Source: an uncultured Clostridia bacterium (GTDB lineage: Bacteria; Bacillota; Clostridia; Lachnospirales; Lachnospiraceae). Taken from it: a stretch of DNA of 64,000 bases. The position numbers and the translations under genes are program-made. The DNA is taken from assembly GCA_945915235.1 (NCBI GenBank), contig CAMEEX010000001.1, forward strand, positions 1 through 64,000, given 5' to 3'. Below, one piece after another: positions 1-64,000 of this stretch; the first letter of the stretch is position 1; the number at the start of each line of letters is the position of its first letter. Under the pieces are notes generated by a model that was given only the letters and a program-made list of their open reading frames with translations, ran no database searches and was not told the DNA's origin.

Positions 1-990
1 TCAAGTGGTACACCACATCTCTTACATCGGACAGCAGGACAGGACGTCCGGGAATCACCTTAAAGAGCGGAGACGTTGATGTAGTATCCGTGTATGTAGG
101 TGAGATGAGAGACGCAGGAGCGGACACCGCCGTGTACTATTCCGTACAGGGAGGAGAGATTACCGATACCGGCAAGAAAGTAAAAGCAGGAGCCGTGCAG
201 GATGTAAAGATTTCCGTTGATTTTACAACCATGAAGGCAGTCATCACCATCAACGGTGAAGAGTATGCCACGGTTGATGTGAATGCTGCAGCGGGCAAGG
301 TGGATGCGCTGATGCTCAACATGGCAGGAGGAAAGGGTTCAGGCAAGACCTACACTGTCAATATGGGTATTGATGATTTTGCCATGAGCTGGACTGAGGC
401 AAAGCCTGCCGAGGGCACGATTTCCGAGGATTTTGAGGCTGTGACGGATTTCTGGGGAATGACAGGTGCGCTTGTGGACGAAAGCAAGCTTAGCATTGCC
501 GAGGATGGAAGCAACCATTATCTGGCAGCAAACGGTCAGAAGTATGCAACCAGAACAGCGACCAAGACCTTTGATAATCTTCCTGATATGGGAACGGCAG
601 AGGTAGCCTTCAAGTGGTACACCACATCTCTTACATCGGACAGCAGGACAGGACGTCCGGGAATTACCCTAAAGAGTGGGGACGTGGAAGTAGTATCCGT
701 GTATGTAGGTGAAATGAGAGACGCAGGAGCGGACACAGCCGTGTACTATTCCGTACAGGGAGGAGAGATTACCGATACCGGTAAGACTGTAAAATCAGGA
801 GCCGTGCAGGACGTAAAGATTTCCGTTGATTTCGCAAGCCAGAAGGCAGTCATCACCATAAACGGCGAAGAATATGCCACGGTTGACGTCAATGCGGCAG
901 CAACCAAGGTGGACGCGCTGATGCTCAACATGGCAGGAGGAAAGGGTTCAGGCAAGACCTACACTGTCAATATGGGTATTGATGATTTTT
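1..990 (+). repeat. Tandem 609-bp (203-codon) intragenic repeat in the PL11 gene
   Basis: Bases 1-381 recur at 610-990 with only scattered differences, mostly silent (for example position 1 TCAAGTGGTACACC equals position 610). The repeat encodes a laminin-G-like domain ending in VNMGIDDF. The first copy begins left of the window, so the copy number is unknown. Confidence 0.9.
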
Positions 991-3900
991 CATTGTATTA
1001 CACGGCAGCGGGTGCGATTGAGAAGCCTAAGTTTATTGCATCACTGGCAGAGCTTGAAACTGTCACCGTGACAAAGGAAGAGTTTGAAGGCAGCTATGCT
1101 CATCCACAGACTGTCAAGGCGGTATTGTCAGATGAGACTGAGGTTGAGCTTGAGATTGACCAGGATACCTGGACCTGCAGTCCGGCTATCGATGTGAATG
1201 AGATGGGTACCATAACCTGGACAGCGTCTGTCAAGCTTCCTGACAAGGTTACCAATCCTTTGAATTTACAGGTAAGCTATGTGATGGACTATAAGTCCGA
1301 TTTCCTGGATACGGATATCAATTCACTGGGAACACTCAATACATATAATGTAACCAAGCAGGCTTGGGAGGACGGCACTTATACCCACCCTGGGCAGGTA
1401 TCTGCAAAGCTTGTGAATGACAAGATTATTACTGTTTCCATAGACAAGAATTCCTGGAAATGCGAGCCTGAGTTTGACGTGGACACAAAGGGCAGCTATG
1501 TTTGGACGGCTGATATTGTGGCTCCTGAGGGCTATCGCAATCACAGAGGACTTACGGTTTCCTATACAATGAATTATTACGGCAACTGGGAGTCCGAGCA
1601 TGATTATGAGGACGACTTCACCTTCGGCATTTCAGGCTGGAATGTATGGGGCAAGGACGTAGATAAGACCTCCGGTACAGGTGGATTTACGTTCAGTCTC
1701 AAGGAGGAGGACGGAAATGCATATCTGTATGGTACAGTAAGCAAGAGCGGTGCAGGAAGAGGTTCAAGGCTTGATTTACCAGGAGGCATTGTAAAGGGTG
1801 CGGCCATGGAGTTTGACTGGAATCCTGCTGTAGTGGCAAGCGGACATGCAGATCTCCTGTTTATGGCACCTGTGGCAAAGCAGAACTATTTTACCATCTA
1901 TGCTGACAGCACAGGAGCAATCAAGTACTATACCACAGAAGATGCAAACAACGATGATGCCCAAAATAACAGCTTTGAGGGCATTATTGCGGAGGCAGAT
2001 GCCGTGGCAACAGGTGTAGGTGGGATTAATCAGTGGTTTACCGTGAAGGTGGATTTTGATTACATCGCTCACACGGCAGCCATCACGGTAACTTCCAAGG
2101 ATGACCCGTCAAAGACCTACTCGGCAGATAATATTGCCATTGATGAGAGAGCTAACGGACTTTCGCTGATGGTTGTGCGTAAGCCGGCTGCATGCTCACA
2201 GGCAGATGTGGCTTTTGACAATATTATTGTTGATTACAGTAAATTCGATGAAAATGACATTGTAGATGTAGACCAGCCTTCATATGTGAATGTTGCTGCG
2301 GTAAAGTATGATGAGTATACTTTCCCTTCCGAGGTAACGGTAACACTTGGAGATGGCTCAACAGACACAGTAGAGGTTGGCGAGTGGGCAGCAGAGCCTG
2401 CATTTGACAAGGATACAGAGGCAGTATATACCTGGACGGCACCTCTTATACCGGGCAGGTACACCAATTACTTTGATTTAAAGGCTTCATTCTCAATGAA
2501 CTATACGATGCTGCCTTATGTGACGAGTGTGAACAATCCGGCAACTCTTGAGCTTGAATATGGCGATGCATGGGACGTAAGCGAACTTCCGGAGACAGCT
2601 ACCATTATTCTGAGCGACGGAACTGTACGCACCGATGCACCTGTAGGTGAGTGGACAGCTATCCGCGCATTTAATTCGGAGGCAGAGGGTATCTACATTT
2701 ACGGTGCTAAGCTGGCAGAGAACGAGGGCGAATACGCTATAGATTATGATGCCATTACCGTAAACGAGTATCACGGTGATTCGGCGAAGGACGAGTTAAA
2801 GGATTCCTTTATCTATGATGTATATTATAGAGTAAGCTACTATAAGAGCAATAACAATTACAATGGTTATGAGAGAGCTATGGAATATCTGGACCGCGGT
2901 GTGACGGCAGTTCCTGCGGAAAATGGTATTCTGGTATCTTGGAGATGTTTGGTTGATGAGTATGGCACAGATGTACAGTTCAACGTGCTCAGAAACGGTA
3001 AGCAGATTAACTCAGAGCCTATCACAAGCAAGACCAATTATCTGGATACAGAGGGAGAGCCGGGCAATTTATATGCCGTGGAGACCATAAAGAATGGAAA
3101 AAAGACCACCTCAGAATATGTGAAAGCATTGTCTGAGAGCTATCTGTCAATTCCTCTTCAGAAGCCGGATCCTCAGCCGGATAAGGATGGAAACCTTGCA
3201 ACCTATTCCATCAATGATGCAGGTGTTGCAGATGTGGACGGCGACGGACAGTATGAGATCGTGGTAAAGTGGTATCCTTCAGATGCTTTTGATTCAGGAA
3301 AGCAGGACGGACCTTCCGCACCTACTATTTTTGACTGCTATGAGATGGACGGTACGCCTCTGTGGAGAATCAATATGGGACTGGAGCTTCCATCAGGCGC
3401 CCATTGGAACCAGTTCATGCTCTACGATATGGACGAGGACGGAAAGGCAGAGTTCTTTATTAAGACCTCTGACGGTACAATCAGTTACAGACCGAATGCA
3501 GATGGCTTGTTTGACATGAATGATGAGAGCACAATTATTTCCTACATCGGTGATAAGAGTGTTATTCCGGGAAAGAATGTCAACAGCACAGGACATGTTA
3601 ATGCAGACAGCAATGAGTATATTACCGTATTTAACGGTGAAACGGGAAAAGAAATCGATACCATCGATTATATCAATACCGTCAAGGGAGTAGGTTTCGA
3701 TGCCTATGGCGATAACTGGGGCAACCGTGCATCACGTTTCAATATCGCTGTTGCATACCTGCCAAAGGATAAGGATAATGCTGACTGTACAGAGACAATT
3801 CCGGCAGTGTTACTTAACCGTGGATATTACAATAAGACAACCGTTGCAGCATATACGTTAAGAGATGGAAAGCTGAAGCTTGAGTGGAATTTTAATACAG

Positions 3901-5729
3901 AAAACGGTACGGAATATGCAGGCAAGGGTAACCATAATGTGGCAACCGGCGATATGGATAACGATGGATTTGACGAGCTGGTAATCGGTGCAATGGCAAT
4001 CGACCATGACGGTACTGTATTGTGGGTAAAGAATGGTAAGGATGGTCAGGATTACCAGGGACATTCAGATTCCATCCATCTTACAGCCATGAATCCTGAA
4101 AAGCCTACACAGTTGTATGTATTTACACCTTCTGAGGAGAAGGAATCTACATTGAATGCAACTTTGTCCAATGCGGCAAACGGAAGCCGTATCAACGGCA
4201 CATGGAATGCACTTGCAGATATCGGACGAGGTGTTGCTGCCAATATTACACCTGCTGAAGGTTTTGAATATTGGGCAAACAATCCTAACAGTGAAGGAAA
4301 TATTACAGGCGCAATCTTCAATATTAAGGGAAGTGTAATTGCGGCTACAAAGCCGGACAATATCTCTACCAACTGGGTTATCTACTGGGACGGCGACCTC
4401 TTAAGCGAGCTTGCGGACGGATATAGTGCGAGCAGCGCAGGTACTGCACAGTCAATTTACAAGTATGACTGGGAGAACAATGCTTTAGACAGAATCGAGA
4501 CATTTGAGGGAACACATACTAATAACTCAACCAAGAATAACCCAAGCTTAACCGCAGATTTATTCGGTGACTGGCGTGAAGAGGTTATGGTAGGTAACTC
4601 TGACAACACTGAGCTGCATATCTACATGACAAGCTATGAGACAGATTATATGATTTACTCATTGATGCAGGATCCTGTATATCGTAATGCTGTGGCTAAC
4701 CAGAACACTGCATACAACCAGCCGCCTCACTTAGGCTTCTACCTGGGCGAGGACAATAAGGATCAGGTGCTTGCTATGGAGCTTCCTACAGCAAATATCC
4801 GTTATACAACAGACGGCACTCAGACAGCAGAGGGTGACTACGTTGCAAAGGCGGAGGTTGTAGCTGATGAGGCTGCTGTAAATGATGCACTTAATGAGGC
4901 TCTTGAGAATGAGGAGTTAAAGACTATCATTAACTGCAAGGATGCATCAGACCTGAAGAATTACATGCTTGATAAGCTTCTCAAGGCATCGGAGGACAAG
5001 AAGCTTGGCACTGTTTCATCGGACAACACATTTGTGATGGATGTAAAGATAAAGCTGTATATCAATGGCAGTACGGACTATGTATATGCTACCAGGGAGA
5101 ATTTCCCTTCGGATGGTGTCGATGTTTTCATTCCTTATCCGGAAGGAACCGCAAAGGACGGTTTTGAGTTTGTGATTAATCATCTGGTAACTACGGGCTG
5201 CAACGGAAGAAACGTAGGTGATATGGAGGTATTCTCAAGTTACAACGCTTCCGATGCATGGAAGATAACAAAGGGAGACGACGGTCTTACAATCCATATT
5301 ATGAGTGCATCTCCTTTTAGTATTGCATGGCAGAAGTCGGAGAATATTCCGAAGGACCCTGAGCCGGGCGAGCCTGGAACGACAGAGCCTGGAACGACAG
5401 AGCCTGGAACAACAGAGCCTGGAACAACGGAGCCTGGAACGACGGAGCCGGGAACGACAGAACCGGGAACAACGGAGCCTGAAACAACAGCTCCAAGCAG
5501 CGAGGAGCCTGAAAGCAGTGCTGCTGCGATAAGCCCGAACACAGGATTTAATGGTTCGGCAGGAGGAAACGGCGGCGTTAACAATGGAAGCATCAATAAC
5601 GCTTCAACTGAAACTACAAGGACAGCTTCGTGGGCAATCTACCCAATATTGGCAATATTCGTATTGATGATGGCGGGCGGAACATTCTTCTATACGAAGT
5701 ATGAAAAGAAAAGAAAAAACAATAAGTAA
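3..5729 (+). CDS. Rhamnogalacturonan lyase (PL11), surface-anchored multidomain protein, 5' end cut by window
   Basis: Partial: the frame is already open at the left edge, and the GTG at 90 used by the ORF track is an ordinary valine codon. Visible layout, counting from that codon: tandem laminin-G/concanavalin-like repeats up to about residue 310, two Ig-like domains (about 318-500), another laminin-G-like domain (505-735), two more Ig-like domains, then a PL11 catalytic domain (about 900-1560). The PL11 part shows the family start YLDRGVTAVP followed by VSWR, and calcium-type loops DVDGDGQYE, DMDEDGKAE and DMDNDGFDE of the beta-propeller. A Thr/Glu/Pro linker (from about 1759), an SPNTG sequence, one membrane helix and a KKRKNNK tail finish the protein. 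PL11 enzymes cleave the rhamnogalacturonan I backbone of pectin by beta-elimination. It likely acts outside the cell, attached to the envelope; the GH105 at 48 kb could process its products. Confidence 0.9.
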   Translation, partial: KWYTTSLTSDSRTGRPGITLKSGDVDVVSVYVGEMRDAGADTAVYYSVQGGEITDTGKKVKAGAVQDVKISVDFTTMKAVITINGEEYATVDVNAAAGKVDALMLNMAGGKGSGKTYTVNMGIDDFAMSWTEAKPAEGTISEDFEAVTDFWGMTGALVDESKLSIAEDGSNHYLAANGQKYATRTATKTFDNLPDMGTAEVAFKWYTTSLTSDSRTGRPGITLKSGDVEVVSVYVGEMRDAGADTAVYYSVQGGEITDTGKTVKSGAVQDVKISVDFASQKAVITINGEEYATVDVNAAATKVDALMLNMAGGKGSGKTYTVNMGIDDFSLYYTAAGAIEKPKFIASLAELETVTVTKEEFEGSYAHPQTVKAVLSDETEVELEIDQDTWTCSPAIDVNEMGTITWTASVKLPDKVTNPLNLQVSYVMDYKSDFLDTDINSLGTLNTYNVTKQAWEDGTYTHPGQVSAKLVNDKIITVSIDKNSWKCEPEFDVDTKGSYVWTADIVAPEGYRNHRGLTVSYTMNYYGNWESEHDYEDDFTFGISGWNVWGKDVDKTSGTGGFTFSLKEEDGNAYLYGTVSKSGAGRGSRLDLPGGIVKGAAMEFDWNPAVVASGHADLLFMAPVAKQNYFTIYADSTGAIKYYTTEDANNDDAQNNSFEGIIAEADAVATGVGGINQWFTVKVDFDYIAHTAAITVTSKDDPSKTYSADNIAIDERANGLSLMVVRKPAACSQADVAFDNIIVDYSKFDENDIVDVDQPSYVNVAAVKYDEYTFPSEVTVTLGDGSTDTVEVGEWAAEPAFDKDTEAVYTWTAPLIPGRYTNYFDLKASFSMNYTMLPYVTSVNNPATLELEYGDAWDVSELPETATIILSDGTVRTDAPVGEWTAIRAFNSEAEGIYIYGAKLAENEGEYAIDYDAITVNEYHGDSAKDELKDSFIYDVYYRVSYYKSNNNYNGYERAMEYLDRGVTAVPAENGILVSWRCLVDEYGTDVQFNVLRNGKQINSEPITSKTNYLDTEGEPGNLYAVETIKNGKKTTSEYVKALSESYLSIPLQKPDPQPDKDGNLATYSINDAGVADVDGDGQYEIVVKWYPSDAFDSGKQDGPSAPTIFDCYEMDGTPLWRINMGLELPSGAHWNQFMLYDMDEDGKAEFFIKTSDGTISYRPNADGLFDMNDESTIISYIGDKSVIPGKNVNSTGHVNADSNEYITVFNGETGKEIDTIDYINTVKGVGFDAYGDNWGNRASRFNIAVAYLPKDKDNADCTETIPAVLLNRGYYNKTTVAAYTLRDGKLKLEWNFNTENGTEYAGKGNHNVATGDMDNDGFDELVIGAMAIDHDGTVLWVKNGKDGQDYQGHSDSIHLTAMNPEKPTQLYVFTPSEEKESTLNATLSNAANGSRINGTWNALADIGRGVAANITPAEGFEYWANNPNSEGNITGAIFNIKGSVIAATKPDNISTNWVIYWDGDLLSELADGYSASSAGTAQSIYKYDWENNALDRIETFEGTHTNNSTKNNPSLTADLFGDWREEVMVGNSDNTELHIYMTSYETDYMIYSLMQDPVYRNAVANQNTAYNQPPHLGFYLGEDNKDQVLAMELPTANIRYTTDGTQTAEGDYVAKAEVVADEAAVNDALNEALENEELKTIINCKDASDLKNYMLDKLLKASEDKKLGTVSSDNTFVMDVKIKLYINGSTDYVYATRENFPSDGVDVFIPYPEGTAKDGFEFVINHLVTTGCNGRNVGDMEVFSSYNASDAWKITKGDDGLTIHIMSASPFSIAWQKSENIPKDPEPGEPGTTEPGTTEPGTTEPGTTEPGTTEPGTTEPGTTEPETTAPSSEEPESSAAAISPNTGFNGSAGGNGGVNNGSINNASTETTRTASWAIYPILAIFVLMMAGGTFFYTKYEKKRKNNK
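5366..5484 (+). repeat. 15-bp codon repeat encoding TEPGT linker
   Basis: Eight near-identical 15-bp units encode (T-E-P-G-T)n just before the SPNTG motif and the membrane helix. Such Thr/Pro/Glu stretches are typical wall-spanning linkers. The unit count is expected to vary between strains by slippage. Confidence 0.9.
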
Positions 5730-5758
5730 TCAATGATAGTGATTTAGAATTTGTTTTA

Positions 5759-5798
5759 CATCGGCAGTTGGTCACAGATGGTCGCTGCCGATGTTTTT
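5759..5798 (+). terminator. Intrinsic terminator after PL11 gene
   Basis: CATCGGCAG pairs with CTGCCGATG and is followed directly by TTTTT, 30 bp after the stop codon. Confidence 0.85.
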
Positions 5799-5877
5799 AC
5801 TTTATGGGAAAGACCGACTTTGAAGTTCTATAATAGGAAAGTCCGTTGAAATTCCCTGTTATATAAAGAGTGACGAT

Positions 5878-7572
5878 TTACCTTTCGGCATACTCATTAT
5901 ACAGCGCCTCGAGTTCGCCGCGGCACTTTAGGAACACCTTTCCGAGAAATGGGTCAAAGTGGGTTCCAAGCGAGCTCTCTATTATGCCGAAAGCGGTGTC
6001 GTAGGAGTAGGCTTCCTTGTAGCAGCGCTTGCTGACAAGCGCGTCGAACACGTCGGCAAGCGCCATCATTCGAGCCTCGAGAGGAATGTCCTCGCCGGCT
6101 CTCCCCTCGGGATATCCACTTCCGTCCCACTTTTCGTGGTGGTAGTGCGCTACGTTCTTGGCAAGCTCGACAAATTCATCGTTCTCAACGCCGCGCAGAA
6201 TGTTCTCGACTATCGCGGCACCCTCGGCGGCATGGCGCTTCATCTGGGTGTATTCCTCATCGGTATAGCGTCCCTGTTTTTGCAGTATGCTGTCGGCGAT
6301 GGCTATTTTGCCGAGGTCGTGCATAGGCGCTGCCTTCGAGAGCATCTGAAGAAATTCAGCGTTGATGCACAGAACCCCACAGTACGGCAGCAGCTTCTTT
6401 GAGTAGATATCTATAACGGCGCTGGTACGCTTTATGTGTCCTCCTGTGCTGTTGTCGCGGCTCTCGACCATGGCAGCCATGCCGAGAACCATCATGTCCT
6501 TTATGTGGGAGATGTCGGCGGTCTTTATTGCGACCTCCTTTTTTAAATCCCAGTTGTAATTTTTTATTGTGTTCAGATAATTGTTCTCGCTCGTCCGGTC
6601 AATCAGCTCGATGATGTATCCGACCTTGCGTTTTTTTCCATAGATAATGCTTCTGACGGTCACGTCAAAATAGCGCTCATCGAAATGAACCGTCTTTGAC
6701 TTAGGGCTGCCTTCAAACGCCCAGCTTATTATATCGCCATATAGAAATGAGTCGGATTGTGGCACAGGTTTGTCAACATGCCATGAGGCGCTTATTTCAG
6801 GAAAGAGTTCCTTAGCATAGTCGTTGGCGCTTATATAGCGAAACTTTCTATCAAACTCGATATAACCGTATTCCTTTAAGCGGTCGACTGACGCGGCAAT
6901 ATTGGATGACATGTCGAACATGTTGATGTGCTCGGCGATATTCACCATTAGAATGGAGGCGATAAGATAGCCTATTGAGAGATAACTTATATTGGTGTGG
7001 ACTATGCGCTGGAGGATATATGTTCCGGCAACGGCGATACCGAGCAGACACATGACCGAGACAGTCTTTGTCGAGACAGTGCTGCTATTTTTTATTGAAT
7101 AGATAAGATAAAACAGTATGAGTACCGCGTAGACAATCATCAGAGCAGTGTTGAGAAAATGTGCAGGTGCATATACCTTTTCAAGATAGCTGTAGCCGTC
7201 GGTGTGTGCAAGGCTTACTGATTCGTAATATATCGGGGAAATGCCTATGGTCATTGCAAGGCAGAATACGGTCGTGGCAAAGATAAAAAGCGACCAGGTG
7301 AGTGTGCGTGGAACTTTCACGCCGCACATCCGCGTGAGCAGATGTATGAGCAGAAAAGGACAGTAGCAGTTTCCGATATAGATGAGCTTCTGCGAAAAAA
7401 GTGCCATATCAAGAGAATTTGAAACTGCGAGAAGAAAACGTCCGCCGCTGTTTAAGACCAGAACGATGCCGAAGCAGACAAGCAGGTTATCAACCTTCGG
7501 GTTTCTCACTAGGTAGTATGCGGTCATTGAAAGGGATATGATGAATGTCACAAGGTAGAGAGCTGTTATCAT
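5878..7572 (-). CDS. HD-GYP domain phosphodiesterase with 7TM N-terminus and PAS-like domain
   Basis: A 564-residue membrane protein. About seven hydrophobic helices fill residues 1-215, like the histidine-kinase-type 7TM sensor region. A PAS-like segment follows (about 230-330), then an HD-GYP domain with HDLGKIAIADSILQK, the metal-ligand HHEKWDGSGYP motif and ADVFDALVSKRCYK. The GYP signature is complete, so hydrolysis of cyclic-di-GMP is the expected activity, although some family members act on other cyclic dinucleotides. The start is supported by AGGAGG seven bases upstream. No GGDEF domain is fused. The gene stands alone and diverges from the chemoreceptor pair, which fits a motility or surface-attachment role, but the input signal is unknown. 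Confidence 0.88.
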   Translation of the reverse strand: MITALYLVTFIISLSMTAYYLVRNPKVDNLLVCFGIVLVLNSGGRFLLAVSNSLDMALFSQKLIYIGNCYCPFLLIHLLTRMCGVKVPRTLTWSLFIFATTVFCLAMTIGISPIYYESVSLAHTDGYSYLEKVYAPAHFLNTALMIVYAVLILFYLIYSIKNSSTVSTKTVSVMCLLGIAVAGTYILQRIVHTNISYLSIGYLIASILMVNIAEHINMFDMSSNIAASVDRLKEYGYIEFDRKFRYISANDYAKELFPEISASWHVDKPVPQSDSFLYGDIISWAFEGSPKSKTVHFDERYFDVTVRSIIYGKKRKVGYIIELIDRTSENNYLNTIKNYNWDLKKEVAIKTADISHIKDMMVLGMAAMVESRDNSTGGHIKRTSAVIDIYSKKLLPYCGVLCINAEFLQMLSKAAPMHDLGKIAIADSILQKQGRYTDEEYTQMKRHAAEGAAIVENILRGVENDEFVELAKNVAHYHHEKWDGSGYPEGRAGEDIPLEARMMALADVFDALVSKRCYKEAYSYDTAFGIIESSLGTHFDPFLGKVFLKCRGELEALYNEYAER

Positions 7573-7734
7573 GGTGAGCCTCCTGTATCATTGGTTGTCA
7601 AAAAATAAACCGTAAATAAAAATAATTGTATCATATCAGAGGTGTAAAAGCAAGCTGCTTAAATGTTTAAAAACCTAGAAAAACAGGGAACTTTCGGCAA
7701 AAAATTAAAAGTTGGTAAAAATAATTTTTCAGGG

Positions 7735-7763
7735 TTGAAAAAACTGTGATTATAAAGTAAAAT
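7735..7763 (+). promoter_or_regulatory. Putative sigma-A promoter for the solute-binding/chemoreceptor pair
   Basis: TTGAAA, 17 bp, TAAAAT; the predicted start near 7770 gives a leader of about 70 nt before the ATG at 7842. The rest of the 7573-7734 gap is AT-rich with no gene seen. Confidence 0.5.
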
Positions 7764-7841
7764 AAGCGTCTGGTATTGGAAAAGATATAATAAATTATAC
7801 TTTTTTGATGCATAGAATTAATATTGTGAAGGGATGATGTT

Positions 7842-9128
7842 ATGACAAAAAGAATTGGTGTGATTGTACTCACGGCACTCCTGTTTCTGGGTACGATTAC
7901 AGGATGTTCCGGAAGCAATGCCATGGCACCGGCAGACCAGGATGGCGCTCAGGATGCGGCGCACGACACGATGATAAATGACAGCGGTGCGGCTTCGGGA
8001 AAGATCACTTTGAAGGTATGGGCTGAGGAGGCACAACATTCCACGGTTCAGAAGATGATTGACAGTTTTATTGAGCAGTACAAGGGACAGGCGGATTTTG
8101 AGATTATCCTTGAGGCACAGGCTGATTCGGGTACAAGGGATGTGCTTCTTGGGGATGTACAGAACGCAGCAGACGTTTTTTCGTTTCCGGATGACCAGTT
8201 AAGTGCCATGGTAGCGGGAGGCGCGCTTGCTCCGGTTCCCGACGCACAGAAAGTCAGCGATGAGATGGTCGCTGAGGCTGTGGCGGCTGCGACCGTGAAT
8301 AATACGCTTTATGCGTATCCGATGACAGCAGATAATGGCTATTTTTTATATTACAACAAAAATTATTTTACTGAGGATGATGTAAAGACACTCGACTCGA
8401 TTCTTGAAATCTGCGAGGAGAATGACAAGAAGTTTTCGATGGAGCTTAATTCAGGCTGGTATATGTATTCATTTTTCGGAAATACGGGACTCACAATGAA
8501 TATAAATGATGACGGTATCACCAATAACTGCAACTGGAATACAACCGAGGGAAGCATAAAAGGTATTGATGTGGCAGAAGCTATAGTTGATGTCATATCA
8601 AGTCCGGGCTTTGTGGCGCAGCCTGACGGGAGCTGGGTGGCTCAGGCTGCCGATGGTGAGGTAATTGCGGCGGTGAGTGGTGTGTGGAATGCAGTTGCGC
8701 TAAAGAATGCATGGGGTGACGATTACGGTGCCTGCAAGCTTCCTACATACACCTGCAATGGTCAGCAGATACAGATGGCATCTTTTACGGGATATAAGAT
8801 GGTCGGTGTGAACTATTACTCCAAGAATAAGGAATGGGCATTCAAGCTGGCACAGTGGCTCACAAATGAGCAGAACCAGACACTCAGATTTGTGGAGCAG
8901 AATCAGGGACCTGCCAATAAGGTGGCAGCGGCATCGGATGAGGTATCCAAGGTTCCTGCGATAGCTGCGGTTATTGAACAGTCACGGTACGGAGTGCTTC
9001 AGCGTATAGGTAACAGCTACTGGGATGCATGTACAACCTTTATTGACGGACTTCTTGCCGGAAATACGGGCAGAGCACAGCTTCAGGAGCAGCTCGATAA
9101 GATGGTTGAAGGCATTACCGAACGATAG
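7842..9128 (+). CDS. Extracellular solute-binding lipoprotein (family 1, sugar type)
   Basis: A 428-residue protein with a lipoprotein signal peptide: Lys/Arg start, hydrophobic core, then lipobox ITGC with the acylated Cys at about residue 27. A linker and a MalE/UgpB-like solute-binding domain follow, with ITLKVWAEEAQHSTVQKMI at its start and a C-terminal NKEWAFKLAQWLTNEQNQ helix typical of oligosaccharide binders. SD AAGGGA precedes the ATG. Unlike normal ABC binding proteins, no permease or ATPase genes adjoin it. The next gene, 12 bp away, is a chemoreceptor. The likely job is therefore to bind a sugar at the cell surface, either presenting it to that receptor or serving a transporter encoded elsewhere. 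The ligand cannot be read from the sequence. Confidence 0.9.
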   Translation: MTKRIGVIVLTALLFLGTITGCSGSNAMAPADQDGAQDAAHDTMINDSGAASGKITLKVWAEEAQHSTVQKMIDSFIEQYKGQADFEIILEAQADSGTRDVLLGDVQNAADVFSFPDDQLSAMVAGGALAPVPDAQKVSDEMVAEAVAAATVNNTLYAYPMTADNGYFLYYNKNYFTEDDVKTLDSILEICEENDKKFSMELNSGWYMYSFFGNTGLTMNINDDGITNNCNWNTTEGSIKGIDVAEAIVDVISSPGFVAQPDGSWVAQAADGEVIAAVSGVWNAVALKNAWGDDYGACKLPTYTCNGQQIQMASFTGYKMVGVNYYSKNKEWAFKLAQWLTNEQNQTLRFVEQNQGPANKVAAASDEVSKVPAIAAVIEQSRYGVLQRIGNSYWDACTTFIDGLLAGNTGRAQLQEQLDKMVEGITER

Positions 9129-9140
9129 GGGGAACTACGC

Positions 9141-10877
9141 ATGAATAAAAAAAGAGTTAGAATAAGTTTAAAACTGATTATTTTAGTTCCGGTTATTATT
9201 CTCGGTATTGTTGCAGTGTTCTCCAATGCCGAGTCCATGCTCAATTTAAAGAGGGTAAATAACACGGCGACGAGGATTGTTGAGGAAAATCTATCTAATA
9301 TTTCAAGTCTCAGCCAGATACAGAATGAGGCGGCGGTCATACATAAGCTTGCATTGTCGCACATAATAGCATCGGATTTTGACAGTATGGTTGCGCTTGT
9401 TGACTCCGTGAGAGAGGAGGAGGCGAAACTTGATGCGATGCTCTCAGAGTATTCAAAGAAGCTTCCAAAGGACGACGAGCAGGCGTTTAATCAGTTTCTG
9501 TCAAGCTATGAAGGGCTCAAGTACGAGATTGCCAACCTCTTAGCCTACAGCGGAAACAGCAAAAAGACTGCGGCATACGAGCTTGCCAACGGTGCGATAT
9601 CCGATTACAGCGACGATATGGAAACACAGGTTGAGAAGATGATGAGCAACGCCAACACCCAGTCGTCACTTGCGGGGGAGGAGCTTGCCGCAAGATATGA
9701 GGCGGCCAGAACCAGAAGCGTATTTATAATTGCTCTGAGCGTAGTACTTCTTCTTGTGACGCTGTACGGTGTATTTATGCTGGTAATCCGCAAGCTTAAT
9801 GTAGCCACCAGGGAAATTCGTGGAATTATAAAGGATATTGACAACAGGCAGGGAGACCTGACAAAGAGAGTTACCATTCTTTCAAATGACGAGGTGGCAG
9901 ATCTTGGAAACGGTATCAACACCTTCATGGAGAAGCTTCAGCATATCATGAAGCTTATCGTCAACAACTCGCAGAAGCTTGAAGCTGTTGTCGGTGAGGT
10001 ACAGCAGAGCCTTCACACATCGAATGACAGTGCGGCAGATTTGTCAGCAGTGACGGAGGAGCTCTCTGCTACGATGCAGGAGATAGGCGACTCTGCTGCA
10101 GTTATAAATGAGAATGCGGAGGCAGTTCTCACCAAGGTAGTGGAGATTGCAAAAAAATCAGGAGATATCAACGAATATTCCAAGAATATGAAAAAGAGTG
10201 CTGATAAGCTTGAGATGGATGCGCGCACGAACATGGAGCAGACCAACCTAAAGGTAAATGAAATTCTTACCGTGCTCAACGAAGCCATTGAGGAGAGCAA
10301 GAGCGTAGAACAGGTCAATGGTCTCACAAATGATATTCTAAATATCTCGAGCCAGACTAATCTTCTCGCACTCAATGCATCGATAGAGGCGGCAAGAGCC
10401 GGGGATGCGGGACGCGGATTTGCCGTTGTGGCCGAGGAGATAAGACAGCTTGCCGATTCAAGCCGTGAGACTGCCAACCGCATACAGCAGATTAACGGAA
10501 TAGTGACAAAAGCGGTTCACAATCTCAGTGAGAATGCGGACAACCTTGTGAATTACATGAAGGAGTCCATACTTCCCGAGTTTGCGAATTTTGTCGGTGG
10601 CGGAGCTCAATACCGGGACAATGCTACATATATAGAGAACGTGATGAATGAGTTTGCTGAAAAAACTGACGCCTTAAAGAGTGAAGTCGACTCCATTGCA
10701 GGTTCAATAAACAACATTACACATGCCATTGAGGAAGGTGCCAAGGGCGTAAACGGTGCGGCACAGAGCACTCAGACTCTCGTATCCGATATGGACAATA
10801 TCAACGAAAAAATGAATGAGAACAGGGAAATTGCCTCTGCCCTTCAGAAGGAGACGGACATTTTCACAGCAATATAA
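9141..10877 (+). CDS. Methyl-accepting chemotaxis protein
   Basis: A 578-residue transmembrane chemoreceptor: membrane helix 1 (about residues 10-28), an extracellular helical domain of about 160 residues resembling a four-helix bundle, membrane helix 2 (about 193-217), a HAMP-like segment, then a long cytoplasmic coiled coil. The signalling hairpin tip [20 protein letters not shown] is intact, followed by [18 protein letters not shown], so it should couple to CheW/CheA. It is co-transcribed with the solute-binding lipoprotein upstream (12-bp gap; SD GGGGGA). The small outer domain lacks a Cache fold, which would suit indirect sensing through the neighbouring binding protein; that is inference. 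Confidence 0.93.
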
Positions 10878-10900
10878 TGTGGCCGAATTGCCACAGGCAC

Positions 10901-10929
10901 GCATAAATCACCAGGTTTTCCACATACTA
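10901..10929 (+). promoter_or_regulatory. Putative sigma-G type promoter upstream of spoVT
   Basis: GCATA, 17 bp, CATACTA fits the forespore sigma-G/sigma-F consensus (about GMATR...CATAMTA) and lies 62 bp before the spoVT ATG. In Bacillus subtilis spoVT is read from a sigma-G promoter, so the placement agrees with the family. Confidence 0.6.
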
Positions 10930-10990
10930 ACTCCAAAGCTGATTGATAGCAATATTTACAAAAAATAGCATTGGAGGAAAATAGAATTAT

Positions 10991-11539
10991 ATGAAGGCAA
11001 CCGGAATTGTTCGTCGAATTGATGATTTGGGGAGAGTGGTTATTCCCAAGGAAATCAGAAGGACGCTTAGAATAAGGGAGGGCGACCCGCTTGAGATATT
11101 TACCGACAGGGAAGGCGAGATTATTCTCAAAAAATATTCACCGATAGGAGAGCTGGGCGAATTTGCCAGACAGTATGCGGATTCGCTTGCACAGAGTACA
11201 GGGAACATAGTGTGTGTCACCGACAGGGATCAGGTTATAGCATTTTCAGGGGCGCCTAAGAAGGATATACTTCTAAAGCCGATAAGCAGACAGCTCGAGG
11301 AAACCATAGATTCGAGAGACAGTGTAACTGCAATGAGGGATGACCGGAAATTCGTTCCGATTATACAAGGGGAAAACGATGAGTACAGCTCGCAGGTAAT
11401 CAGTCCGATTATCTGTGAGGGCGATGCGATAGGTGCCGTTATAATGACCACGAAGGAGCCAAAAATCAGGTTCACGGAGGCTGACCAGAAACTCACAGGT
11501 TCGGCAGCAGGGTTCCTCGGAAAACAGATGGAGTCTTGA
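10991..11539 (+). CDS. spoVT: Stage V sporulation protein T, AbrB-type transcription regulator
   Basis: A 182-residue protein of the usual SpoVT length. The N-terminal swapped-hairpin AbrB DNA-binding domain is clear (MKATGIVRRIDDLGRVVIPK, then LRIREGDPLEIF). The C-terminal two-thirds is a GAF-like domain. SpoVT tunes late forespore gene expression and germination properties in endospore formers. SD GGAGGAAAA precedes the ATG, and a sigma-G-like promoter lies just upstream. Together with yabP, yabQ and spoIIE nearby, it indicates that the organism keeps sporulation regulators. Confidence 0.95.
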   Translation: MKATGIVRRIDDLGRVVIPKEIRRTLRIREGDPLEIFTDREGEIILKKYSPIGELGEFARQYADSLAQSTGNIVCVTDRDQVIAFSGAPKKDILLKPISRQLEETIDSRDSVTAMRDDRKFVPIIQGENDEYSSQVISPIICEGDAIGAVIMTTKEPKIRFTEADQKLTGSAAGFLGKQMES

Positions 11540-11594
11540 TACGACAAAAACAATAACGACAAGCGCATACATCCCCTAAAATACTCATTTTTCC

Positions 11595-11623
11595 TTGACA
11601 AATATAGGTAAAGCATATATAAA
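11595..11623 (+). promoter_or_regulatory. Strong sigma-A promoter for hup
   Basis: Perfect TTGACA, 17 bp, TATAAA, about 40 bp before the HU start. It matches the high expression expected of HU, whose codons here are also strongly biased. Confidence 0.8.
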
Positions 11624-11665
11624 TAATTGTGAAGGTTCAATATTATTTCAGGAGGATTTTCTAAA

Positions 11666-11941
11666 ATGAACAAGACAGAATTAGTTGCAGCTATCGCTGA
11701 GAAGACAGAGTTATCCAAGAAGGACGCTGAGAAGGCACTCAAGGCTTTCACAGATGTAGTTGCTGAGGAGTTAAAGAAGGGCGAGAAGATTCAGTTAGTT
11801 GGTTTCGGTACATTCGAGGTTGCTGAGAGACCTGCAAGAGACGGAAGAAACCCACTCACAGGTAAGGCTATGAAGATTCCTGCTTCTAAGAGCCCTAAGT
11901 TCAAGGCTGGTAAGGCACTTAAGGATACAGTTAACGCTTAA
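11666..11941 (+). CDS. hup: HU-family DNA-binding protein
   Basis: 91 residues, the standard HU length, with MNKTELVAAIAEKTELSKKD at the start and the signature GFGTFEVAERPARDGRNP on the DNA-binding arm. HU bends and compacts DNA as a dimer. It has a strong SD (AGGAGG), its own consensus promoter and its own terminator, so it is a separate, highly expressed unit between spoVT and rqcP. Confidence 0.97.
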   Translation: MNKTELVAAIAEKTELSKKDAEKALKAFTDVVAEELKKGEKIQLVGFGTFEVAERPARDGRNPLTGKAMKIPASKSPKFKAGKALKDTVNA

Positions 11942-11966
11942 TTGTAAAAATCCTGAACGAATGATG

Positions 11967-12004
11967 ATATCCCAAGGCTGCGTCGGTAGTCTTGGGATAT
12001 TTTC
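11967..12004 (+). terminator. Intrinsic terminator after hup
   Basis: ATATCCCAAG pairs with CTTGGGATAT, followed by TTT; it starts 26 bp after the hup stop codon. Confidence 0.8.
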
Positions 12005-12067
12005 ATATTATGTATTTTAAGGTGGAATATGCAGAAATATTGTCTGCATCACGGGAAGGAAAACGGT

Positions 12068-12307
12068 ATGAGATTAGATAAATATTTAAAGGTTTCAAGA
12101 CTGATTAAGAGGAGAACGGTTGCGAATGAGGCATGCGATGCGGGGAGAGTGCTGGTAAACGACAAACCGGCTAAGGCGTCCTGCGAGGTCAAGGTGGGGG
12201 ACACCATCGAGATAGCCTTCGGAACGAAGAATGTCAAGGTCGAGGTGCTTGACATTGTGGAGACTACGAAGAAGGATGAAGCTAAGGATATGTTTAGGTA
12301 TCTGTAA
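12068..12307 (+). CDS. rqcP: S4-domain RNA-binding protein RqcP (YabO family)
   Basis: An 80-residue S4 protein: MRLDKYLKVSRLIKRRTVAN, then ACDAGRVLVND and KVGDTIEI. The family works with RqcH in ribosome-associated quality control, stabilising the P-site tRNA during alanine tailing on obstructed 50S subunits. The ORF track starts at 12029, but the family starts at MRLDK, and the ATG at 12068 has AAGGA correctly spaced, so I use it. The position directly before yabP, yabQ and divIC is the conserved Firmicutes order. Confidence 0.92.
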   Translation: MRLDKYLKVSRLIKRRTVANEACDAGRVLVNDKPAKASCEVKVGDTIEIAFGTKNVKVEVLDIVETTKKDEAKDMFRYL

Positions 12308-12417
12308 AATCCATGCATAAATCCATCGCGCCTATAATATATTTAGGATATGGTACCGGAAACAGGCAGGAGGCAGGTTTCTTAAAGCCAATCATAAGTG
12401 TATAAGGGGGATGGAAT

Positions 12418-12705
12418 ATGGAGGAGCTTCCGGTTTCGGGGAAAATACATAAAATATCTTCAAGCAACAGAAAGACCTGCAGTGTCACGGGCGTTACGGA
12501 TGTGATATCCTTTGACCTAAATCAGATATTGTTAGAGACGGAATACGGCATGCTGACTATCAAGGGGCATGATCTGCATGTGGGAAAGCTGTCGGTAGAC
12601 AAAGGAGAGCTTGAGGTCGACGGCAGGATTGACAGCTATATATACTCGGAGGTTATGAGCGCGGCAAAGAAGGGTGAGTCCTTTATAAACAGACTTTTTA
12701 AGTAG
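12418..12705 (+). CDS. yabP: Sporulation protein YabP
   Basis: A 95-residue protein of the YabP/YqfC family, with central ILLETEYGMLTIKGHDLHVG and a C-terminal VDGRIDSYIYSE. In Bacillus yabP is a mother-cell gene of uncertain biochemical role, neighbouring yabQ. Here it sits between rqcP and yabQ with a 37-bp gap to the next gene. [10 protein letters not shown] precedes the ATG. Its place in the conserved cluster, rather than the YqfC place next to phoH genes, decides YabP over YqfC. Confidence 0.9.
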   Translation: MEELPVSGKIHKISSSNRKTCSVTGVTDVISFDLNQILLETEYGMLTIKGHDLHVGKLSVDKGELEVDGRIDSYIYSEVMSAAKKGESFINRLFK

Positions 12706-12742
12706 GAGCTTTGGTGGATTTTGGGCGGAAAGAGGTGCTGTT

Positions 12743-13120
12743 TTGAGGGATTTTATAGCACATGAGTTCAGGTTTCTGCTGTGGTGTCTGTGCTGTGGGG
12801 CAATGCTTGGGGCAGCGTACCGTGTTCTGGTAGTGTTTCGCAGGCTGGTAAGACATCACGGTTTTTTTGTGGCACTTGAGGATGTTCTGTACTGGTTTTT
12901 GTCAGCGTTTGTAATGTTCGCCGTGATACTTGTGGCAAATGACGGTGCGGCGAGATGGTTTTCCATAGCAGGCATGGTTGTCGGAATGATAATTGTCTCG
13001 TTTATATTGAAATATATGGAAAAAGGCGTTACAATCATATATCATAAGCTTGGAAAGGTATGTGGGCGAAAAGATGGCAGAGAAAAACGTAAAGCGGAAA
13101 AATGTCACACGAAAGAGTAA
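12743..13120 (+). CDS. yabQ: Spore cortex biosynthesis membrane protein YabQ
   Basis: About 125 residues with three or four hydrophobic helices and a basic C-terminal tail. It begins MRDFIAHEFRFLLWCLCCGA, matching YabQ, which is needed for spore cortex formation and sits in the outer forespore membrane. The start is TTG with a poor SD (AGAGGTG). The 3' end overlaps divIC in another frame, which suggests translational coupling. Confidence 0.85.
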   Translation: MRDFIAHEFRFLLWCLCCGAMLGAAYRVLVVFRRLVRHHGFFVALEDVLYWFLSAFVMFAVILVANDGAARWFSIAGMVVGMIIVSFILKYMEKGVTIIYHKLGKVCGRKDGREKRKAEKCHTKE

Positions 13121-13457
13121 AAGATACGGCAGACATGTCGTTGTTATGCAGAACCGCCGTATTTCGCATAATTATACATGGCTTGCCGGCGTTGCGGCGG
13201 TTGCACTTATGACTATAATATGTCTCGCAGTCGGAAGATCATCGGGAAGGCTGGAGGACAAGAATGCGGCTTATGATAAGCAGATTGCCCAGCTCAATGT
13301 ACAGATTGATGAGCAGAATAAGCGCAAGGAAGATTTAAAGACACGCTCTATTTATGTCACTACGAAGCAATTCATAGAAGAGTTTGCAAGGGAAAAATTA
13401 GGGCTTGTCTATGAGGATGAACTTATTTTCAGGGCGAATGATAACAGTGATAATTGA
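13074..13457 (+). CDS. divIC: Septum formation initiator DivIC/FtsB-like protein
   Basis: About 127 residues from the ATG at 13074: a basic cytoplasmic N-terminus, one membrane helix (WLAGVAAVALMTIICLAV), then a coiled coil (AAYDKQIAQLNVQIDEQNKR) and a short C-terminal domain ending in EKLGLVYEDELIF. DivIC joins FtsL and DivIB in the divisome. The track start is a TTG at 13050; the ATG is preferred because the basic tail then starts normally, but neither start has a good SD. It overlaps yabQ by about 47 bp. Confidence 0.87.
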   Translation: MAEKNVKRKNVTRKSKRYGRHVVVMQNRRISHNYTWLAGVAAVALMTIICLAVGRSSGRLEDKNAAYDKQIAQLNVQIDEQNKRKEDLKTRSIYVTTKQFIEEFAREKLGLVYEDELIFRANDNSDN

Positions 13458-13506
13458 ATATACCTGCTGACAAATAAAAGGGGATTGATTCTAAGGGGAG
13501 AATCGA

Positions 13507-14601
13507 ATGGACAATTTATTCTATTCACGGGGGAAACTCAGGGAGTATGCGGACGCGTTTCGCAGGCTTATGAACGTGTATACGGGTGGCAGCAGGACGG
13601 CACTCTCGCTGCAGCTTGGTGAGACGGCGGCGATGCTTGAACGCATATCAGGGGACAGTGTGGAGGAGACCTCGGGTATAATAAGTGAACAGCAGAAGAA
13701 TGAACTCTGTGATTATCTGAAATCAGAGAGCATAATTGTTGCGGGAATACTGGTATTAGAGCCTGTGAAGAATAGACTTGAGCTGGTTATGCGCCTCTCA
13801 AAAAGACGTGGGTGCATAACGGCAGGACAGTTGGCAGATAATATCGGAGCCATGCTCGGTCGGCACTTGAGAGTCGCAGACGGAAGCAGGAGGGTTCTCT
13901 CGAAAGATGAAGGTGAGTTCATTTTCGAGGAGAGGACGGACTACAGACTTCTGTTCGGACATGCTGAGTGCAGCAAGGGATTTGCGAGGATATCGGGCGA
14001 TAACTATTCGTATATGAATATAGAGGGCGGCAGAAGCATTGTGAGTCTTGCGGACGGTATGGGCTGTGGCAGCCCTGCGAATGAGTACAGCACCAGATTT
14101 ATAGAGCTGCTCGAGCATTTTTTAGAGGCAGGTTTTTCTGAGGAGGCGGCACTTGAACTTCTAAACGATGCCTTTGCGGACAATGACTCCGCCGGAAGTC
14201 CGGTAACACTTGATATGTGCAGCATTAACGAATACGATGGCAGTGCAAACTTCTTTAAGATGGGGGCGGTTCCGAGCTTTATAAAGGGCAGGGACGGAGT
14301 GAGGATTGTCGAGGCATCATCGCTTCCGGCAGGCGTTATAAGCGGCAGCAGTATTGACAGGTTTAACACCGGACTTCAGGACGGTGATTATATAATTATG
14401 ATGAGTGACGGGGTGCTCGATGCGCTTCCGTTTTATGATAAAGAAAAGCGTATGCGGGAGATAATAGAGGGGATAGAGGAACGCATGCCTCAGGCGATTG
14501 CGGAGCGTATTCTGAATGAGGTATATTTTTATGATGAGAAGATTGCGGATGATATGACCGTCCTTGTGACAGGAATATGGAAGATAAGGAACGGTGATTA
14601 G
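13507..14601 (+). CDS. spoIIE: SpoIIE-like PP2C serine phosphatase without the membrane domain
   Basis: 364 residues. The C-terminal 210 residues form a PP2C/SpoIIE phosphatase domain with SLADGMGCGSPANEYST and IIMMSDGVLDALPF, the usual metal-binding Asp motifs. The upstream part resembles the regulatory stalk of SpoIIE. Bacillus SpoIIE is about 820 residues with ten membrane helices; none are present here, so the protein should be soluble. Its place between divIC and tilS is where spoIIE lies in Firmicutes, so I treat it as the positional counterpart. SpoIIE dephosphorylates SpoIIAA to activate sigma-F. The SD AAGGGG sits in the loop of a 6-bp hairpin (GATTCT/AGAATC) six bases before the ATG. 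Confidence 0.85.
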   Translation: MDNLFYSRGKLREYADAFRRLMNVYTGGSRTALSLQLGETAAMLERISGDSVEETSGIISEQQKNELCDYLKSESIIVAGILVLEPVKNRLELVMRLSKRRGCITAGQLADNIGAMLGRHLRVADGSRRVLSKDEGEFIFEERTDYRLLFGHAECSKGFARISGDNYSYMNIEGGRSIVSLADGMGCGSPANEYSTRFIELLEHFLEAGFSEEAALELLNDAFADNDSAGSPVTLDMCSINEYDGSANFFKMGAVPSFIKGRDGVRIVEASSLPAGVISGSSIDRFNTGLQDGDYIIMMSDGVLDALPFYDKEKRMREIIEGIEERMPQAIAERILNEVYFYDEKIADDMTVLVTGIWKIRNGD

Positions 14602-14602
14602 A

Positions 14603-16063
14603 ATGTTTGGCAGAGTGAGAGCTTATATAGAGGAAAATCATATGCTTGAAGGCATTGGAAGAGTTGTGGTCGGTTTGTCCGGGGGAGCTGATTCTGTATG
14701 CCTTCTTTTAATGCTGCAAAAATATATATCCGAGGCAGCAGGAAGCAATGTGGCAGAGCTTATCGCAGTGCATGTGCATCATGGGATAAGAGGGGCAGAT
14801 GCGGACGCAGACGCAGAATTTTGCAGGAAGCTGTGCTCAGACAGGGGCATAGAATACAGGGAATACTCCTTCGATATCCCCCAGCTTGCCAAGGAGCGCG
14901 GCATCGGCGAGGAGGAGATGGGAAGGATTCTTCGGTATCAGGTGTTTCGGGAGAGTATTGGGGGCCTTCCTGACGGCAGAAAGGGCGTGATTGCGGTCGC
15001 GCATCATCAGAACGACCAGGCGGAGACGGTGCTTTTCCATATAGCGAGGGGCTCGTCCGTGGCGGGCGGCAGGGGCATGGAGCCCGTTGCCGGGGACATA
15101 ATAAGACCGTTGCTTTGCGTCTCCAAAAAGGAGATTGAGGCGTGGCTTGCCGACAACGGCGTCGCCTACTGCACGGACAATACGAATTATGATGATACCT
15201 ACGCGAGAAATGCCATCAGGCTGAAGGTCATTCCTTATCTGGAGGAGCATGTGAATGACGGTGCGGTGGCCAACATATGCCGCTACGCACAGCGCATGTC
15301 AGCAGTGAACGATTACCTTAAAGAGCAGACTGCCAAGGCGTATGGGCGCTGTGTCAAGGAGGACAAAAAAGGCATACATATATCAGATGAATTAAAAAAT
15401 GAACATATTGTCATTACAAATTCCGTCATATACAGTGTGTTAAAAAAGCTGTGCGGTGCGAAGGATTTGGAGGATAAGCATGTTGCGGCGTGTGTCACAC
15501 TTTTTGACAGGCAGTGCGGGCGCAGCATAAATCTTCCAAAGAATATTGAGGCAAAGCGGGACTACGGCGGAATTGTTTTGACTGATGTGTGCAATAATAA
15601 AGATGATGCAGACAGCCGGGAGGGCGAATATGAGCTCTCGGGCAGTGTAATCAGCATTAAACCGGACAATGCATACGAGGACGTTCAATACGCACAGTTG
15701 GTGGAAGATATAATTGATAAAAATTTAATGATTGACAACTGTACGAAATACTTTGATTATGGTAAAATAAAACATTATATCGCCGAGAGCGGGGAAACGT
15801 CGGGTCTTGTGGTGCGCCACCGCGTTTCAGGCGATTACATGATTATAGGCTATGCAGAATCGGAGCACAGAGAGCTGAAAAAGAAGCTGAAGGAGATATT
15901 TATAGAGGCTAAGGTGCCTGCGGACAGCAGAAGCAGCGTGTGGCTGTGTGCCATAGGAAGCAGGGTGCTGTGGGCGGCGGGTGTCAGGCGCAGTGCGGAT
16001 TTTACGGTTGACAGGGATACCACAGAGCTGTTAAAGCTCGAACTAAAACAAAAAGAAAAATAA
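14603..16063 (+). CDS. tilS: tRNA(Ile)-lysidine synthetase
   Basis: About 486 residues. The N-terminal PP-loop ATPase motif VVGLSGGADSVCLLLML is followed by HVHHGIRG and VAHHQNDQAETVLFH, all TilS hallmarks; a C-terminal TilS substrate-recognition region follows. It modifies C34 of the AUA-reading tRNA-Ile with lysine and is essential in bacteria. The ORF track uses a GTG at 14594 overlapping the spoIIE stop; the ATG at 14603 is equally possible, since AAGGA is too close to one and a little far from the other. It is followed 14 bp later by hpt, the classical tilS-hpt-ftsH order. Confidence 0.95.
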   Translation: MFGRVRAYIEENHMLEGIGRVVVGLSGGADSVCLLLMLQKYISEAAGSNVAELIAVHVHHGIRGADADADAEFCRKLCSDRGIEYREYSFDIPQLAKERGIGEEEMGRILRYQVFRESIGGLPDGRKGVIAVAHHQNDQAETVLFHIARGSSVAGGRGMEPVAGDIIRPLLCVSKKEIEAWLADNGVAYCTDNTNYDDTYARNAIRLKVIPYLEEHVNDGAVANICRYAQRMSAVNDYLKEQTAKAYGRCVKEDKKGIHISDELKNEHIVITNSVIYSVLKKLCGAKDLEDKHVAACVTLFDRQCGRSINLPKNIEAKRDYGGIVLTDVCNNKDDADSREGEYELSGSVISIKPDNAYEDVQYAQLVEDIIDKNLMIDNCTKYFDYGKIKHYIAESGETSGLVVRHRVSGDYMIIGYAESEHRELKKKLKEIFIEAKVPADSRSSVWLCAIGSRVLWAAGVRRSADFTVDRDTTELLKLELKQKEK

Positions 16064-16077
16064 AATGGAGGCTGCAA

Positions 16078-16614
16078 ATGAAAGAATCAGTTAGGGTCTT
16101 ACTGACCGAGGAAGAGGTTGACAGAAAAATTGATGAACTGGGGGCACAGATTACCCGTGACTATGCGGGAAAGAAGCTCCATCTTGTATGCGTGTTAAAG
16201 GGCGGAGCACCTTTTATGTGTGAGCTCGCAAAGAGAATTGACCTTCCGCTCACGATGGATTTTATGTCTGTTGCAAGCTATGAGGGAACCGCATCGACAG
16301 GACATATTAATCTCAAGAAGGATTTAGACGAGCCGGTTGAGGGGCTTGATGTGCTTGTTGTCGAGGATATCATTGACTCGGGGCGCACCCTCAGCCATCT
16401 TATCAAGCTTTTAGATGACAGAAAGGCAGCCAGCGTAAGGCTGTGCACGCTTCTTGACAAGCCTGAGCGCCGTGTCGTAAAGGACGTCAAGGTCGACTAC
16501 TGCGGATTTAACATTCCTGACGAGTTCGTTGTCGGATATGGTCTTGATTATAACCAGAAATATAGAAATCTTCCATACATCGGTGTTGTGGAATTTGAGG
16601 AGGAAAACAGTTGA
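16078..16614 (+). CDS. hpt: Hypoxanthine phosphoribosyltransferase
   Basis: 178 residues, normal length. The PRPP-binding loop [16 protein letters not shown] and the substrate region [20 protein letters not shown] identify the bacterial Hpt family, which salvages hypoxanthine (and guanine) to nucleotides in the cytosol. SD GGAGG precedes the ATG. The stop overlaps the TTG start of ftsH by 4 bp, pointing to coupled translation. Confidence 0.96.
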
Positions 16615-18443
16615 ACAGGCAATTCAGGGGAGGAATAATCTATCTGGTGATTGTGCTCGTTGTAATGTACTTTATTATGAGCATAACTTCATTCGGAAAG
16701 AGCAGTTCCTCATACAGTTACAGTGATTTTTTAAATGATTTTCAGGCGGGAAATATCTCCAAGGTTGAGATTTCCCAGAACTCAGAGGTACCTACGGGTA
16801 CGGTCAAGGTCACATTTTCGGACAGCTCAAGGAGCACGGAACGCTTCAATGTGACAAATGTGAATGACATCACAAGTCTTGTTACTGCTGCTGACAGCGT
16901 TAAGCTTGTGGTGAACGATGTCGTGCGCGAGAGTATCTTTGTCACGACGATACTTCCGTTCCTGCTCATCGCGGTTGCGATGGTTATGGTGACACTCATA
17001 ATCAACAGACAGGCAGCCGGTGGCGGCGGAGGTGCCAACTCGAAGATGATGAACTTTGGCAAGAGCCGTGCTAAGATGACGGACCCTAATGCTCCGGGAC
17101 GTGTCACATTCAAGGACGTGGCAGGACTCGCGGAGGAGAAGGAGGAGCTTGAGGAGATAGTCGATTTCCTCAAATATCCTAAGAAATATGTGGATATCGG
17201 TGCGAGAATACCTAAGGGTGTTATTCTCACAGGCCCTCCGGGAACAGGTAAGACACTCCTCGCCAAGGCTGTCGCAGGTGAGGCGGGAGTTCCGTTCTTC
17301 TCGATATCGGGCTCCGACTTCGTTGAGATGTTCGTCGGTGTCGGTGCGTCGAGAGTGCGTGACCTCTTTGAGGACGGCAAGAAGAACGCTCCATGTATCA
17401 TATTTATCGATGAGATTGATGCGGTTGCAAGAAGAAGAGGCACCGGAATGGGCGGCGGACATGACGAGAGGGAGCAGACCCTCAACCAGCTCCTCGTCGA
17501 GATGGACGGCTTCGGTGTCAATGAGGGCATCATAGTGATGGCTGCCACGAACCGTGTTGATATACTTGACCCGGCTATTCTTCGTCCGGGACGTTTCGAC
17601 CGCAAGGTTGTTGTCGGCAGACCGGACGTCAAGGGCCGTAAGGAGATACTTGAGGTTCACAGCAGAAACAAGAAGCTCGGCGATGACGTTGACCTTGAGA
17701 CGGTTGCGCGCACCACGGCAGGCTTTGCGGGCGCAGACCTCGAGAACCTTATGAATGAGGCTGCAATCAACGCGGCGGCTCACAACAGACAGTTTATCTC
17801 AAGAAAAGATATAGAGCAGGCATTTATCAAGATTGGTATTGGAAAAGAGAAGAAGAGCCGCCTTATCTCCGACGAGGAGAAGCGCATCACGGCGTACCAC
17901 GAGGCGGGACATGCTATTCTCTTCCATGAGCTCAAGGACGTAGGTCCTGTCCACACCATATCCATCATTCCGACGGGTGCGGGCGCAGCGGGATACACCA
18001 TGCCGCTTCCGGGCAAGGATGAGATGTTCAACACCAAGGGCAAGATGCTTCAGAACATCATCGTGAGCCTCGGCGGACGTATCGCTGAGGAGCTCGTGTT
18101 TGACGATGTCACAACGGGCGCATCGCAGGATATCAAGCAGGCTACGCAGACCGCGAGGGCGATGGTGACGCAGTACGGCTTTTCCGACAAGCTCGGTCTT
18201 GTAAATTACGGCAGCGACGATGATGAGGTGTTCATCGGACGTGACCTTGCACACACTAAGTCATACGGCGAGGGCGTTGCCTCAGTCATTGACGAGGAGG
18301 TCAAGAACATCATCGATGACTGCTATGACAAGGCTAAGGAGATTATCATTAAGCACCGTAAGGTACTTGACGACTGTGCAAAGCTTCTCATCGAGAAGGA
18401 GAAGATTACGGGTGAGGAGTTTGATACTTTGTTTGAGGCGTAA
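16611..18443 (+). CDS. ftsH: ATP-dependent zinc metalloprotease FtsH
   Basis: 610 residues: N-terminal membrane helix, small extracytoplasmic domain, second helix (about residues 112-130), then an AAA domain with Walker A GPPGTGKT, Walker [11 protein letters not shown], the SRH with [20 protein letters not shown], and the zinc protease motif HEAGH. FtsH degrades misfolded membrane proteins and selected regulators. The TTG start overlaps the hpt TGA and is preceded by GAGGAGG, so it is well supported. The tail is shorter than in Bacillus FtsH. Confidence 0.97.
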
Positions 18444-18526
18444 GCGGTTACCGCAGCACAAGGGAACCGTGGTGACGAATTAGTGGAACAGAGATTTTTG
18501 TTAAATGTAAAACAAATACACACCCT

Positions 18527-18551
18527 TACATGATAGGAAAAAAGTCATGTA
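18527..18551. promoter_or_regulatory. 7-bp inverted repeat in the ftsH-GH13 intergenic region
   Basis: TACATGA and TCATGTA separated by 11 bp, 84 bp after ftsH. It could be a small operator or hairpin. Otherwise the 18444-18811 gap is AT-rich, holds the terminator listed next, and shows no gene. Confidence 0.3.
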
Positions 18552-18690
18552 CAAACTGCACAAAAAAATAATTGAAATTTTGTTAAGTTTGTGAACACTT
18601 ATTTACAAGGTCATGCTAATATATACTCGTAACCCCCCAATACATTATATAGTTTTTGCTACACCCCATAAGAAATGAAATACCTTCTCC

Positions 18691-18722
18691 AAAAAGGACA
18701 GCGTCGTGAGCTGTCCTTTTTA
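18691..18722 (+). terminator. Intrinsic terminator downstream of ftsH
   Basis: AAAAGGACAGC pairs with GCTGTCCTTTT with a 7-nt loop and a T-run. It is nearly symmetrical, about 250 bp after ftsH, and separates it from the GH13 gene. Confidence 0.85.
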
Positions 18723-18811
18723 CTTTCCCTTATTTTTCCTTGAAATCTTCCCCGTATTATCATAAAATAGTATTAGTTATTAGACAGAGCATGAAAGGAT
18801 TATGTATTTTA

Positions 18812-20929
18812 ATGAAAATTACAAAGAATTTATCCGGATTGTCAAAGACTGAGATCAGGAGCACATATTTTTCGAATATGAAGCCTATTTTGAATGACCG
18901 TGCGATGTTTTCGGACGCGATGGAGGAATACAGAAGCCCTGAGGAACCTTCGGCGGGTGATAAGGTCACGCTTAAGTTCAGAACCGCCAAGTACAATGTC
19001 GACAGCGTTGAGGTGGTGGTGAACGGTATAGCTTACAAGATGAGAAAGGCTATGACCAATTCGGATTTCGATTACTACAGTGCCGAATTTACGCTCGGTG
19101 CACAGCGCACGGAGTATTATTTTCATGCCGTCGTGGGGCGCACGAGCATATATTACAATCAGGCAGGTCCGTACAGAGAGCTCAACCCTACCTATAATTT
19201 CGTGATTAACCCGGGCTTCAAGACACCTGACTGGGCGAAGGGCGCGGTTATATATCAGATATATGTCGACCGTTTCTGCAACGGTGATAAGAGCAATGAT
19301 GTCGTGGACAACGAGTATGTATATATAGGTGAGCCTGTTCACCGTGTGGATAACTGGGAGCAGTATCCTGCCGCAATGGACGTCCGCAACTTCTACGGCG
19401 GAGATTTGCAGGGCGTGCTCGACAAGATGGACTATCTTGAAAGCCTTGGTATAGATGCGATTTACTTCAACCCGCTCTTCGTGTCGCCGTCAAATCACAA
19501 GTACGACATTCAGGACTACGACTATATTGACCCGCATTTTGGCGTCATCGTAAATGACGGCGGGGAGCCGCTTCCTGACTATGCAAAGAGCAATGAGAAT
19601 GCCACAAAATACAAGAAGAGAGTTACGGATTACGCTAATCTCGAGGCGAGCAATGAGTTCTTCGCGAAGCTTGTTGAGGAGGCGCACAGAAGAAACATAA
19701 AGGTAATCATCGACGGAGTGTTCAACCACTGCGGCTCCTTCAACAAGTGGCTTGACCGCGAGAGAATATACGAGGGCAGTGACGGCTTTGACAAGGGCGC
19801 GTATGTCGATAAGGAGAGCCCATACCATGATTTTTTCAAGTTTCAGGATGACTATGCATGGCCTTACAATCAGTCGTACCTTGGCTGGTGGGGACATGAC
19901 ACGCTTCCTAAGCTCAACTATGAAGGCTCTAAAAAGCTTGAGGAGTACATTCTGGGCATAGCGAAGAAATGGGTTTCACCGCCTTACAATGTTGATGGCT
20001 GGAGGCTCGATGTGGCAGCCGACCTTGGCTTCTCGCAGGAGTACAATCACATATTCTGGCGCAAATTCAGAAATGCCGTGAAGGAAGCCAACCCGAATGC
20101 GATCATACTTGCGGAGAACTACGGCGACTCATATAGCTGGCTTCAGGGAGACCAGTGGGATACGATCATGAATTATGATGCGTTCATGGAGCCCGTGACA
20201 TATTTCCTCACGGGAATGGAGAAGCACAGCGACTCGAGCAACGACGCGCTGCGCGGCAATCCGAACTATTTCATATCGCATATGCGCCACAACATGGCAA
20301 GACTCGGCGGCCAGCCTATGAGAATTTCCATGAATGAGCTCTCAAACCACGACCACTCACGCTTCCTTACCAGAACGAACCGAGTTATCGGAAGAACGGC
20401 GAGCAAGGGCGCTGAGGCAGCCAACTATGGCGTGAACAAGGGAATATTCATGGAGGCTGTAGTCATGCAGATGACCTGGCCGGGCGCTCCTACGATATAC
20501 TACGGCGACGAGGCAGGGCTCTGTGGCTGGACCGACCCGGACAACAGAAGAACCTTCCCTTGGGGACATGAAGATGAGCAGCTCATCGACTTCCACAGGG
20601 AGATGATAAGGATACACAAGGAGAATCCTGCGCTTATACGCGGCTCCTACAAGAATATATACGCGGACTACAACATACTTGCCTACGCACGTTTTTACAA
20701 TGACAACAGCGTAATAGTTATCATAAATAATAATGACGGCGAGCGCGAGATAAGCGTCGAGGCATGGCAGGCGGAGGTACTCGAGGGCGATTACGTCGAG
20801 CAGGTTATGTTCACCATGAGGGACGGACATTCCTGCGATATTGTGCGCCATGAGGTGCCTAGCGGAATACTTACCGTGAAGCTTCCGGAGTATTCGTCGG
20901 CAGTGTTCGTGAAGAGGGCAAAAAAATAA
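18812..20929 (+). CDS. GH13 alpha-glycosidase (neopullulanase/maltogenic type) with CBM34-like N-domain
   Basis: About 705 residues, no signal peptide, so intracellular. The N-terminal beta-domain (about 1-130) resembles CBM34. The GH13 barrel follows, with DYIDPHFG, IDGVFNHCG, the nucleophile region GWRLDVAAD, the acid/base ILAENYG and the third Asp in NHDHSRF. It probably trims imported maltodextrins or pullulan fragments. The ORF track starts at a TTG at 18740; I prefer the ATG at 18812, which begins MKITKNLSGL and has AAAGGA about 12 bp upstream (the ATG at 18791 is the alternative). Exact specificity cannot be set from sequence alone. Confidence 0.9.
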   Translation: MKITKNLSGLSKTEIRSTYFSNMKPILNDRAMFSDAMEEYRSPEEPSAGDKVTLKFRTAKYNVDSVEVVVNGIAYKMRKAMTNSDFDYYSAEFTLGAQRTEYYFHAVVGRTSIYYNQAGPYRELNPTYNFVINPGFKTPDWAKGAVIYQIYVDRFCNGDKSNDVVDNEYVYIGEPVHRVDNWEQYPAAMDVRNFYGGDLQGVLDKMDYLESLGIDAIYFNPLFVSPSNHKYDIQDYDYIDPHFGVIVNDGGEPLPDYAKSNENATKYKKRVTDYANLEASNEFFAKLVEEAHRRNIKVIIDGVFNHCGSFNKWLDRERIYEGSDGFDKGAYVDKESPYHDFFKFQDDYAWPYNQSYLGWWGHDTLPKLNYEGSKKLEEYILGIAKKWVSPPYNVDGWRLDVAADLGFSQEYNHIFWRKFRNAVKEANPNAIILAENYGDSYSWLQGDQWDTIMNYDAFMEPVTYFLTGMEKHSDSSNDALRGNPNYFISHMRHNMARLGGQPMRISMNELSNHDHSRFLTRTNRVIGRTASKGAEAANYGVNKGIFMEAVVMQMTWPGAPTIYYGDEAGLCGWTDPDNRRTFPWGHEDEQLIDFHREMIRIHKENPALIRGSYKNIYADYNILAYARFYNDNSVIVIINNNDGEREISVEAWQAEVLEGDYVEQVMFTMRDGHSCDIVRHEVPSGILTVKLPEYSSAVFVKRAKK

Positions 20930-20985
20930 ATCATTCAGAGCGCTGTGTGATTTTACAATATTTATAATTATAAGGGGAAAGAGAT

Positions 20986-22011
20986 ATGCAGCCCGGTGGC
21001 AATGAATTATCTGTAAATAAAAAGCTATTAAATCTTGATATAATACGCGCGATTGCGGCGGTTATGATCGTGCTTGTGCATCTTGAGCTGTTCGGCTGGG
21101 GAGGACACGGCGTGGAGCTGTTTCTGCTTCTGACGGGGTACACGGCTTTTTTGTCGATAGACAGGCACAAGGACGTATCGCCGTTGTCGTACTATAAGAG
21201 AAGGCTTGCGAGGATACTTCCAAGCTACTACGGCGTGGTGCTGATATATTTTTTCATATATCTCGTGGTGCTCGGTGAGAGATATCCGGCAAAACAGATA
21301 GCGGTGAGCCTCGTGAAATATTTCACGCTCACGACCACATTCTTTCCTCGCGGCCTGCTGTTCTGGTTCTACCTCGGCACGACGGGGACGATAGTGACGA
21401 TTATGCTATTCTATATAATCGCGCCGTTTTTGTACAAGCTGATAAACAATTTCAGGCGCTCGGTGATTGCGCTTATTGCCGCTTTTGTAGTGTGTCAGGT
21501 GTGGGTGCATTTTCTTGAGATAATCTACGCGGGAACGGAGTACGCGGGCAGACACCCGGCATATTTCATATACTTGTGCTTTTTTGGTGTGGCGGCTTAC
21601 TTTGCGGTCAAGGAGAAAAAGATTTTTGAGTACATCACGGTGCTTATGCTCATGGCCCTCGCCTTCCTCATTCCCGACGTGAGCAACACGACGCTGTCCT
21701 GGATAATCATGTTCACGACGCTTCTGCTCGTGACGATGGACGTGGAGAAGTGGATACCTGACAACGGTTTCTGCCGCGGTGCGGTGTCGGTGGTCAGGTT
21801 CATATCGAAGTATTCGTATGCGCTCTATCTCGGGCACCCGATAGGAATACTCATAATGAAGAGTATCTTCAACCCGGACACAACGACAATGCCTATCGTG
21901 CTGTACAGGGTGATTGAATTTGGATTTTTTGTGCTGATGACCTTTGTGGTGTACATGCTGTTTGAGAGACCGGCGGCGAAGTTGTTCGGCGGGAAAAAAC
22001 AGAAGGTCTGA
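20986..22011 (+). CDS. Acyltransferase family 3 membrane protein
   Basis: 341 residues with about ten hydrophobic helices. LNLDIIRAIAAVMIVLVHLE carries the conserved Arg and His of the acyltransferase-3 (OafA/NodX type) family, and GGHGVELFLLLTGY is the second family motif. These proteins move acyl groups, often acetyl, onto extracellular sugars. It is 56 bp after the GH13 gene and 25 bp before an MBOAT gene, so it is probably part of a surface-glycan acylation set. The acceptor is unknown. SD AAGGGG supports the ATG. Confidence 0.87.
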   Translation: MQPGGNELSVNKKLLNLDIIRAIAAVMIVLVHLELFGWGGHGVELFLLLTGYTAFLSIDRHKDVSPLSYYKRRLARILPSYYGVVLIYFFIYLVVLGERYPAKQIAVSLVKYFTLTTTFFPRGLLFWFYLGTTGTIVTIMLFYIIAPFLYKLINNFRRSVIALIAAFVVCQVWVHFLEIIYAGTEYAGRHPAYFIYLCFFGVAAYFAVKEKKIFEYITVLMLMALAFLIPDVSNTTLSWIIMFTTLLLVTMDVEKWIPDNGFCRGAVSVVRFISKYSYALYLGHPIGILIMKSIFNPDTTTMPIVLYRVIEFGFFVLMTFVVYMLFERPAAKLFGGKKQKV

Positions 22012-22036
22012 CATAATAAAAATGGGAGTATAATCT

Positions 22037-23557
22037 ATGCTTTTTAATTCGGTTAGCTTTGCCGTGTTTATGACGGCGGTATTTTTAATATACTGGAATG
22101 TGCCTGCAAAGTTCAGGTATCTGGTGGTGCTTGTCGCCAACAGCTACTTCTATCTGGGCTTTGGCTTGAACAATTTCGTCCTTTTATGTATTGTGTGCGC
22201 TGTGACCTACGCGGGAGCACTTCTCATGGAGAGGTGCGAGGGCGGCAGGAGAAAGCTCTGCTTCGGGCTGCCGTTCGCGGTGGCGCTGGGGCTTCTTCTG
22301 GTGTTCAAGTATTTCAACTTTGCGGGACAGGTATTTGCGGGAGCTCTCGGAATATTCGGCATCGGATTTACCCCTGCGGTGCTTAAGATAGCGGCGCCGG
22401 TCGGAATATCCTTCTACACCTTCAAGGTCATAAGCTATATGGTCGAGGTATACAGAGGGAAGCTTCCGGCACAGAGAAATTTTGCAAAATATGCCACATA
22501 CGTTGGCTTCTTTCCGCAGATAGCATCGGGACCGATTGAGAGACCGGCCCCTTTTTTTGAAATGCTTGACAGGCAGGGAAAAGAAGATGGCGGTTTTTTC
22601 GGATTTAACGGATTTTCGTATGGGAAGGCGTCCAATGCCCTCAAACTCATGGGCGTGGGCTTTTTTAAGAAGATGATAGTTGCCGACCTTTTATCGGGGT
22701 ATGTGACCAAGGTATTCTCAAACGTGGCTGCGTATGACGGCTTCGCGCTCATGGCGGCGGCGTTCCTCTTTTCGATACAGATATACTGCGATTTTGCGGG
22801 GTATTCGGATATTGCAAACGGAGCGGCGAGACTGCTCGGCTACGACGGCGCGAGAAACTTCGAGTATCCGTATTTTTCCGCGTCGGTCAAGGAGTTCTGG
22901 GGAAGATGGCACATATCGCTGTCGACATGGTTCCGCGATTACATCTATATACCTCTCGGCGGAAGCCGTGTGGGAAGCCTCAGATACGCCATCAATATAA
23001 TGATAACCTTTATGGTGAGCGGTCTGTGGCATGGCGCAAGCCTGACCTTTATCGTGTGGGGAGCGCTTCACGGCGCGGTTCAGGTGCTCGAAAACTTCGC
23101 GCACAATGCATGGGCTAGGCTTCACGGCCGCGACCCTAAGGACAAGTCCTACAAAAAGAAGGGCGCGGCGCGCATTGTCAGCATCGTGCTCGTGTTCCTG
23201 TTCGCGACGGTGGCGTGGGTGTTCTTTGAGGCGGACAGCCTTGGCGATGCGATGTACGTCCTCACGAATATGTGGCATGGAATTGCATCTCCGGTGGGAT
23301 ATATAAAGGGCGGCTTGCAGTCGATAGGTATTAACAGCGGAATGATGCTGCACCTTATAATCGTGATCGGAATGTTGTTTGCCTACGACTTGACGGCATA
23401 TATCGCATCACAGAAGGGAAGCTCGATTTTTGCATGGTTTAACAGACTGCCTAAGGTGGTCAGATGGATTGTGTACATTCTGGTGGTTGACCTGATGGTG
23501 ATATGGTTCATGCAGTATGGCGCGGACAGCAGCTCATTTGTGTACTTTGAGTTTTAA
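22037..23557 (+). CDS. MBOAT-family O-acyltransferase (AlgI/DltB-like)
   Basis: 506 residues, about eleven membrane helices. It begins MLFNSVSFAVFMTAVFLIYW, the AlgI-type start, and carries PQIASGPIERP, KEFWGRWHISLSTWFRDYIY and the catalytic-His region SGLWHGASLTFIVWG. AlgI/DltB/PatA proteins carry acetyl or alanyl groups across the membrane for transfer to exported polymers. An SGNH-like membrane protein follows downstream, which is the common two-part arrangement (AlgI-AlgJ/X, PatA-PatB, DltB-DltD). A structured repeat element lies between the two genes. Confidence 0.92.
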   Translation: MLFNSVSFAVFMTAVFLIYWNVPAKFRYLVVLVANSYFYLGFGLNNFVLLCIVCAVTYAGALLMERCEGGRRKLCFGLPFAVALGLLLVFKYFNFAGQVFAGALGIFGIGFTPAVLKIAAPVGISFYTFKVISYMVEVYRGKLPAQRNFAKYATYVGFFPQIASGPIERPAPFFEMLDRQGKEDGGFFGFNGFSYGKASNALKLMGVGFFKKMIVADLLSGYVTKVFSNVAAYDGFALMAAAFLFSIQIYCDFAGYSDIANGAARLLGYDGARNFEYPYFSASVKEFWGRWHISLSTWFRDYIYIPLGGSRVGSLRYAINIMITFMVSGLWHGASLTFIVWGALHGAVQVLENFAHNAWARLHGRDPKDKSYKKKGAARIVSIVLVFLFATVAWVFFEADSLGDAMYVLTNMWHGIASPVGYIKGGLQSIGINSGMMLHLIIVIGMLFAYDLTAYIASQKGSSIFAWFNRLPKVVRWIVYILVVDLMVIWFMQYGADSSSFVYFEF

Positions 23558-23570
23558 AACTGCGCTTCAA

Positions 23571-23854
23571 GGGCAAACAGGCGGTGAGGCATTGCGGGTG
23601 TATAATGAGCTATATTTATATATATCGGCTCCGTTGTACGAAGCAAGGTGTTCTAAGGACTCTGATAAGTTATGTTGCAGCGTCCGCCACCGAAGCAAAG
23701 CATACTTCCGTGTATGCATCGCTTCTGAACCGGCATCCTTGCCGGTTCTGGCTAGGTTTTGCACAGAGTCCTAAGAACAACTATGCTTCTCCCAAAGTCG
23801 TGATATATAAATATAGCTCATTATACACGGCGAAGTTGTTGAGCCTGTTTTGCC
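23571..23854 (+). repeat. Structured repeat element, copy A (probable ncRNA or structured DNA)
   Basis: Fills most of the 397-bp MBOAT-SGNH gap. A 26-bp perfect inverted repeat (23598-23623 with 23803-23828) closes the element; a further outer stem GGGCAAACAGGC/GCCTGTTTTGCC lies outside an unpaired stretch. Inside are the shared blocks TTGTACGAAG, TTCTAAGGACTCTG and CAGAGTCCTAAGAAC, then two hairpins with loops TTCCGT and ATCCTT. Copies B and C share the core but have different stem sequences that still pair. It begins 13 bp after the MBOAT stop codon. Confidence 0.75.
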
Positions 23855-23954
23855 GGTGAGCTTGTTTTGATGGCAAGATGAAGAATGGCTTAGGCATACC
23901 TTATGTATGGTTAGGGTGTTTGTATAGTAGATTAAAATTTGGTAAGGGAATGGT

Positions 23955-24851
23955 ATGAGAGAGAATAAATCGGGTTTTGTAAAATTCATAGTGAGTGTTT
24001 TGGTGTTCGTGCTGCTTGTCGGGGTGTCTCTGGGCGGCTATTTTGCGGTGCAGTATATAAAGGGGAAGAACAGCCCTTCGAGCTTCGGACCGGAGCTCTA
24101 TTATGCGCTTGACCTGGCGGAGAAGAAAACGGAGTACACGAAGGTCATCATAGGCGACAGTGTGGCGAGACTCATTTTTTCTCCTGATTATCAGGACGAG
24201 ACGGACACGACCTGCTATCTCGCGACAAATCAGGCGATAACGGTGCTTGGCAATTATATTCTGCTTAGCCGTTATCTGGAGAATAACCCGCAGACGGATG
24301 AGGTCTACTATATTGTCAGACCGCAGAGCCTTGCGAATCCGCTGTGGTTCAACTTTTCGTTCCAGTATTTTATTGTGCCGTTCTACAATGACACATACAA
24401 GCAGTATATAGACGACGACACAAGGAAGTACATCGAGGACAGGTTCGGGAAAATGTATGCGACGAACGACATTGTGAAGAGCTTTATCGAGAACAACGCC
24501 TACTATATGGACGTGTACCTCAACAATGTGCTTGAGCAGCAGCTCGAGGTTCGCGATGAGAAGCATTTAAGCGACCTCACAATAAAGTATCTTCCGAAGA
24601 TTAAGGAGCTCTGCGACAGTTACGGTGTCAGGTTGAAGGTGATGGCGGCACCGCTCCCCGACATGGAGGACAATCACGACTGGGCGGAATTTGAGCAGCA
24701 GATTGCGGACAACGGGCTTGAAAATCTGCTCGGAGATTATATCGAGGGCATAGACTATTACCCGGTGAGCGCGTTCGGGGACGAGGCGCATTTTACGCAG
24801 GAGTATCTTGAGGCGGAGAGGGACGGGATTATTGAGAGGCTCTTTGAGTAG
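23955..24851 (+). CDS. Membrane-anchored SGNH-like protein, probable partner of the MBOAT protein
   Basis: 298 residues: one N-terminal membrane helix, then an extracytoplasmic domain. VIIGDSVARL supplies a GDS-type nucleophile Ser, and DEAHFTQEY near the C-terminus supplies the Asp and His of an SGNH triad. This layout resembles DltD, AlgJ/X and the esterase-like partners of MBOAT proteins, which finish acyl transfer outside the membrane. It follows the acyltransferase-3 and MBOAT genes on the same strand, with SD AAGGGA. The overall sequence is divergent, so the family name rests mainly on the motif ends and on context. Confidence 0.65.
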   Translation: MRENKSGFVKFIVSVLVFVLLVGVSLGGYFAVQYIKGKNSPSSFGPELYYALDLAEKKTEYTKVIIGDSVARLIFSPDYQDETDTTCYLATNQAITVLGNYILLSRYLENNPQTDEVYYIVRPQSLANPLWFNFSFQYFIVPFYNDTYKQYIDDDTRKYIEDRFGKMYATNDIVKSFIENNAYYMDVYLNNVLEQQLEVRDEKHLSDLTIKYLPKIKELCDSYGVRLKVMAAPLPDMEDNHDWAEFEQQIADNGLENLLGDYIEGIDYYPVSAFGDEAHFTQEYLEAERDGIIERLFE

Positions 24852-25061
24852 GTAGCGGGAGATTGCAAAATTGAGAACACGGTTCTTAACCAGAAAGACA
24901 TGACAGCAATAGTTATCATGCATAAGCTTGTGGAGAACGTACTAAGGCAGTATGATGGAATAATCGTGATGCATAAGGGACGTATTGCGGAGTACGGCAC
25001 GTTTGATGAGATCATGGAGAGGAAAGGGAAGTTTTATGGGTTGTTTATGTTGAGTAATTAG
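24852..25061 (+). pseudogene. Remnant of an ABC exporter ATP-binding domain (C-terminal end only)
   Basis: Reading in the frame that follows the SGNH stop gives DMTAIVIMHKLVENVL, then YDGIIVMHKGRIAEYGTFDEI and a final KFYGLFMLSN before TAG. That is the H-loop and tail of an ABC exporter nucleotide-binding domain (HRL...D.I.V...G.I.E.G). Walker A, the signature motif and Walker B are absent. No ORF is listed because it is short. It marks a deletion or recombination scar. Confidence 0.75.
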
Positions 25062-25161
25062 ATATTGGGACAGAAAAATTGACAAAATCAAATTGACAAT
25101 ATTCCTTGAAACATTTATACTTAAGACAAAATCATAATGACATGTGCGGAGATGAAAATTA

Positions 25162-25464
25162 GTGAATAATAATTTAACATTTGAGGCTGCGTTGAACAGA
25201 ATAGATGAGTTGGAAAAAGAAAATGTCCAACTTAGAGAAGAACTTGAATATTATAAAAACAGAAAAATGAGCGGACGTCAGAAGCATAATGCCAAGTGGA
25301 CATCTATTTATAACGATTTTGTCAGTTGCTATGAGAGCGGAATGGCATTGGTAGAGATTGCCAGAAGAAATGATGTCAGTGAAAGAACAATTTATAGATA
25401 TAGAGCTTACTATGATAAGATGAAAGAGGCGAATACCCTTGAGCGCACCGCAGAAGACCAGTGA
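25162..25464 (+). CDS. Small coiled-coil/helix-turn-helix protein
   Basis: 100 residues from a GTG start. The first 40 residues are a charged coiled coil (RIDELEKENVQLREELEYY), and the second half holds an HTH of resolvase/Hin type (ALVEIARRNDVSERTIYRYR). It is probably a DNA-binding protein of a mobile or toxin-antitoxin-like pair. The next gene overlaps it by 26 bp. Codon use is more AT-rich than the flanking catabolic genes, which suggests acquisition. No specific family recognised. Confidence 0.6.
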   Translation: MNNNLTFEAALNRIDELEKENVQLREELEYYKNRKMSGRQKHNAKWTSIYNDFVSCYESGMALVEIARRNDVSERTIYRYRAYYDKMKEANTLERTAEDQ

Positions 25465-25996
25465 TGATAATGGAAAACCAGATATAGTAATTATTAAGGA
25501 TACGGTTGCAAATGATGTCGTTGTTATAAATGATATCCGATTTAAAGGAAAACGGTCATTGGATTGGAAGGAAGTGAGAGAATATCTAAAGGAGTATATT
25601 GGTAAGATGTATACTATTGTTTCCACAGGAGATGATATCTATATTGGTTCTGATTTTCCCAAGGAATATAGTGGTTCAAAATACACCAATAGCCTAAAAG
25701 GTAGTAATGCAAAGGCAAAAGCAAATGCTACATCTGGGATACCAGAGATAATTAAAATTGCAAATGGAAAGTACTATAGGGAAAATAATGAAGAAAAACA
25801 TGCTTGGAATGCGAGAAATGGCTGGTATCGATATAATTCCAAGTTTGCATTACCGGTGTACGATGAAAATGGGAATATTGAGAGATACAATGTATTTCAT
25901 GCATCAATACTTGTTAGATATTCAAATGATGGAAAAATTTATTTGTACGATATTATAGATATAAAAAAAGAAACGAGCAACCCGTTGGAGTCATAG
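25439..25996 (+). CDS. Hypothetical protein resembling phage/mobile-element nuclease-like domains
   Basis: 185 residues from a TTG start overlapping the HTH gene; an SD-like AAAGAGG lies upstream. Features seen: VIIKDTVANDVVVINDI near the start, IYIGSDFPKEYSGSKYT in the middle, then EKHAWNARNGWYRY, VYDENGNIERYNVFHASI and a closing YLYDIIDIKKETSNPLES. From memory this C-terminal part resembles the LPD/PBECR domains of large phage polyvalent proteins, some of which are predicted RNase-like toxins. I could not verify this. As a stand-alone gene behind a small HTH gene it may act as a toxin-like unit. Confidence 0.5.
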   Translation: MSAPQKTSDDNGKPDIVIIKDTVANDVVVINDIRFKGKRSLDWKEVREYLKEYIGKMYTIVSTGDDIYIGSDFPKEYSGSKYTNSLKGSNAKAKANATSGIPEIIKIANGKYYRENNEEKHAWNARNGWYRYNSKFALPVYDENGNIERYNVFHASILVRYSNDGKIYLYDIIDIKKETSNPLES

Positions 25997-26083
25997 ACTT
26001 TACTTGGCAAAAAACCCATTTCCTTTGCTCTTTATGATAAATTAAGCAATGGTGTTTGTCAAGATTAAAAATAAAGAATGTGA

Positions 26084-26326
26084 AAAAGTATTTTACATAT
26101 ATTTGTATATCAGGTACTCCATACCTTAGTAGCGAAAATTCTACGTCCTTTATTTGCGACAGAGGATAACGGTGAAAGAGTATTATTTCAGAAGAATATG
26201 AAGGATATATTTCATATTTTGATGGAACACAGTAGTCCGAAACTGGCGAAGTATTTGCCGGAGAAATGGAAACATAAGTTTATAGATGATGTGAGAGGTT
26301 ATTATCAACCAGAACAATTAAGCTAA
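26084..26326 (+). pseudogene. Unrecognised open frame lacking a start, probable gene remnant
   Basis: An open frame of about 80 codons after a TGA at 26081, ending at TAA 26326. It reads ILRPLFATEDNGERVLF and then HSSPKLAKYLPEKWKHKF, ending GYYQPEQLS. Composition looks coding but there is no start codon with an SD, so it is likely the 3' end of a decayed gene. The rest of the 25997-26336 gap holds nothing I recognise. Confidence 0.4.
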
Positions 26327-26336
26327 ATTAGCTAAA

Positions 26337-26370
26337 TTTAATTTACCCATTAACTTAAATATAATATAAT
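26337..26370 (+). promoter_or_regulatory. Putative promoter of the mannan operon
   Basis: Two overlapping TATAAT boxes (26360 and 26365) have TTTAAT and TTTACC at 17-bp spacing upstream. Predicted transcription starts fall at about 26372-26377, inside the left arm of the hairpin described next. Confidence 0.5.
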
Positions 26371-26412
26371 ACCCATAACAACAGTTATTTTGGAGGAGGT
26401 TGTTATGGGTAT
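26369..26412 (+). promoter_or_regulatory. 14-bp perfect inverted repeat spanning the GH36 ribosome-binding site and start codon, followed by T8
   Basis: ATACCCATAACAAC pairs exactly with GTTGTTATGGGTAT. The 16-nt loop holds the SD GGAGGAG, and the right arm contains the ATG. TTTTTTTT follows, so the shape equals a terminator placed over the first codons. It could be an operator, an attenuator or a translational control hairpin. Confidence 0.6.
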
Positions 26413-27334
26413 TTTTTTTGATGAGGAGTCACGCTCCTTTAAGTTTGATACGAAAAACAGCAGCTATGTGATTTCGGTGGTCGACGACGAGGGTTTCATC
26501 GGTCACGCATACTATGGGGACAGAATAAGCGATGCGGACGTGAATTATCTTCTTAGAACGGACGAGAACCCGTTCGTGCCGTCGAAGAATAACAGGGAGA
26601 GGGGCTCATTTTTCGATGCTTTTCCGTCTGAGTATCCGGGAAACAATGTGGGTGATTACAGAGAGGGCGCCATATCGGTGCGCTGCGAGGACAACAGCCG
26701 CGCGGTGAGCCTTGTTTACGCCGGGCACAGGATATATGAGGGCAAGCCCGGGTTAAAAGGACTTCCGGCGACATTTGCAGGAGATAAGGATAGCAGTGCG
26801 GATAATGACAATAAGGTGTATACGCTCGAAATCGACGCGCTTGACCCGTGCATCGGACTTGGGGCGACATTTTTCTACAGTGTTTTTCCTGAGCAGGACG
26901 TGATAACAAGGAGTGTTAAGTTAAAAAATAACTCGGACAAAAATATTTTTATCACAAAGGTTATGTCCGCAGCGCTTGACCTGCCTGATGATGGCTACGA
27001 GCTGCTCTCACTTCACGGCTCATGGGCGAGAGAGCGCAAGATGGAATTTAGAAAAATCGGCTACGGCAAGCAGAGCGTGGGCTCCATCAAGGGTAAATCC
27101 TCACATCAGGAGCACCCGTTTATCGCACTGGTTGATAATGGGGCTTCGCAGAAGAACGGTCATGTCTATGGCTTTAATTTTGTGTATTCGGGAAATTTTC
27201 TTGCACAGGTCGAGAAAAATCAGTTTGACAGTTTGAGGGTTCTCATGGGTATCCACCCGGAGAATTTTGAGTGGAAGCTCGAGCCCGGGGAGGAGTTTCA
27301 GGCACCAGAGGTGGTGATGACGTATTCAGCCTAG
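26405..27334 (+). CDS. Alpha-galactosidase GH36, N-terminal part (gene interrupted by in-frame TAG)
   Basis: 309 codons from the ATG at 26405 (the track's TTG at 26390 lies in the SD). It covers the N-terminal beta-supersandwich of GH36: LRTDENPFVPS and the closing PGEEFQAPEVVMTYSA. In intact family members the next residues run straight into the catalytic barrel. Here a TAG stands at 27332-27334, and the same frame continues for another 441 codons. A single GAG to TAG change would explain it. Full readthrough would give about 751 residues, close to a normal GH36. Whether this half is made, or folds alone, is unknown. Confidence 0.85.
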   Translation: MGIFFDEESRSFKFDTKNSSYVISVVDDEGFIGHAYYGDRISDADVNYLLRTDENPFVPSKNNRERGSFFDAFPSEYPGNNVGDYREGAISVRCEDNSRAVSLVYAGHRIYEGKPGLKGLPATFAGDKDSSADNDNKVYTLEIDALDPCIGLGATFFYSVFPEQDVITRSVKLKNNSDKNIFITKVMSAALDLPDDGYELLSLHGSWARERKMEFRKIGYGKQSVGSIKGKSSHQEHPFIALVDNGASQKNGHVYGFNFVYSGNFLAQVEKNQFDSLRVLMGIHPENFEWKLEPGEEFQAPEVVMTYSA

Positions 27335-27346
27335 GGAATTGGCGCA

Positions 27347-28660
27347 ATGACGACAAACCTGCAAGACCTTTACAGGGAGCATCTTATAAGAAGCCCGTAT
27401 AAGGACAAGAAGCGCCCGATACTCATAAATAACTGGGAGGCTACATATTTTAATTTTGATACGGAAAAGCTTCTCGCCATTGCGCGCGAGGCAAAAAAGA
27501 GCGGAATAGAGATGCTTGTCATGGACGATGGGTGGTTTGGTCACAGAAATGATGACAGCACGAGCCTTGGCGACTGGTTCGTGAACGAGGAAAAGCTGCA
27601 CGGCGGTCTCAAATACCTCGTCGACGAGGTGAACAAAATCGGACTCAAGTTCGGAATATGGTTTGAGCCCGAGATGATTTCCCCTGAGTCCAAGCTCTAC
27701 GAGGAGCACCCTGACTGGGCTATCGCCATTCCGGGGCGCGAGGCGTGCCGCTCGAGAAATCAGTATGTGCTCGATTTGTCGAGACCCGAGGTTGTGGAAT
27801 ACTGCTATGAGGCGGTTGCCGGAATACTCAGCAGTGCCAATATCGAGTATGTGAAATGGGACATGAACCGTGAGCACACAGACCTTCACAGCAATTACCT
27901 TCCTGACGACAGGCAGGGCGAGCTCGAGCACAGGTACATGCTCGCGGTGTATGAGCTTCAGGAAAGGCTAACGAAGGAATTTCCAAATCTTCTGCTTGAG
28001 AACTGTTCCGGCGGCGGAGCGAGATTTGACGCGGGAATGTTGTATTACAGCCCGCAGATATGGTGCTCGGACGACACAGATGCAATCGAGAGGCTCGCTA
28101 TACAGGAGGGAACAGCCCTCATTTATCCGCTCTCCGCGATGGGAGCGCATGTGTCCGACTGCCCGAACCACACCGTCGGCAGGGTGACACCGTTCAAGAC
28201 AAGGGGCGATGTGGCTCTTTGCGGAACCTTCGGCTACGAGCTTGACATCACAAGAATACCGCAGGAGGACAGAGCTGCCATTCCGGGGCAGATTGCGGCC
28301 TACCACAAGTATAACGACCTCGTAAGAAACGGCGACTACTACAGAATTGCCTCGTATCAGGAAAATAATCTCTACGACTGCTACATGGTGGTGGCAAAGG
28401 ATAAATCAGAGGCGCTCCTGACCTACGTTCAGGTGCTTAACAGACCGAATTTCAAGAGCAGAATGATCAAACTTGACGGGCTCGAACCAGATAAGGAATA
28501 CAAGATACTGTATGAGGGGGCAGATAACGAGGACAGTAACGACAGCAATAAGGCTCCGGTGCTTCACGGTGACACGCTTATGAGTGCAGGGCTTAAAATA
28601 CCTAATATGTGGGGGGATTTCAAGAGCACGCTGGTGCATTTGAAGGAGGTACTCAGGTGA
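27347..28660 (+). CDS. Alpha-galactosidase GH36, catalytic C-terminal part
   Basis: 437 codons in the same frame as the preceding ORF. It holds the barrel: RPILINNWEATYFNFD, MLVMDDGWFGHR, IWFEPEMI, the nucleophile in YVKWDMNRE and the acid/base Asp in WCSDDTDAIER. AGGGA, partly made from the TAG itself, lies nine bases before the ATG at 27347, so reinitiation could yield the catalytic domain separately. GH36 enzymes remove alpha-1,6-galactose side chains, here probably from galactomannan oligosaccharides. No signal peptide; intracellular. First enzyme of the mannan operon. Confidence 0.88.
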   Translation: MTTNLQDLYREHLIRSPYKDKKRPILINNWEATYFNFDTEKLLAIAREAKKSGIEMLVMDDGWFGHRNDDSTSLGDWFVNEEKLHGGLKYLVDEVNKIGLKFGIWFEPEMISPESKLYEEHPDWAIAIPGREACRSRNQYVLDLSRPEVVEYCYEAVAGILSSANIEYVKWDMNREHTDLHSNYLPDDRQGELEHRYMLAVYELQERLTKEFPNLLLENCSGGGARFDAGMLYYSPQIWCSDDTDAIERLAIQEGTALIYPLSAMGAHVSDCPNHTVGRVTPFKTRGDVALCGTFGYELDITRIPQEDRAAIPGQIAAYHKYNDLVRNGDYYRIASYQENNLYDCYMVVAKDKSEALLTYVQVLNRPNFKSRMIKLDGLEPDKEYKILYEGADNEDSNDSNKAPVLHGDTLMSAGLKIPNMWGDFKSTLVHLKEVLR

Positions 28661-29676
28661 AAAAATCAGTGCGCCTTGCGGACATAGGCGCAAGGCTGGG
28701 CGTGAGCACGGTCACGGTGTCGAAGGCACTCTCGGGACAGAAGGGCGTCAGCGACACGCTCAGAAAACAGATAGTGGAGCTTGCCGACAGCATGGGCTAT
28801 GTGCCGCCGTCAAAGGAGCCGAGGCAGGCAAAAGACAGAAGTTATACGCTGGGCGTGCTCGTGGGCGAGCGATACATAGACAAATACGACTCCTTTTATC
28901 TGCAAATGTACAAGCAGATAACGGGGCGTGCCATCGCGCGGGAGTGCTTTGCGGTCATGGAGCCTGTCAGCATAGAGGCTGAGAAAAAACATGAGCTTCC
29001 GAGGCTTGTGACTGACAACAGGGTGGACGGAATAATTGTCATGGGGCGGCTTAGCTGGGGCTACCTCGAGTTTCTGGGTGAAAACAGCAGCTTGCCGATG
29101 ATATACCTTGACTTCTGCGACAATAAGAAGGAAGCCGATGCGGTCATATCTGACAGCTACTACGGAGCGTACAGACTGACAAACTATCTTTTTGAGATGG
29201 GACACACAAAGATAGGTTATATCGGAACAGTGCTCGCCACAGGTTCAATCACGGACAGATATATGGGGTATCTGCGAGCGATGATGGAGCACGGCTGCGA
29301 GGTCAGGCAGGACTGGATAATCGAGGACAGGGAGAGGGAGCATGGTAGCATAGACCCCGAAAAATACATTTGTCTGCCCGATGAGCTTCCGACAGCGTTT
29401 GTGTGTAACTGCGACCTTGCCGCGAGCTATCTTATAAGAAAACTTGAGGCGCGAGGGCTGAGTGTTCCGCAAGATATCTCAGTGGTCGGCTACGACAATT
29501 TTATCTACCCGGGGATGTGCGATGTGGAGATAACGACATATGAGGTTGACATAAAGGAGATGGCGCGAAGAGCCGTTCACACCCTGATTAAAAAAATATC
29601 GGGGGAGGATTACAGGCGCAGAGTGTACATTGTCGAGGGGCAGCTTGTGATTAAGGAAAGCGTGAGAAGGATTTAA
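28657..29676 (+). CDS. LacI-family transcriptional regulator
   Basis: 339 residues from a GTG that overlaps the GH36 stop (SD AAGGAGG eight bases before); the track's earlier start lies in GH36 sequence. The N-terminal LacI HTH is VRLADIGARLGVSTVTVSKA, followed by a hinge helix and a periplasmic-binding-like effector domain (VDGIIVMGRLSW, AFVCNCDLAASYLI, ISVVGYDNF). It most likely represses this operon and is released by a mannan-derived sugar. It is encoded inside the operon, which would give autoregulation. Effector and operator are not determined; the start-codon palindrome upstream of GH36 is a candidate operator. Confidence 0.92.
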   Translation: MKKSVRLADIGARLGVSTVTVSKALSGQKGVSDTLRKQIVELADSMGYVPPSKEPRQAKDRSYTLGVLVGERYIDKYDSFYLQMYKQITGRAIARECFAVMEPVSIEAEKKHELPRLVTDNRVDGIIVMGRLSWGYLEFLGENSSLPMIYLDFCDNKKEADAVISDSYYGAYRLTNYLFEMGHTKIGYIGTVLATGSITDRYMGYLRAMMEHGCEVRQDWIIEDREREHGSIDPEKYICLPDELPTAFVCNCDLAASYLIRKLEARGLSVPQDISVVGYDNFIYPGMCDVEITTYEVDIKEMARRAVHTLIKKISGEDYRRRVYIVEGQLVIKESVRRI

Positions 29677-29715
29677 GAGGTGCAAAATCATGTATTGGGA
29701 AGGAGACGGTAAGAG

Positions 29716-30981
29716 ATGGATAATGTGATTGTCACACCGGGCGTTGATACCATAATGGGGGATGAGGCGCTCAGGGTAATGAAGAGCGAGGTCACTGACG
29801 AGCTTACATTGAGGATAATTCCGTTCTGGAAGAGTCTGCTTGACGATGAGGACGGGGGCTATTATGGGTGGCTTTCGTATGATTTGAAGTTAGACAGGAA
29901 GGCGGAGAAGGGCTGTATCTTAAACAGCAGAATAACGTGGTTTTTTGCAAATGCATACACACTTTTGAAGGACAAGTGCCTTCTGAAGGAGGCGGAGCAT
30001 GCGTACACGTTTATGAGGGATAAATGCATCGACAGGGAGTACGGCGGAATATTCTGGTCGGTGACGCACGACGGCAAGCCGCTTGACACGACAAAGCATA
30101 CATACAATCAGGCGTTTGCGATATATGCGCTCTCATCATACTATGAAGCGGCACACGACGAGGAGGCTCTCAGCCTTGCCTATGATTTGTACAAGGTGAT
30201 TGAGACAAAATGCCGCGATGACGAGGGTTATCTTGAGGCGTTTACAAGAGATTTCAAGCCGGCGAGCAATGAGAAACTGTCCGAGAACGGAGTCATGGCG
30301 GGCAGGACGATGAACACGCTGCTCCATGTCTTTGAGGCGTACACGGAGCTGTACCGCGTGACCGCGGACGAGGAGGTTAAGGGCAAGCTATATGACATTT
30401 TAAATCTTTTTGCGGATAAGATGTACAATCCTGAAAAGAAGCGTCAGGAAGTATTTTTTGACATGGACTACAATTCACTTATTGACCTTCATTCCTACGG
30501 ACATGATATCGAGACCTCGTGGCTGATTGACAGGGGCATCGAGATAATCGGCATGCAGGAGAAGCGTCAGGGCATAAATGACGGCGTATATAAAAAGCTC
30601 TATGACAAGCTCACTCCAATCACAAGGGCGCTTGCAAAACATGTCTACGAGGAGGCGTTTAACGGCAACTCCCTTGCAAACGAGTGCGAGCGCGGAGTCG
30701 TGAATACGACGAGAGTGTGGTGGGTTCAGGCGGAGACTGTGCTCGGTTTTTTGAATGCGTACGAGAAAAATCCCGATGCGCGCGAGTACAGGGACGCGGC
30801 ACTCTCGGAGTGGGAGTACATTCAGGCGTACCAGATTGACAGGAGACCCGGCTCCGAATGGTTCTGGACGACCAACGAGGACGGAACGCCTCAGGAGGGC
30901 AGACCGATTGTGGAGCCGTGGAAGTGCCCGTACCACAATGGGCGCATGTGTATGGAGATTATGAAGAGAATATGTGATTAA
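29716..30981 (+). CDS. Cellobiose/mannobiose 2-epimerase (AGE family)
   Basis: 421 residues forming an (alpha/alpha)6 barrel of the N-acylglucosamine/cellobiose 2-epimerase family. Motifs: [55 protein letters not shown] and [12 protein letters not shown], with His residues in the expected catalytic places. It converts the reducing-end mannose of mannobiose to glucose, producing mannosyl-glucose. The next gene is a GH130 phosphorylase whose substrate is that product, so the two form the established mannobiose catabolic pair. Cytosolic. Confidence 0.92.
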
Positions 30982-30997
30982 AAGGAGAATATCTAAT

Positions 30998-32173
30998 ATG
31001 ATACATGAACGATATTACATCGAGAAGGCGAAGCAGGAGGCTTTGCTTGCGAGAAAGAACAACAAGAGTGACTTTTACAATGGAATTTATGACAGGTATG
31101 AGTATCCGGTGCTGACGAGGGAGCATACGCCGATTGAGTGGAGATATGATTTGAATAAGGAGACAAATCCTTATTTTATGGAGCGTCTCGGCATTAATGC
31201 GGTTATGAACTCGGGTGCGATTATGTTGAACGGAAAATACTATCTCATTGCCCGCATTGAGGGAAACGACAGGAAGTCATTTTTCGGTGTAGCGGAGAGC
31301 GACAATGGAGTGGACGGTTTCAGGTTCTGGGACTATCCGGTTGTGCTGCCGGACACCTGCCCGGAGGAGACAAATGTGTACGACATGCGCCTCACGCAGC
31401 ATGAGGACGGATATATTTACGGCGTGTTCTGCTCGGAGAGCAAGGACAGGGCTTCAAACGACCTCTCGGCTGCGGTTGCTGCGGCTGGAATTGTGAGGAC
31501 GAAGGATTTAAAGACTTGGGAGAGGCTTGACAATCTCACGACGCTTCACTCACCGCAGCAGAGAAATGTCGTGCTTCACCCGGAGTTTGTCGACGGCAAA
31601 TATGCTTTTTACACAAGACCTATGGACGATTTCATTGAGACGGGAAGCGGCGGAGGCATCGGTTTCGGGCTTTGTGACGACATAACACATGCCGTTATAG
31701 ATGAGGAAAAGATGACAAGCATCAGAAAGTACCACACAATCACCGAGGTAAAAAACGGGGCGGGAGCGACGCCGATTAAGACGGAGCGCGGCTGGATACA
31801 TATTGCTCACGGCGTCAGAAATACGGCAGCGGGGCTTCGCTATGTAATCTACGCTTTTGCCACGGATTTAAACGACCCTGCGAAGGTTATTGCCGAGCCG
31901 TCCGGGCTTTTAATCGGACCTAGAGGCGACGAGAGAGTCGGCGATGTCAGCAATGTGGTGTTCACCAACGGTGCCATTGTAAATGAAAAGAATGAGGTGT
32001 TCATCTACTATGCCTCCTCGGACACAAGACTTCACGTCGCAACGACCACGATAGATAAGCTCGTGGACTATGTGTTCAACACACCGCAGGACCCACTCCG
32101 CTCACCTGACTGCGTAAAGCAGAGATGTGCGCTGATTGAGAAAAATATGGAGCTGCTGGGAAAGGGCAGATAA
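30998..32173 (+). CDS. GH130 4-O-beta-D-mannosyl-D-glucose phosphorylase
   Basis: 391 residues from the ATG at 30998 (AAAGGAG upstream; the track start at 30974 overlaps the epimerase). It resembles GH130 subfamily 1: [40 protein letters not shown], and [11 protein letters not shown] with the catalytic Asp. C-terminal [19 protein letters not shown] closes the five-bladed propeller. The family phosphorolyses mannosyl-glucose to mannose 1-phosphate and glucose. It follows the epimerase by 16 bp, completing the mannobiose pathway. Confidence 0.92.
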
Positions 32174-32203
32174 CAATAAATTTAATTGTGGAGGGTATTT
32201 TTT

Positions 32204-33262
32204 ATGTTTATAAGTCCGTCCGACCCGCGTTTAACCTACTGCGGGCGAATAGATTTTGATGACCCGGAGGCACCTGTTCTGGTGTACGCGTCAAGCTATG
32301 TGACATTCCATTTTACGGGAAGCTTTGTGAAGGTGCGTCTTACTAACAAACGTTCCTGCTGGAGCAACAGAATGGGCTGCATTGTCGATGGAGTGCAGAC
32401 GGCAGTGCTGCTTGAGGAGGACGACGGTGAGCACGAGTACACTATTTTTTCGCAGGAGGCAGAAGCACATGGCACAAAATGGCATGAGCTGATGTTTTTC
32501 AAGCGGCAGGACTCGGCAGATTATGTGGTTTTACATGGCTTTGAGCTCGAGGACGGGGCGCAGATAGCGGTAAATGAGGCCGAAAATGACAAGAAGCTAA
32601 AGCTTGAGGTATACGGTGACAGTGTCTCCTGCGGCGAGGTTTCGGAGGCGGTCGACTATGTCGGAAAGCAGGACCCGCCTCACAACGGAGAATTTTCAAA
32701 TAGCTGGTACTCCTACGCATGGCTGACGGCGAGAAAATTAAACGCGAAGCTTCACAACATCTCGCAGGGAGGAATTGCGCTCCTTGACGGAACAGGGTAT
32801 TTCGGCGCGCCGGGGTATCTGGGTGTGGAGTCCTGCTATGATAAGATAGAGTATCTTCCCGACCTCGGGGAAGTAAAACAGTGGGATTTTAGCGGATACA
32901 CGCCCGATGTCGTGGTGGTTGCGATAGGGCAGAACGACGCCCACCCGGACAATTACATGGTAAGGGACTATAACTGTGCGAAGGCAGATATATGGCGCAG
33001 TCACTATGAGGCGTTTGTGAGAAGGCTCATGGAGCTCTACCCGTCGGCGCAGATAATTCTCGCCACGACCATTCTCATGCACGATGCTGCCTGGGACAGG
33101 GCGATAGACGAGGTGTGTGTGCGGATTGCCTCCGAGAGGGTGCATCATTTCCTATATAAAAGAAACGGTACAGGAACTCCGGGGCACATCAGAATACCCG
33201 AGGCGGAGGAGATGTCGGAGGAGCTTGCGGGGTACATACGGGAGATTACAAAGAAGGAGTGA
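32204..33262 (+). CDS. SGNH acetyl esterase, CE2-like
   Basis: 352 residues from the ATG at 32204 (GGAGG upstream). An N-terminal jelly-roll (about 1-125) precedes an SGNH hydrolase domain with YGDSVSCGE (nucleophile Ser) and VVVAIGQNDAHPD. The two-domain order matches carbohydrate esterase family 2. In Roseburia intestinalis a CE2/CE17 pair removes all acetyl groups from beta-mannan, and this gene is followed by a CE17-like gene in a mannan operon. No signal peptide, so it acts on imported acetylated oligosaccharides. The C-terminal His is not obvious: the expected DxxH motif is not clear near the end. Confidence 0.8.
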   Translation: MFISPSDPRLTYCGRIDFDDPEAPVLVYASSYVTFHFTGSFVKVRLTNKRSCWSNRMGCIVDGVQTAVLLEEDDGEHEYTIFSQEAEAHGTKWHELMFFKRQDSADYVVLHGFELEDGAQIAVNEAENDKKLKLEVYGDSVSCGEVSEAVDYVGKQDPPHNGEFSNSWYSYAWLTARKLNAKLHNISQGGIALLDGTGYFGAPGYLGVESCYDKIEYLPDLGEVKQWDFSGYTPDVVVVAIGQNDAHPDNYMVRDYNCAKADIWRSHYEAFVRRLMELYPSAQIILATTILMHDAAWDRAIDEVCVRIASERVHHFLYKRNGTGTPGHIRIPEAEEMSEELAGYIREITKKE

Positions 33263-33267
33263 GGTAT

Positions 33268-34440
33268 ATGAACGAGCTGGCAAAATATATAGATTTCGGG
33301 CAGGGAGTTGCAAATCCGGGGTATATTTGGGATATAAAGAATGTTATGAAGAGGGCTGAGGCGGGAGAGAAGCTCACGATAGGTTTTATCGGGGGGTCGA
33401 TAACTCAGGGGAGCTTGTCGTCCACGCCGCAGAAATGTTATGCTTATCTTGTGTACGATTGGTGGGTCAGGACTTTTCCGCAGTCGGAGTTTAAGTATGT
33501 GAATGCGGGCATCGGCGGAACCACGTCGCAGTTCGGCGTGGCGAGGGCGGAGGACGATCTGCTTGCACAGGAGCCGGATTTTGTGATTGCGGAGTTTTCG
33601 GTAAACGATGAAAGCACGGGGCATTTTATGGAGACCTACGAGGGTCTGGTGAGAAAAATTCTTTCCTCAAAATCACACCCTGCGCTCATGCTTGTGCACA
33701 ATGTATGCTACAACAATGGCGCGAGCGCGGAGCTCGTACATTCGAGGATTGCAAGGCATTACAATATTCCGTCGGTCAGCATGCAGAGCACGCTGTACAG
33801 GGCACTTTTAAACTGCAAATTTGACAACAGAAGAATTACTCCCGACGACCTTCACCCGAATGACTGCGGGCATGAGCTTGTGAGCATGGTGATTACAAAA
33901 AGGCTTGAGCAGATAAAAAATACCGTGAAGGCTGAGTATGAGACTGCAAAATCCGCGAGACCGGGACAGGCGCTCAATAAATGTGTTGAGACGGCACTTC
34001 CGGCACCGCTCACGGCAGACGCCTACGAGGATTCCGTGAGATATCAGAACTATAATTCCACCCCTGAGCTTGACGGCTTTGAGGCGGATATGTCCGAACA
34101 GAGGGATATAACCGATTGCTTTAAGAAGGGCTTTACCGCGTCAAAGAAGGGGGCGTCCATCACCTTCAAGGTAAATGGAAGCTGCATCGCGGTTCAGTTT
34201 AGAAAGACGATCCACAAGCCTGCACCGGTTGCGGTTGCAATTATTGACGGGGACGAGGAAAATGCAGTGACGCTCGATGCCAATTTCGATGAGACCTGGG
34301 GGGATAAGCTTGAGCTGTACACCCTGCTGGAGCACGGTGAGAACAAGGAGCATATCGTGCAGATTAAGCTTGTGGAGGCAGGTGAGACGGACGTGTCTGA
34401 ATTTTATCTTGTGTCGGTGATCGGGAGCGGGCGCGGTTAA
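33268..34440 (+). CDS. SGNH acetyl esterase with C-terminal beta-domain, CE17-like
   Basis: 390 residues from the ATG at 33268 (AAGGAG upstream; GTG at 33259 overlaps the previous stop). The N-terminal SGNH domain has IGFIGGSITQGSLSS, NAGIGGTTSQFG, FSVNDES and the catalytic DDLHPNDCGH. A C-terminal beta-sandwich (about 250-385) resembles the CBM35-like domain of Roseburia CE17. CE17 removes 3-O and neighbouring acetyl groups from mannan oligosaccharides. It is co-transcribed with the CE2-like gene, five bases apart, which fits two esterases with complementary regiochemistry. Confidence 0.82.
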   Translation: MNELAKYIDFGQGVANPGYIWDIKNVMKRAEAGEKLTIGFIGGSITQGSLSSTPQKCYAYLVYDWWVRTFPQSEFKYVNAGIGGTTSQFGVARAEDDLLAQEPDFVIAEFSVNDESTGHFMETYEGLVRKILSSKSHPALMLVHNVCYNNGASAELVHSRIARHYNIPSVSMQSTLYRALLNCKFDNRRITPDDLHPNDCGHELVSMVITKRLEQIKNTVKAEYETAKSARPGQALNKCVETALPAPLTADAYEDSVRYQNYNSTPELDGFEADMSEQRDITDCFKKGFTASKKGASITFKVNGSCIAVQFRKTIHKPAPVAVAIIDGDEENAVTLDANFDETWGDKLELYTLLEHGENKEHIVQIKLVEAGETDVSEFYLVSVIGSGRG

Positions 34441-34458
34441 AAGTGAGATAAACTTTTT

Positions 34459-34479
34459 TGTCAAAAATGTTTTTTGACA
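34459..34479 (+). promoter_or_regulatory. Small hairpin between CE17-like and GH1 genes
   Basis: TGTCAAAAA and TTTTTGACA with a short spacer lie in the only sizeable gap (70 bp) of the operon. It may slow transcription or stabilise the 3' part of the message. Confidence 0.35.
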
Positions 34480-34510
34480 GTTACAAAAAATATAGAAAAT
34501 GGAGAAGAGT

Positions 34511-35890
34511 ATGTTTCGAGACGATTTTGTGTGGGGCGTTGCGAGCAGCGCCTACCAGATAGAGGGCACTGACCCGGACGACGGAAGGGGCAAGTGTGTG
34601 TGGGACGTGTTTACCGAGGAGGGGCATATACACGAAAATCAGAACGCCTACACGGCGTGCGACCATATGCATCGCTACAGGGAGGACTATGCCCTTATGA
34701 GGCAGTTCGGCATAAAGGCATACCGCTTTTCGATGAACTGGGCGAGAATACTCCCGGAGGGGACGGGAAGGGTAAACCAGAAGGCAGTTGATATGTACCG
34801 CGACATGATTATGGCGATGAAGGAGAATGGAATTACCCCGTACATAACGATGTTTCACTGGGAGCTTCCGCAGGCGCTTCAGGTGAAGGGCGGCTGGCTG
34901 AATCCTGAGATTGTGGACTGGTTTGGAGAGTATGCGAAGGTGGTTGCCGAGAATTTTGCTGATTTGTGCGATTATTTTATCACGATAAATGAGCCGCAGT
35001 GTGTTGTGGGGCTTGGACATCTGAGCGGGGTTCATGCTCCGGGTGTAAAACATTCAATTACGGACACCTTTCAGATTGCACACAATCTTCTGAAGGCGCA
35101 TGGTCAGGCTGTGATAAATTTAAGAAAATATGCGGGCAAGCCAATCAAGGTCGGCTATGCGCCGACGGGCGGCGTGGCATATCCTTACACTGATGCACCG
35201 GAGGATATCGAGGCTGCTAAGAAGGTGTACTTTGGTTTTTACAACCCGATGGACAACTGGACATGGAATGTCGCTTGGTTTTCCGACCCTGTATTTTTGG
35301 GGCATTACCCGGAGGAGGGACTTAAAAAGTTTGAAAAATATCTTCCGGTCATCACTGATGAGGATATGGAGCTTATCCACCAGCCGCTCGATTTCATGGG
35401 GCAGAATATATACAATGGATACTATGTCCGCGCGGGAAAAGACGGGGAGCCGGAGCTCGTTGACAGGGAGCCGGGATTTCCGCGCACCGCGATGGGCTGG
35501 TCTGTCACGCCGAGGGCATTTTACTACGGCATAAGGTTCCTCTACGAGAGGTATAAGCTTCCACTCTACATAACCGAGAACGGAATGTCCTGCCACGACC
35601 TGGTAAGCAGCGACCACAAGGTTCATGACCCTAACCGCATAACCTTCCTTGAGAGTTACATCAAGGGAATGGAAAAAGCCATCGACGAGGGCGCAGACGT
35701 CAGGGGCTATTTTGAGTGGACCTTCCTCGACAACTTTGAGTGGGCTGACGGCTACACGCAGCGCTTTGGGCTTGTCTATGTCGACTTTGCGACGCAGGAG
35801 CGCATACCGAAGGACTCCGCCTGCTGGTACAGGGAGGTCATTGAGACTAACGGAAAGAGCCTGCCGGAAACGGGGGTATTGTGGTGCTGA
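34511..35890 (+). CDS. GH1 beta-glycosidase (beta-glucosidase/mannosidase type)
   Basis: 459 residues. The GH1 barrel starts FVWGVASSAYQIEGT; the acid/base is in ITINEP and the nucleophile in YITENGMS. WGVASSAYQIEG and FEWTFLDNFEWADGY complete the signature. The ATG at 34511 has GGAGAAG upstream, while the track's ATG at 34499 lacks an SD. The lack of the 6-phospho-enzyme Ser/Lys/Tyr loop cannot be confirmed by eye; in this operon an unphosphorylated gluco- or manno-oligosaccharide is the likely substrate. Intracellular, last gene of the operon. Confidence 0.93.
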   Translation: MFRDDFVWGVASSAYQIEGTDPDDGRGKCVWDVFTEEGHIHENQNAYTACDHMHRYREDYALMRQFGIKAYRFSMNWARILPEGTGRVNQKAVDMYRDMIMAMKENGITPYITMFHWELPQALQVKGGWLNPEIVDWFGEYAKVVAENFADLCDYFITINEPQCVVGLGHLSGVHAPGVKHSITDTFQIAHNLLKAHGQAVINLRKYAGKPIKVGYAPTGGVAYPYTDAPEDIEAAKKVYFGFYNPMDNWTWNVAWFSDPVFLGHYPEEGLKKFEKYLPVITDEDMELIHQPLDFMGQNIYNGYYVRAGKDGEPELVDREPGFPRTAMGWSVTPRAFYYGIRFLYERYKLPLYITENGMSCHDLVSSDHKVHDPNRITFLESYIKGMEKAIDEGADVRGYFEWTFLDNFEWADGYTQRFGLVYVDFATQERIPKDSACWYREVIETNGKSLPETGVLWC

Positions 35891-35898
35891 ATAAATAA

Positions 35899-36200
35899 GA
35901 TGTTGGGGTCAAATAGGCTTGTTTATGTATTGAATGTATAACGGAATATATTTATGTATATCGACTCCAGTTGTACGAAGTAAGATGTTCTAAGAACTCT
36001 GAAAAATGTTTTCTATAATATACGCCACCGAAGCAAAGCATACCTCCGTGTATGCATTGCTTCTAAAGCAGCGTCCGTGCTGCTTTTGGCTGGGCGATTG
36101 GCAGAGTTCTAAGAACATCTAAACTTCTCACAAAAGTCGCGATATGCATAAACATATTCCGTTATACATAGCAAATTTTTTCCTATTTGACCTCAACATC
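35899..36200 (+). repeat. Structured repeat element, copy B
   Basis: Starts nine bases after the GH1 stop. An outer stem of 19 bp (GATGTTGGGGTCAAATAGG with CCTATTTGACCTCAACATC), an unpaired stretch, a second stem of about 29 bp (ATGTATAACGGAATAT with ATATTCCGTTATACAT, then further inward), then the shared core: TTGTACGAAG, TTCTAAGAACTCTG/CAGAGTTCTAAGAAC and two hairpins with loops CTCCGT and GTCCGT. Relative to copy A the G-C pair in the core stem has become A-T on both sides. The rest of the 435-bp gap has an AT-rich hairpin at 36242-36288. Confidence 0.78.
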
Positions 36201-36241
36201 ATAAAAATTTAATTTATGGAAATAATAAACAGTAAAAATGC

Positions 36242-44364: not shown

Positions 44365-45060
44365 ATGAGACTTCTTCTTGCGGAGGACGAGAAATCGCTC
44401 TCCAGGGCAGTCAAGGCGATACTTGAAAAAAATAATTTTTCCGTGGACGCGGTGTATGACGGCGTGGAGGCGCTGGAATATCTCGAGACCGGGAACTATG
44501 ACGGTGTGATAATGGATGTGATGATGCCGCGCATGGACGGTATAACGGCGTTAAAGAAGCTGCGCGCGGCCGGCAGTATGGTTCCGGTGCTGGTGCTCAC
44601 GGCAAAATCGGAGATTGACGACAAGGTGGAGGGGCTTGACAGCGGAGCTAACGATTATCTGATCAAGCCGTTTGACACGAAGGAGCTCTTAGCACGCATA
44701 AGGGCTATGACTAGGAATGCCGGCGCGGGCATGCACGCCGACTCATCAATGCATGTTGGCAATATAACGCTCGACACGGCAAGCTATGAGCTCTCATCGC
44801 CGTCGGGCTCCTACAAGCTCGCGAACAAGGAGTTCCAGATGATGGAGATGATGATGGCAAACCCGAAGCAGCTCATTTCCACGGAGCGCTTCATGGAGAA
44901 GATATGGGGATACGACAGCGAGGCTGAGATTAACGTGGTGTGGGTGTACATCTCTTATTTAAGGAAGAAACTCGATGCGCTTGACGCGGATATTCAGATA
45001 AAGGCAACGCGGAATGCCGGGTATTCACTTGAGGAAAAGGGAGAACGCAAAGGAAAGTAA
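44365..45060 (+). CDS. OmpR-family response regulator
   Basis: About 231 residues from the ATG at 44365 (GGAG six bases before; the track's start is 33 bases upstream). Receiver domain with LLAEDEKSL acidic pocket, phospho-acceptor Asp in VIMDVMMPRMDG, Thr in VLTAKS and Lys in LIKPFD. The winged-helix DNA-binding domain follows (LANKEFQMMEMMM, VWVYISYLRKKL). It is transcribed away from the VTC operon with a 243-bp divergent region between them. That region has AT-rich tracts that could hold its binding sites, so control of the VTC operon is likely but unproven. Confidence 0.93.
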   Translation: MRLLLAEDEKSLSRAVKAILEKNNFSVDAVYDGVEALEYLETGNYDGVIMDVMMPRMDGITALKKLRAAGSMVPVLVLTAKSEIDDKVEGLDSGANDYLIKPFDTKELLARIRAMTRNAGAGMHADSSMHVGNITLDTASYELSSPSGSYKLANKEFQMMEMMMANPKQLISTERFMEKIWGYDSEAEINVVWVYISYLRKKLDALDADIQIKATRNAGYSLEEKGERKGK

Positions 45061-45082
45061 CGGATATAAAAGAGGAGCTGCC

Positions 45083-46363
45083 ATGATTAAAAAACTTCGC
45101 AGAAAGCTTGTTGCAGTGGCGATGCTGTCGCTGTTTATTGTACTTCTTATTATAATAGGAACGGTAAATATTTTAAACTATACGAGAATGGTTGACGATG
45201 CACAGCGGACCATCAATATCTTGAAGGAGAATGACGGAAGCTTTCCAAAACCGGACATGACGCCGGGGCATGACAAGGATATATTTAAGGGAATGTCACC
45301 TGAGGCGCCGTATGAGAGTAGATATTTTTCCGTGTTGATGGACGCAAACGGGAATGTCAGCACCATAGACACGGGAAAGATTGCCGGGACGGACACCGAC
45401 GAGGCGGCGGAGTATGCTGCGAGAGTCTTAGACAGCGGCAGGGCGGCAGGCTTTATGGGGCAGTACAGGTTCGCGGTCAAGGACAAGGATAGCGGGACGC
45501 TCATAATATTTCTGTACTGCGGTAGGGAAATCTCCAATTTCCGCTCGGTGCTGTTGATAAGTGTCGGGATATCGCTTGCCGGAATGTTGGCTGTATTTCT
45601 CCTGCTTGTATTTTTCTCGGGAAGGATTGTGAAGCCGGTCAGCGAGAGCTACGAGAAGCAGAAGCGTTTTATAACCGATGCGGGGCACGAGATTAAGACA
45701 CCGTTGACCATAATTGACGCCGACGCGCAGCTTGTGGAGTTAGACTGCGGCGAGAATGAGTGGCTCGACGACATAAAGAAGCAGACGAAGAGACTGACGG
45801 CTCTCACCAATGACCTCATCTACCTTGCGAAGATGGAGGAGGGACAGAAAAATACCGTAAAAATAGAGTTCCCGCTGTCGGATATTGTTGAGGAGACTGC
45901 GGACTCGTTCAGGGCGCGCGCCATCAATGAGGGCAAGAGCCTTGAGATAAATATACAGCCCGGAATATCCTACTGCGGCGACGAGAAGGCGGTAAGACAG
46001 CTCGTATCGATACTTGTGGACAATGCGGTAAAATACGCTGACAGCGAAGGAAACATAAAAGTAAGCTTGACCAGCGCGGGCACGAAGCGGGCGGATACGT
46101 CAAAACAGGCAGCCACAGCTAAGCCGTCCGGTACATCGCGCTCTGTGAAGCTGGAGGTCTACAACACCTGTGAGCATATCGAGGCTGAGAGCGTGAAGCA
46201 TCTTTTCGACCGCTTCTACAGGGCGGAGCAGTCGCACAATTCGCAGACGGGCGGCTATGGAATAGGGCTTTCCGTGGCTAAGGCGGTTGTGGAGGCGCAC
46301 AGGGGAAAGATAAGCGCGTATACGCAGGACGGGAAGTCACTTAGGATAACGGTGGTTATGTGA
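45083..46363 (+). CDS. Sensor histidine kinase
   Basis: About 426 residues from the ATG at 45083, which has AGAGGAG upstream; the longer track start runs into the response regulator gene. Two membrane helices (about residues 8-30 and 156-180) enclose a small extracellular sensor of about 125 residues. The H-box is FITDAGHEIKTPLTIIDADA, the N-box VSILVDNAVKYAD and the G-boxes GGYGIGLSVAKAVVEAH. No clear HAMP domain is visible after helix 2. It partners the OmpR regulator 22 bp upstream. The signal is unknown; cell-envelope stress or phosphate status would fit the neighbouring operon. Confidence 0.92.
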   Translation: MIKKLRRKLVAVAMLSLFIVLLIIIGTVNILNYTRMVDDAQRTINILKENDGSFPKPDMTPGHDKDIFKGMSPEAPYESRYFSVLMDANGNVSTIDTGKIAGTDTDEAAEYAARVLDSGRAAGFMGQYRFAVKDKDSGTLIIFLYCGREISNFRSVLLISVGISLAGMLAVFLLLVFFSGRIVKPVSESYEKQKRFITDAGHEIKTPLTIIDADAQLVELDCGENEWLDDIKKQTKRLTALTNDLIYLAKMEEGQKNTVKIEFPLSDIVEETADSFRARAINEGKSLEINIQPGISYCGDEKAVRQLVSILVDNAVKYADSEGNIKVSLTSAGTKRADTSKQAATAKPSGTSRSVKLEVYNTCEHIEAESVKHLFDRFYRAEQSHNSQTGGYGIGLSVAKAVVEAHRGKISAYTQDGKSLRITVVM

Positions 46364-46400
46364 ACGCAGCAATAGTAGAGATTTTGGAGGTGAATTGCGA

Positions 46401-47984
46401 ATGGGAATATACTTTAATCCGGGAAATGAAAGCTTTACACAGGCTAAAAACAGTATAATTTATGTTGACAAGACGATGTTACTTGATTTTCTTAACAAGA
46501 GGTTGTCCACAGAAGATAAGTGTATTGCCGTGAGCCATGCCAGACGTTTTGGCAAATCACATGCGGCAGGCATGATTGATGCCTATTATAGTCTTGGATG
46601 TGACTCTGCAGGACTTTTTGAGGATACCAAGATTGCTTCTGATAAAGGCTATAAGAAGTATATGAACAAATATAATGTAATACACCTTGACATATCATCT
46701 TTTTGGGATAATTTTAAGGATAATATTATTGAGAAAATTGAGGATTATATTTATGAAGATTTCAAGGCTTCTTTTGGCGATACCCTCAATTACGAATACA
46801 ACCTTAGTTATAACCTTATGAAAATATATCAAAGTACCAAAGTTCCGTTTATCATCATTATCGATGAATGGGATTGTATAATAAGAAATAGCCGGAATGA
46901 TGAATTGGTTCATAGGTATTTGCAGTTTCTTCATTCATTGTTCAAATCAGAGGAGTCAAAATCTTTCTTAGCATTGGCATACGTCACCGGTATTCTGCCT
47001 ATCAAGAAGATAAAGGATGAGTCGGCTCTTAATAATTTTAGAGAGTACACAATGCTTAAATCAAAGCCTATTACAGAGTATTATGGCTTTACGGAAGATG
47101 AAGTAAAAGCCTTATGCATACAACACAATATGGATTTTGAAAGTACAAAAGCATGGTATAATGGTTATCTGATAGATGGGATACACATGTATAATCCTAA
47201 CTCTGTATCTATGGCTATAAATAACCATGATTTTGATTCATATTGGAGGAATACTTCATCTTTTGCATCAATCAATACATTTATTACCATGAATTATGCG
47301 GGGCTTAAAGATGACATTATGTCAATGTTATCCGGCAAAATGGTAAGGGTAAATACTAATACCTTTAAAAATGATTTTTCAACAATAGCATCTAAAGATG
47401 ATGCGTTGACGGCACTTATCCATCTGGGATATCTGGGATATGATGCAGACAGAAAGAAAGCTTTTGTGCCAAATTACGAGGTGGCAACGGCGTTTGAAGC
47501 AGCACTACAGACAGGTGAATGGTCAGAGATAGCCAGGGCAATTTCAACATGTGATGAACTGTTAGATGAGACAATCGAAGGCAATTCAGAGAGGGTTGCA
47601 CAACTTATTGAGCTTGCCCATGATACCTACACTTCCGTATTGAAATATAATGATGAAAATTCACTTAGCTGTGTTCTCACGATGGCGTATTTTACTGCTC
47701 CGGCATATTACAATATTATTCGAGAAATGCCGGCAGGAAAAGGCTTTGCCGATTTTGCATTTATTCCGAGAGCTAATGCGGGATATAGACCGGCAATGAT
47801 TGTAGAGTTAAAATATAATCAGTCAGCGGACACAGCCATAAAACAGATAAAAGATAACCGATATCAAGGCGCATTGGCAAACTACAGTGATAAAATCCTG
47901 CTTGTGGGTATTAACTACGATTCCGATGGAAAAGATAAAAAACATCATACCTGTATAATAGAAGAATATGTAAAAGCACAATAA
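46401..47984 (+). CDS. AAA-ATPase-like / PD-(D/E)XK nuclease-like protein
   Basis: 527 residues from the ATG at 46401 (GGAGGT upstream; the track's TTG is six bases earlier). The N-terminal AAA-ATPase-like domain has MGIYFNPGNESF, the variant P-loop HARRFGKSH and Walker B FIIIIDEWD. The C-terminal PD-(D/E)XK-like domain has GKGFADFAFIP and MIVELKYN (D...ExK). The family (PF09820 plus PF08011 type) is widely multiplied in Bacteroidetes and Clostridia with no settled function. It is AT-rich relative to its neighbours, so horizontal gain is likely. Confidence 0.88.
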   Translation: MGIYFNPGNESFTQAKNSIIYVDKTMLLDFLNKRLSTEDKCIAVSHARRFGKSHAAGMIDAYYSLGCDSAGLFEDTKIASDKGYKKYMNKYNVIHLDISSFWDNFKDNIIEKIEDYIYEDFKASFGDTLNYEYNLSYNLMKIYQSTKVPFIIIIDEWDCIIRNSRNDELVHRYLQFLHSLFKSEESKSFLALAYVTGILPIKKIKDESALNNFREYTMLKSKPITEYYGFTEDEVKALCIQHNMDFESTKAWYNGYLIDGIHMYNPNSVSMAINNHDFDSYWRNTSSFASINTFITMNYAGLKDDIMSMLSGKMVRVNTNTFKNDFSTIASKDDALTALIHLGYLGYDADRKKAFVPNYEVATAFEAALQTGEWSEIARAISTCDELLDETIEGNSERVAQLIELAHDTYTSVLKYNDENSLSCVLTMAYFTAPAYYNIIREMPAGKGFADFAFIPRANAGYRPAMIVELKYNQSADTAIKQIKDNRYQGALANYSDKILLVGINYDSDGKDKKHHTCIIEEYVKAQ

Positions 47985-47985
47985 C

Positions 47986-48029
47986 AAAAATGTGGTAACT
48001 GAAAAATGGTTTTCAGTTACCACATTTTT
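47986..48029. terminator. Bidirectional intrinsic terminator
   Basis: AAAAATGTGGTAACTGAAA pairs with TTTCAGTTACCACATTTTT. It lies between convergent genes and serves both strands. Confidence 0.9.
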
Positions 48030-48031
48030 AT

Positions 48032-49162
48032 TTACTTATTCAATCTAAGCATTTCCGTATAAGCGAGAAGGAATGGTCCCACTCCCTTAGCGTCGTCCTT
48101 CACAACTGGCTCGGACATATAGTAGTCGAAGGTTCCGGAGCGCATCTGCTTGCCGCCGAGTCCTGCCACGAGGCAGATACCGCCGAGGTGCATCTCGCCG
48201 TTCTCGTCGGAGGAGAGATACTTGTCGCACACGCCGTTGAATGCCTTCACGCCGTACTCGCGGTAGCTTTCAGGAAGGTAGCCGAGGCGCACACCCTTTA
48301 AGAGCGCGTAAGCCATGATGGAGCTTCCGCTTGTCTCGAGATAGTTAGGAGCGAGCCTGCCGTAGTTTACAACCTGATACCACATGCCGCTCTCGTCCTG
48401 ATACTTTAACATGGCTTCCATGAGGTCTGTGAAAGTGCTCTTTAAAAATTCGGTGTCGGCACAGTCAGGGTCAGCCTTGTCGATGGTGTCAAGAAGTGCC
48501 ATCGAATACCAGCCGAGTGCGCGAAGCCAGAAGTTTTGTGACAGACCTGTAACAGGGTCACACCAGAACATCTCGCGTGAGTGGTCATACGCATGCTTGT
48601 AAAGACCGGTCATAGGGTCCTTCATATTCTTTACCACGTTTCTGAACTGGAGGAAAATGTCATCGTAGTTCTTCTTATCGTTAAAACGTGTCTCATACTC
48701 CATGTAGAACGGCTGGCACATATACAGACCGTCAAGCCATACCTGGTTAGGGTAGATGTTCTTGTGCCAGAAGCTTCCCTCAGCTGTGCGCGGCATGAGC
48801 TTAATCTGGCTGTAGATGAGGTCTATAGCCTTGCGGTACTTCTCCTTGCCTGTGAGGTCGTACAGCTCGAAGAGAGTCTTTCCGGCATTCACATTGTCGA
48901 TGTTGAGCTCGGATACATCATAGCCGTCAATCGTTCCGTCGTCGTGAACGCGGTAGTCGATGAATGCATCGGCAAAATCAAAATATTCCTGTTTCTTTGT
49001 GATGGAGTACATCTCAAGGAGGGCTTTAATCATACACCCGTCGATATAGTTCCATGTGGATTTAAGTCCCTGCAAAATCTTTTCTATATTCCAGATAGGT
49101 CTGTCAGGTGTGCTCTTTGTCAAGAGCTCTTCTATGTACCTGTCTATTACACTATAATCCAT
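48032..49162 (-). CDS. GH105 unsaturated rhamnogalacturonyl hydrolase
   Basis: 376 residues, (alpha/alpha)6 barrel of the YteR/YesR type. Motifs: WNYIDGCMIKALLEMY, FWHKNIYPNQVWLDGLYM with the catalytic Asp, FWCDPVTGLSQNFWLRALGW and LETSGSSIMAYALLKGVRLG. The family hydrates and removes the unsaturated galacturonic acid left at the non-reducing end by lyases such as the PL11 enzyme at the start of this window. No signal peptide: it acts on imported oligosaccharides. Single gene; a leader of about 100 bp follows before the next unit. Confidence 0.93.
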   Translation of the reverse strand: MDYSVIDRYIEELLTKSTPDRPIWNIEKILQGLKSTWNYIDGCMIKALLEMYSITKKQEYFDFADAFIDYRVHDDGTIDGYDVSELNIDNVNAGKTLFELYDLTGKEKYRKAIDLIYSQIKLMPRTAEGSFWHKNIYPNQVWLDGLYMCQPFYMEYETRFNDKKNYDDIFLQFRNVVKNMKDPMTGLYKHAYDHSREMFWCDPVTGLSQNFWLRALGWYSMALLDTIDKADPDCADTEFLKSTFTDLMEAMLKYQDESGMWYQVVNYGRLAPNYLETSGSSIMAYALLKGVRLGYLPESYREYGVKAFNGVCDKYLSSDENGEMHLGGICLVAGLGGKQMRSGTFDYYMSEPVVKDDAKGVGPFLLAYTEMLRLNK

Positions 49163-49211
49163 AACTTTCCTCCATGTTTTGTTATTTATGCAATATTATA
49201 AATGAAAATGC

Positions 49212-49251
49212 CATCTAAAACAATGAGCAATTATACTCATTGTTTCAGATG
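49212..49251. terminator. Hairpin between YhgE and GH105 genes
   Basis: CATCTAAAACAATGAG pairs with CTCATTGTTTCAGATG with an 8-nt loop; it probably ends the YhgE operon on the minus strand. Confidence 0.6.
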
Positions 49252-49288
49252 ACAAAAAAACTTGTATTTTTAAGTGCCGGAACTGGTT

Positions 49289-51436
49289 TTATATCATAAT
49301 TCCCGACTTTTCCTTATTCTTATCAATAATCTTATTCATCTTGCGGAACGGTATTGCACCGACAAGTCCGATAAAGAGTGAGACAAGAAGGTATATGGCG
49401 AGCTTGGCGATATATTTCCAGTAGTTATCCTCGTAGAGTCCCGCGATGGCTTCCTTCATGGCATTCATGCCGAACTGGAACGGAAGGTAGTTGTACAGCG
49501 AGTGGAATACCTTCGGGAGTGTCTCTATAGGGAAGGTACAGCCTGCGCCCGCAACCTGGACAACCATAACGATTACTGCAAGTGCCTCGCCGATGTTTCC
49601 GAGGGCTACGGTCAGCGAGTATATGAAGAGCGTGAACACGAAGCTGCACATTGCGCCTGCGAACCAGAACATTACAGGGTGCTTACACTGTATTCCTATA
49701 AAATGCAGATCGCCGAGCACGGTGATGAGTGTCTGTAGCTGCCCTACAAGGAAGAATAGCATGTATCTTCCGAAATACGCGTGGTGCGGGCAGATGCCGT
49801 CCACACCCGGAATAGGGTGAACCTTCACATGTATGATGGCTACGAGTATAAGTGCGCCAACCCACAGGGCAAGCACTGTATAGAACGGGGCCATGGCTGA
49901 ACCGTAATTCTCGATAGGATATACACGCACCGTGTCGAGAGCGACAGGAGAGGATGCAAATTCTCCAAGCTTCTCAGGGTTCGTATCCATTATCTCAACC
50001 AATTTATTGTAGTTCTCGTTGTCTGAGAGCTCATTCATATTTTCAGTCAGTGTCCTGATATAATCGGAGAGTTCGTTTGCGAGCTCGAGAGTTGTGTCGA
50101 GGTTCGTGTTTCCGTCGGCAAGTGTGTCCGAATAGTCGCCAAGAACATTGTCAGTGCTGCTAAGGTTCAGATTGAAGCCTGCTAATGCGTTCACGGTCGT
50201 GTTGAGCGCTGCCTGCGCGTTTGTGATCGTCGAGCTGAGCTGTGGCTTGACAGAGTTGGTGTATATGCTTCTAAGGCTGTCGATATCCTTCGAGCAGTTG
50301 TCGAGCTCTGACTGTATACTGTCTATAAGGTCTGATGAGTTGTAGACGGCAACTGCGGCTGCGGTTCCAACGCGGTCGGTGTCTGTTTTGATGATATCAA
50401 ACTGGCTTCTTATAACATTTATCTGGGCGTTGACCTTCTCATCGCCCTTGGACTCAAGCCCTGACACAGAGCTGTTGAATATCTCCTTTGCATATGGAAT
50501 CATGTTGCCGACCGTGCCTATTCCGTTTACCACTACCTTCGAGATGGTCTGTGCGGAGGCGAGGTCGCTGTTTACAACATTTGATATCATTGTGAGTGTT
50601 CCGTCAATCATGTCCAGACTTGACAGCATCATATCAGATACCGTGTTTATGGTGTTGGTAGAGGTGTTTACCATTGTCTGCATACTGGAAAGAGAAGTCT
50701 TGCTGCTTTCAAGCACAGTGTTAAGACTTGGCAGCATTATCTTGGTCGTGGCGATAATGCTCTGCGCGGAGTCCATAATTCCCTTAAATGAGGACAGGAT
50801 ATTTATATAAGTGTCCATATCCTCGGAGAGAGCCGTGAGCTTCTCGGTCATGGCGTCGGCAATGCTCACGCCGTCGGAGTCGGTTGAGGAGATGACGTTT
50901 CCTGCCTTCATTGCTGATTCAGCCAGAGTGCTTATAAATGTGGCGTTGACCTGCTGGCGTACCGCCTTCTGTGCTTTCTGCGTTATCTTAGGGGCGATGG
51001 CATTCTTCTTGCCGTTTTCATAGTAGATAATCTGAGGGTGCTCGAGATCACCGCCAAGGAAGCTGACCATATCCTCGGAGAATGTCTCCGGAATTACGAG
51101 AGCTGCATAGTAATCTCCGGCCTTGACGCCCTCAATGGTGTCCTCGGAGCTGTCGGTGAATACCCAGCCGATGGTGTTGTTAGATTGTAATGCTTCGACA
51201 ACAGTGTTTCCGATGTTTATTTCAAGTCCGGAAATCTCCGCGCCCTTATCGTCGGAAACCACGGCGACCTTGATGTTTCCCGTGGAGCTTGGACCGTACG
51301 GATCCCAGTTTGAAAAAATGTTGAACCATGCATACAGGGAAGGGAGAATGGATAGACCAAGAATAATAACCACGGCTATCACATTGGTCGAAATCTTCTT
51401 CATGTCGTTTGTGAATACCTTCAGTATCTTATTCAT
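49289..51436 (-). CDS. YhgE/Pip-family membrane protein (downstream paralogue)
   Basis: 715 residues. Helix 1 near the start (VIAVVIILGLSILPSLYAWF, then NIFSNWDPYG) is the YhgE/Pip signature. A large extracytoplasmic region of about 480 residues, rich in Ser/Thr/Asn and coiled-coil heptads, follows. Six helices close the protein in an ABC-2-like C-terminal domain (YPIENYGSAMAPFYTVLALW onward). The family includes the Bacillus/Lactococcus phage infection protein and EsaA-like type VII secretion parts. SD AAGGAGG precedes the ATG. It overlaps the lysine-rich gene by 8 bp and resembles the paralogue at 52-54 kb over its full length. Confidence 0.9.
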   Translation of the reverse strand: MNKILKVFTNDMKKISTNVIAVVIILGLSILPSLYAWFNIFSNWDPYGPSSTGNIKVAVVSDDKGAEISGLEINIGNTVVEALQSNNTIGWVFTDSSEDTIEGVKAGDYYAALVIPETFSEDMVSFLGGDLEHPQIIYYENGKKNAIAPKITQKAQKAVRQQVNATFISTLAESAMKAGNVISSTDSDGVSIADAMTEKLTALSEDMDTYINILSSFKGIMDSAQSIIATTKIMLPSLNTVLESSKTSLSSMQTMVNTSTNTINTVSDMMLSSLDMIDGTLTMISNVVNSDLASAQTISKVVVNGIGTVGNMIPYAKEIFNSSVSGLESKGDEKVNAQINVIRSQFDIIKTDTDRVGTAAAVAVYNSSDLIDSIQSELDNCSKDIDSLRSIYTNSVKPQLSSTITNAQAALNTTVNALAGFNLNLSSTDNVLGDYSDTLADGNTNLDTTLELANELSDYIRTLTENMNELSDNENYNKLVEIMDTNPEKLGEFASSPVALDTVRVYPIENYGSAMAPFYTVLALWVGALILVAIIHVKVHPIPGVDGICPHHAYFGRYMLFFLVGQLQTLITVLGDLHFIGIQCKHPVMFWFAGAMCSFVFTLFIYSLTVALGNIGEALAVIVMVVQVAGAGCTFPIETLPKVFHSLYNYLPFQFGMNAMKEAIAGLYEDNYWKYIAKLAIYLLVSLFIGLVGAIPFRKMNKIIDKNKEKSGIMI

Positions 51437-52130
51437 CGAATACGTCCTCCTTTACCTTGTCTTTTTTATCCTTCTTGGAACTGTCCTTTTTATCGGACTT
51501 TTTCTTGTCGTTTTTCTTCTTTTTGTCCTTGGACTTATCTTTTTTCTTGTTTTTCTTCTTGTCCTTCTTTTTATCCTTCTTTTTGCCGGATTTTTTATTC
51601 TTCTTGGGGGAGCTTAGGGCTACGGCAGACTCGCCTGAGCCGTCGGTGTCCTCGGAGAGGCTTTCCTTTATAAGCTCGGTGTCGATATCTGCGGCATAAT
51701 CCTCGGAGTATTCGTTTTCCTCATCGTCAATATTGACCGATGCCTTTGCTGAGGCTATTATGTCGCGTGCTTCCGCTTTTACGGAGGCAAGCTTTCCGCT
51801 CATGTCATTAATTCCCGACTCGAGAAGCGGAACAGGCTCAGCCTCACTGCCCGTAATCGAGTTGATGCGGTGCTGTAAATTGTAATCCCCGTACTCAACG
51901 ATTATAAGATATGCGGATATGGCAAAAAGCGATACAATCCACAGAATAAGCCATATGACCTTGTTGCTGTCCGTTATAAACATCAGCGCGAGAAATATCA
52001 TTGGAATGATAAGCACGCATAAGAGCCCGATATGGATGCGCTTCAAATTCTGTGCATGAAGCCTGTCCTGAAAATCCACAAGCTCGCCGTATATATCAGG
52101 GTTGTTATCTTTTATCCTTTTCTTAGACAT
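51429..52130 (-). CDS. Two-helix membrane protein with very long Lys/Asp tail
   Basis: About 233 residues from the ATG at 52130 (AAGGAG upstream; the track uses a TTG six bases earlier). Two adjacent membrane helices (about residues 36-56 and 62-82) are followed by an acidic linker, then about 60 residues of almost pure Lys/Asp/Asn/Ser (repeated KKKDKKK), ending KVKEDVFDE. No family recognised. It lies between two YhgE/Pip genes, overlapping the second, so it is probably part of the same complex. The tail could bind acidic phospholipids, teichoic acid or RNA; that is speculation. Confidence 0.75.
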   Translation of the reverse strand: MSKKRIKDNNPDIYGELVDFQDRLHAQNLKRIHIGLLCVLIIPMIFLALMFITDSNKVIWLILWIVSLFAISAYLIIVEYGDYNLQHRINSITGSEAEPVPLLESGINDMSGKLASVKAEARDIIASAKASVNIDDEENEYSEDYAADIDTELIKESLSEDTDGSGESAVALSSPKKNKKSGKKKDKKKDKKKNKKKDKSKDKKKKNDKKKSDKKDSSKKDKKDKVKEDVFDE

Positions 52131-52153
52131 ATGCAATCTCCTTCTTAAATTAT

Positions 52154-54307
52154 TTACATCATTCCCGTGTCTTCCATTCGCTCCTCAACGAAGTGGTTAA
52201 TCTTCATAAACGGTATTCTTATCACGAGTCCGATTATGAGGGCTGCGACAGCGAATATCATAAGCTGGGCGAGGTTGGTGACATAGGCTGAACCGTACAT
52301 TCCTGCCACGGTCTCACGCATTGCATTGATTGCGTAAGGGAATGGGAAGAATATGTATATGTTCTGGTATACCTGTGGAAGCATCTCAATAGGGAAGGTT
52401 CCGCTTGAACCCGCAATCTGAAGTACCATGACAACGACGGCGAGTGCTTTACCGAGGTCGCCGAATGAAATTGCGAGGGAGTATATAAGCAGTGTAAATG
52501 TAAAGCTTGCGAGCACGGCAACCAGATAGAAGAGTCCGGGCTCTAATACCTGACTGTGCAGCAGATGGATATCTCCGAGCACGACGATTGCCGCCTGAAT
52601 CTGTCCGAGCAGGAAGAAGGTGAGGTAACGCCCGAAGAAAAGGTGGCGCGGCTTCACATTCTCGAGTCCGGTCGGGTCAGCGTGAACCTTGACGAGTGAA
52701 ACGAGAAGGGTTCCGCCTACCCAGAGTGCAAGGATTGTGTAGAACGGGGTCATTCCCGAACCGTAATTCTCAACTGGATAAATCTCTTCTGTTACCATAT
52801 TTACAGGCTCTGCAAAGAATTCTCCGTAGAGCTCGGAGTCGCCGCCGAGGAACTGTGTTACCATGTCAATCTTGTCGCTTTCGGAGGTGTTGTTCATCCA
52901 GTCGATTACGCTGTCGAGTTCGGTTATGACATTTTCGATTACCTCCTGTATCTGTGAAAGGCTCTCGTTTGACTTGTCTACGGTCGTGCCTACACCGTCA
53001 AGGATTTCCCCGGCATCATTCAGCGCGCTTGTGAGGCTCGTCATAATGCTGTTTACACTGGAGAGTGTCTGCGATATGGAATCATTTAAGCTGTTAAGCT
53101 GTGGCTCTACGCTGTTGACGTAATTTGTGTATAGGTCATCAAGCTGCTTTTTACAGGAGTCGAGCGATGACTTTATGCTTGAAACCATGGTGTCCACGGC
53201 TGCCTGTGTGAGAACGCCGTTTCCTGCCGCCTGCGAGGTGAGCGAACCTATGGTATTTATAATCTGTGTTACAATCGTGTCGAGAACGCCAAGCTCAGGA
53301 ACATTTGCAGAGTCGGACTGACCGATATAATACTCAGCTATGAGAAGCTTGAGTGTTTTCATCTGGGTGCTGAGCTGAGCTGCATCGGCGTTAAGCTGTG
53401 TAAGACTGTTGGCAAGCTCCTGTGAGTCCTTGGCAAGAGTGGCGTTGTCTAACAATGTTGATATGTTTGAAAGGGAATTGGACATATCGTTTAAGGTTGT
53501 CTTTAACTGTTCGCTGAAGTCTCCAAGAGCTGTGCGGCTTCTTGAAAAAGCAGCCTGTGCGTTGTTCAGGCTTCCGGTTGCGTTGGCTATTCCGGCTGAC
53601 AGACTGCTTATCTGAGCGTTTGTGTCAGCGAGATTGTCGGTAAGTCTTGTGTTGCCGTTTACAAGCAGTGTAAGTGTATTGTTATAGGAAGAAAGATTGT
53701 CACGAAGACGTGTCAGCTTGTCAGTGAGAGTGGTTGTGCGCTCGCCCTCCTCGATATCTGAGGAGATTGTGTTCGTCTCCGTGAATATGGTGCTGACCAC
53801 GACCTCAATGAACTTAGTGTTGATGGTCTGTTGGAGTGAGCCGACAGCAGTGTCCGTAATCTTGGTCGCTATGGCATTCTTTTTCTCATTTTCATAATAG
53901 GTAAGGACAGGGTTCGTGAAGTCGGTGTCGAATACCGTGTACATGCTCTCGGTGAAATCCGACCCGATTGTGACTCCGGCATAGTAGTCGCCCGCTTCAA
54001 CTCCCGCAACGACGTCGTCCGCGGTATCGCAGGCTACCCAGTCGATGCTGTCATTTGTTTTCAGCTCCTCCAACACGTCGGCACCCATATTTTTGTAGGT
54101 GCCGTCCTCGAGCGTATAGCCGGCGTCCTCCGACGCTATGGCAATCTTGATGTTGGAGGTGTTGCCATATGGGTCGTGGTTGGAATAGATGTTAAACCAC
54201 GCATACAGCGATGGCAGAATGCACAGACCAAGTGCAATGGCAAGTGCGAACGGGCTTCTCACGAGTCTTTTTAAGTCCCGTACGAAGATGGTCAATGTGT
54301 TTTTCAT
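52154..54307 (-). CDS. YhgE/Pip-family membrane protein (upstream paralogue)
   Basis: 717 residues with the same plan as its paralogue: N-terminal helix and ALGLCILPSLYAWFNIYSNH, long outer helical domain, and a C-terminal six-helix domain starting YPVENYGSGMTPFYTILALW. First gene of a three-gene operon with a convincing promoter upstream (TTGACT-16-TATAAT). Having two different YhgE proteins around a third small membrane protein suggests a heteromeric assembly. No WXG100 or EssC genes are in view, so a type VII link is not shown. Confidence 0.9.
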   Translation of the reverse strand: MKNTLTIFVRDLKRLVRSPFALAIALGLCILPSLYAWFNIYSNHDPYGNTSNIKIAIASEDAGYTLEDGTYKNMGADVLEELKTNDSIDWVACDTADDVVAGVEAGDYYAGVTIGSDFTESMYTVFDTDFTNPVLTYYENEKKNAIATKITDTAVGSLQQTINTKFIEVVVSTIFTETNTISSDIEEGERTTTLTDKLTRLRDNLSSYNNTLTLLVNGNTRLTDNLADTNAQISSLSAGIANATGSLNNAQAAFSRSRTALGDFSEQLKTTLNDMSNSLSNISTLLDNATLAKDSQELANSLTQLNADAAQLSTQMKTLKLLIAEYYIGQSDSANVPELGVLDTIVTQIINTIGSLTSQAAGNGVLTQAAVDTMVSSIKSSLDSCKKQLDDLYTNYVNSVEPQLNSLNDSISQTLSSVNSIMTSLTSALNDAGEILDGVGTTVDKSNESLSQIQEVIENVITELDSVIDWMNNTSESDKIDMVTQFLGGDSELYGEFFAEPVNMVTEEIYPVENYGSGMTPFYTILALWVGGTLLVSLVKVHADPTGLENVKPRHLFFGRYLTFFLLGQIQAAIVVLGDIHLLHSQVLEPGLFYLVAVLASFTFTLLIYSLAISFGDLGKALAVVVMVLQIAGSSGTFPIEMLPQVYQNIYIFFPFPYAINAMRETVAGMYGSAYVTNLAQLMIFAVAALIIGLVIRIPFMKINHFVEERMEDTGMM

Positions 54308-54378
54308 AATTAGTTCCTTTCCTTTTTCCTGATAACTTCCTTATTATATAGTGCTGATAATGCGAATTACTGTAATTT

Positions 54379-54406
54379 ATTATATAGTTTATATGCTTAC
54401 AGTCAA
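54379..54406 (-). promoter_or_regulatory. Promoter of the YhgE operon
   Basis: On the minus strand TTGACT, 16 bp, TATAAT; the start would give a leader of about 65 nt. The TTGACT hexamer sits in a short direct repeat (CAGTCAATGT at 54400 and CAGTCAACGT at 54432 on the plus strand), possibly a regulator site. The rest of 54410-54580 shows no gene. Confidence 0.6.
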
Positions 54407-54581
54407 TGTGATATTGTAACAATGTGTTTGCAGTCAACGTCCTTTATGATAGCACATATTACATAAATGACCAGTAGTCAGTTTCTAAAATTTTTATTAA
54501 ATTTATATTTTCTTCTATTTTCAGTCGGTGATGTGTACTATGTAAATAGCTAAAAAGTACTAAAGAAATTATTTTTTGGGC

Positions 54582-54609
54582 TTGCTTTTTTTGATTTTGT
54601 GAGTACAAT
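54582..54609 (+). promoter_or_regulatory. Putative promoter of the ATP synthase operon
   Basis: TTGCTT, 16 bp, TACAAT about 75 bp before atpB; the only good sigma-A match upstream of the operon. Confidence 0.45.
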
Positions 54610-54684
54610 ATGTGAATGTATCAGTGAGCGCAGAAGGCACCCACGTATTACATAAAAACTAAATAAAGAGAAAGGAGTGAGTTC

Positions 54685-55377
54685 ATGGGAGATTTGAAGG
54701 AAAAGATAATGGAAGAGCTCAACTGCGAGACTGTATTTACCATTCACTTCGGAAGCTTTGATATTCCGATTGCCGAGTCCACCGTCATCACATGGGTTAT
54801 CATGGTGATTTTACTTGCACTGTGTATATTCTTGACAAGAGGACTGAAGGTTAAGAATGTGAGCAGGAGACAGCTTGTTGCCGAATCCATTGTAGGCTGG
54901 CTTGAGAAGTTTGTTATCGGAATGACCGGAGAAGAAGGAAAAGCCTTCGTGCCATATCTGTGTTCAGTGCTTCTGTACATAGGCTTTGCCAACCTGATTG
55001 GTCTGTGCGGAGTTAAGCCGCCGACGAAGGATCTCAATGTAACAGCAGCACTTGCCGTTATGAGTATTGTGCTTGTCCAGTACGCAGGAATACACAAGAA
55101 GGGCTTTAAGGGCTGGTTAAAGAGTTTTACACAGCCGATGGCTATTGTGACACCGATTAACATTCTTGAGTTATTCATCAAGCCGTTGTCACTTTGTATG
55201 CGACTTTTTGGTAACGTATTAGGTGCATTTGTTATCATGGAGTTACTTAAGTCATTAATTCCAGTTGTACTGCCGGTACCATTCAGTTTTTACTTTGATA
55301 TTTTTGACGGTTTAATCCAGGCATACGTTTTTGTATTTTTAACATCACTTTATATTAAGGAAGCAGTCGAGGAGTAG
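54685..55377 (+). CDS. atpB: F1Fo ATP synthase subunit a
   Basis: 230 residues with five or six membrane helices. The essential Arg lies in LSLCMRLFGNVLGAFVIMELL, and the C-terminal FDGLIQAYVFVFLTSLYI is the family signature. Subunit a forms the ion half-channels beside the c-ring. SD AAAGGAG supports the start. First gene of the operon; no atpI precedes it. Confidence 0.95.
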   Translation: MGDLKEKIMEELNCETVFTIHFGSFDIPIAESTVITWVIMVILLALCIFLTRGLKVKNVSRRQLVAESIVGWLEKFVIGMTGEEGKAFVPYLCSVLLYIGFANLIGLCGVKPPTKDLNVTAALAVMSIVLVQYAGIHKKGFKGWLKSFTQPMAIVTPINILELFIKPLSLCMRLFGNVLGAFVIMELLKSLIPVVLPVPFSFYFDIFDGLIQAYVFVFLTSLYIKEAVEE

Positions 55378-55455
55378 GCTGCACACTGCCGATGGCAGGA
55401 CATTAAAATTCATTAAATTATCAACATGCCGCAGGGCGGCAGAACGGAGGAAAAT

Positions 55456-55674
55456 ATGGGAATTGCATTAGGAGCAGGAATTGCAGCATTAGCATGTATA
55501 GGAGCCGGTATCGGTATCGGTATCGCAGCAGGTAAGGCAACAGAGGCAGTCGCAAGACAGCCTGAGGCAGAGAGCAAGATAACAAAGCTTTTACTTTTAG
55601 GTGGTGCGCTTGCAGAGGCAACTGCTATTTACGGTTTCGTTGTAGCTATCCTTATCATCATCTTACTTGGTTAA
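55456..55674 (+). CDS. atpE: F1Fo ATP synthase subunit c
   Basis: 72 residues: two helices with the RQP loop ([11 protein letters not shown]) and the ion-binding Glu in [12 protein letters not shown]. The ATG at 55456 has GGAGG upstream; the track's earlier start adds ten unrelated residues. Sodium-type c-subunits carry a Gln in helix 1 (GQGYAAG region) and Ser after the Glu; here these are Ile (GIGIAAG) and Ala, so proton coupling is more likely. Confidence 0.95.
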
Positions 55675-55710
55675 TCAGGTCGGAAAAATATAAGATAAGG
55701 AGAGGATAGC

Positions 55711-56196
55711 ATGTTAAGAATAGATATTAATCTGTTATTTACCGTTATCAACCTGATTATCATCTATGTAATCATTCGTAAGCTTTTATTCAAGCCGGTT
55801 AAGAAGATTATCGCACAGCGCGAGGCTGAGATAAATAAGCAGTACGAGGATGCAAAGGCGACTCAGGACAATGCAGATGCTCTCAAGGTTCAGTATGAGC
55901 AGGCATTGAGCGGAGCACAGGAAGAGAAGGCAGCAGTTATAAGCGAAGCGAGAGTTAAGGCGGGAGCAGAGTATGACAGAATCGTTGCAGATGCCAAGAC
56001 AGCAGCAGATAAGCTTATGGACGATGCGAGAAAAGAAGCAGTTAAGGAACAGGAGAAGACCATCAAGCAGGCTAAGGATCAGATTGAGGAGCTTGTTGTT
56101 GCAGCTACAGCTAAGGTTGTGGCTTCAGGACAGGGCGAAGCCGCAGACAGGGAACTCTATAACCAATTTTTAACAAAGACGGGTGAGAACAAGTGA
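55711..56196 (+). CDS. atpF: F1Fo ATP synthase subunit b
   Basis: 161 residues: one N-terminal membrane helix ([20 protein letters not shown]), then a long charged helix ([19 protein letters not shown] and onward) forming the peripheral stalk. The stop overlaps the GTG start of the next gene by 4 bp. Normal length; no fusion to delta at its own C-terminus. Confidence 0.93.
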
Positions 56197-58220
56197 TTAG
56201 TACAGCAAAAGATTATGCTAAGACATTGCGCGAACTGAATATTGCAGCGAACATAGTGGGACAGGCAGATGACATCTTTACTGCTGTACCGCAGATTGCG
56301 GAGGAATTTGCCAATCCTTCAATATCGCTTGCATCCAAGCACAATGTGATTGAGAAGGTCTTTCCGTTACAGATAAGAGACTTTTTAAAGCTTCTGTGTG
56401 ACAATTCTGACACAGGTCTGTGGAAGGACATAGTTAAGGCGTACAGGGAGGCAGCTCCTGAGCGCAAGGGAGAGTTCGTTGTTACTCTCAAGTATGTGAC
56501 AGCACCTACTGACGAGCAGCTTCAGGGTATCAAGGACTTCGTGGCAAAGCAGTATAACACAACAGAGTTTACATTTGAGCTCGAGGAGGATAAGACCCTC
56601 GGCGGCGGCTTTGTCATTCAGGCGGGCAACGACGTATTCGATTGGAGCACCAACGGCAGAATGAAGCAGTTCAGGGAGCAGCTTGCCAAAGCGGATATCG
56701 GTGCGACAGCCAGCACAGAGAACATTATCTCCATATTAAAGAGCGAGATTGACAATTTCGAGCTCGAGGCACAGGATAAGGAAGTCGGCGTTGTAAGCTA
56801 TGTCGGCGACGGAATTGCCAATATCAACGGGATTGACCATGCAGCCTACGGCGAGATAGTCATTTTTGACTGTGGCGTAAAGGGTATGGTTCAGGACGTA
56901 AGAAAAGACGAGATAGGCTGTATCCTCTTCGGACGCGATACAGAGATTAAGGAAGGCTCAAGAGTTGCGCGTACAGGCAAGAGAGCAGGTATTCCGGTTG
57001 GCGAGGGCTTCCTCGGAAGAATTATCGATGCACTCGGAGCACCTATCGACGGAGCAGGTCCGGTAAAGGAGAACGGCTACCGTCCTATAGAGCAGCCGGC
57101 GCCATCGATCGTTGACCGTAAGTCGGTATCGGTTCCTATGGAGACAGGTATCCTCGCTATCGACTCCATGTTCCCTATCGGACGTGGACAGAGAGAGCTC
57201 ATCATCGGTGACCGTCAGACAGGTAAGACCTCAATCGCCATTGATACCATCTTGAACCAGAAGGGCAAGGACGTTGTGTGCGTATATGTCGCTATCGGAC
57301 AGAAGGCATCGACAATCGCCAAGCTTGTAAATACATTAAAGCAGCATGACGCTATGGATTACACCATTATCGTGTCTGCTACGGCTTCAGACCCGGCACC
57401 TCTTCAGTACATAGCTCCTTACTCAGGAACAGCTATGGCAGAGTACTTCATGCATGAGGGCAAGGACGTTCTTATCGTATATGATGACCTCAGTAAGCAT
57501 GCGGTTGCATACCGTGCACTGTCACTCTTGCTTGAGCGTTCACCTGGACGTGAGGCTTATCCCGGAGACGTATTCTACTTACACTCAAGACTTCTTGAGC
57601 GTTCAGCGAGACTCTCAGATGAGAAGGGCGGCGGTTCAATCACTGCGCTTCCTATCATTGAGACCCAGGCGGGCGACGTATCCGCATACATTCCTACGAA
57701 TGTCATTTCCATCACAGATGGACAGATATTCCTCGAGAGCGACCTCTTCTTCTCAGGTATGAGACCGGCGGTAAACGTAGGCCTTTCCGTATCCCGAGTT
57801 GGTGGTGCTGCCCAGACTAAGGCGATGAAGAAGGCAGCGGGAAGTATCCGTATCGACCTCGCACAGTTCAGGGAGATGGAGGTGTTCACACAGTTCGCCT
57901 CCGACCTCGATAATGCGACAAAGGAGCAGTTGCAGCACGGTCATGTGCTCATGGAGCTGTTAAAGCAGCCTCTTTGCAGACCGCTCAGCACGGCAGAGCA
58001 GGTAATCACACTCTGTGCGGCTAACGGCAAGGTAATGCTTCCGCTTGAGCTTAAAAATGTAAAGGATTTCCAGATGAAGCTTCTTGAGCATATCAGGACA
58101 GACCACCCGGAGATTATCACTCAGATAGAGAACGGCGGTGTGCTTGATGATGAGCTCAACAAGGCTATCGTTGAGGCTGCCAAGAGCTTCAGGGACGAAT
58201 ATATGGCTAAGGAGGGATAA
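56193..58220 (+). CDS. atpA: Fused F1 ATP synthase delta-alpha subunit
   Basis: 675 residues in a single uninterrupted frame. Residues 1-168 are a complete delta subunit (AtpH): [14 protein letters not shown] at the start, and [20 protein letters not shown] then REQLAKAD at the end. A linker of about eight residues (IGATASTE) leads into a complete alpha subunit (AtpA): [19 protein letters not shown], Walker [10 protein letters not shown] (about 339-347), [20 protein letters not shown] and the Arg-finger region [18 protein letters not shown]. The alpha part is about 500 residues, normal. No ATG, GTG or TTG codon lies in frame within the linker; the nearest upstream Met is at 56661, without an SD. 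The order atpB-E-F-[HA]-G-D-C is otherwise standard. Confidence 0.95.
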
Positions 58221-58223
58221 ATC

Positions 58224-59138
58224 ATGGCAAATGCTCGTGAAATTCAAAGCCGAATGAAAAGTATTCAGGACACCATGAAAATCACTAACGCTATGTACAT
58301 GATATCCTCCACGAAGCTGCGTAAGGCAAAGAAGAGTCTGGAGGAGACGGAACCTTACTTTAACGCACTGCGAAACATGGTTTCCCGTGTTGTAAGGCAT
58401 CTTCCGGATGTCGAGAACCAGTATATGGATGTCAGACCGCGTAAGGCGAAGGAGGACCGAATAAAGGGCTTTATCGTCGTGACGGCTGACAAAGGTCTTG
58501 CGGGAGCGTACAACCACAACGTCCTTAAAAAAGCGATGGAAGAGATTGAACAGTGTAAAAACTACAAGCTCTTCGTGGTTGGCGAGTTAGGAAGACAGTA
58601 TTTTAAGAAAAAGAATATTCCTGTTGCGGAGCAGTTCCACTACACTGCACAGAATCCATCACTTCACAGAGCGAGAATTATCTGTGAGGAGGTTGTAGAG
58701 CAGTTCAAGGCGGGAGAGCTTGATGAGGTGTATGTTATTTACACCTACATGAAGTCAAGCATATCGACGGAGGTTGATATGATTAATCTCCTTCCTATTA
58801 CAAGGGACATGGCTATGCAGCATCAGATGGAAAAGCAGGGAGTATTCAACGAGGAGGTAGAGCTTCAGCCTTCTCCGAATGCGCTTCTTAACAACATCGT
58901 CCCTGATGTAATCATGGGCTACATCTACGGAGCACTTATGGAGTCCTTCTGCAGTGAGCAGAATGCCCGAATGAGTGCGATGCAGGTAGCAAATGACAGC
59001 GCATCAGAGATGATTCGTAATCTGTCCATAGAGTACAACAGAGCCAGACAGGCGATGATTACCCAGGAGATAACCGAGGTAATATCGGGTGCCAAGGCTC
59101 AGAAAAAGAAGAAAAAGGCCAGAAAGGAGGTCATGTAA
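58224..59138 (+). CDS. atpG: F1 ATP synthase subunit gamma
   Basis: 304 residues, slightly longer than the usual 285. N-terminal helix MANAREIQSRMKSIQDTMKI and C-terminal helix NDSASEMIRNLSIEYNRARQ form the rotating central shaft, ending in TQEITEVISGAKA plus a short Lys-rich tail. ATADKGLAG is replaced by VTADKGLAGAYN, as in the family. It follows the fused gene by three bases. Confidence 0.95.
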   Translation: MANAREIQSRMKSIQDTMKITNAMYMISSTKLRKAKKSLEETEPYFNALRNMVSRVVRHLPDVENQYMDVRPRKAKEDRIKGFIVVTADKGLAGAYNHNVLKKAMEEIEQCKNYKLFVVGELGRQYFKKKNIPVAEQFHYTAQNPSLHRARIICEEVVEQFKAGELDEVYVIYTYMKSSISTEVDMINLLPITRDMAMQHQMEKQGVFNEEVELQPSPNALLNNIVPDVIMGYIYGALMESFCSEQNARMSAMQVANDSASEMIRNLSIEYNRARQAMITQEITEVISGAKAQKKKKKARKEVM

Positions 59139-59142
59139 ATAA

Positions 59143-60555
<1,413 letters not shown>

Positions 60556-60570
60556 AGGAGGCGGGGTAAG

Positions 60571-60987
60571 ATGAGTTCATTTTATCTTAAAATATTAGCC
60601 TCCAACAAGGTGTTCTTTTCCGGAAAGGCAGATATCCTTGTAGTTCCGGGCTTAGACGGCGAGATAGCGATAATGGCACATCACCAGAACATGGCGATTG
60701 CCACGACCATCGGAGATGTCCGCTTCAAGCCGGAGGGCAGCGAAGAGTACGTTGATGCGGTTGTCGGTATAGGATTTGTCTATATTGCAAACAATCGTGT
60801 AACCATGATTGTCGATACTGCCGAGCGCCCTGAGGATATCGACGAGGTTCGTGCCAAGGCGGCAATGGAGCGTGCCAAGGAGCAGCTTCGCCAGAAGCAG
60901 AGCATACAGGAGTACCATGTATCACAGGCTTCACTTGCGAGAGCGGTTTACCGTTACCGCAAGGTGGGGAAGCATGATATAAATTAA
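60571..60987 (+). CDS. atpC: F1 ATP synthase subunit epsilon
   Basis: 138 residues: an N-terminal beta-sandwich (LVVPGLDGEIAIMAHHQNMA) and C-terminal helical hairpin (RAKAAMERAKEQLRQKQ). It ends YRYRKVGKHDIN. SD AAAGGAGG supports the ATG at 60571. Last gene of the operon, followed by a palindrome and a strong terminator. Confidence 0.95.
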   Translation: MSSFYLKILASNKVFFSGKADILVVPGLDGEIAIMAHHQNMAIATTIGDVRFKPEGSEEYVDAVVGIGFVYIANNRVTMIVDTAERPEDIDEVRAKAAMERAKEQLRQKQSIQEYHVSQASLARAVYRYRKVGKHDIN

Positions 60988-60996
60988 ACATATTTG

Positions 60997-61020
60997 GGAC
61001 AGGGGTCAGACCCCATGTCC
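60997..61020. repeat. GGACA-GGGGTC-A-GACCCC-A-TGTCC palindrome
   Basis: A near-perfect inverted repeat 10 bp after atpC. A decayed relative (ACACAGGGGTCTGCC) lies at about 61199 inside the next ORF. GGGGTCAGACCCC motifs occur as dispersed repeats in many bacteria. Confidence 0.6.
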
Positions 61021-61027
61021 AAGCTTG

Positions 61028-61077
61028 AAAAAGCACAGGATTTCAGATAAAATGGTATTTGAAATCCTGTGCTTTTT
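61028..61077 (+). terminator. Intrinsic terminator of the ATP synthase operon
   Basis: AAAAAGCACAGGATTTCA pairs with TGAAATCCTGTGCTTTTT; an 18-bp stem ending in a T-run. Confidence 0.92.
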
Positions 61078-61142
61078 GTGTTAAGCATGGGCACAATATT
61101 GAATACTGTTCCATGAAATAACTGAAAGGGGGAATTTATGCC

Positions 61143-61610
61143 GTGCAAATAAAATGCCCTAAAAATAATAAACAGATAGAACATGGTGTTTCAGAAAAGA
61201 CACAGGGGTCTGCCACCTGCCCAAAGTATGAACATATAGTGCATCCGTTCCCGCCGTTGTATGATGAAAACTCAACGATTCTGATACTTGGCAGCCTTCC
61301 TTCGGTGAAGTCGAGGGAGCAGATGTTCTTCTATGGGCATCCGCAGAACCGCTTCTGGAAGGTCATGGCGGCGATTACGGGTGAGAAGATTCCTGAGACT
61401 ATTGAGGAGAAGAAGGAGCTTCTGCATAAGCACCATATTGCACTGTGGGATACGATATATAGCTGTGATATTGTGGGGTCGAGCGACAGCAGTATTAAGA
61501 ATGTTGTGCTCCCATCAACAAGCCCTGCAAACGCGGCATTTTCATTGGAACGGTTGATTGATGCGTGGCAGAAGCTTATAGTGGACGCCTGTGGGAGAGG
61601 TCTGATATGA
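61143..61610 (+). CDS. DNA-deoxyinosine glycosylase-like protein with internal deletion
   Basis: 155 residues. The N-terminal half matches this uracil-DNA-glycosylase-fold family closely: PPLYDENSTILILGSLPSVK, REQMFFYGHPQNRFWKV, ALWDTIYSCDIVGSSDSSI. The text then jumps from SSIKNVV directly to LPSTSPANAAFSLERL, a motif that normally lies some 45 residues further on. The missing part includes the strand with the usual NG motif, so activity is doubtful; an in-frame deletion is likely. The true start may lie downstream of the GTG at 61143, since the family normally begins close to HPFPP. It overlaps the next gene by 4 bp. Confidence 0.7.
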   Translation: MQIKCPKNNKQIEHGVSEKTQGSATCPKYEHIVHPFPPLYDENSTILILGSLPSVKSREQMFFYGHPQNRFWKVMAAITGEKIPETIEEKKELLHKHHIALWDTIYSCDIVGSSDSSIKNVVLPSTSPANAAFSLERLIDAWQKLIVDACGRGLI

Positions 61611-62056
61611 ATACAGGTAAAAATCCATTTTGTGTGGCGGCATACAGAAAAGCCTTTCAGAAAATTCTTGGTTTCAGTGAGATAACGAACAAGGATGAAT
61701 GCATAGTTGATATGGATGAGCCGATGGGAGATAGAATTTCCATTCTGCCGGGGACACATTGCACCACCCGGTGCAAGGCATTTGTCACAACAACCACAAA
61801 TGACAGAATGCTGGTTGCAGTATTCGATTTATATGGAAGGTTTCACAGATACTATGAGCTGGAATTGAAGGACATAAGAAATCTTCAGGTAAAGAAGGTA
61901 TTCGGAGGCATGCAGATATCGTTTGGCGCAGATACACAAGATACAAAACTGGGGATGGTCAATATGCAGATGTATATTCCAAAGCATGATTTTGGCTCGG
62001 ATATGAAGGAACAGAAAATACATCTACAGCGTTTTATCAAAAATCTAAAGGGATAA
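61607..62056 (+). CDS. Conserved hypothetical protein
   Basis: 149 residues from the ATG at 61607 (GGAGAGGT upstream; the track's start lies inside the glycosylase gene). No signal peptide or helix. Predicted mostly beta (LVAVFDLYGRFHRYYELEL, VKKVFGGMQISFG), somewhat like small PH-like domains, but no family is recognised. ATGA overlap with the glycosylase gene implies coupled translation. Confidence 0.6.
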   Translation: MNTGKNPFCVAAYRKAFQKILGFSEITNKDECIVDMDEPMGDRISILPGTHCTTRCKAFVTTTTNDRMLVAVFDLYGRFHRYYELELKDIRNLQVKKVFGGMQISFGADTQDTKLGMVNMQMYIPKHDFGSDMKEQKIHLQRFIKNLKG

Positions 62057-62082
62057 GCCGTGAGTGCACTGTCTGCAATTAG

Positions 62083-62138
62083 AATAAGTCAACTACGATT
62101 TAGTCAACTATAATTGACTAAATCGTAGTTGACTTATT
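62083..62138. repeat. 25-bp perfect inverted repeat
   Basis: AATAAGTCAACTACGATTTAGTCAA at 62083 and its exact complement at 62114 with a 6-nt loop. Inside, AGTCAACTA occurs twice on each arm. It is followed by TTTT then GAAAG, so it may end the glycosylase operon, but its length and internal symmetry are unusual. Confidence 0.8.
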
Positions 62139-62248
62139 TTGAAAGTAATACTATAGTAAAATTAAATTGACGGACATAAAGGGAGAAATTTGCGTATTGT
62201 AAATACTGGTTTAATTTATGGAAATATTTATAGAGAGGGAGACTTAAT

Positions 62249-64000: not shown

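Follow-up and report, generated by a model that had tools for sequence, protein, structure and literature searches.

Three copies of a TwoAYGGAY RNA in the window

The window analysed here is a stretch of 64,000 nucleotides from an uncultured member of the Lachnospiraceae (host genome, G000) and contains three copies, A, B and C, of a large structured element. Copy A was first noted at 23571-23854 in a reading made from the sequence only. Sequence, inverted-repeat and fold checks show that the element is real, but that this span is too small, the whole unit being about 300 bp on the minus strand (about 23564-23863). Its ends are placed by analogy with young copies of the genome, 9 nt outside a G[TG]CAAA motif, and no target duplication remains in the flanks of 23564-23863. 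A left terminal arm (CAAGGGCAAACAGGC, 23568-23582, plus strand) pairs with a right terminal arm (GCCTGTTTTGCCGGTG, 23843-23858, plus strand). Two hairpin heads are enclosed by two nested inverted repeats. The outer of these (33 nt, 91%) forms the inner long stem of the unit, with its left arm at 23598-23630, outside the Rfam model, and its right arm at 23796-23828, both given on the plus strand; the inner (19 nt, 89%) lies at 23646-23664/23764-23782. On the plus strand the heads read GCATAC-TTCCGT-GTATGC (23700-23717) and GAACCGGC-ATCCTT-GCCGGTTC (23727-23748). On the minus strand the latter becomes head 1, GAACCGGC-AAGGAT-GCCGGTTC, and the former head 2, GCATAC-ACGGAA-GTATGC, each with an ANGGAN loop. 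Folding of the minus strand gives -136 kcal/mol, with z = -12.4 relative to dinucleotide shuffles, and z is about -12 whichever strand is folded.

Copies B and C exist as described previously. The whole unit of copy B occupies 35899-36200 on the minus strand, between terminal repeats GATGTTGGGGTCAAATAGG (35899-35917) and CCTATTTGACCTCAACATC (36182-36200). Copy C (38241-38490, minus strand) retains an intact left terminal repeat (GATTAGGGTGTCAAAACATG, 38241-38260); its right arm is gone beyond about 38490. Just past this lost arm, at 38554-38797, lie four imperfect copies of TCAGGCGGTAATA with a spacing of 73-84 bp. About 340 bp from where copy C is cut off, at 38827-40662, lies an insertion sequence that encodes a DDE transposase (DDE_Tnp_1_6, DUF772) and is bounded by inverted ends of 27 nt (TAAAGGAAGAAGGGGCTGTAAAAAAAC).

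All three copies match the Rfam family TwoAYGGAY (RF01731) over its full length on the minus strand, with 104.5 bits for copy A (23633-23796, model positions 1-168), 113.9 bits for copy B (35970-36134) and 107.2 bits for copy C (38313-38478); the gathering cut-off is 43 bits. The sequence-only reading had itself named a known Rfam family as a result that would speak against novelty, which is what the Rfam search returns. TwoAYGGAY goes back to a comparative screen of 2010, in which its listed sources are human gut samples, Gammaproteobacteria and Clostridiales (Weinberg, PMC2864571). CsrA binding was proposed from its loops in 2014 (Gardner and Eldai, PMC4333381), so that the resemblance of the minus-strand ANGGAN loops to the CsrA hairpin signature is borne out here and had already been published. 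A search of the open-licence literature gave no paper describing TwoAYGGAY as mobile, and none giving it an experimentally supported function.

Copies A-C share with TwoAYGGAY the core structure and both GGA heads. The published model, however, stops short of the ends of the unit, which is larger, transposes, and has terminal repeats and 7-bp target duplications; the loops here are ANGGAN rather than strict AYGGAY (AAGGAT and ACGGAA in copy A), the Y positions not being strictly pyrimidine. The RNA family and the proposal of CsrA binding are already known; what is new is that a MITE-like element, which makes 7-bp target duplications and has headless siblings, carries the family as its cargo.

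Architecture of the complete unit

The host genome holds at least 49 copies. Rfam reports 47 matches, all full length; a copy on contig C169 is missed by that search, and a region of the same architecture (C11:4486-4792) is not called. The RF01731 model covers only the centre of a unit of ~300 bp, the ends of which are terminal inverted repeats of the GATTAGGGTGTCAAAAC type. Pairing extends about 67-75 nt past the model on both sides in nearly every copy with enough flank, the exceptions being copy C and a few decayed copies. Outside the core there is a 28-bp stem (TGTATAACGTGTTATATTTATGCATATCG type), followed by an internal loop with about 15 nt on either side and, outermost, a terminal stem GATTAGGGTGTCAAAACATGC/GCATGTTTTGACACCCTAATC, replaced in a subgroup by GATGTTGAGGTCAAATAGG/CCTATTTGACCTCAACATC. 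The terminal repeats are conserved between copies as GATT[AC]GGGTGTCAAAA (ends also written GATTMGGGTGTCAAAA), with GATGTTGAGGTCAAATAGG as a diverged type. Open reading frames of at least 120 amino acids overlap only 3 of the 47 copies, indicating no conserved protein-coding capacity.

The three window copies all follow plus-strand genes, from which a preference for plus-strand transcription had been drawn. The observation holds within the window but not genome-wide: where both neighbours could be seen (39 copies), these are sense-sense to the RNA strand in 12, antisense-antisense in 11 and mixed in 10 and 6, so there is no orientation bias and the apparent preference is an accident of three copies. 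This bears on the idea that the plus strand is functional, with UCC loops pairing to Shine-Dalgarno sites, or with the palindrome acting as a bidirectional terminator or 3'-end stabilizer of the upstream gene. Besides the arrangement in the window, such a role would fit the position of the neighbouring stop codon facing the RNA 3' side, often only 10-20 nt from the unit (about 70-90 nt from the Rfam edge). However, in addition to the unbiased orientation, many units come right after a terminator-like T-run that is separate from them, and the terminal arms contain only TTTT, within the stem. A plus-strand function is accordingly very unlikely.

The element transposes

The earlier account did not include transposition, but the element is mobile, as seen most clearly from 7-bp duplications in a second genus (G200). 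In the host genome young copies carry direct 7-bp repeats outside the terminal stem (TTAAAAA, ATTTGAT, GATTTTA), some matching at 6 of 7 positions, all in one fixed register. No permutation of 1000 was as good, although this offset was chosen post hoc and the result is weaker than that from G200. Because the register had been chosen after looking, it was fixed from the host genome (7 bp, flush with the terminal G) and then tested in G200, the units of which have the same ends (GATTCGGGTGTCAAAAGG). The set comprised 35 end pairs, including five copies that had earlier suggested the same register. Exact target-site duplications are present in 14 of the 35 units, and 22 match at 6 or more of the 7 positions. 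The mean match is 5.31/7 compared with 3.42 in permutations (s.d. 0.19; maximum of 5000, 4.24; none as good), and flank identity is 0.76 at length 7 against 0.30-0.37 at any other length. The preferred target is CTATAAG/CTTATAG, often directly after a T-run.

The copies also fall into subfamilies. Full units of G200 are mutually 87-99% identical. In a congener of the host (G001) most copies are 82-95% alike among themselves, and none exceeds 80% identity to a host copy over a comparable length. A search for positional orthology between the two congeners gave only a few neighbour matches; the elements at these are not each other's closest relatives and are therefore not clearly orthologous copies.

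Headless units with the same ends occur at about 183 bp and 85-92 bp in the host genome and at 73-203 bp in G200. Four 106-bp units of G200 have a common deletion junction and 94-98% identity, yet each occupies a site of its own and is flanked there by a 7-bp repeat, perfect or partial. Headless units therefore move by themselves, and the heads are not needed for transposition. In a 121-bp unit of G200 (L279, C7:11562-11680) these terminal repeats, flanked by a perfect 7-bp duplication, enclose an unrelated interior; the ends thus mobilize other cargo too.

Duplications, discrete deletion classes and species-specific subfamilies together argue for a transposing element instead of vertically inherited RNA genes, and its MITE-like character is well supported. 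That TwoAYGGAY is an ordinary, immobile small RNA or cis-regulatory RNA family might be suggested by its Rfam type, 'Cis-reg', and by its strong structure and covariation. Against this are, besides the terminal repeats and the features just listed, the few neighbour genes common to congeners and the inconsistent orientation. The target duplications in G200 rule out immobility as a complete account, and we regard this explanation as extremely improbable.

No transposase was found between matching ends in the host genome or in G200, in either of which the partner may be diverged or absent, and a check of single ends in G200 for an autonomous partner gave only a 38-bp remnant and an isolated end. 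In another genome, G005, the units (L155-L169) end in AACTTCCCACACCG-type repeats and have no clear target duplication. In other genera, TwoAYGGAY copies of G339 (L179-L182) and G009 (L170-L172) have wholly different outer stems, sometimes very long and GC-rich, which are near-perfect and vary between copies yet remain paired.

Pairing of the arms

The compensated stems noticed in three copies are upheld far beyond them. In 44 aligned copies of the host genome, 61 of 82 pairs show changes on both sides, and 97% of cells are paired, against 85.6% in shuffles and 35-42% when slid; all five measures beat all 500 shuffles as well as the slid controls. This compensation had been read as selection on folded RNA or DNA. 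The compensation is real, but that of the arms does not by itself demonstrate selection on RNA. Where selection acts on pairing in RNA, G.U intermediates are expected to outnumber A.C on the RNA strand. With 109 copies in a strand-neutral alignment, the counts are 143 G.U and 159 A.C mismatches. An apparent excess of G.U over A.C (86 vs 32) in the RNAalifold structure was rejected as strand evidence on this basis; that count is biased, as the choice of one column pair came from the folding and many cells are shared by descent. The arms of headless units are still paired, so their compensation does not require the RNA heads. Template-switch correction of palindromes is an established mechanism, and maintenance at the DNA level, for instance by such correction, would fit the arm pairing better than selection at the RNA level.

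The heads and CsrA

Counted by position, two A-N-G-G-A heads are present in 46 of the 47 host copies despite differing stems (11 and 5 stem sequences for the two heads). Across 93 scored heads A, G, G and A are invariant, but three different bases occur at one N position and four at the other; the 93-head set requires GGA, of which the count by position is independent. The distance from GGA to GGA ranges from 27 to 29 nt, with 28 or 29 in nearly all cases. In head 1 there are no changes in 176 at A, G, G and A, whereas the N positions have 31 in 88 and the remaining unpaired sites 29%. The G200 heads are CAGGATG and CAGGGATG, and their region accounts for 4 of the 267 departures from consensus where 37 are expected, with 4 singletons against an expected 12.2 (p = 0.004). 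One head lacks GGA in some genera (G265, G009). These heads match the CsrA binding pattern, which is ACANGGANGU, and the CAGGAUG repeats that CsrB carries. Since transposition does not depend on the heads, they must be conserved for another purpose, for which we infer CsrA binding to be the best candidate.

The host genome has three CsrA-domain loci, one of which is canonical (L4/R6/R44) and adjoins fliW; two of the three genes lie beside flagellin genes. Among 397 genomes of the family CsrA is present in 61 of 64 element carriers and in 147 of 333 others (Fisher p = 6.5e-16, in a test that ignores phylogeny). CsrA and flagellin are, however, confounded in this set, 206 genomes having both, 182 neither and only 9 one alone. 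Carriers without CsrA are found: the draft assemblies G001 and G192, in which flagellin is present, and the closed genome G343, which has one element copy and neither CsrA nor flagellin. Genomes without CsrA or flagella might also be free of the element for other reasons.

At one host locus (C54:9961-12139; L072, L028) 2.2 kb hold a TwoAYGGAY unit together with genes for flagellin and a CsrA-domain protein and an integrase-like reading frame. One host copy of the element is about 1.2 kb away from one of the csrA genes.

These data can also be read as a purely selfish MITE, the heads of which are passengers or a DNA feature (a cruciform, or an aid to replication or transposition efficiency) with no CsrA role, the correlation with CsrA reflecting shared ancestry of flagellated lineages. 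The inseparability of CsrA and flagellin would agree with this, as would the absence of promoter, orientation and wobble-pair signals: there is no sigma-70-like enrichment upstream and no promoter signal on either flank of the unit. Host head stems contain 462 Watson-Crick pairs, one G.U, one A.C and one other, which fits template-switch correction better than slow RNA evolution through G.U. On the other hand, headless minis transpose, so that mobility does not need the heads; within one loop the N positions vary but A, G, G and A do not, which is the pattern of CsrA specificity; and private mutations are depleted in the heads. The selfish explanation is doubtful, if a serious one.

We consider it probable that a non-autonomous, MITE-like element with a TwoAYGGAY centre has inserted as copies A-C and acts as a CsrA decoy; judged from the sequences, a decoy role for the heads is plausible. 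The inverted-repeat ends would be used by a putative transposase that duplicates 7 bp of AT-rich target, of which the ends and the duplication are seen in the genomes. The centre, when present, is the TwoAYGGAY RNA with two ANGGA-loop hairpins, CAGGAUG-like in G200. When transcribed, the minus-strand RNA may be bound through its two heads by a host CsrA dimer, and about 100 potential decoy sites would be scattered over the genome. Tentatively, the element might even be a mobile CsrA sponge, multiplying paired CsrA-binding hairpins, with its own transposition retuning a regulator that controls motility and metabolism globally.

Comparison with known systems

Bacterial MITEs and small mobile intergenic palindromes include ERIC, Correia/NEMIS, RUP and bcr1. 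As in other bacterial MITEs (reviewed in PMC2229807; PMC10969869), the element is short, non-coding and present in high copy, with inverted-repeat ends, a target duplication of fixed length and internal deletion variants. It differs from them in its conserved two-headed centre of CsrA-type RNA and its long compensated arms. REP/BIME sequences do not fit, being palindromes of 20-40 nt as against a unit of about 300 bp with 7-bp duplications. The CsrA-sequestering RNAs CsrB and RsmY similarly have multiple GGA hairpin loops and paired sites, which the CAGGAUG-like heads of G200 resemble, and here too the host encodes CsrA. Unlike these RNAs, the element has two sites per unit, about 50 dispersed loci, a mobile carrier and no promoter signal seen. 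RNAs of the CsrB/RsmY type are known only from Gammaproteobacteria (PMC4333381).

The ride in a transposing element explains both the copy number and the patchy distribution of TwoAYGGAY, and cautions that covariation and family size alone are no proof of a host RNA gene. If the heads bind CsrA, mobile elements would spread decoys for a global regulator, and the coexistence of headed and headless versions in one genome provides a natural control.

No match to the element was found among plasmids, and a pattern scan of genome contigs returned only one Prevotella record, without an RF01731 match. Three unannotated 'Bacteriophage sp.' contigs from faeces match the element, two of them confirmed as RF01731 (MT836195.1 and MT837682.1; L216, L217; human faeces); these TwoAYGGAY-bearing contigs may be host DNA.
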